Positions 1 to 30,130 of a DNA stretch of 30,130 bases are shown here, in pieces. Made by a program: the position numbers and the translations under genes. This stretch comes from a virus. The notes below the pieces were generated by a model. That model did no database searches. It had not been told where the DNA came from and was given only the letters and a program-made list of their open reading frames with translations. The stretch covers positions 1 to 30,130 of IMG/VR virus record IMGVR_UViG_3300001213_000059; one strand, given 5' to 3'. Positions within the stretch are counted from its first letter, which is position 1, and every line of letters begins with the position of its first letter.

Positions 1-42
1 GTCTGTTCCTGATGAATATGGATTTTCATTGGAGAAGAAGAC

Positions 43-1281
43 ATGGCCGTGCCAAATAACATTTTGCAACAGGTACAAACCTACCAGTTGTCAAACCTTG
101 CATATTTGCAAAACTTAAACTGTTTCGTAGCCACTGCGAACACAAAATTCAAGAACTTCGAAAAGCTGACAGCCAATCTTGGTGATACAGTCACGTTCGA
201 CTTGCCCCCACGTTTCACGACTGCTGCAAGTCTTGTAGCTACATTTCAGTCTGCTGATCAGAGAGTTGAGAACTTGACCGTGGATAAAGCGATCAACGTT
301 TCCTACGCTTTCACAGCACAACAATTTATCTTCAACGTTGAAGATTACATGGAACAGTTCGGTAAAGCCGCTGTTATGGAAATGTCTGCTGAGATTGAGT
401 CTGACATCGCCACCGTATGCGTTGAGGCTCCTTACCGCTTCTACGGTGATGGTATTACTCAAATCAACTCATATGGTCAGTTGGCTGCCGCTCTGGCTAT
501 GTACCGCAACTACGGTGCTGCCAAAGACAATACCAAGTTCTATCTGAGTGACATTGCCCAGTCTGCAATCGTAAACACAGGTTTGAACCAATTCACTCCT
601 GACCGAAACAACAAGTCTGCCAACAGCTGGGACGTTGGTGATTTCGACCGTGCTGCATTCTATGTTTCAAACTTGCTGCCCGTGCATACTGCCGGAACAA
701 TCGGTGAAGACGGTACAACCCTCACAGTAGTTTCCGTGGTCAAAGATGCCAACGATGCGGTTATTCAGATCGTATTCTCTGGTGCTGGTACTGATCCTGA
801 TGCCATCAAAGAGTTTGATAAAGGTCAGTTCGTAGATGGGGTTTCCGGTCAACCCAATCTGCGCTACCTGACTTTCATCGGTCACAAAGTATCCAGTAAC
901 CCTGTGCAATTTCGGGTAACTGCTGATGCTGCCTCCTCTGCTGGTGCTGTAACAGTCGATGTTTATCCTCCACTGAAGGCTTCCTCTGGTAACACTCGCA
1001 ACCTGAACTTTGAAATTGCTGCTGGTATGCAGGTCACTTTCCTGCCTTCTCACAGAGCTGGAATGATCACAGCTGGCAATCCTCTGTTCCTTGGTATGCC
1101 GATGCTGCCTGAAGAAGTTCCTTTCCCTACAGGTAATGAGATTGACCCTGATACAGCCGTATCACTGCGTATGTATTATGGCTCTCTATTTGGTCAAAAC
1201 CAGAGGGGTATGATACATGATGCTATATGGGGGAAGAAGTGCGTCCCAGAGTACGCAATGTCTGTAATCTTTCCGCTTTAA
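43..1281 (+). CDS. Major capsid (coat) protein, P22-like
   Basis: This 412-aa protein probably forms the icosahedral shell (HK97 fold, P22 coat subgroup). The start is the ATG after GGAGaagaagac. The N-terminal part (about residues 1-215) has the mixed helical look of a coat protein. A beta-rich, Gly/Ala/Thr/Val-rich stretch at about 220-345 fits an inserted domain. The C-terminus carries a DAIWGKKCVPEYAMSV segment resembling the end of podoviral coat proteins. The family call rests partly on context: genes further downstream match P22 gp4 and gp10 in order. Codon use is less AT-rich than the HNH gene that follows, as expected for a highly expressed structural gene. No scaffold or portal gene is seen before it, so they probably lie upstream of the window. 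Confidence 0.8.
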   Translation: MAVPNNILQQVQTYQLSNLAYLQNLNCFVATANTKFKNFEKLTANLGDTVTFDLPPRFTTAASLVATFQSADQRVENLTVDKAINVSYAFTAQQFIFNVEDYMEQFGKAAVMEMSAEIESDIATVCVEAPYRFYGDGITQINSYGQLAAALAMYRNYGAAKDNTKFYLSDIAQSAIVNTGLNQFTPDRNNKSANSWDVGDFDRAAFYVSNLLPVHTAGTIGEDGTTLTVVSVVKDANDAVIQIVFSGAGTDPDAIKEFDKGQFVDGVSGQPNLRYLTFIGHKVSSNPVQFRVTADAASSAGAVTVDVYPPLKASSGNTRNLNFEIAAGMQVTFLPSHRAGMITAGNPLFLGMPMLPEEVPFPTGNEIDPDTAVSLRMYYGSLFGQNQRGMIHDAIWGKKCVPEYAMSVIFPL

Positions 1282-1311
1282 TTTAGCATTAAATTGAATT
1301 ATTCCCAAACT

Positions 1312-1343
1312 TTAATCCATGGTATATAATTATCATGGATTAA
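1312..1343. repeat. 10-bp perfect inverted repeat around a TATAAT box
   Basis: The arms TTAATCCATG (1312-1321) and CATGGATTAA (1334-1343) are exact reverse complements. They enclose a 12-base AT-rich core that holds TATAAT at 1325-1330. The element lies between the coat stop codon and the HNH gene. It could be an RNA hairpin that limits read-through or stability, an operator over a -10 box, or part of a mobile insertion boundary. No good -35 hexamer lies 16-18 bp upstream and no T-run follows, so neither a standard promoter nor a standard terminator is clear. Confidence 0.6.
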
Positions 1344-1358
1344 TCAACAGGAATATTC

Positions 1359-1964
1359 ATGGCTACACCAAATTGCAGTAAATGTGGTGCGGTAAAGACT
1401 GGCTCTTATACAAAAGAATCATGGTGTGGTAAATGCATAGGAGACAGACGAAAAGAACTGAGGGCGGAACGCAGAGCACAACAAGGTCTTCCTGAGTATG
1501 GAACAGGTCGAGATCCAAAATGCAAAATATGTCGGTCTGGTAAAGAAGAACGATATATGGATGGCAGTTATTGTGGTAAGTGCAAGCTTGAACGATTAAA
1601 AGCAGCTTATGACAAGAGGAAAGCCGAGCAGGGATTGGAGCCACGTAGGAAAGGAAGAAACCCAAATTGTAAATGCGGTCGCGTTAAAGAGCATATTAAC
1701 TCAGGTCTTTGTAATTTTTGTGAGGCGCATAAGAAACGCTCTTATCATGAAAAGAATAAAGATTCACTGATTTATAAGCTTAAGACTGCAGCTCGAACAA
1801 CGTTAAATCGCTATATTCGCTTGGGATATTTAAATAAGAAACCGTGCGACTTATGTGGTTCTGAAATAGTAGAAGCTCATCATGATGATTATACGAAGCC
1901 TTTAGATGTAAGATGGTTATGTAGACTTCACCACGCAGAGCACCACAAAAATGAAAAGAAGTAA
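1359..1964 (+). CDS. HNH-like endonuclease with tandem zinc modules
   Basis: The 201-aa, lysine/arginine-rich protein looks like a phage HNH-family (homing-type) DNA-binding or nicking protein. The C-terminal domain (about residues 160-201) has CDLCGSEIVEAHHDDY, then WLCRLHHAEHH, which is the CxxC / HH / CxxHH layout of zinc-HNH folds. The N-terminal 125 residues hold about three copies of a roughly 50-residue unit. Each unit has CxxC or CxC, a second CxxC, then a basic helix, with linkers such as GTGRDP and RKGRNP between units. It sits between the coat gene and the next virion gene and is more AT-rich than both, as expected of an inserted homing-type gene. The start ATG follows AGGAatattc. 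A role in DNA binding without cleavage is also possible. Confidence 0.7.
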   Translation: MATPNCSKCGAVKTGSYTKESWCGKCIGDRRKELRAERRAQQGLPEYGTGRDPKCKICRSGKEERYMDGSYCGKCKLERLKAAYDKRKAEQGLEPRRKGRNPNCKCGRVKEHINSGLCNFCEAHKKRSYHEKNKDSLIYKLKTAARTTLNRYIRLGYLNKKPCDLCGSEIVEAHHDDYTKPLDVRWLCRLHHAEHHKNEKK

Positions 1965-2009
1965 CTTGTAACGGGAACATGGAGCTCCCTCACTTTATAA
2001 GGACATAAA

Positions 2010-2819
2010 ATGGCTATTTCTACACCTGTAACAAATGCCCGACAGTATTATATCAATGGTCTTAATCTGGCTTTTTTGACCGGAACTACAATGACTGTCT
2101 CTGCGGGTAAATGCAGTAACTCCACAAACGTGAATGACATCAGTGTTGGTCTTCCACAGAATGTAGCGGCTACCCAAACAGGCGTTCTACCTGTGGCTGC
2201 TGGTACTGGAGCCGTCACAATCAACACTGCCGTAAATGGTGCAGGTGGATTGGACACTGGAGCTATGGCTAACAGCACATTCTATGCTGTGTACGCGATT
2301 GGTGACAGTTTTGGAAACGAACCGGGTTCTGCGTTGATTTCTGCAAACCTGACAAGTCCATTGCTGCCAGCTGGCTACGACATGTTCTTCAGGATTGGTT
2401 TCATTAAATCCAGTGGAGCAGCTGCAATTTTGGCTTTCCGTCAAGATGGTTGTGGTTTAGATCGCTGGATGTGGTATGACGCAGCCATCGCAACTGGTGT
2501 TACAGCTGGTGCATCTGCTACTTATGCTTCCGTTGACTGTAGCGCTTCCTTGCCTGCCAATACTCCGACAATGGTTAACTTCCTCTGCGTGTTCTCTCCG
2601 ACTGGCACCAACGACAAACTCGTATTGGTTCCCGGAACGTCCACAGCAGCAGCTGGTTACGCCACATTGTCTGGTACGGGTGCCGCAGTAACCGGAAATC
2701 TGGTTTGCCCAACTGATTCGCCCAGTACAGATGCCGTTGACTACAAGGTCACAGGTACTGCTACAGCGATTTCTGTTGCCGCTTATCTGGATCAGCTGGC
2801 CGTTACAATCGCAGCATAA
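2010..2819 (+). CDS. Putative virion structural protein
   Basis: This 269-aa protein is rich in Ala, Thr, Gly and Ser and has very few charged residues, which is typical of beta-rich capsid or decoration proteins. The N-terminal motif NGLNLAFLTGTTMTVSAGKC followed by NSTNVNDI is of a kind found in phage structural proteins. It lies directly upstream of the gp4-like gene, with an AAGGA-type site (ataAGGAcataaa) before its ATG. A decoration or head-surface role is inferred from position and composition only. It is not a homologue of any P22 protein that I recognise. Confidence 0.55.
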   Translation: MAISTPVTNARQYYINGLNLAFLTGTTMTVSAGKCSNSTNVNDISVGLPQNVAATQTGVLPVAAGTGAVTINTAVNGAGGLDTGAMANSTFYAVYAIGDSFGNEPGSALISANLTSPLLPAGYDMFFRIGFIKSSGAAAILAFRQDGCGLDRWMWYDAAIATGVTAGASATYASVDCSASLPANTPTMVNFLCVFSPTGTNDKLVLVPGTSTAAAGYATLSGTGAAVTGNLVCPTDSPSTDAVDYKVTGTATAISVAAYLDQLAVTIAA

Positions 2820-2828
2820 GGAATTGCC

Positions 2829-3533
2829 ATGGCCTACACGACTTTACAGCTCATTACGGGTGCCTATTACGAATCAGGCATTGTGTCTCGTGGCTTTGAA
2901 ACCGTTGGAGGCCAACAGGCAAATGATGGCTTGCAGTTCTTAAATGATCTTATTGCGGATAAGACTGTGGAAAATGGTCTTATCCCTTATTACGATGAAC
3001 ACAATTTCACCGCAGTAGCGGGTCAGGAAAAATATTTTATTCCAGACTTGATCAGCATTGACACCTTCGTTTTTTTTATCGACACCGTAAGGTATCAGAC
3101 AGAAAATAGAGGCCGAAGAGAATACTTCGGGACGTCACGGGCTGACAATATTCAATCACTGCCCGGAAGCTGGCATATGGAGCGATGCTTTCAGGGAGCA
3201 AATCTTTACATTTATTTCAAACCCAACACGACATATCCATTGACGATATGGGGTCAATTCCGGTTGCAGCAGGTAACAATCAATCAGGATTTATCGCTGA
3301 CACTGGACAGATTTTACATCAATTATCTTAAGTTCGATCTCGCAGCCAGATTATGCGCTGAATACAACTACACAGTGCCACCCGGAGTAGCAAAGGCACT
3401 CGCCAACTATGAAGATAGCATCAGTAAACGTAGTGGCCCGATGGACTTGCGATTGATCAAATTGTCCAGTTTGCAACGTAGAGGTGGCATCAATTATGGA
3501 ACCGTCAATCTTGGCCATGGCTGGGTTTCATAA
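2829..3533 (+). CDS. Tail accessory factor, P22 gp4-like
   Basis: At 234 aa it is somewhat longer than P22 gp4 (about 166 aa). That protein binds under the portal ring and is needed to close the filled head and attach the tail. Features of the family include an N-terminal segment starting around LQLITGAYYESGIV, with a GLQFLNDLIADKTVENGLIP helix, and a long middle part ending in a helical LAARLCAEYNY region. The start has AAGGAattgcc upstream. The stop overlaps the next ATG (TAATG). Order between coat and gp10-like genes matches P22. Head-completion function is inferred from that order and the similarity. Confidence 0.72.
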   Translation: MAYTTLQLITGAYYESGIVSRGFETVGGQQANDGLQFLNDLIADKTVENGLIPYYDEHNFTAVAGQEKYFIPDLISIDTFVFFIDTVRYQTENRGRREYFGTSRADNIQSLPGSWHMERCFQGANLYIYFKPNTTYPLTIWGQFRLQQVTINQDLSLTLDRFYINYLKFDLAARLCAEYNYTVPPGVAKALANYEDSISKRSGPMDLRLIKLSSLQRRGGINYGTVNLGHGWVS

Positions 3534-5131
3534 TGATGATGACGCCGAATGGCCAACAAGTCCCGGTAACAATCGTGGGTTCAAGCATCTTTGGCCGACA
3601 CCCAATCATTAGCGATGAAAGGACATACAATCTTTTCATCTCTGATAACTGGCTGCTTAATTTTGCCGGATATGAAGAAGCAGTCCATCTGGCAACTGCT
3701 GAAGGCGTAGAAGGAAGAGGATTATTTCATTCCGTAAGAGGAAATTTCTTGCTGGCTGTTTTTGGATTCAATATTTACAGAATTGACCAGAACCTTGGGT
3801 GGACATTTTTGTTTGCCATGGGAACAAATTCTGGTGAAGTTTTCATGGATGAAAATTTAAGTTCACAGATTGCTATTGTTGATGGAACTTCAACCCTTTA
3901 TATTTATAATTACGCAACTGGAATTAATGCGGTACAACCTGTAAATTTCACAGGAACAGCGCAATCATTTATTCCCAATTATGTGACATACCAAAACACT
4001 CATTTTATCTTTGGAAATGGCATAGAAGATGCAAGTGGATCACAATGGTATGTGTATAAAAGCGGTTACATTCCAGCCTCACCCAGCACGGCTTATGACC
4101 TTAAATATGTTCAAACCCTTACGCTGCAAACGAAGCCTGACTTTGCAAAAGCAGCTATTCGTATTCCCAGCCATGGTAATAATTTACTGGTACTGGGAAC
4201 AACAGTAGGTGAGATTTGGACGGATGTTGGTGGCCTTCAGGTTTATCAAAGACAATCCTCAATAAACATCGATTATGGAGTAGCCAGCGTATCCACCATT
4301 GCGGCCAGTGATGACATGGTGGCTTGGCTCGGAATCAACGAAAAATCATCAGCAGCCATCATGGTTATGGCAGGTGGGAAAGCCAAAAGACTGTCAACGG
4401 ACGGAATCGATTATCTCCTTTCAGGCGTAACCAGACCTGACAAATCCACAGCCATGTTTTACAGGCAGGATGGGCATGTCTTTTATATCCTCACCTTCTT
4501 TGATCAAGCTGATAATTTTTCCATTATGTATGACTTCACGACTGAAAAGTTCTATGACATTACGGATTGGGACTTCACATATCACCCAGCTCGCCAGATG
4601 GCTTTTTTTAACAACAGGATTTACTTTGTTTCATTGAAACAGGGTAGCTTGATGCACATCAGTACTGACCTGACAACCATTTCAACCAATATTCAGAATC
4701 AATATGAGATTCCCAGAATCAGAAAATGTGACACATTCCGGTTGCCCGGAAGTGATCGATTCATCGTAAATCAATTCAGTTTTACCATTGAAAATGGTGT
4801 TGAACCCGGAGTGGACTTTCAGGTTGAATGCGATGGGTACATTCTGGGAGAAGTCAGCAGCGATATCATGTATTCCGAAGATGACTTGCCATTACTGATT
4901 GAAGGTGGAAGTTGTCAGATTTATCGACCAAGAGTTGATGTGAATTGTTCGAAAAATGGTGGTGAAACTTATGGCAACACCGTCCCTTACTTTATGCACG
5001 CATCAGGTCATTATAAAAATCAACCACGTTTTCATCAATTGGGAGAAGCAAATCAGTTCACAATTCAGATGAGATTTTGGGGTTTTGGTGCGGTGGTAAT
5101 TGCTGATGGCGTATTGGAGGTGAGGCAATGA
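3533..5131 (+). CDS. Packaged-DNA stabilisation protein, P22 gp10-like
   Basis: This 532-aa protein resembles P22 gp10 (472 aa), the tail-hub protein that plugs the portal channel and carries the tailspike and needle. The N-terminal region runs through VPVTIVGSSIFGRHP and SDERTYNLFISDNWL, typical of the family's start. It is followed by long beta-propeller-like repeats with many aromatic residues. Three ATG codons lie in tandem (3533, 3536, 3539); the first overlaps the upstream stop and no strong Shine-Dalgarno picks one. The stop overlaps the next gene by ATGA. It is slightly longer than P22 gp10, and no frameshift is visible. Confidence 0.78.
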   Translation: MMMTPNGQQVPVTIVGSSIFGRHPIISDERTYNLFISDNWLLNFAGYEEAVHLATAEGVEGRGLFHSVRGNFLLAVFGFNIYRIDQNLGWTFLFAMGTNSGEVFMDENLSSQIAIVDGTSTLYIYNYATGINAVQPVNFTGTAQSFIPNYVTYQNTHFIFGNGIEDASGSQWYVYKSGYIPASPSTAYDLKYVQTLTLQTKPDFAKAAIRIPSHGNNLLVLGTTVGEIWTDVGGLQVYQRQSSINIDYGVASVSTIAASDDMVAWLGINEKSSAAIMVMAGGKAKRLSTDGIDYLLSGVTRPDKSTAMFYRQDGHVFYILTFFDQADNFSIMYDFTTEKFYDITDWDFTYHPARQMAFFNNRIYFVSLKQGSLMHISTDLTTISTNIQNQYEIPRIRKCDTFRLPGSDRFIVNQFSFTIENGVEPGVDFQVECDGYILGEVSSDIMYSEDDLPLLIEGGSCQIYRPRVDVNCSKNGGETYGNTVPYFMHASGHYKNQPRFHQLGEANQFTIQMRFWGFGAVVIADGVLEVRQ

Positions 5132-5451
5132 TTATTCCAACATTTCAGAATGGAAAGTTTGTGGAGCAGGATGGCTTCCTTACAAGCCAGATGCAGATGT
5201 ATAATGACGAATTGAACAACATTTTACGCAATGGTTTGAGCAATAATGGATGGACGGTTCCAGAAGTAACTTCTGTTCAGCTTGCGGCAATTCTGGCGTT
5301 GCCTTTAGACCAACAATTGCCAAATGGTACAATGTGGTATGTGAGCGATAAGCCGCCATTAACACCATATAATGAACTTGTGATGAAAATGGATGATGGC
5401 TCTGGTGTGACCAGTACATTATACAAGTTCACAAAATCAGCTTACCCATAA
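5128..5451 (+). CDS. Small virion-associated protein in the needle-gene position
   Basis: The 107-aa protein begins with FQNGKFVEQDGFLTSQMQMY and contains LSNNGWTVPEVT and LPNGTMWYVSD. I associate this pattern with short structural proteins next to fibre or ejection genes in podoviruses. It occupies the place of gp26/gp14 in P22 but lacks the long coiled coil of a gp26 needle, so it is probably a different head-tail or internal protein. The gene has a strong GGAGGTGAGG site and starts inside the gp10-like stop (ATGA), which indicates translational coupling. Confidence 0.6.
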   Translation: MIIPTFQNGKFVEQDGFLTSQMQMYNDELNNILRNGLSNNGWTVPEVTSVQLAAILALPLDQQLPNGTMWYVSDKPPLTPYNELVMKMDDGSGVTSTLYKFTKSAYP

Positions 5452-5460
5452 GGATATGAG

Positions 5461-6096
5461 ATGAGCATTTTAAGCAAAATTTTTGGTGGTGGCGGTCAAA
5501 AATCCAATCCTATGGGTGATGCCAATCAATTTTTGAATCAGATTCCGGGTGTTGCTCATCAGGGATATGATCCCTATGTCAACACAGGATTGGATGCCAC
5601 CAACAAAACAAAATGGCAATACGAAAGCCTGATGAATGACCCTATTGCGTTCATCAATAAGCTCATGGAAGGATATAAGCCTTCAGAAGGTTATAACTTT
5701 CAGAAAGACCAATTGACAAAAGAAATGGGTAACACCGCAGCTGCTGGGGGAATCGCAGGGACTCCCTTGGATCAGATGAATCAGGCTGAAGGTATTCAGG
5801 GTCTTCTTTCCAAAGACATGCAGCAATTTCTCCAGAATGTTCTTGGGGTATTTAACACAGGACTGGGTGGCGAAGAGGGCATTGCTGGAAGAGGATTTGA
5901 TGCCTCAAAGTACCTGACAGATGCCCTTGGTGGTGCGTTGAACCAACAGGGTGGCTTGGCCTTCCAAAATGCCCAGCAAAACAACTCTGACAAAAATTCA
6001 TGGTACAAAGGTTTAGCGAAAGCTTTAGGAGCCGGCGCTGGAGCTGTATTTGGTGGCGTACCGGGTGCCAAGGTTGGCAGCAGCATATTTGGGTGA
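5461..6096 (+). CDS. Putative internal virion / DNA ejection protein (gp7 position)
   Basis: This 211-aa protein is rich in Gly, Gln, Asn and Ala. It ends with a small amphipathic/hydrophobic segment (ALGAGAGAVFGGVPGAKVG) that could insert into or cross a membrane. These traits, and its place as the first of three genes after the tail-hub gene, match the ejection proteins gp7, gp20 and gp16 of P22, which leave the head with the DNA and form a channel in the host envelope. No direct sequence match to gp7 is recognised. The Shine-Dalgarno is AAGGAtatgag. Confidence 0.55.
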   Translation: MSILSKIFGGGGQKSNPMGDANQFLNQIPGVAHQGYDPYVNTGLDATNKTKWQYESLMNDPIAFINKLMEGYKPSEGYNFQKDQLTKEMGNTAAAGGIAGTPLDQMNQAEGIQGLLSKDMQQFLQNVLGVFNTGLGGEEGIAGRGFDASKYLTDALGGALNQQGGLAFQNAQQNNSDKNSWYKGLAKALGAGAGAVFGGVPGAKVGSSIFG

Positions 6097-6100
6097 TGAC

Positions 6101-7240
6101 ATGGCCATTAACTTTACAGATTTTTCCAAAGCCAAAATACTGGATTCTCCAGCGGAATCCTTTTTTGAAAATGTTCTGAAAGGCTATAAAATTTCGCAAG
6201 AGCCTGGAAAGATGGCTGATGAAAAAAAACAGCGTGAATTAGTGAATTCTTTAAAAGAGAAGGCACTTGCGCATAAAGATAAAGAATATTCCCTTTCAGA
6301 TGCCTTAAAAGAAGCTCAAATAAATAAAGCCAATCAGCCTACAGGGTTGAAAGGAGCTTTGGCTGCTGCATTTCAATTACGCAATAATTTAAATCCTGAT
6401 GACCCCAATTATCAGAAAGACTTCAGTGCTATTAATAATTACATAACGAACCTGGGAAGCAAAAATGGAATGGTTCCTCAGACTGCTCCAGGTGAAGGAA
6501 TAAAAATCAATTTGCCAGAAGGCAAACAAGGCTATGTTCCAGGCTTAGGAAAATTAAAGCCCGGTTGGCAAGCGGTTAAAGATGCAGAAGGAAATGATAT
6601 TGGTGTTAATGTTCCCATGTCAGACAAACAAGTGGATCAATGGAAAGCCAAAGAAAAATTTGATGTGATCTATCCTTTCCTTAATCAATCTTTAGGAGAA
6701 TATTCTGGTAAAGGAAGTTGGGAGCGGTTTGTTAATGACGCCAAAAATTATAATACTGATGCAAAAGCAAAGCAAAGAATAGATAATTTTTACGCTGCCA
6801 AAAGTCTTCTTTCTATTGGTTCTACTACTGAAAATGCGCGTATTGGAGGTCATGCTACCAACGTTCAATTAAGGGAATTGAAAAACACTTTAGATAAGTC
6901 TGAAGTTCATCAAAAACTTGAGAAAGGATCAGGATTTGTTTTACCAAAACAATATGCTAAAAATTCTGGAGATATTTTCAAAAATTATCTGGATAAAGTT
7001 GAAAATACAGCTAAAACCAATATCCCAGCATACGAATTTAGAGCACTCAATCCTGAGAAAAATGATAATTCTGTAGCACAAGGTAGTTCTCAAAATGAAA
7101 ATCCAGAAATAATTTCTGAAGGAAATGGGTTCGCTACCATAAAAAATGGGAATAAAATTCTCAAGATACCAACAAACTTGGTTGATCGATACATGATTGA
7201 ACATTCCAAGCCTGAACTTGGAGATGATTATGGCCGATGA
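6101..7240 (+). CDS. Putative ejection protein (gp20/gp16 position)
   Basis: The protein of 379 aa is Lys/Asn/Glu-rich, mostly helical, with no membrane segment. An ATG start at 6101 is chosen because the sequence MAINFTDFSKAKILDS begins there directly after the preceding gene; an in-frame extension upstream overlaps that gene and looks non-coding. The region around residues 100-190 contains INLPEGKQGYVPGLGKLKPG. Position between two other internal-protein candidates suggests a DNA-ejection (pilot) role; a direct match is not recognised. The 3' end overlaps the next gene by 11 bases. Confidence 0.5.
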   Translation: MAINFTDFSKAKILDSPAESFFENVLKGYKISQEPGKMADEKKQRELVNSLKEKALAHKDKEYSLSDALKEAQINKANQPTGLKGALAAAFQLRNNLNPDDPNYQKDFSAINNYITNLGSKNGMVPQTAPGEGIKINLPEGKQGYVPGLGKLKPGWQAVKDAEGNDIGVNVPMSDKQVDQWKAKEKFDVIYPFLNQSLGEYSGKGSWERFVNDAKNYNTDAKAKQRIDNFYAAKSLLSIGSTTENARIGGHATNVQLRELKNTLDKSEVHQKLEKGSGFVLPKQYAKNSGDIFKNYLDKVENTAKTNIPAYEFRALNPEKNDNSVAQGSSQNENPEIISEGNGFATIKNGNKILKIPTNLVDRYMIEHSKPELGDDYGR

Positions 7241-8507
7241 TAAAATTGATTGGTCACAATTTGAGGTAAATGATAAAGACTCAAACAATATTGACTGGTC
7301 GAAATTTGAAGAAAAAAATCAGAATCCACAATCAAATTTTAAAAGTGACGATGAAGATGAACCTTTTCCAGTCCCTAGACAAACCGGATTTAAAGGACTG
7401 GCAGAAGATGCAACAGAAATGCTGCGTGGGGCTTTAAAGTCCGGAAAAGGATTTATAAAAGACCTTCCTTCTAACCTTGAGAAAAGTGGCAAATATGCAG
7501 AGGAACATCCAGTAAAATCTATCTTTCATAATCTGGGACAAGTTCTGGCTGGTGGTGCAGAAGCAACAAAAGATATTTTAAATCTTCCTCATAAAGGCTT
7601 GGCAGAGTTGGGGCGCAAGGAACTCATTCCTGAATGGTTAGCTGCATACAATGAAATGCCTTGGACACATATTCCTGAAGACACCGGCATTCAAAGTATA
7701 TTGGGTTTAAATCCTGACCCAGAAAAAGGTGACGCTATTCCACGGGCAGTCGGATCTTTAATTGCGCCCAGCGTTGTGGGCAAGATATCAAAAGCAGCTC
7801 CAAATGTTTTAAAACCTGCTCCAGATTTAAAGCAAGCTATTCGAGATACGCAAGCAAAAGTAAACCTTGCAACAGAAAATACTGGAAAGATTTTTGATAA
7901 AATTGAAGAAGCCGTTAAAGAAAGAGGCATATCCAAAGTTCCCGTGGATAAAAAATTAATAAAACAAGCTGAATCATTCCTATCTGACACTCAGGCAAAT
8001 AAGGATTTAATCCAACTTGCAAATAAAGGTGATTATAAAGCATTGCGTGCTCTTCAAAGTGATTTAAGAAAGCGAGCAGAAAAAGCCATGTCTTCCGGCC
8101 TTGAGGCAGAATATAGGCGAGGTGAAAAAATTGTTGAAACGAGAGACAAACTTAATGAATCCATTGCGAATCATCTGGAAGGAACAGGCCATAAAGACTT
8201 GGCAAAAGATTTGAATAAAGCCAGAAATGATTATCGTGATATTCAGCAAACTTATTTTTCAAGTCCTCAACTTGCCAAAGTTTTTGGAAAAAGTCAGGTT
8301 GTTCCTAAAAATCCTAAGACATTACTTTCAACAGAAAGTACTGAAATGAAAAAATTTATGTCAGCTCATCCCGAGGTTCAGGAAATATTGAAAAAATCCT
8401 TATCTCATGAAAAGAAAATGAAGCTTTTAAAACATGCTCTCAGTATTGCTGGCATTGGAACAACAGCGGAAATTGCAAGAGAAATATTTACAGGAAGGCA
8501 CCAATAA
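7230..8507 (+). CDS. Putative ejection protein with IDWSxFE repeats
   Basis: The 425-aa protein starts at the ATG behind GGAGatgatt (7230). The N-terminus has two copies of an acidic motif (KIDWSQFEV and NIDWSKFEE, about residues 4-30). A similar short DWSxFE motif occurs in other phage virion proteins and may be a docking peptide. The middle has a long Gly/Ala/Pro stretch, and the C-terminal half is charged and helical, likely coiled-coil. It is the third protein of the ejection block. No enzymatic motif (for example lytic transglycosylase) is visible, unlike some ejection proteins. Confidence 0.5.
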   Translation: MADDKIDWSQFEVNDKDSNNIDWSKFEEKNQNPQSNFKSDDEDEPFPVPRQTGFKGLAEDATEMLRGALKSGKGFIKDLPSNLEKSGKYAEEHPVKSIFHNLGQVLAGGAEATKDILNLPHKGLAELGRKELIPEWLAAYNEMPWTHIPEDTGIQSILGLNPDPEKGDAIPRAVGSLIAPSVVGKISKAAPNVLKPAPDLKQAIRDTQAKVNLATENTGKIFDKIEEAVKERGISKVPVDKKLIKQAESFLSDTQANKDLIQLANKGDYKALRALQSDLRKRAEKAMSSGLEAEYRRGEKIVETRDKLNESIANHLEGTGHKDLAKDLNKARNDYRDIQQTYFSSPQLAKVFGKSQVVPKNPKTLLSTESTEMKKFMSAHPEVQEILKKSLSHEKKMKLLKHALSIAGIGTTAEIAREIFTGRHQ

Positions 8508-8571
8508 AAACGCATGGTGCCAATATTTTATTCATAATATGTTATACTGTATTTTTTTTGTGGAGGATAAC

Positions 8572-8637
8572 ATGTTTTGGATGATTGTTTTTGTGTTTTT
8601 TTGTTGCTGGCTTTATGTTAAATGTGACACTGAATAA
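8572..8637 (+). CDS. 21-residue membrane peptide
   Basis: A tiny ORF sits behind a near-ideal site, GGAGGataac then ATG. The peptide is almost wholly hydrophobic and aromatic (MFWMIVFVFFCCWLY), then a polar tail (VKCDTE), so it would span the membrane once. Just upstream, at 8540-8548, lies an extended -10 box (TGtTATACT) that could give it its own transcript, but no -35 is evident. It lies alone in the 167-base gap between the ejection and fibre genes. A holin, pinholin or superinfection-exclusion peptide is possible; none is demonstrated. Confidence 0.45.
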   Translation: MFWMIVFVFFCCWLYVKCDTE

Positions 8638-8673
8638 GAATAATAATTTAGTTTCTGCAAAAAGGATTTTGCT

Positions 8674-10839
8674 ATGGCTATACCTATTGATCCACATTAT
8701 ATTCCGGCATTTAGTATAGAAGATGTACTACTTGATAAAGATACTGGCGCACCTTTAACAGGTGGGTTGGTGTACTTTTATGAAGACGACCAGCGTGGCG
8801 TATTAAAACCTGTTTATCAGATTACTGGTACTTCACCCAATTACACCTTTGCAGAGCTTCCCAATCCTATCACCTTGAGTGCTATTGGAACCTTTGAAGA
8901 TGCGCTGGACAATCCGGTTATCCCTTATTTCTATCCATACGATGCAGCTGGTAACGTTGAGCTTTACTACATTGTTGTGACAAGTTCCACGGACGTTCCA
9001 CAGTTCACTCGTCAGGCACAGCCTTTCATTGAAGGGGCTGGAAGCAGCAGTGAAGTTTCTGAAGTCATTTCAAATGAGCTTTCCAACCCTCAATTTGCTC
9101 AAGTGTTGTTCGACACGACAGCTCCATTCGTGCTGTCATTCAATGCGGTTTCTGATGAAGTAGTATCGATTGCTCCAGACTGGGATTTGATTGTAACTTC
9201 TCCAGCCGTGGGTACTGTTACGCTGAACCAGATTGCACCGACTGGCTCTTTAAATGTTGTCTCCAATCCAGCCACGATTTTAAACATTACTTCATCTGGC
9301 ATTACAAGCCTTAAATTACGCCAGAGGATTTATGGTTCACCCAATCTGTGGGGGTCAGGATATATTTCAGCCACCTTTGTAGCCAAAACATACAGTGGTA
9401 CGGCACCAAACCTGAATCTGTTTTACAGCCAATCCGATGGAACGGTCGTTGATCAATTGTTATTGTCGGCTTCCCTGCTGGCATCAGGCTCTTATGCTGC
9501 TTATTCTGGAAGTGCGCTGATTCCAGTATCCACCAATCCAGATACTTTCCCAGACGCTTATATAGACATTTATTTCGATCTGCCATTGAGTATCGAAATC
9601 GACATAACAAGTGTGATGGTTGCCAAAACTGGAACAGTGAGTATTGATGACATCTTTTATGATCAAGAGTCGTATGAGAGACAGATTGATCACCTTTTCC
9701 ATTATTACAAACCTCAACTGGAATATAAGCCAATTCCAAGCTATCTGGTTGGTTGGGATTTCATAATGAATCCGGGTCAATTGGCAGGTAAAACGATTGC
9801 CGCCAAAGCTACTGGAGCCAATACTGGATGGTATGCGTGGGATCAAACGATTGTATTTCAGACTGTTAATAGCAGTATTAACGTGGCTCCAGCAGCTAAC
9901 AGTGGTGCATTTGCGATGGGTTTTGACCTGACGGGACAGGGTGCCATCATTCAATACCTAGGGAGACCACAGGCTATTGAGATTTTGTTAAATCGGATTT
10001 GTTCCATGATTAACTGCGCAGGTTCCGTGGCAACCAAAATTACAATCACGCTGTGGTATACAACGAATACAACTCTTCCAAAATTGGAAACACAGACGAT
10101 TCCTGTCACATATCCCGGAGCCATGTTCTTCACAGGACTTGATGCCAATGGAGTCCCTTCAGGAGTAATTGCCAACTGGTTCAAAGTTCCCCGAGAAAAT
10201 CAGCTGGGAGATGCTCATTTTACAACAACGGTCGGTTATCAAGACCATACTTTCAGTGGATGGAATCTTGATGATGAAACTATTGCAGGAACAGCTCGTT
10301 TCTTCGCTATCGTTGTTGGGACAGCTTCAGTGCCTACTCCACAGACTGTGGCGTTCAAATACATATCCTTGAATGCAGGTGATATTCCTACAAAACCTGC
10401 TCCACAGACTGAGGATGAGGTATTGAGAGAGTGTCAATACTATTATGAGCCGTCCGGCTTTTACGCTGAAGAAATGCTGATCAATCCTTCGCCGTATCTT
10501 ACAGCAGCAGGAACAACGATGACGTTGATTCCAAGGATTTTCACAGTTGATTATCAGACCAAAAGAACAAGCTCTCCTTATGTGCTGTTGTATTCCCCAA
10601 TATCAGGAACTCCTGCAATGGTAAATGGCGTTATCTTCAACGGAGCTTCAGTGCAAATAAATGCTGACATTGGGATAGGAAATTGGAGCCAGCAAGACTT
10701 GACTTCAAAATCTGTGGTCTATGAGCCAGCCAATACCACTCCCAGATGCAGCTTCTTGGTGGGAGCCGCTGCCAACTTTCCAGAGGCGTTTATTACTTAT
10801 CAAGCCATTACAGACGCAAGGCTTGGAGTTGTGGATTAA
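8674..10839 (+). CDS. Tail fibre / receptor-binding protein
   Basis: This 721-aa protein has an N-terminal virion-attachment-like region (residues 1-115) beginning IPIDPHYIPAFSIEDVLLDK, with GLVYFYEDDQRGVLKPVYQ and a LPNPITLSAIGTF segment. Comparable heads occur in podoviral fibre proteins. The rest is beta-rich with many Thr/Ser/Asn/aromatic residues and includes two similar halves around residues 300-345 and 590-640 (QIDHLFHYYKPQ and ECQYYYEPSGFY), suggesting a duplicated jelly-roll or carbohydrate-binding domain. The start has AGGAttttgct. It heads the fibre block at 8674-14654 and probably binds surface glycans. Confidence 0.7.
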   Translation: MAIPIDPHYIPAFSIEDVLLDKDTGAPLTGGLVYFYEDDQRGVLKPVYQITGTSPNYTFAELPNPITLSAIGTFEDALDNPVIPYFYPYDAAGNVELYYIVVTSSTDVPQFTRQAQPFIEGAGSSSEVSEVISNELSNPQFAQVLFDTTAPFVLSFNAVSDEVVSIAPDWDLIVTSPAVGTVTLNQIAPTGSLNVVSNPATILNITSSGITSLKLRQRIYGSPNLWGSGYISATFVAKTYSGTAPNLNLFYSQSDGTVVDQLLLSASLLASGSYAAYSGSALIPVSTNPDTFPDAYIDIYFDLPLSIEIDITSVMVAKTGTVSIDDIFYDQESYERQIDHLFHYYKPQLEYKPIPSYLVGWDFIMNPGQLAGKTIAAKATGANTGWYAWDQTIVFQTVNSSINVAPAANSGAFAMGFDLTGQGAIIQYLGRPQAIEILLNRICSMINCAGSVATKITITLWYTTNTTLPKLETQTIPVTYPGAMFFTGLDANGVPSGVIANWFKVPRENQLGDAHFTTTVGYQDHTFSGWNLDDETIAGTARFFAIVVGTASVPTPQTVAFKYISLNAGDIPTKPAPQTEDEVLRECQYYYEPSGFYAEEMLINPSPYLTAAGTTMTLIPRIFTVDYQTKRTSSPYVLLYSPISGTPAMVNGVIFNGASVQINADIGIGNWSQQDLTSKSVVYEPANTTPRCSFLVGAAANFPEAFITYQAITDARLGVVD

Positions 10840-10866
10840 AATTGAACAATAATTTAAGGATGAATT

Positions 10867-11256
10867 ATGACAACGCAATACAAATTACAGAAGGATGTGG
10901 CTGGGTATAATGGTTTTGGACTGCCTCCCTGTGACCAGAAATTCAGCGCCAGTCTGGCCATTACCACTGATACCACATTAACGGTTCCTTCATCCGGTGC
11001 CATGGGTGCTCCATTGAATCAGGTAAATCGCTTTCTGGCCGTCATTCAGGTGGAAGCCAATTTGTCTGTATGGTGCGCTGTGAATGCCACAGCTGCGGTT
11101 CCTGCTGGATCAACGTTTGCAGCAACGACATCGGACTTGATTATCGGTGGAGAATATTATGCCATCGAAGTGAAAGCTGCTGACGTCCTTCACTTTCTGG
11201 CACCTACAGCTGGCACCGATATTATGGTTAAATTTTACGCTTTACCTGCCAGTTAA
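10867..11256 (+). CDS. Small fibre-associated structural protein
   Basis: The 129-aa protein is Ala/Thr-rich and beta-type, with few charges. It lies between two fibre genes, preceded by AAGGAtgaatt. The central part (MGAPLNQVNRFLAVIQVEANLS) and the ending (GTDIMVKFYALPAS) look like a small beta-sandwich. A trimeric fibre adaptor or head-surface protein is plausible. Function is not recognised. Confidence 0.5.
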   Translation: MTTQYKLQKDVAGYNGFGLPPCDQKFSASLAITTDTTLTVPSSGAMGAPLNQVNRFLAVIQVEANLSVWCAVNATAAVPAGSTFAATTSDLIIGGEYYAIEVKAADVLHFLAPTAGTDIMVKFYALPAS

Positions 11257-11285
11257 GCGATTCATAAATCACAAGGAGTGTGGTT

Positions 11286-13586
11286 ATGGCATTAGTACCC
11301 GATCAGAAATTCAGTACCTTCGTGAACGGAGGCGACTTGCAGGTTGACGATATTATCGTTGGGTTGCGGGGAGGGCTGAACACAAAATTCAATTACACTG
11401 GAGAATTGCCTCCCGGAGTAGTCGTTCCTATCATCAATGGAGGTACTGGTGCCACGACTGCGACTCAGGCACGCATCAATCTGGGTTTAGGCACTATAGC
11501 CGTACAGAATGCCAGTGCAGTCGCCATTACTGGAGGCACTATTTCAGGGGTCGCCATAACAGCTTCTTCAGCTGCCTTGACATCAGGTTCCGTGACCGCG
11601 GCTCCCTCCGCTGGTACAGACATTACCAATAAGACTTATGTCGATGGACTGGACTCAGGAAACGTCAAGAGTGTAAGTGGAACCTCGAACCGGATTACCT
11701 CAACAGGTGGGCAAAACCCGGTTATAGATATCTCTGCCAGTTATGTCGGCCAGTCATCCATAACCACCCTCGGCACAATCGTCACAGGCGTCTGGAATGC
11801 TACAGCAATCGACTTGGCCACCTACGTCACGGGAAATCTGGCGGTAAGCCATTTGAATTCTGGCACCAGTGCTTCCGCTTCAACCTTCTGGAGAGGGGAC
11901 GGTTCTTGGGCAGTTCCAGCGGGAACGGGGGTCACTTCCGTCAGCGGTACGGCAGATCGAATCACTTCAACAGGTGGAACAACGCCCGTGATTGATATAG
12001 CCGCAACTTATGTTGGTCAGACCTCAATAACCACCTTGGGAACCATTGCAACTGGAACATGGCAAGGAACAGTTCTGGGATCAACTTACGGGGGGACAGG
12101 AGTTAATAATGGGGCTTCTACAATAACCTTGGGTGGAAGTCTGACCACATCAGGAGCATTCGCCAGTACATTTACGATGACGGGTATCACTGGAGTGACC
12201 TTTCCAACATCAGGAACGCTAGCCACAACCAGTCAATTGCCAACTCCTGCCGCTCTTACCAGAACAAATGATACGAATGTAACGCTTACGTTGGGTGGAA
12301 CGCCAACAACTGCTTTATTGCAAGCAACCAGTATCACAGTCGGTTGGTCAGGAACCTTAGCTGAAACACGCGGTGGTACGGCACAATCCACATACACCAC
12401 TGGCGATATTTTATACAGTTCGGCTGCAAATACATTGGCAAAATTGGCTGGAAATATAACCACAACCAAACAATATTTGTCACAAACCGGAAGTGGGGCG
12501 GCTTCAGCAGCTCCAGTATGGGCAACGATTGCTGGAACTGACATTACTGGTGAGGCATTAACCAAGTCTGACGATACCAACGTTACGCTGACGCTGGGAG
12601 GAACTCCGACTACTGCTTTGCTTCGGGCTACATCCATTACTGTTGGATGGACTGGAACGCTGGGTGTAACACGCGGAGGAACGGGACTTGGGTCTTTCAG
12701 TCAGGGCGATCTGTTATACGCAAGTGCGGCCAACACGCTCTCTGCTTTGGCTAAAGATGCAAATGCTACCCGGTATCTTTCAAATACAGGAACTACCAAT
12801 AACCCCGCATGGGCGCAAGTCAATCTTGCCAATGGTGTTACAGGAAACCTGCCTGTTACCAATTTGAATAGCGGCACCAGTGCTTCCAGTTCGACTTATT
12901 GGCGTGGTGACGGAACTTGGGCAAGTCCTGCGACCTCAAGCGGTGGACTGAAAAGCTTTCAGATATTCACCACTGGAACAGCTGCCACTTATACCCGTCC
13001 TGCTGGCATCACATCCATTTTGGTGGAAGTGGTGGGTGGAGGTGGTGCTGGAGGGAGTGCAACTGGAGGTGGCGCATCGTTATCCTGCGGAAGTGGTGGT
13101 GGCGGTGGTGGCTATGCCCGACTTTGGGTGGCATCAGCTTCTTCGACTTACACTTATACCGTAGGTGCTGGCGGGACAGCCGGGGCTGGTGGCAATAACG
13201 CAGGAAATGCTGGCGGCACAACGACATTCAGTGCGTCTTCTTTGCAAGCAACAGGAGGAAGTGGTGGGTCAGGTGCTCCGGCAATTTCCGCATCTGGCAT
13301 TCAGGCCAACGGTGGTGCAGGTGGGGTAGGCTCAAACGGTGATTTCAACTGTAAAGGTGGCGCAGGAAGTTGGGGATTAGTTATTTCCGCAGGTGGTGCT
13401 ATTACCGGAAGAGGTGGCGATGCGGCTATTTATGGCGGTGGGGCGGCTGCTGTAGGTGCTAACAATACGACAGGCGTCGCTGGTGGTAACTACGGTGGCG
13501 GTGGTTCTGGTGGCTTGGCCTCAACAGCCAACCAAGTAGGTGGTGTGGGTGCAGGGGGCTTGATCGTAGTCTGGGAATTTGCATAA
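11286..13586 (+). CDS. Tail fibre with glycine-rich receptor-binding tip
   Basis: This 766-aa fibre starts at the ATG behind AAGGAGtgtggtt. A GTG six bases earlier is possible but less well placed. Residues 40-540 contain many short beta-repeats of the type [39 protein letters not shown] and SGTSASxSTxWRGDGxW, as seen in phage fibre shafts. The last about 200 residues are extremely glycine-rich ([13 protein letters not shown] and similar) and end in [10 protein letters not shown]. This matches glycine-rich fibre tips that pack as polyglycine-II sandwiches and whose loops set host specificity. The motif [10 protein letters not shown] appears twice, showing internal duplication. Confidence 0.75.
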
Positions 13587-13616
13587 AAACTTTAACTTAA
13601 GGATGAGGAAAATAAA

Positions 13617-14654
13617 ATGGGAATTATCAATATTACACCGGGGCAAACAGGTTTGGTTGGAGTTTTACCTAGTGTTGCTTACATCAATACAGATGATACC
13701 GTTGCTGAAGTCACGACAACCGGTTATCTGAATAAAGAAGTCGCCAATGGATTGCAAATTTCATTGCCCTGCATTGCAGCGGTGAGCACCAAAGCCACAC
13801 CAACATCGGTTCCACAGGTTGGATGGTATGAAGTCCAGCACATCGGTTCCAATTGGTCTTTGGATGCCGGATCAAACACAGGCATCGCGCTGACCGATGG
13901 GCATATCTTCGTAGGTAACGCCAGTAACGTGGCAGCCGATGTGGCTATGAGTGGTGACATCTCTATCACGAATGCTGGGGTTACAGCGATTGTAGCTGGA
14001 GTCATTGTCAATGCAGACATCAATGCCGCAGCGGCTATTGCCTTCAGCAAACTGGCAGCGTTGCCTTCTGCACAGATATTGGTCGGCAGTGCTGGTAATG
14101 TACCTACAGCTGTCGCAATGACCGGCGATGTAACTATTTCCAACACCGGCGTTACCTCGATTGCCGCTTTGTCTATTGTGAATGCGGATATCAGCGCGAC
14201 AGCTGCCATTGATTTTTCCAAGCTTGCAGCACTTACTTCCGGGAATATTTTGGTTGGTTCGGTGGGTACAGTGCCTACCTCTGTAGCTATGTCTGGGGAT
14301 GCTACAATTATTGCATCAGGTGCGCTGACAATTGCCAACGATGCCATAACCACGGTCAAGATATTGAATGCCAACGTGACCTTAGCTAAATTGGCATCTG
14401 GGATTACTCCAAGTCATGTTATCAAGTTTGCCAATCAGGTGACGACAGTTGGTGGTGCGGCTACAGAAGCATTTACAGTCACTGGAGCAGCAGCTGCAAC
14501 GGATAGAGCCTTCGTTCAGGTGGTCAATAATGGAACTGGCAACGTAACTGTATTAGAGGCTGTTGTAACTGATAACACTCTTACGATAACATTCAGTGCT
14601 GATCCACAGAATGATACTGTATTTAATTATCAGTTGATCAGAGTTGCATCTTAA
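13617..14654 (+). CDS. Tail fibre with 57-residue repeats
   Basis: The 345-aa protein has an N-terminal region with VLPSVAYINTDDTVAEVTT and WYEVQHIGSNW. After this come two complete 57-residue repeats (residues 97-153 and 154-210) and a partial third. Each begins ILVGSAGNV-like and contains VAMSGD, ITNxGVTAI, IVNADI and FSKLAALxS. A final beta domain spans about residues 270-345. Such repeats are common in trimeric fibre shafts. The gene follows the Gly-rich fibre and is preceded by GAGGaaaataaa. It could be a second receptor-binding protein or a fibre partner. Confidence 0.68.
   Translation: MGIINITPGQTGLVGVLPSVAYINTDDTVAEVTTTGYLNKEVANGLQISLPCIAAVSTKATPTSVPQVGWYEVQHIGSNWSLDAGSNTGIALTDGHIFVGNASNVAADVAMSGDISITNAGVTAIVAGVIVNADINAAAAIAFSKLAALPSAQILVGSAGNVPTAVAMTGDVTISNTGVTSIAALSIVNADISATAAIDFSKLAALTSGNILVGSVGTVPTSVAMSGDATIIASGALTIANDAITTVKILNANVTLAKLASGITPSHVIKFANQVTTVGGAATEAFTVTGAAAATDRAFVQVVNNGTGNVTVLEAVVTDNTLTITFSADPQNDTVFNYQLIRVAS
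13905..14363 (+). repeat. 171-bp in-gene tandem repeats (two full, one partial)
   Basis: Repeat 1 is 13905-14075, repeat 2 is 14076-14246, and a third, partial and diverged copy runs to about 14363. They encode the 57-residue fibre units. The unit length is exact in the two full copies, so gain or loss of copies by recombination would keep the reading frame. Confidence 0.75.
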
Positions 14655-14671
14655 TTTAATAAGGATATTAA

Positions 14672-14872
14672 ATGAACTTAGAACAATTGCAAGCAAGATC
14701 AAATGAATTGCAAAATGCTTTGGTTAATACCACACAGCAAATGTATGTGATTCAAGGTCATAAACAGGAAGTTGATTATCAGATTCACCTTTTAAATGAA
14801 ATTGAGTCTGAAAAAGTAAGGGCAGCCGCTGCGGAAGCTCTTGCCAGTCAAACGGAATCGCCTGTACAATAG
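14672..14872 (+). CDS. Small coiled-coil protein
   Basis: The 66-aa protein is nearly all helical, with a heptad-like pattern through LEQLQARSNELQNALVNTTQ and a second helix around VDYQIHLLNEIESEKV. It follows TAAGGAtattaa. Position after the fibre genes suggests a fibre chaperone or structural accessory, but this is only inferred. No family is recognised. Confidence 0.55.
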   Translation: MNLEQLQARSNELQNALVNTTQQMYVIQGHKQEVDYQIHLLNEIESEKVRAAAAEALASQTESPVQ

Positions 14873-14878
14873 ACTTTA

Positions 14879-14936
14879 AAATGGCTTGTGCTTTCTTTTG
14901 TGGACTGTCCTCTACATTCTTTGTCGCAAGCCATTT
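14879..14936 (+). terminator. Long-loop hairpin, possible terminator
   Basis: The arms AAATGGCTTG (14879-14888) and CAAGCCATTT (14927-14936) pair perfectly over 10 bp with a 38-base loop. They are followed by ccattattttt. The T-rich tail fits a weak intrinsic terminator at the end of the fibre operon. Alternatively the stem may protect the transcript end or modulate the next gene, whose GTG start is 25 bases further on. Confidence 0.4.
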
Positions 14937-14960
14937 CCATTATTTTTATAAGGATTTAAA

Positions 14961-15260
14961 GTGGAAATTAAATTAGCAGAAGCATTACTGCGCAGAAAAG
15001 AATTGTCTGAAAAAATCAATGTTCTGCGTCATTTTAAAGATAACCAGTTATTTTATCAGGTTCGTGGACAACGGGTTCCAGTAGAGAAAGGCTTTGAAGA
15101 CCTGAACATGGACATTCCAAAGCTTACAGCTTCACAGGTCACAGCTGAATATGATTTTTGTGCCAAACAACTACGTCTTGTTGACGCATTAATCCAGCAA
15201 GCCAACTGGACAACGATCCTTGAAGTTGACCCAATGGTTATGGACACTTACAAAGCTTAA
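14961..15260 (+). CDS. DIP1984-like small protein
   Basis: This 99-aa protein starts at GTG behind AAGGAtttaaa. The opening EIKLAEALLRRKELSEKINV and the closing helix KQLRLVDALIQQANWTT resemble the DIP1984 (septicolysin-like) family. That family has two antiparallel helices, with a start such as KLAEAL..R..L..KI and an ending with an asparagine-tryptophan-threonine signature. The molecular role of the family is not known to me. Its place after the fibre genes suggests a virion or assembly link. The family match is from memory of the pattern. Confidence 0.45.
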   Translation: MEIKLAEALLRRKELSEKINVLRHFKDNQLFYQVRGQRVPVEKGFEDLNMDIPKLTASQVTAEYDFCAKQLRLVDALIQQANWTTILEVDPMVMDTYKA

Positions 15261-15363
15261 CACCGATTTTAGATAGCTGGATGGTATGGGAAAGGCCGCT
15301 GTGAGCCTTAATCACAAGCAGCAGGACTGTTGCGTTGCCAGAGCATGTCTGTAACATGTATCT

Positions 15364-15444
15364 TAAATTGAAGCCAAATGGCAAGGCATCTCACTTTTAA
15401 TGAGACGGTAGCAATACCTAAAGGGTTCGATTCCCTTCTTACTG
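15364..15444 (+). pseudogene. tRNA-like body, UUU anticodon, no paired acceptor stem
   Basis: The D arm (GCC / AAATGGCAA / GGC, 15373-15387), anticodon arm (TCTCA / CTTTTAA / TGAGA, 15389-15405, anticodon TTT, lysine) and T arm (AAGGG / TTCGATT / CCCTT, 15421-15437) are canonical. Between anticodon and T arms lies a small hairpin, GGTA-GCAA-TACC, giving a long variable region that is atypical for lysine tRNA. The 5' seven bases (15364-15370) do not pair with the 3' seven (15438-15444). It is either a decayed tRNA, a captured 3' part of a host tRNA (for example an attachment site), or a tRNA-like RNA. Confidence 0.5.
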
Positions 15445-15454
15445 AACTTGAATT

Positions 15455-15553
15455 CCGACTATTTGAACATTTAAGATCCTAAGTTCCGAATGACCGATTA
15501 ACGCCGAATTAAGCGGCCTTAAAATCCGATTTCCGAATAACATCATTCCGACT
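15455..15553 (+). repeat. Seven CCGA(A/C/T)T repeats
   Basis: Direct copies of a hexamer start at 15455, 15486, 15494, 15504, 15526, 15533 and 15548, four of them within TTCCGA. They lie in noncoding DNA upstream of the endolysin. Spacings vary (31, 8, 10, 22, 7 and 15 bases), so they are not regular iterons. They may be protein-binding half-sites. Confidence 0.5.
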
Positions 15554-15596
15554 TACCAACCCATTGTTCAGCTATCCTTTCCTTCTTTTCAATCAA

Positions 15597-15605
15597 TGTT
15601 ATAAT
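15597..15605 (+). promoter_or_regulatory. Extended -10 promoter candidate for endolysin
   Basis: TGtTATAAT is a perfect extended -10 element. No clear -35 lies 17 bases upstream, which extended -10 promoters can do without. Transcription would start near 15612, about 75 bases ahead of the endolysin start. Confidence 0.4.
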
Positions 15606-15684
15606 GATATTGATATCTGTGGTCTCCACACACTTCCCTCCTGACGTGCCTACATTTCCGCAGATATCACCATCAGGATTCATC

Positions 15685-16296
15685 ATGGGAAAATTAAGCC
15701 AAGGATTGGTATTAATGACATGCTCAACACTCACCCCTCTTTTTCTCTGTGGATGCAATTATTTTCATTTTGATTACTTCAACCAATGCATGAGTTCCAT
15801 TCTGGAACATGAGGGTGGTTTATCGAAAGATAAACGTGATCCGGGCGGCATAACCCAGTGGGGTATTTCTCTACGTTATCTCAAAAGTATTGGATATGAC
15901 GTTAATGGTGATGGTGAAATTACTGAAGAAGATATCATTGCTTTACCCAAAGATGGTGCTATTAAAATTTACCGAAAATTCTGGTGGGACAAGTATTATT
16001 ATACCAACTTTAATGAGCTTAAAGTCGTTGAAAAAGTATTCGATTTGGCTGTGAATATGGGTGGTTATGGTGCTCATAAACTATTACAAATTGCGATCAA
16101 TAATCTTCAGGATTCACCCATAAAAATGGATGGGAAACTGGGGGTACAAACATTCGCTGCTGCCAATAAACTTAATGCTGATAAACTACGGCAGGAATTA
16201 AGGGTTTGTGCTGAAAAAAGGTACAATGAAATTTTAGAAAAAAATCCAGAAATGGAATGGGCGAGGAAGGGATGGATGAATCGGGCACGATGGTAA
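15685..16296 (+). CDS. Endolysin, GH108-type N-acetylmuramidase with signal-like N-terminus
   Basis: It would cleave the glycan of host peptidoglycan at lysis. Starting at 15685 (AGGAttcatc upstream) the protein has 203 aa. The family motifs are ILEHEGG (E43 the likely catalytic Glu), RDPGGITQWGIS, and a C-terminal peptidoglycan-binding-like region with a MDGKLGVQTFAA segment (around residues 150-161). An EF-hand-like loop, DVNGDGEITEED, lies near residue 74. The first about 24 residues are hydrophobic and end in LFLCGC, resembling a signal peptide with an imperfect lipobox. A second in-frame ATG at 15715 also has an AAGGA site. The stop overlaps the next gene. Confidence 0.82.
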   Translation: MGKLSQGLVLMTCSTLTPLFLCGCNYFHFDYFNQCMSSILEHEGGLSKDKRDPGGITQWGISLRYLKSIGYDVNGDGEITEEDIIALPKDGAIKIYRKFWWDKYYYTNFNELKVVEKVFDLAVNMGGYGAHKLLQIAINNLQDSPIKMDGKLGVQTFAAANKLNADKLRQELRVCAEKRYNEILEKNPEMEWARKGWMNRARW

Positions 16297-16643
16297 AAAT
16301 GTGGAATGAATATTTGCCTTGGCCACCCAGTATAAATCATTACTGGCGACATGGAAAGAATGGACATTACATCAGTGCTGAGGGTCGGGCATATCGTGAA
16401 AATGTTTTTTACTTATGTCGTAGTACTCGTGGTTTTTTCACCAAAGATGAAAGACTTTCCGTCTATATAATGGCTTCTCCACCTGACCGAAGAAGAAGAG
16501 ACTTGGACAATGTGCTGAAAAGCTTGCTCGATGCTCTCCAGCACGCAGGAATTTACCCTGATGACTGTCAAATAGACCGTCTTTATATCGCAAGAACTCC
16601 TGATATTGATAGTAGGGTTTTTGTCTCTATTTCACCCTGTTAA
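16290..16643 (+). CDS. rusA: Holliday junction resolvase, RusA family
   Basis: This protein of about 117 aa (E. coli RusA: 120 aa) resolves four-way DNA junctions. It begins YLPWPPSINHYWR, the typical RusA opening, and carries the catalytic signature RRRRDLDNVLKSLLDAL, with Asp 71 and 73 and a third acidic position at Asp 91/92 in YPDDCQID. The start is uncertain: ATG at 16290 overlaps the endolysin stop, and 16272, 16257 and 16299 are in-frame options without a clearly better site. It faces the SSB gene (convergent, 2-base gap) and completes a recombination module with SSB, RecT and the exonuclease. Confidence 0.85.
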   Translation: MVKMWNEYLPWPPSINHYWRHGKNGHYISAEGRAYRENVFYLCRSTRGFFTKDERLSVYIMASPPDRRRRDLDNVLKSLLDALQHAGIYPDDCQIDRLYIARTPDIDSRVFVSISPC

Positions 16644-16645
16644 TT

Positions 16646-17041
16646 TTACCAGGGAATATCATCATCGACAAAGGCTGCATCGGATTCAACTTTCTGTGCG
16701 GGAGCAGCTGGTTTCAGTTCTTTCGATTTTGGAAACAACTTGATATCATGGCCAATCACTATAGAGCGCGTCTTTTCCTGACCATCCTGCCCTTTGTACT
16801 TTTGATTGTCGATTTCACCCTGAATAAGAATCAAATCACCCACACCGACATATTTTTCTGCAATCTCAGCAAGTCGTGAAAAAACAGTCACATTATGCCA
16901 CGTCACTTTCTCTTGTTTCTCACCATTTTTTTCATATTTTTTTGAAGTAACGAGACTCAAATTTACAAGTTTTATTCCAGTGGTGGTTGTTTTGCTGTCA
17001 ATCTTTCCAACTCGACCCAAAAGGGTAGCCTGATTCATCAT
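16646..17041 (-). CDS. ssb: Single-stranded DNA-binding protein
   Basis: The 131-aa protein has the OB-fold pattern of bacterial and phage SSB: NQATLLGRVGKI, then VTWHNVTVFSRLAEIAEKYV, then GDLILIQGEIDNQKY. The disordered tail ends in the acidic DDDIPW, equivalent to the DDDIPF tip that recruits partner proteins. It coats ssDNA during replication and recombination. It is the last gene of a minus-strand operon with RecT and YqaJ. The first ATG has AGGAtattatc; a second ATG follows directly. Confidence 0.93.
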   Translation of the reverse strand: MMNQATLLGRVGKIDSKTTTTGIKLVNLSLVTSKKYEKNGEKQEKVTWHNVTVFSRLAEIAEKYVGVGDLILIQGEIDNQKYKGQDGQEKTRSIVIGHDIKLFPKSKELKPAAPAQKVESDAAFVDDDIPW

Positions 17042-17051
17042 GATAATATCC

Positions 17052-17969
17052 TTATAATTTACTTAAATGTTCTATAAAATGTCTGGCGCAATCATCAGAT
17101 AATTCTTCAACAAACTGCACCTCATAGTAAAGCAATGCTTTTGTCAGTCGGTCTTCAGCAAACTGTTTCTCAGCGATAAGTCGTTTAATTTTAGAATATA
17201 ATTCAGTCGGCGTTTCTCCATCTTCGACCACTTCTCCAGCGATTTCGTTGTTGTCTGTTTTTGCATAATTATCGCTATCCTCAGCGTTCGCCAGTTGTCC
17301 ATCAGTTTCTTCAGCATCATTGCTTCCTTTTTTGTTTAAATAATCCTTTTTTAACAATTCCGTTCTGGACATGGATTTGCTATCAACAATCTTATATTCC
17401 GCATCAATATAATCTTCAACTTCTTCACGAGGTTTGATTCCCTTCAAAGCATCTGGAAAGGCATCACGCAATGAAAAGCCTCTGGCACGAAGCTTAAGCA
17501 TTCTTTCAGGATATTGAGTCCATGGACCAGGCTTACCCAGCAATCCCGCTTTCTTTGCCATATCGAGTGTAAATTCATTGATTTTTGGAGCTTTTCCTTT
17601 CCTTCGGACAGTACAGACATACCCTATAATCCGATCATCTTGAGTGCGAATCGGAGCTTCACTCATGTCTTCAAAGTCTTTGTGAGCCATGCATAGTGCC
17701 AGCATGTCATCGCCCCACATCGCAGGTTTGCCATTAATGACCGCTACACATTGCATGGATTGCTCTGGAGTAAGTCCAACCTGATAACCCATAGCCCAGC
17801 AGATAAAAAGGTCTTGTGGCTTGCCCCGGAAGCCTTTGGGCACCAATTCAGATGACGCCAACTGTCCTGCAAGCTTCATGTAATGCGGTGCCAAGTCTTT
17901 TGAGAATAGGCTATCATCAAGGCGCGATGGTTTTACATATGATTCCTTTACTTCCTGTAAAGATTGCAT
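17052..17969 (-). CDS. recT: RecT-family single-strand annealing protein
   Basis: This 305-aa protein should bind ssDNA and anneal complementary strands, working with the exonuclease gene just upstream in the operon. Characteristic stretches are VPKGFRGKPQDLFICWAMGY, GLTPEQSMQCVAVINGKPAMW, GDDMLALC, and KAGLLGKPGPWTQYPERMLK followed by ARGFSLRDAFPDALKGI. The C-terminal 100 residues are acidic and low-complexity, then helical. The Shine-Dalgarno is AAGGGaaatc. The gap to the exonuclease gene is 8 bases. Confidence 0.9.
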   Translation of the reverse strand: MQSLQEVKESYVKPSRLDDSLFSKDLAPHYMKLAGQLASSELVPKGFRGKPQDLFICWAMGYQVGLTPEQSMQCVAVINGKPAMWGDDMLALCMAHKDFEDMSEAPIRTQDDRIIGYVCTVRRKGKAPKINEFTLDMAKKAGLLGKPGPWTQYPERMLKLRARGFSLRDAFPDALKGIKPREEVEDYIDAEYKIVDSKSMSRTELLKKDYLNKKGSNDAEETDGQLANAEDSDNYAKTDNNEIAGEVVEDGETPTELYSKIKRLIAEKQFAEDRLTKALLYYEVQFVEELSDDCARHFIEHLSKL

Positions 17970-17977
17970 GATTTCCC

Positions 17978-18808
17978 TTATTTAATATTAAAAACTCTGG
18001 TTCCTTTTTTATTGGCTTTCCATGTTGCCATGATTTCACCTTCCTGCCCCATCAGGTATTCAGCATTTCCCATATGACTCATGAGATGCATTTTGAATTT
18101 ATCTTCAGTTTCTGCAAGTTCTTTTAGCTTCATTTTGACATTCATTAATTCAGCCAATGCATTGGATGTTTTGAATGTGGAATGGCTGATTTTTTCAGGA
18201 GAAGGAGTAGGAAATTTAAGGCGACAATCGGAAGTATTTATTGGGTCTGGTTCAATGCGATTTTGTATGCAATTCCAGAAATCAATATCCGCTTGAATAA
18301 TCAGGTCTTCAAGTGCTTTATCTCGCTCATAAATGAATTGCTTGTATTCCATGCCACCAATGAGTACAGCGCAATACCCGCGGCTGGCATTTGTAATGGC
18401 ACATTGTTTGGCAATCTGAATCAGGTAAACAAGCGGAATCCCGTCACTGGAAGCCATATCCCATTCTTTTCGCTGGAAGCTGTTTGCTGATTTGGCTTCA
18501 ACAATGGCATGTTCTGAAGCAATCCAACCGTCCAGATTAGCGAATATAAAAGGATGATCAGGGTGATAGACTGTATCAGGAAAACTAACATCAACATTGT
18601 TTTCTTCAGAAAACCGTTTAATGATGAGAGGCTCAAGAGCGTTTCCCCAATATTGCTGTTCAGTAAGTTCTTCATCCGGTGAAACCACTCCTGTTTTTTC
18701 CAGATATAGTTGATATGGGGTCTTGTAACTGGAATATCCCATAATTATTGGCGTATCAGACGCACCTATCCCTTCGTGCCTCTTGGCTCGTTGCTCATCC
18801 GTTAGCAT
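17978..18808 (-). CDS. YqaJ-like phage exonuclease
   Basis: The 276-aa protein is a member of the YqaJ / lambda-exonuclease (PD-(D/E)XK) family that makes the 3' ssDNA for RecT. GIGASDTPIIMGYSSYKTPY is the family's N-terminal signature. Likely catalytic residues are E59 (ALEP), D93 (LDGW), E104 and K106 (VEAKSA). I chose ATG 18808 over the in-frame ATG at 18820 because GGAGG lies 5 bases ahead of it. It is first in the minus-strand operon, next to operator-like repeats at 18839-18882. Confidence 0.88.
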   Translation of the reverse strand: MLTDEQRAKRHEGIGASDTPIIMGYSSYKTPYQLYLEKTGVVSPDEELTEQQYWGNALEPLIIKRFSEENNVDVSFPDTVYHPDHPFIFANLDGWIASEHAIVEAKSANSFQRKEWDMASSDGIPLVYLIQIAKQCAITNASRGYCAVLIGGMEYKQFIYERDKALEDLIIQADIDFWNCIQNRIEPDPINTSDCRLKFPTPSPEKISHSTFKTSNALAELMNVKMKLKELAETEDKFKMHLMSHMGNAEYLMGQEGEIMATWKANKKGTRVFNIK

Positions 18809-18838
18809 AATTTCCTCCATGGAAAACAGTACTTTAAA

Positions 18839-18882
18839 TTAAATTAGTCTTTAAATCAATGTAGAATTAAAGTCTACTTTAG
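18839..18882. promoter_or_regulatory. Divergent control region with two operator-like palindromes
   Basis: Site A, TTAAATTAGTCTTTAA (18839-18854), and site B, TTAAAGTCTACTTTAG (18867-18882), are related to the phage-wide operator TTAAAGCTAGCTTTAA. Their centres are 28 bp apart. They lie between the leftward exonuclease operon and the rightward Cro-like gene. A rightward -10 (TACAAT, 18885-18890) directly follows site B. A leftward TTGATT at 18854-18859 is a possible -35, but its -10 is unclear. Confidence 0.6.
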
Positions 18883-18918
18883 AATACAATAGGTTAATAT
18901 TTGCACGAGGAATTTATT

Positions 18919-19161
18919 ATGACTATTGACGAGGTTGAGCAATGGTTTGGTAATTTACATCAATGCTGCCTTATGATGAAAATTGCCTCATCCAACATGA
19001 CAAGCTGGAAGAAGCAGGGATATATTCCCTTAAAACAGCAATTCAAAATAGCTTCGTTTACCGAAGGTGAACTCATGCCTGACGATATTGATCCATTTTA
19101 TGTTTTATTGGAAAGAAGGAGAAAAAATGAGTCTGACAGAAAGAATCAAGGAGTCAATTGA
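18919..19161 (+). CDS. Cro-like DNA-binding regulator
   Basis: The 80-aa protein starts at ATG with GAGGaatttatt. It has a helix-turn-helix pattern in its first half, IASSNMTSWKKQGYIPLKQQ, matching small Cro/YdaS-type phage repressors (a W-K-K..G-Y-I-P..Q-Q motif at the recognition-helix end), then a short strand with FTEGELMP. The motif part is about residues 10-55. It reads away from the operator pair at 18839-18882, which it probably binds. Its 3' end overlaps the next gene. Confidence 0.7.
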   Translation: MTIDEVEQWFGNLHQCCLMMKIASSNMTSWKKQGYIPLKQQFKIASFTEGELMPDDIDPFYVLLERRRKNESDRKNQGVN

Positions 19162-19315
19162 GAAAGAGATTGACAAGAGCCGTGAGCGATTCATGAAATC
19201 CATCTCAACCGATGAAAATGCGGACTATAGACGTGGTTTTTTGGCTGGTGAATTGTTTTCAAGACTGCATTTTAAATGTGCTTTCAGAGAGTTAGTGGAT
19301 GCGCAGAAAGAATAA
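19127..19315 (+). CDS. Small hypothetical protein
   Basis: The 62-aa protein, with start behind AGGAGaaaaa, overlaps the end of the Cro-like gene by 35 bases. It is helical and charged at the start (ERIKESIEKEIDKSRERF), then has RRGFLAGELFSRLHFKCAF. No family is recognised. It occupies the place of a CII-like activator in lambda but lacks an obvious HTH. Confidence 0.55.
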   Translation: MSLTERIKESIEKEIDKSRERFMKSISTDENADYRRGFLAGELFSRLHFKCAFRELVDAQKE

Positions 19316-19332
19316 AACAGATATAGTAGGGT

Positions 19333-19352
19333 AAAAAAGGGCATCCTGCCCT
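19333..19352 (-). terminator. Intrinsic terminator for leftward transcripts
   Basis: On the minus strand AGGGCA-gga-TGCCCT (19352-19338) is followed by TTTTTT (19338-19333). On the plus strand no T-run follows, so it acts leftward. No leftward gene ends here; it would stop an antisense RNA from the leader of the replication genes. Confidence 0.65.
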
Positions 19353-19363
19353 ACAACTGGCTT

Positions 19364-19394
19364 AACGCAATTAATGACTTGCCGGTCTTGCGTT
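19364..19394 (+). other. Hairpin in replication-gene leader
   Basis: AACGCAA (19364-19370) pairs with TTGCGTT (19388-19394), with a nested GAC/GTC pair. It could be an attenuator or antitermination site in the 161-base leader between the Cro operon and the replication initiator. The T-run after it is too short for a confident terminator. Confidence 0.35.
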
Positions 19395-19476
19395 TTGAAT
19401 CCTTACTTAACACTAACAAACAAGATGCGCTCTTCTTTCGCAGGTCGGGCACACAACATGTCGAGGTAATTGTATC

Positions 19477-20310
19477 ATGTCCACTTCTCAAAATGAAACA
19501 ACTTTAAACATTAAATCTGTTGGTCAACGCTGGATCGGTATTGAAGAAAATATTTTAGAAGCTTTAACGATTCATTCTTATGTTGTTTATTCTGCTCTCC
19601 GCTTCCTTGCTGATTATGGCAAAGATGACGCAATTTTAAAATTAACTTCCAAAACTGTTTATACAAAAGCAAAGATTTCTCGCGCCCAATATTTTAAATG
19701 CATCAATGAACTCGAACAAAATGGCTTAGTTTTACGCGATTCACGTGCTCTAATTGGAGGCAATGCGATCATTCATGTGGCAAAACATTTGAATTATTTT
19801 ACGCCTCAAATTTGTTCCGAATTGTTAAATAATGAAACACCCGTATCTGATGTAGACGGGTCAGTACACCATGTGGATACCTTAATCAGTAATTCTTTCA
19901 AGAATAAAGATAATACTATTAGCGAATTTGACAATTCGCCAGTAACAGCACGAATACAAAAACCTCAAAAACCAAAACCAAAAAAACAGTCGCCAGTGGA
20001 GCTACGCGAACTGATTGAGGTTTACAGGCAGACATTCCCGGATAATCCTCAACCACATAAAACGCTTATATCGACGAGCCTCCAAAGAACCTTATCGTCA
20101 CTTGTGCAGCATTGGCCTCGAATTGACCCAAATGGCAATCCCATTACGGTTGCAGCCTTCAGAAATTACCTTTCAATGCTCAAATCCAACGCCCCAAAGT
20201 TTTCTTTGGGTGAATACCTGACCCCAGATGGCAATAAAAAGAAAAATAACCTTGAAACATTTGCCCGGTTCAATACCGTGGTCAAATTCCTGGAGAACGC
20301 TTACTCATGA
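19477..20310 (+). CDS. Replication initiator / helicase-loading protein, O-like
   Basis: The 277-aa protein has a winged-helix N-terminal part (about residues 20-110: IHSYVVYSALRFLADYG, LTSKTVYTKAKISRAQYFKC, then a wing). A basic, Pro/Lys-rich linker follows (about residues 150-170), and then a helical C-terminal domain ending FARFNTVVKFLENAYS. This order, immediately before a DnaB gene with which it overlaps by 4 bases, is that of phage O-type initiators and helicase loaders. The origin in lambda lies within O; no iterons are seen within this gene, so its binding site may be elsewhere. GAGGtaattgtatc precedes the ATG. Confidence 0.72.
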   Translation: MSTSQNETTLNIKSVGQRWIGIEENILEALTIHSYVVYSALRFLADYGKDDAILKLTSKTVYTKAKISRAQYFKCINELEQNGLVLRDSRALIGGNAIIHVAKHLNYFTPQICSELLNNETPVSDVDGSVHHVDTLISNSFKNKDNTISEFDNSPVTARIQKPQKPKPKKQSPVELRELIEVYRQTFPDNPQPHKTLISTSLQRTLSSLVQHWPRIDPNGNPITVAAFRNYLSMLKSNAPKFSLGEYLTPDGNKKKNNLETFARFNTVVKFLENAYS

Positions 20311-21677
20311 ATGATATTATCCAATCCTTTCAGCTTGAACTTCGTGTTCTTGAAAACTTGATGCACTTTGGGGAACATTCTTCCCGAAAGGTTCAGGAAG
20401 CTATGCTGAAACTAACCACGGATTGCTTTTACAACCCCACAAATGCCCAATTTTTTGGACTGATTAAAAAATGTTTTATGAAGGAGGAAGGGTTCAATTT
20501 TGTTGATATGCTTGTTATTATTCCATCCGAAGATTTGACACTGCATGATGTTCTTGCTGGTTTAGTCGATAATTATCGTTTGTACCATACTGGAGAAGGT
20601 AGCTTTGAATCTGATGTTGACAAGCTTTTAACCCTTTCCACTCTTCGAAAACAAATACAAATTGCTGAAGGCATGATCGTACAAGTAAAAAATTGTACTA
20701 TTCCTGCTGATGCCCAAAAGATTTTAATGGATGATTTAAATTTGATAACCGCATTGAATACCCAAGAATCGAAGCAGGGAATCAGCAATTTTGAACTGGC
20801 TGATGAATATTTTGAAGGCAATCTACAGAAAGATTTGATTATTCCAACCTCCTGCGAGCAGCTTAACGAAGCTCTTGGAGGGGGTATAATGAGTAAAAGC
20901 CTGATAACGATCGCAGCTGGGGCTGGCGTAGGCAAAACCGGATTTGCTATTTTCCTTCTGGATTGTATTGCGCGAATGCAACCTGATACGCAAAGTTTAT
21001 TTTTTTCTTTGGAAATGGAAGCAAAACATATCTGGACAAGGCATGTTGGAATCTGTGGTCAAATGCTCTTTGAGGATATGTTTCATAGCGATATCACCAA
21101 CTCGGTAGCCAGATCTCTTGAAGTCCCAATAAAAATCTATGATGCGGAAAATTGTAAATCTTCCGCTGACATTGATTTCATCCTGACAACTGCCCGATTG
21201 AAAGCGATGGAAAAAAAGATTTCTGTCATTGTGGTTGACTATCTTGGGCTGGTTGAAAATCATGGAAACTTTGAGCGCAATGATTTACGGCAAGCGGACA
21301 TCACCAGCAAACTGGCGCGAATCGCGATTGAGTTGGATTGTATTGTGATTGCTTTGTCCCAGATTAACCGTGGAGCTTCCGCACGAGCGAGTGATGATCG
21401 CTGCCCATACCCGCACGATGCAGCGGATAGCTCAGGTAGTCACCGTTCCAGTACTCTTTGGCTGGGAGTCGATAGACCGGAACTTTATCAAACTGACCCA
21501 TGTTATCGAAACCAGTTTGTTATTAAATGCCGCAAAAATCGTTTCGGTGGTATTTTTGAACTTGCTTTAGCGTTTAATAACGGCACATTTGCAACCGTTC
21601 ATGAAGGATTCTTTAAAAAACCTTTTGCAAAGACCCCAATTGACCTTGAGAAAGCTATATTTTACCCAGATAGTTAA
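20307..21677 (+). CDS. dnaB: DnaB-type replicative helicase
   Basis: This 456-aa hexameric helicase unwinds DNA at the replication fork. The N-terminal domain covers about residues 1-170 and the RecA-like ATPase about 175-456. The Walker A motif GAGVGKTG is near residue 205 and Walker B VIVVDYLGLV near residue 307. ALSQINRGASAR, the conserved sensor/loop typical of DnaB, is near residue 352. It overlaps the O-like gene (ATGA), so the two are translationally coupled. The length is normal for a phage DnaB. Confidence 0.92.
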   Translation: MNDIIQSFQLELRVLENLMHFGEHSSRKVQEAMLKLTTDCFYNPTNAQFFGLIKKCFMKEEGFNFVDMLVIIPSEDLTLHDVLAGLVDNYRLYHTGEGSFESDVDKLLTLSTLRKQIQIAEGMIVQVKNCTIPADAQKILMDDLNLITALNTQESKQGISNFELADEYFEGNLQKDLIIPTSCEQLNEALGGGIMSKSLITIAAGAGVGKTGFAIFLLDCIARMQPDTQSLFFSLEMEAKHIWTRHVGICGQMLFEDMFHSDITNSVARSLEVPIKIYDAENCKSSADIDFILTTARLKAMEKKISVIVVDYLGLVENHGNFERNDLRQADITSKLARIAIELDCIVIALSQINRGASARASDDRCPYPHDAADSSGSHRSSTLWLGVDRPELYQTDPCYRNQFVIKCRKNRFGGIFELALAFNNGTFATVHEGFFKKPFAKTPIDLEKAIFYPDS

Positions 21678-21711
21678 ACGATCTCAATATTTTAATACGG
21701 TTATCTAGGGT

Positions 21712-21756
21712 AAAAAATAAAACCCCTTAAAACGCAAATATGAAGCTTTTAAGGGG
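21712..21756 (-). terminator. Terminator of the leftward early operon
   Basis: CCCCTTAAAA (21723-21732) and TTTTAAGGGG (21747-21756) form a 10-bp stem. On the minus strand the stem is followed by TTTTATTTTTT (21722-21712), so it ends transcripts from the 24330-21762 genes. It also lies just past the DnaB stop, where the plus strand has no T-tract. Confidence 0.8.
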
Positions 21757-21761
21757 ATGGA

Positions 21762-22040
21762 TTAAAACTCTGGAAACATTAAAGGTAATTTTGATTCAAG
21801 GGATTGAAGGCCAATATCAGATTTTGGTTGCTTTCTTGCTTTCTGACTGACAATGCTGGAATGAAAATCACGCAAAGACTTTAAGCGCAAGCAACGATAA
21901 CCGCGATCTTTCACTTGAACGCAAAACATGCATGGTTCAGGGATGGTATCGCGATCGTGCCCGTGTGAAGTGAGATAATTTATTTCTTCCTGAACTTGGG
22001 TTTTTAACAAGTCCAGATATTTCCGTTCAAATTCAGTCAT
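21762..22040 (-). CDS. Small hypothetical protein
   Basis: The 92-aa protein starts at ATG (22040) within the end of the gene upstream (8-base overlap), behind GGTGGccagtc. It is mainly charged helix with a central PCMFCVQVKDRGYRCLRLKS, whose two or three cysteines may bind a metal. It is the last gene of the leftward operon. No family is recognised. Confidence 0.55.
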   Translation of the reverse strand: MTEFERKYLDLLKTQVQEEINYLTSHGHDRDTIPEPCMFCVQVKDRGYRCLRLKSLRDFHSSIVSQKARKQPKSDIGLQSLESKLPLMFPEF

Positions 22041-22323
22041 GACTGGCCACCATGTCATCAATGAAATTGTTCAGCCTTCTTTGAATTTCCAGCATATCCG
22101 TTTTAGCGTCATTATCCTCTGCGTTGGCAGAATGATAAATAACCTCATGCATGGTCGAAAGCAAAAACGCTGCCAGAGTCGCGAATAGTCCACCGACTGC
22201 CCATTGGATATCTGATTGTTTTTCCCCGTAAGCGGTCAAACTCTTTTTGAGGTTATGCAATGACCCCATGGAATAATCCAGAGCTGATAAAATTTGTCTT
22301 TTTTGTCCAGAATCTTGAGCCAT
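22033..22323 (-). CDS. Small membrane protein
   Basis: The 96-aa protein has an N-terminal charged helix (residues 1-38), a single predicted membrane segment (IQWAVGGLFATLAAFLLSTM, about residues 39-58), and a charged C-terminal helix. The Shine-Dalgarno is AAGGAcgaaaaataa. It is one of three small single-span proteins in the operon. Possible roles are superinfection exclusion or envelope association. Function not recognised. Confidence 0.55.
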   Translation of the reverse strand: MAQDSGQKRQILSALDYSMGSLHNLKKSLTAYGEKQSDIQWAVGGLFATLAAFLLSTMHEVIYHSANAEDNDAKTDMLEIQRRLNNFIDDMVASHD

Positions 22324-22608
22324 TTATTTTTCGTCCTTAAAATCGGGTATGTTTTTTTGCAGTGCCACTACCGCACTGCGCAAAGCCTGAATTTGAATAT
22401 CTGCAACATGAGCCGGGAAAATGTCAACAATCTTGCCTGGCGTCACATAATAACCTTTGTTATCATGACTTTTCAAAGACAAGCTTAATGTTATGTGCAT
22501 TAACACATGCGCGAGCGTGCTTTTTATGTTTTCAAGGTCTGGATGAATTTCGCCTTTTGTTTCATCCAGAAATTTTTGTAAAAAATTATGTATTTCGTTC
22601 TGTGTCAT
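22324..22608 (-). CDS. Small helical hypothetical protein
   Basis: The 94-aa protein is wholly helical by appearance, with a motif ENIKSTLAHVLMHITLSLSL and YYVTPGKIVDIFPAH. The start is behind AAGGACAGataaca. It overlaps the repressor gene upstream by 23 bases. Family not recognised. Confidence 0.55.
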   Translation of the reverse strand: MTQNEIHNFLQKFLDETKGEIHPDLENIKSTLAHVLMHITLSLSLKSHDNKGYYVTPGKIVDIFPAHVADIQIQALRSAVVALQKNIPDFKDEK

Positions 22609-22831
22609 TGTTATCTGTCCTTACAATGAATAATTCATAAATATTAATTTTTAATGCCAAGGCTATTTTTTCTACATTGTGCATACATATATTTCTTTGT
22701 CCTCTTTCAATTGCTCCCATATAACTGCGATCAATACCAGCATGTTTCGCAAAGCTTTCTTGAGAAAAGCCTTGCATTGCTCTTAAAGATCGAATGTTAT
22801 TACCCAGGCATTTAAGAATGTTTTCCTTCAC
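22586..22831 (-). CDS. XRE-family transcriptional repressor
   Basis: The 81-aa protein is a single helix-turn-helix domain of the Cro/C1 (XRE) type. RSLRAMQGFSQESFAKHAGI carries helices 1-2, DRSYMGAIERGQRNI the recognition helix and turn, and VEKIALALKINIYELF the closing helices. It starts at GTG, with GGAG nine bases upstream; the GTG overlaps the stop codon of the gene before it (GTGA). It has no C-terminal peptidase domain, so no RecA-dependent self-cleavage is expected. It may bind the operator at 24367-24382 in its own promoter and the other copies. Confidence 0.85.
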   Translation of the reverse strand: MKENILKCLGNNIRSLRAMQGFSQESFAKHAGIDRSYMGAIERGQRNICMHNVEKIALALKINIYELFIVRTDNNDTERNT

Positions 22832-22998
22832 TTTTCATAACTCCATTGGTATTTTCTGCCAGATTTCTTGCAATGCTGGCAAACTAGCTCGAACCATGAA
22901 AAATGAAATACCACACTTTTTTGCTGGCAATGCGGACAATGTATTTCTTTGCCGTTGACCGCTGCGCGTGTGTAACGATTAACTTTTACAAGAGCCAT
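22828..22998 (-). CDS. Zinc-ribbon mini-protein
   Basis: The 56-aa protein (ATG at 22998) has two CxxC pairs, CPHC and CQHC, separated by about 16 residues, the standard zinc-ribbon layout, with a basic N-terminus (VKVNRYTRAAV). The stop overlaps the GTG of the XRE gene (GTGA), so translation is coupled. A longer upstream in-frame extension is not supported by a ribosome site. It may bind nucleic acid. Confidence 0.6.
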   Translation of the reverse strand: MALVKVNRYTRAAVNGKEIHCPHCQQKSVVFHFSWFELVCQHCKKSGRKYQWSYEK

Positions 22999-23018
22999 GT
23001 TCAATCCCGTACAGTATT

Positions 23019-23225
23019 TTAAAAAAACTTGAAAGCTTTGCCCACGGCTGCGAGCAAGCCTGTGATTGCAATCCCATACAAGCCAAATATGCAACCCAAC
23101 ATCCAATGAAAGTGTGAATCGACCTTTTGTTCAATGCGAATCAAAGCTTGTTCAAAGGTGCTGTTTTTTTGTTTTAACAACGCAACATCGAGTTGATCTT
23201 GCGTGTAAGTATTGTTTTGTGACAT
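23019..23225 (-). CDS. Small single-span membrane protein
   Basis: The 68-aa protein has an N-terminal charged helix (about residues 8-38, DQLDVALLKQKNSTFEQALI) and a C-terminal membrane span (HWMLGCIFGLYGIAITGLLA), then a short basic tail. This layout resembles the XhlA/BhlA type of holin-associated proteins. GGAtcataaaa precedes the ATG. It lies in an early-type operon, not a lysis cassette, so a holin role is doubtful. The next gene encodes a similar-looking protein. Confidence 0.55.
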   Translation of the reverse strand: MSQNNTYTQDQLDVALLKQKNSTFEQALIRIEQKVDSHFHWMLGCIFGLYGIAITGLLAAVGKAFKFF

Positions 23226-23227
23226 TT

Positions 23228-23404
23228 TTATGATCCAAAATATTTAAAAAGGCATGGAATGATAACGCCAGTAATCGCGATCATGATCAAAGCATTGAGT
23301 TTGCGATTGGTTGCAGAGTTTTTGTATTCCCCGATTCTAATACGCAATTCATGTTCGATATAAGCTTCTTTGTCCTTCAGTAGTTCAATATTTGAGCTAG
23401 TCAT
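23228..23404 (-). CDS. Small single-span membrane protein, probable partner
   Basis: The 58-aa protein begins with a charged helix (IELLKDKEAYIEHELRIRIG) and ends with a membrane segment (ALIMIAITGVIIPCLF) and a short tail. Like its neighbour at 23019-23225 it has the segment IAITG in the span and an FK-aromatic end, so they may be paralogues acting together. The start overlaps the stop of the upstream gene (ATGA), with GGGGttgaatc before it. Confidence 0.55.
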   Translation of the reverse strand: MTSSNIELLKDKEAYIEHELRIRIGEYKNSATNRKLNALIMIAITGVIIPCLFKYFGS

Positions 23405-23607
23405 GATTCAACCCCACATTTTGTGCATTCCCATATTTCGTGCTCACTGTATGTATTTTCAAAATCGTGATCGCAATAGTTTTTGATCATCTCTTTAAGT
23501 TTTGCCATTAAAGCGGGATCGTCACACTTTCCGCAACATTGTTGATGACTTAAAGCCCAATCCAGTAATTGGTGAAGCTCATCCAGTGTAAAATTATTGT
23601 CACTCAT
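23401..23607 (-). CDS. Small CxxC zinc protein, HxC type
   Basis: The 68-aa protein has an N-terminal helix beginning FTLDELHQLLDWAL, a CCGKC stretch, and a C-terminal NYCDHDF ... CTKC signature that could bind zinc (Cys/His). The same arrangement is seen in the 64-aa protein at 26706-26900. The start overlaps the upstream stop (TAATG). A nucleic-acid or regulatory role is inferred. Confidence 0.55.
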   Translation of the reverse strand: MSDNNFTLDELHQLLDWALSHQQCCGKCDDPALMAKLKEMIKNYCDHDFENTYSEHEIWECTKCGVES

Positions 23608-24014
23608 TACAACCTCGCAATAATGGTTTTATCAAAGCCAGCATTAAGGGCTATTGCTGTTAGTGCCTCTTCAACCACACTCATGCCCCTGCCTGAAATA
23701 TCCTGATCCGTTTCAATGCCAGCTTTTCGCAATGCATCAGCAAAGGCTGCGGATTGTTTACAGTACCCACCACCACCAGCGTGGCCGTGACCGCTACAAG
23801 ATGAATCATTGAATTCTACGGGCATACACCAAGAGTTTACCCAGAGCTGGCAATGAATAACGCTTGCCGTGGAGCTTTTACCCATGTACCAGCGTGCCTT
23901 TGCAAGAATCTTGAAACGGTCATCATGAAAGGCGATTAGTTCCATACTAGCAATGCATTCTTTTTTGCTGTTGTCGATATGACTTTGTTTTGGGTTGATT
24001 GATAATATTTTCAT
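23607..24014 (-). CDS. Phage protein with HGHAGGGGY motif
   Basis: The 135-aa protein (ATG 24014, behind AGGACAGtc) has a conserved-looking core: FKILAKARWYMGKSSTASVI, then SCSGHGHAGGGGYCKQSAAF, then ETDQDISGRGMSVVEEALTA and a terminal helix. I have a general memory of similar proteins in other phages, without known function. The histidine/glycine-rich stretch could be a metal or nucleotide site. It lies in the early operon. Confidence 0.6.
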   Translation of the reverse strand: MKILSINPKQSHIDNSKKECIASMELIAFHDDRFKILAKARWYMGKSSTASVIHCQLWVNSWCMPVEFNDSSCSGHGHAGGGGYCKQSAAFADALRKAGIETDQDISGRGMSVVEEALTAIALNAGFDKTIIARL

Positions 24015-24037
24015 GACTGTCCTCACGTTGGTTAAAA

Positions 24038-24193
24038 TTAAATTTGTACAATTTCGTATTCTTGTCGCCATTCCTCATAATCCATGCCTTCGTCATGAAA
24101 GAAGTTGCAAAGGAATTCTTCAGCCTTATCAAAAGAACTGAATTCATGGTGTGGGAATGTTTCGTTCCCAGCCCAGTCTTTTATAATCCACAT
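24038..24193 (-). CDS. Small acidic phage protein
   Basis: The 51-aa protein starts IIKDWAGNETFPHHEFSSFD, a common phage start of the form IIKDWAGN, and then has an acidic, aromatic helix (EEWRQEYEIVQI). Proteins of this type occur widely in phage early regions without known function. The start codon shares bases with the stop of the upstream gene (TAATG). Confidence 0.6.
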   Translation of the reverse strand: MWIIKDWAGNETFPHHEFSSFDKAEEFLCNFFHDEGMDYEEWRQEYEIVQI

Positions 24194-24330
24194 TATTCAG
24201 CTCTCCATAATTGACGCAAGGCTTCATCCCATATTTCATTGATCATATTTGCAGCTTGCTGTTTATCATTCGAAAAAAATAAAGCCGTTGATAAAAGTTT
24301 TTCCGCTAGGCATTTTATTATTTTATTCAT
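24193..24330 (-). CDS. Small helical protein, first in operon
   Basis: The 45-aa protein (AGGACAGaaac upstream) is helical: CLAEKLLSTALFFSNDKQQA and INEIWDEALRQLW. It is the first gene after the leftward promoter at 24361-24389. No function is recognised. Confidence 0.5.
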   Translation of the reverse strand: MNKIIKCLAEKLLSTALFFSNDKQQAANMINEIWDEALRQLWRAE

Positions 24331-24360
24331 GTTTCTGTCCTCTCTCGTTAATATGTGCAT

Positions 24361-24389
24361 AGTCTATTAAAGCTAACTTTAAATGTCAA
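24361..24389 (-). promoter_or_regulatory. Leftward early promoter with operator in its spacer
   Basis: On the minus strand TTGACA (24389-24384) and TAGACT (24366-24361) are 17 bp apart. The spacer contains TTAAAGTTAGCTTTAA (24382-24367), 15 of 16 matching the perfect palindrome at 25930-25945. It should drive 24330 to 21762 and be repressed when the palindrome is bound. Confidence 0.82.
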
Positions 24390-24417
24390 TAACTAAATAC
24401 ACCTTTATAACGTTTAT

Positions 24418-24445
24418 TTGAATTATTTTCATTTGATGATAGGAT
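24418..24445 (+). promoter_or_regulatory. Rightward promoter candidate
   Basis: TTGAAT (24418-24423) and TAGGAT (24440-24445) are 16 bp apart, ahead of the zinc-finger gene at 24475. It is back to back with the leftward promoter. Confidence 0.45.
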
Positions 24446-24474
24446 AGGTTAATTATTAAACAAGGATGGTTGAC

Positions 24475-24789
24475 ATGTTAGAGAAAATAAGATGTCCAAG
24501 TTGTAGGGGAGCGAAAAAGATTCCAAAGCTGGGCGGTGTTATCGGGGAATGTAATACGTGCAAAGGTGAAGGAAAAATCAATGCTTGTGACAAGCCTGTA
24601 ATGATTGTACAGGAGCCTGTAACGCCAGTTAATGAGATTGTGAAGGCTGTTTCTGAAAGTGTGCCTGTGAGCGGGTTGGATAAGTTTGAAGGTAGCGTTT
24701 TTGTTGATGAGCCAAAAATCAAGATTGATCGCAAAAAAGCTATTTACAAGAGGAAAACAGAAGGGAGTGTGAATCATGGCGCTTTATGA
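24475..24789 (+). CDS. DnaJ-type zinc-finger protein
   Basis: The 104-aa protein begins with a CxxC finger pair, CPSCRGAKKI and CNTCKGEGK, the pattern of the DnaJ cysteine-rich region, then a low-complexity Val/Pro-rich linker and a basic tail with KIDRKKAIYKRK. I chose ATG 24475 because AAGGAtggttgac lies upstream; the nearer ATG at 24466 is inside that site. It overlaps the next gene by 14 bases. Function unknown; binding to protein or RNA is possible. Confidence 0.55.
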   Translation: MLEKIRCPSCRGAKKIPKLGGVIGECNTCKGEGKINACDKPVMIVQEPVTPVNEIVKAVSESVPVSGLDKFEGSVFVDEPKIKIDRKKAIYKRKTEGSVNHGAL

Positions 24790-25144
24790 TAACTCGCACG
24801 AGCCTACTAATGCCATTCGCACGCGGGTGAAGGATTTGGCTGTCGCTGGGATTCCTCAATACCTGATTGCAAGGATTATCGGGATTGATAAAGAGACTTT
24901 GACAAAATATTATGATTATGAGCTGGAAACAGGATTGCCGGAAGCCGTTCACCGTATTGCCAATGTTGTCGCAATGCAAGCTGAAAGCGGTTGCCAAAAG
25001 TCGCAAGCTTTGTTTTTAAAGACTAGAGGTGCTCAATATGGTTGGGTTGAGAAACAGATTGTTGAAACTGTGAACAGTGATGAAACCAACGAACTTAAAG
25101 ATAAAATTAAGGAACTTGAAGGCAAGTTTGACAGGGATTATTGA
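24776..25144 (+). CDS. Terminase small-subunit-like HTH protein
   Basis: The 122-aa protein has a helix-turn-helix (LAVAGIPQYLIARIIGIDKE) followed by TLTKYYDYELETGLPEAVHR and FLKTRGAQYGWVEKQ. The latter resembles the aromatic KTR..GW.E motif seen in phage small-terminase and related HTH proteins. Such a protein would recognise packaging DNA. However, no large terminase gene follows in the window, and it is far from the coat gene. A regulatory HTH protein is an alternative. GGGAGtgtgaatc lies upstream. Confidence 0.5.
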   Translation: MALYDNSHEPTNAIRTRVKDLAVAGIPQYLIARIIGIDKETLTKYYDYELETGLPEAVHRIANVVAMQAESGCQKSQALFLKTRGAQYGWVEKQIVETVNSDETNELKDKIKELEGKFDRDY

Positions 25145-25146
25145 TG

Positions 25147-25176
25147 GTGCAGTGCAGCAATTATGCTGCATCGCAC
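25147..25176. terminator. Bidirectional hairpin between convergent genes
   Basis: GTGCAGTGCAGCA pairs with TGCTGCATCGCAC around an ATTA loop, with one mismatch and one G-U. Neither side has a T-run, so termination is inferred only from place between two convergent genes. Confidence 0.4.
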
Positions 25177-25204
25177 AATTAAAGATAAAGAGTGGTCGAA
25201 GTTC

Positions 25205-25753
25205 TTAAGAAAGGAGCTTTGTTATACTGCCACGTGATAATTTCATTTCACGGGATATTTGACTAATGTTATATCCTTTTTTGCATAGTTCAATTGCTTC
25301 ATCACGCCTTTTATAGTCTATGGTTGGTCTGCCACAATGTTTGCCCTTTGCTTTTGCTTTATCTATTCCTTCTCGCTGCCTACTTCTTATCATTGACCTT
25401 TCAAATTGAGCAAATGCTCCCATTATTTGGAACAATAAAGTATTCATCGCATTGTCGCTGCCATTGAATATAAGCTTTTCAGTGTGGAATTGTACTGTTA
25501 CACCTTTTGTTATTAACAGGCTTAAAAGTTCCTGCAAGTGCCTCAAGTCTCGCGCAAGCCTATCTATACTATGTATATGTAATGTATCGCCTGATCTTAT
25601 ATATAGTATGCAAGCGTCCAATTGTGGGCGATCCTTCACGCTTCCCGTGATCTTATCCGTGAATATTCTATCCAACTTCAATCCATCGAGCTGTCTATCA
25701 GTGTTCTGTCCATCACTTGATACTCTTACATAACCTATCTGTTGACCATTCAT
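25205..25753 (-). CDS. Serine resolvase / invertase
   Basis: The 182-aa protein is a small serine recombinase of the Tn3-resolvase/Hin family. It cuts DNA through Ser12 in the YVRVSS motif. Arg10 and the segment SIDRLARD (Asp64, Arg65, Arg68) complete the active site. The long E helix includes FQIMGAFAQFERSMIRSRQ and the C-terminal HTH is YNISQISREMKLSRGSI. GGAcagtaca precedes the ATG. It could invert a DNA segment, resolve multimers of a plasmid-like phage form, or be of transposon origin. It lies 10 kb from the fibre block, and no clear inversion sites were found there. Confidence 0.88.
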   Translation of the reverse strand: MNGQQIGYVRVSSDGQNTDRQLDGLKLDRIFTDKITGSVKDRPQLDACILYIRSGDTLHIHSIDRLARDLRHLQELLSLLITKGVTVQFHTEKLIFNGSDNAMNTLLFQIMGAFAQFERSMIRSRQREGIDKAKAKGKHCGRPTIDYKRRDEAIELCKKGYNISQISREMKLSRGSITKLLS

Positions 25754-25783
25754 TGTACTGTCCTCTTGTTGTTAAAGTTGCAA

Positions 25784-25812
25784 AGGATAAAGAGGTTTAC
25801 AACATATGTCAA
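25784..25812 (-). promoter_or_regulatory. Promoter of the serine recombinase
   Basis: On the minus strand TTGACA (25812-25807) and TATCCT (25789-25784) are separated by 17 bp, about 30 bases ahead of the recombinase start. The palindromic operator is not present here; a TTAAAG half-site lies just downstream near 25771. Confidence 0.65.
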
Positions 25813-25922
25813 CAAAGGTTTATTATTTAATTTAAAGCATACTATTCAGGACAGATAAGGGTATTGATTGTGTGGTGTCATAAGGTATACGTTTATGGCA
25901 GGATAAATAAATAAAATAATAG

Positions 25923-25951
25923 TTGACAGTTAAAGCTAGCTTTAATACTAT
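25923..25951 (+). promoter_or_regulatory. Strong promoter with perfect 16-bp operator in spacer
   Basis: TTGACA (25923-25928) and TACTAT (25946-25951) are 17 bp apart. The spacer holds TTAAAGCTAGCTTTAA (25930-25945), a perfect palindrome. Expected start near 25958. No protein gene follows for 450 bases on this strand; a structured RNA does. Confidence 0.85.
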
Positions 25952-25955
25952 AGTC

Positions 25956-26077
25956 GCATGTGGTTGATAGCACATGCATACACCAGCCCTATAGCCTCGT
26001 CCGCACTGGCAGGGGTAGGGTGCTGGGTATGCCATGGGTTCGGAAGGGGGTATGCCCCGCACAAGAGCCACCCCTTC
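25956..26077 (+). ncRNA. Probable structured noncoding RNA
   Basis: The region is GC-rich compared with its AT-rich surroundings and begins at the expected start of the strong promoter. Stems: GCATGTG/CACATGC (25956-25962 and 25971-25977); a long arm built from GCATAC, CCAGC and CCTA pairing with TAGG, GCTGG and GTATGC (25976-26032); and GAAGGGG/CCCCTTC (26043-26049 and 26071-26077), which can alternatively form GGGG-tatg-CCCC. The first two stems share two bases and so would exclude each other partly. The 3' end is not defined, since no terminator is obvious. Possible roles are antisense, copy control or protein binding. Confidence 0.5.
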
Positions 26078-26405
26078 GTAGTAGCTGGAGCCTCCCCACC
26101 ATACCTACCAGACCATATTTAAGATTTAAAAGTTCAAATTTTACTCACCACCCAACATCCCAGACCAAATTCCATAACAATGATTAATATTTAACCAATC
26201 TCATTTCATATACTATATATATGAACCCCACTAAAAGTTTTTTCAGAAGTCATAAAAATTTTCCAGAAAAATTTCAGCGCACTAACGCCCACAAAAATTT
26301 CCAAAAAAAATTAAATTTCTGTTCTTTAGCGTCACCATATTTTTTTTAACCATTCTGTATAAATATTTCAATAACAGTAACGCAGGGTGTTTTTCATGGG
26401 GGGCA
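26078..26405. other. AT-rich gene-free stretch
   Basis: No ORF here has a supported ribosome site. The stretch holds an 8-bp inverted repeat, TTCATATA/TATATGAA (26205-26225), three copies of AAAAATTT-type tracts (about 26255-26305), and long A and T runs up to 26350. It may be a replication, partition or resolution site, or just low-complexity spacer. Confidence 0.4.
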
Positions 26406-26585
26406 TCAGTGTTCATTAAGCCAGTTCATCAATCTTTTTTCTTCACCATCATTTAAGGTGCAGCCATATATTGGAACACAATCATTATTGGGTTCGCCCT
26501 TCAAGGCAATGCATTGGCCGTCATCCTTTTGGAATGTAATAGTAATGGAAAAGTTACTAAATTCAGTACCCATAAATATTTTCAT
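26406..26585 (-). CDS. Small hypothetical protein
   Basis: The 59-aa protein (ATG 26585, AAGGAGtattgaca upstream) is a beta-rich protein, with ITITFQKDDGQCIAL and IYGCTLNDGEEKRLMNWL. It ends the minus-strand operon starting at 27109. No family is recognised. Confidence 0.55.
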   Translation of the reverse strand: MKIFMGTEFSNFSITITFQKDDGQCIALKGEPNNDCVPIYGCTLNDGEEKRLMNWLNEH

Positions 26586-26597
26586 TGTCAATACTCC

Positions 26598-26705
26598 TTA
26601 ATGACTAAAGACGCGCCTCATTTCCAAGAGGTCGTCAGTGTTTTGAAATCCCTCATAAACCTCACAAAATTCGTCATATTCCTCATATATAAAAGGCTTT
26701 GCAAT
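26598..26705 (-). CDS. Possible 35-aa ORF starting at ATT
   Basis: Directly after the TAA stop of the 64-aa gene, and in the same frame, an open stretch runs for 35 codons: ATT GCA AAG, then acidic, aromatic residues (PFIYEEYDEFCEVYEGFQ) to a TAA. The composition looks like a real phage mini-protein (read as M-A-K-P-F...) with its ATG changed to ATT. There is no Shine-Dalgarno, so reinitiation from the adjacent stop, stop-codon read-through or a dead gene are all possible. Confidence 0.35.
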   Translation of the reverse strand: MAKPFIYEEYDEFCEVYEGFQNTDDLLEMRRVFSH

Positions 26706-26900
26706 TTATGGCAAAATATAAATATTACATTTTGTACAGCGAACATTTTCATAAGGACATGCCTGGCAGACTGTATCCCAGTTGTGCTCGCAATAATTTT
26801 GATGCAGCTGCTCAATTTTTTTTAAAATTTCCTGAGTTTTATCATTCACGCAAAGATTCCGGTAAATAATTTTCAGTTCTTCTTTCGTGAATTCATTCAT
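26706..26900 (-). CDS. Small zinc protein, paralogue of the 23401 gene product
   Basis: The 64-aa protein begins FTKEELKIIYRNL and ends with NYCEHNW ... CTKC, the same organisation as the 68-aa protein at 23401-23607. Extra CxxC residues (CQAC) lie between. It starts within the stop of the upstream gene (ATGA). Confidence 0.55.
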   Translation of the reverse strand: MNEFTKEELKIIYRNLCVNDKTQEILKKIEQLHQNYCEHNWDTVCQACPYENVRCTKCNIYILP

Positions 26901-27109
26901 GTTCTCACCGTACTCCTAATTCTTTTATGGTCAGCCTCAGTCAGCCCATCAAACCAGATTCGGAAGACCTGAAAGCAATCTTCGCAAAGGACGCCTGATT
27001 CATCGCCCGGAATATACCACGGCGACCCCTGAAATTCCTTTCTGGCTTCTTCTTCCGTGCGCTTGCGACCAAACGTCCCATGACAGCGTTCGCAGGTAAA
27101 GTCATTCAT
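26897..27109 (-). CDS. Small zinc-ribbon phage protein
   Basis: The 70-aa protein (ATG 27109) has CERCHGTFGRKRTEEEARKE, then a PGDESGVLCEDCF segment, giving two CxxC pairs. It resembles widespread phage proteins of the form C..CH.TF..R.EEE....G..C..C, of unknown function. The in-frame sequence upstream has no ribosome site. It is first in the minus-strand operon. Confidence 0.62.
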   Translation of the reverse strand: MNDFTCERCHGTFGRKRTEEEARKEFQGSPWYIPGDESGVLCEDCFQVFRIWFDGLTEADHKRIRSTVRT

Positions 27110-27194
27110 CGTTTTCTCAATCCCAGTAAAACGATCTTTAATACCATAATGTTGCCACCAACAAAATGGTTTCCTCAATATTAGAGTGCTAGAC

Positions 27195-27210
27195 TTGCAG
27201 CCTACTTTAA
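27195..27210. promoter_or_regulatory. Degenerate operator-like site
   Basis: TTGCAGCCTACTTTAA matches the operator palindrome at 11 of 16 positions and keeps the right half CTTTAA. It lies just before the rightward gene at 27232 and between divergent operons. No good -35/-10 pair fits around it. Confidence 0.3.
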
Positions 27211-27231
27211 TCTGGTAAAGAAGGGTGAAGT

Positions 27232-27453
27232 ATGTTGAAACGATTAATCTGTCGCGCAAAAGGCCATATAACAGGAATCATCCCTTATGAAAACAAAGAG
27301 GTGAATGGAAAGATGACAGTAGTTATTCCTATTGACGCGGAATGCTTGCGCTGCAAAAAAATGTTTTTCCGGCCTCTGGAGCTTTATGAAATGATGGCCA
27401 TCATCAACGGGCAAGCGATTACATGCCCAATAACAAGAAGGAAAACCAAATGA
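27232..27453 (+). CDS. Small CxxC protein
   Basis: The 73-aa protein starts behind AAGGgtgaagt. It has LKRLICRAKGHITGIIP near the start and a CLRCKK motif, then MFFRPLELYEMM; a single zinc site is possible. It opens the rightward operon. Function not recognised. Confidence 0.55.
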   Translation: MLKRLICRAKGHITGIIPYENKEVNGKMTVVIPIDAECLRCKKMFFRPLELYEMMAIINGQAITCPITRRKTK

Positions 27454-27731
27454 TGTTGAAAACCCCTATTACCAAAATGACAGACGAAGAACTCTGGGAG
27501 GCAAATAAGCTCTTGCAAAAATTTCATGATGCTTTTTTTAAATTTGACGCACTCCTGGCCGATGCTCCAGATGGAATGGTGGAAATGATTGATTATCAAT
27601 TCACATGGTTGCGCCAGACGCGTGAGCATCTTTGCATGAAAGAAATAGTTAAACGCAACCTCAATGGATTTGCGGAATCTTACAAAAGGATAATAGAAGA
27701 GATAAACCAACGAGAAAAGGAAAAAGTATGA
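27450..27731 (+). CDS. Small helical hypothetical protein
   Basis: The 93-aa protein starts at 27450 (AAGGAaaacca), overlapping the upstream stop by ATGA. It is helical: MTDEELWEANKLLQKFHDAF, then a C-terminal IIEEINQREKEKV. No family recognised. Confidence 0.55.
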   Translation: MMLKTPITKMTDEELWEANKLLQKFHDAFFKFDALLADAPDGMVEMIDYQFTWLRQTREHLCMKEIVKRNLNGFAESYKRIIEEINQREKEKV

Positions 27732-27892
27732 ACCATGACGACTGGCGACATTTGTTTTTAAGTGTGGTGGAAAGCATCGACCGATTGACCGAGCAGGTTG
27801 AGAAGTCCATGAACGAATTGGATTGTAAGCTTCATCTTGTCCATGACGAAATTGCTGATATTGCGGATTGTTTGACGGGAGAAAAGGAATGA
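27728..27892 (+). CDS. Small coiled-coil protein
   Basis: The 54-aa protein begins MNHDDWRHLFLSVVESI and is a continuous amphipathic helix with heptads (IDRLTEQVEKSMNELDCKLH). It is coupled to both neighbours by ATGA overlaps. No function recognised. Confidence 0.5.
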   Translation: MNHDDWRHLFLSVVESIDRLTEQVEKSMNELDCKLHLVHDEIADIADCLTGEKE

Positions 27893-28074
27893 ATAAAGAA
27901 ATTATTGAAAACGTAATTGCGTTGGTTAAAAAAAGCGATGCAATCAATGACAGCATGATCGAATTTTTCAGGAAGGCTGGCAAGGAACACCTACTTGCAG
28001 AACACATCACAAGCAAAGGTGAGCATCTTCAGATGCTGCAAGAATTGAACTCCATGAAGGAGGGTTACAATTAA
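27889..28074 (+). CDS. Small helical hypothetical protein
   Basis: The 61-aa protein starts at 27889 behind GGAGaaaagga, overlapping the previous stop (ATGA). It is helical: IIENVIALVKKSDAINDSMI and HITSKGEHLQMLQELNSM. Its TAA overlaps the ATT start of the next gene. Confidence 0.5.
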   Translation: MNKEIIENVIALVKKSDAINDSMIEFFRKAGKEHLLAEHITSKGEHLQMLQELNSMKEGYN

Positions 28075-28327
28075 TTTTGATTTCGAAAAAACGCAATACA
28101 TAGGCTGCATTCCGGTGGCCGATCATCCAACTCATCCCAGCGATCAGTCTCCCTGCATTATTGAAGCATGTCCCGGTTGCCATAAGCCAATGTGGGTCAG
28201 TGAGAAGAAGCGGAAGCATAAAGCACAACATCCGAAAGCTGAGATTGCTTGTTTTCGATGTCTTATTCGTGCTGCTATTAATCAAGGTATAGACTGTGAA
28301 TTGGCTGATATAGGTGACGTACAATGA
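28070..28327 (+). CDS. Zinc-ribbon protein with probable ATT start codon
   Basis: The open frame begins after a stop at 28055 and has no ATG, GTG or TTG until a GTG at 28115 that lacks a ribosome site. At 28070 an ATT lies 6 bases behind GGAGG (part of AAGGAGGG, 28057-28064), a near-perfect Shine-Dalgarno, and overlaps the previous TAA (ATTAA). From there the 85-aa protein reads NFDFEKTQYIGCIPV, then CPGC and CFRC zinc pairs and a helical end. Starting at 28115 would lose the first 15 residues. Initiation at ATT is rare in bacteria (known for infC) and implies low, coupled translation. Stop overlaps the next ATG (ATGA). Confidence 0.62.
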   Translation: MNFDFEKTQYIGCIPVADHPTHPSDQSPCIIEACPGCHKPMWVSEKKRKHKAQHPKAEIACFRCLIRAAINQGIDCELADIGDVQ

Positions 28328-28500
28328 ATATTGACTTAAAAGATGTTTTGGAATCCAGATTGGTTTATTTGAAGAATATCGTCACTTGTGGCCAGATTCC
28401 CGGGATAATGGATAAAACGGAATTGGATGAGATGAAAGGAAGAGTCAAAGAACTGAAGCTCGTTCTGGACTTATGGAATGGCAAACTAAAGGTTGCGTAA
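28324..28500 (+). CDS. Small helical hypothetical protein
   Basis: The 58-aa protein (ATGA overlap with the gene before) contains DLKDVLESRLVYLKNIV, then a helix with MDKTELDEMKGRVKELK. It ends at the AT-rich border of the candidate origin. Function not recognised. Confidence 0.5.
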   Translation: MNIDLKDVLESRLVYLKNIVTCGQIPGIMDKTELDEMKGRVKELKLVLDLWNGKLKVA

Positions 28501-28725
28501 TAATAATTATTTAAGAAATAAATACCTTGTTATTACTGTTACTGGGGATAAAACCTGTGGATAACCACCTGGAACCTTTTCACAGCAAAGATTTACACCC
28601 TTCTTTAACTTGTGATAATATGGGTTCTTTAGTTGTGGATGAAATGTGGGCAAACCATAATTGAGAAACCATCCAGAGATTGTCCTCGCAATGGCCACAG
28701 GGTTGTCCACTGAAATTGTGGGTAA
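28498..28725 (+). other. Candidate replication origin with DnaA boxes
   Basis: Five DnaA-box-like 9-mers lie in the same orientation. One perfect TGTGGATAA is at 28556-28564. Near matches are TGGGGATAA (28543), TGTGGATGA (28634), TGTGGGCAA (28645) and TGTGGGTAA (28717). On the left is an AT-rich stretch (28498-28540) that could melt. GTGG-ATAA-CCAC forms a small hairpin at the perfect box. This is the pattern of a DnaA-dependent phage or plasmid origin. It also lies ahead of the 28731 gene and could act as a promoter leader. Confidence 0.5.
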
Positions 28726-28730
28726 GTAGG

Positions 28731-28958
28731 ATGAAATTTTGGTGGAAAAATAAGCATCGCATTGAAGTTTTGGAAGATATGGTCTGCGAACATGAAGGCA
28801 AGCTCATGGATCACATTGCTATCTTGCATGAACTAAAGAACCTCAATAAAAGATGTCAAAGCATACAAAGTCAGACTGATGAAATAAAACGCAAGTTTGA
28901 TGTTATGCAAAGCAGACAAGTAATCCTGATGAATAAAATGGAGAACTTAAAGTCATGA
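28731..28958 (+). CDS. Small coiled-coil protein
   Basis: The 75-aa protein starts at ATG 28731, directly after AGG, so the ribosome site is weak. It is a basic N-terminus (KFWWKNKHRIEV) followed by a long coiled coil (LNKRCQSIQSQTDEIKRKFD). A leaderless or origin-linked role is possible. Stop overlaps next start (ATGA). Confidence 0.5.
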   Translation: MKFWWKNKHRIEVLEDMVCEHEGKLMDHIAILHELKNLNKRCQSIQSQTDEIKRKFDVMQSRQVILMNKMENLKS

Positions 28959-29197
28959 TTGAAATCGAACTATTTGTCCGCGAAGAAGAGGACAACAATC
29001 AATGCATCAAGATTTGGATTGAGAACAGTCTGGTGTATGCGAATGAACGTTTGAAACCTGAAGATTTGGTTGCATTGCGAGATAACGTCCATAATGAATT
29101 GTTATGGTTAAATGATTACATCCGTGAACAGGGACTGGAAAAACATGAAACTCAAAAAAATGATGCGGATTCTGCGGATGCTTTGGAGAAATCCTGA
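28955..29197 (+). CDS. Small acidic hypothetical protein
   Basis: The 80-aa protein (ATGA overlap upstream) contains IELFVREEEDNNQCIKIW and LKPEDLVALRDNVHNELLWL. The C-terminus is acidic and overlaps, in another frame, the gene at 29145. Function not recognised. Confidence 0.55.
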   Translation: MIEIELFVREEEDNNQCIKIWIENSLVYANERLKPEDLVALRDNVHNELLWLNDYIREQGLEKHETQKNDADSADALEKS

Positions 29198-29279
29198 TAT
29201 AGCCTTCGGGTTTATGTTGGGAACCATAGCGACAGCCTTGATAAATGCGCTCATTCAGATTCTTTATCATATGGGATGA
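29145..29279 (+). CDS. Small membrane protein, overlapping start
   Basis: The 44-aa protein starts inside the previous gene in another frame, behind GGActggaaaaac. The N-terminus is basic (KLKKMMRILRMLWRN), then a membrane segment follows (IAFGFMLGTIATALINALI). The basic-then-hydrophobic order suggests an N-in orientation. A tiny holin-like or exclusion protein is possible. Confidence 0.45.
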   Translation: MKLKKMMRILRMLWRNPDIAFGFMLGTIATALINALIQILYHMG

Positions 29280-29281
29280 TC

Positions 29282-29395
29282 ATGGAAACATTTCTGATGA
29301 TTATTTGTATATTCGGCATATTTTCCGCAGATGAGAATTCATTTCTTTGGTTTCTTGGTGCTCTGGCTACCCATGTGGTTTTTAAATATTTATGA
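29282..29395 (+). CDS. 37-residue membrane peptide
   Basis: It follows the previous membrane gene by two bases (GGGAtgatc then ATG). Two hydrophobic stretches, TFLMIICIFGIFS and FLWFLGALATHVVF, are split by a short acidic loop (ADEN), making a likely helical hairpin in the membrane. Its function is unknown; it may pair with the 44-aa protein. Confidence 0.45.
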   Translation: METFLMIICIFGIFSADENSFLWFLGALATHVVFKYL

Positions 29396-29412
29396 TTAAC
29401 ATAGGAAGATAA

Positions 29413-29853
29413 ATGAGCGAATTTAAGATTGATGAGGTAGCAATAAAAGACTTTGCTTTGGAGCAGCTTGAAATCCTTGAAATGTTAAGGAAAGACATTG
29501 CATTTTTGACTGATGAAAACAATGATCCTTTCGCAAGATATATGTCCTTTTCAAGATTGCAAACTCTTGATACAGCTTTATTGATGGCCTCAAGGATTTA
29601 CAAAATGTCTTTCAGATTGGGATTTGACGCCAATATTCCTGTGTTGCAAACAAAAGTTGCTGAAGAAATGTATTGGACAACTCACGACCCACTGGGTAAT
29701 CCCTTCTTTGAGTTTGAGAAGCCACAAGAAAAGCCCATAATGAAAGTTATTGACGGTGATAATCTGCCTAAAGGGATTAGAGATGGCTTGATTGAAGCTC
29801 TTGAATATGCCATTTCTTCCCAAAAGGAACCTGTTGTAGAGAAGGTGCATTGA
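29413..29853 (+). CDS. Hypothetical phage protein
   Basis: The 146-aa protein (AGGAagataa upstream) is helical and acidic in its first 90 residues (FALEQLEILEMLRKDIAFL, FSRLQTLDTALLMASRIYKM), followed by a Pro/Glu-rich linker and a C-terminal helix. No enzyme motif is seen. It overlaps the next gene by one base (TGATG). Confidence 0.55.
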   Translation: MSEFKIDEVAIKDFALEQLEILEMLRKDIAFLTDENNDPFARYMSFSRLQTLDTALLMASRIYKMSFRLGFDANIPVLQTKVAEEMYWTTHDPLGNPFFEFEKPQEKPIMKVIDGDNLPKGIRDGLIEALEYAISSQKEPVVEKVH

Positions 29854-30125
29854 TGAAAACAGGAACAGATTTCCAGCAAGCTGCAAAAGATAGAAATATC
29901 TCAAGATGGTGTATTCATAATTGTTCTATGTGCGACTATCCTTGTGGTTACATTTTTTGTGAAAACCATAATTTGGTAGCGTATGACAATGGCTGTGATT
30001 GCACGAAAAGATATTTTCATAGACCAACAACTTGGGATCATGTTGCTGAACAATACAACAAGCAAACCCATCCTGAAGTGATAAACGAAATGAATGAGTA
30101 CTGGGGATTTAAAGATGTGGATTAA
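29853..30125 (+). CDS. Cysteine-rich zinc protein
   Basis: The 90-aa protein (ATG 29853, AAGGtgcattg upstream) has many cysteines: CIHNCSMCDYPCGYIFC, then DNGCDC, suggesting one or two zinc sites, and a C-terminal tail with TWDHVAEQYNKQTHPE. The window ends five bases after its stop. Family not recognised. Confidence 0.55.
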   Translation: MKTGTDFQQAAKDRNISRWCIHNCSMCDYPCGYIFCENHNLVAYDNGCDCTKRYFHRPTTWDHVAEQYNKQTHPEVINEMNEYWGFKDVD

Positions 30126-30130
30126 TGTTG

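Follow-up and report, generated by a model that had tools for sequence, protein, structure and literature searches.

Initiation at AUU behind a strong Shine-Dalgarno (SD) sequence is described for infC, the IF3 gene, of Escherichia coli, and infC of the Legionellaceae has ATT with a strong SD as well. A second described case is cvfC1 of Staphylococcus aureus, a chromosomal Firmicute gene for a small protein with a putative zinc finger; its AUU start with an extended SD gives about 10% of the AUG level and was shown by ribosome profiling and reporters (PMC13009471). In Streptomyces, sigR encodes a host regulator from a GTC codon, and its repression by IF3 was shown experimentally (PMC5472188). 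More generally, IF3 represses non-canonical starts (PMC5472188) and dampens re-initiation as well, an effect that is weaker in the presence of an SD (PMC2268962).

The phage gene analyzed here resembles all three. It shares the AUU codon and the strong SD with infC, which is also found with this start in the inferred host family, but it is unrelated to IF3, and hence without the autoregulatory loop, and its start overlaps the stop of an upstream gene. Like cvfC1, it pairs a small, putatively zinc-binding protein with a probable AUU start and an extended SD, here in a phage rather than on a Firmicute chromosome; like sigR, it would be a non-canonical start in a non-IF3 gene, although the codon differs. 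Judged from its sequence, the site is of a known type: a weak near-cognate start with an extended SD, in a stop-start overlap. A text search of the open literature returned no described phage gene with an AUU or ATT start, which is weak evidence of rarity.

The window spans the complete virus record, 30,130 bases in all. Its relevant features are as follows.

27889-28074, + strand: upstream orphan gene of 61 aa, from ATG 27889 to the stop TAA 28072-28074
28057-28064, + strand: Shine-Dalgarno sequence AAGGAGGG, within the 3' end of the gene before it; -12.2 kcal/mol from 7 uninterrupted base pairs with the 16S tail
28070-28072, + strand: proposed start codon ATT; column of ATG in 8 of 10 homologues, SD 5 nt upstream
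28070-28327, + strand: gene for a zinc-ribbon-like protein, 85 aa; homologues, AlphaFold2 model with mean pLDDT 87
28097-28114, + strand: stretch encoding residues 10-15, the conserved (Y)(I/V)GCIP block, directly ahead of GTG 28115; alignment, strand 9-13 in the model
28115-28117, + strand: GTG, first canonical codon in the frame, rejected as start; SD -2.4, invariant block would be lost
28324-28500, + strand: downstream gene, whose ATG overlaps the stop of the zinc-ribbon gene as ATGA

Reading frame, Shine-Dalgarno sequence and gene context

Direct reading of the sequence confirmed what the earlier note had described. An in-frame TGA at 28055-28057 leaves the frame open from 28058 to 28327, and no ATG, GTG or TTG precedes GTG 28115; the next canonical codon is ATG 28190. 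The near-perfect anti-16S match that the note had placed ahead of ATT 28070 forms 7 contiguous pairs, and the ATT does overlap the upstream stop. The SD, AAGGAGGG, is found once in the window and is separated from the ATT by the 5-nt spacer TTACA (6 nt if the SD is counted as AAGGAGG).

The strength of this SD is exceptional for the phage. The duplex reaches -12.2 kcal/mol at ATT 28070 versus -2.4 at GTG 28115, ranking second among 47 predicted starts; only the gene at 5128 has a stronger one, and the other 46 have a median of -6.0. Across all window positions, 0.083% match or beat it, and upstream of 28115 this ATT is the sole near-cognate codon with an SD. Just one ATT in the window combines an SD of this strength with 70 or more open codons and the lack of a canonical start upstream, against 0.02 expected per random window (dinucleotide-Markov sequences of the same dinucleotide content). 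At looser cut-offs this mechanical signal is weak: ATT 11387 also has an SD of -10.3 and no canonical start upstream, but it lies within the 11286 gene.

The gene belongs to a cassette of small + strand genes, 27232 to 28500, close to the right end of the window. The cassette junctions at 27450, 27728, 27889 and 28324 are ATGA overlaps, and the junction at 28070 is ATTAA, a 5-nt overlap in which ATT 28070-28072 and the upstream TAA 28072-28074 have one base in common. This stop-start overlap makes translational coupling of the zinc-ribbon gene to the upstream gene plausible. If AAUUGAACUCC paired with GGAGGGUUACAAUU, the resulting hairpin could mask both the SD and the start (-6.4 kcal/mol); since its stability is not unusual (12th among 47 starts, 20% of background), it is not claimed to enforce coupling.

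The encoded protein carries two Cys-x2-Cys knuckles, with C34/C37 invariant and C61/C64 present in 9 of 10 aligned sequences. In the AlphaFold2 model, built from the alignment (mean pLDDT 87), residues 9-13 form a high-confidence strand. A zinc ribbon, as the earlier note had called it, is suggested by the cysteine pairs together with the model. No Pfam family matched, the best PHROGs match had an E-value of 0.13, and a Foldseek search of the PDB with the model gave a best E-value of 1.6 and no function, so the term was narrowed to zinc-ribbon-like. The protein is possibly a small regulator.

Homologues and alternative explanations

Scans of IMG/VR returned ten distinct homologues with 45-56% identity, and one remote relative. 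The proposal that the gene is translated from ATT, for which the earlier note had looked to relatives with an aligned ATG, is supported: the alignment column of ATT 28070 holds Met in eight of the ten (L001, L002, L003, L004, L007, L011, L012 and L013), but not in L010 or L109. The aligned ATG is the sole canonical start ahead of the conserved block in L003 and L012. None of the ten has ATT at the aligned start, whose conservation among relatives is typical of AUU-started genes such as infC and ccpN without being strictly required, and their aligned ATGs have weak SDs. L002 and L004 may begin at a well-placed alternative, an ATG five codons upstream that has a good SD, and L010 may start at a GTG farther upstream. 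In L007, a 6-codon ORF at 2330-2355 (ATGACATCAGCAAGCCAATGA), possibly a leader peptide, overlaps the zinc-ribbon ATG as ATGA; this ATG has no SD of its own.

Searches of GenBank phages and plasmids, of genome contigs and of 140 Legionellaceae genomes did not find the zinc-ribbon gene. A near-DNA search in phages gave no match to the region, and 65 records of capsid-related phages held only two weak, distant matches to the gene and no close relative of it.

The aligned ATG in most homologues also bears on the alternative that survives best, a sequencing or assembly error that hides a G at 28072 and thus an ordinary ATG start. The base rests on a single metagenomic contig; a second copy of the region was searched for and none was found, nor did a pattern search of IMG/VR turn up the ATT site again. 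A G at this position would, however, abolish the upstream TAA and extend the upstream gene by two codons to TGA 28078-28080, so that it would end in KEGYNEF instead of KEGYN, with an 11-nt overlap, whereas the 5-nt overlap as read suits the tight ATGA overlaps of the cassette. Searches for relatives of the upstream 61-aa gene, which could have shown its true stop, found none. Furthermore, the second-strongest SD of the phage at exactly this site would be a coincidence under an error and is expected for a weak start. This favors a real ATT, without proving it, and we consider an error unlikely.

Less probable again is a recent loss of the start codon, in which the T is real and the gene is decaying, barely or not translated. 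Such decay is consistent with the apparently derived state of the ATT relative to the homologues' ATG and with the low output of AUU starts (PMC13009471), but neither the frame nor any invariant residue has been lost, and the SD is very strong.

Initiation further downstream conflicts with the conserved N-terminus. All ten homologues share the (Y)(I/V)GCIP block, in which Y, G, C, I and P are invariant, and all ten begin upstream of it. The nearest homologue, L001 (55%), has TTACAATG at the place of the window's TTACAATT, and over codons 2-15 it differs from the window at 1, 3 and 7 first, second and third codon positions, respectively. This excess at third positions indicates protein-coding constraint upstream of 28115, which, together with the upstream starts of the homologues and the strand at residues 9-13, places the start upstream of 28115. 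GTG 28115 is the first canonical start in the frame, but its SD is only -2.4 kcal/mol, and beginning there would remove the invariant block and a strand of the model. It is therefore excluded as the start, and the outcome that the earlier note had named as contradicting its proposal, homologues beginning at this GTG with nothing conserved upstream, is the reverse of what was found. A start here or at another in-frame codon is highly improbable, and no canonical start codon in the window's frame appears to account for the conserved N-terminus.

Equally improbable is a fusion protein made by a +1 frameshift near AAU UAA in the upstream gene. The 17-nt frame overlap (28058-28074) and the SD-like stretch ahead of the stop would suit it, but there is no slippery codon, as a tRNA-Asn paired with AAU would not be expected to pair anew with AUU, and the homologues, stand-alone genes with different upstream neighbors, speak against it.

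Proposed mechanism and likely host

We assign a probability of roughly 0.77 to the whole explanation that the zinc-ribbon gene is translated from AUU 28070, a start derived from ATG, compensated by its SD and probably reached by re-initiation. We infer initiation at AUU, coupling and an effect of IF3, as follows. Initiator tRNA would start the gene at AUU 28070, the weak codon being compensated by the 7-base-pair SD helix 5-6 nt upstream. The UAA at 28072-28074, where ribosomes ending the upstream gene would stop, includes the final base of the start codon; ribosomes held by the SD after this stop would probably re-initiate at the AUU and so account for part of the translation of the zinc-ribbon gene. 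Output would be a fraction of the AUG level and, as for infC, would fall as IF3 rises, giving low-level production of the zinc-ribbon protein. A single G-to-T change in an ancestral ATG is the probable origin of the ATT itself.

Gene callers restricted to ATG, GTG and TTG would cut 15 residues from this protein and lose a conserved part of the fold. If confirmed, the start would add one phage gene to the few genes begun at AUU, and would offer a natural case of a very strong SD accompanying the loss of an ATG.

The major capsid protein (window 43-1281) points to the host. It is 92% identical to a protein in a contig of Legionella maceachernii ATCC 35300, which makes a Legionella-like bacterium the likely host. 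A 41-kb contig assigned to a Desulfosporosinus MAG (L103) also carries the capsid gene, at 94% identity; it is possibly a misbinned phage contig. Over 100 relatives of the capsid protein are present in IMG/VR, and identity to GenBank phages is only about 25%; the phage apparently belongs to a little-described group with Legionella-like hosts.

In all 24 infC genes read from this family, that of L. maceachernii and the 23 other Legionellaceae genes that parsed, ATT occupies the conserved start position and follows a strong SD, with SD strengths from -8.3 to -12.7 kcal/mol; 7 of the 30 loci surveyed (L117-L146) did not parse. Given this conservation throughout the genes read, ribosomes of the Legionella lineage very probably initiate at ATT codons that follow a strong SD. 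That the infC-like start lets the dose of the phage gene follow free IF3, and hence the translational state of a Legionella-like host, is a speculative and rather doubtful extension.

Two minor observations concern annotation and gene content. With a conserved non-canonical infC start in the Legionellaceae, automatic annotation may shift the start of this gene. The phage also encodes a small resolvase-type serine recombinase on the - strand (window 25205-25753; Pfam PF00239, E-value 4e-35), along with YqaJ and RecT genes.
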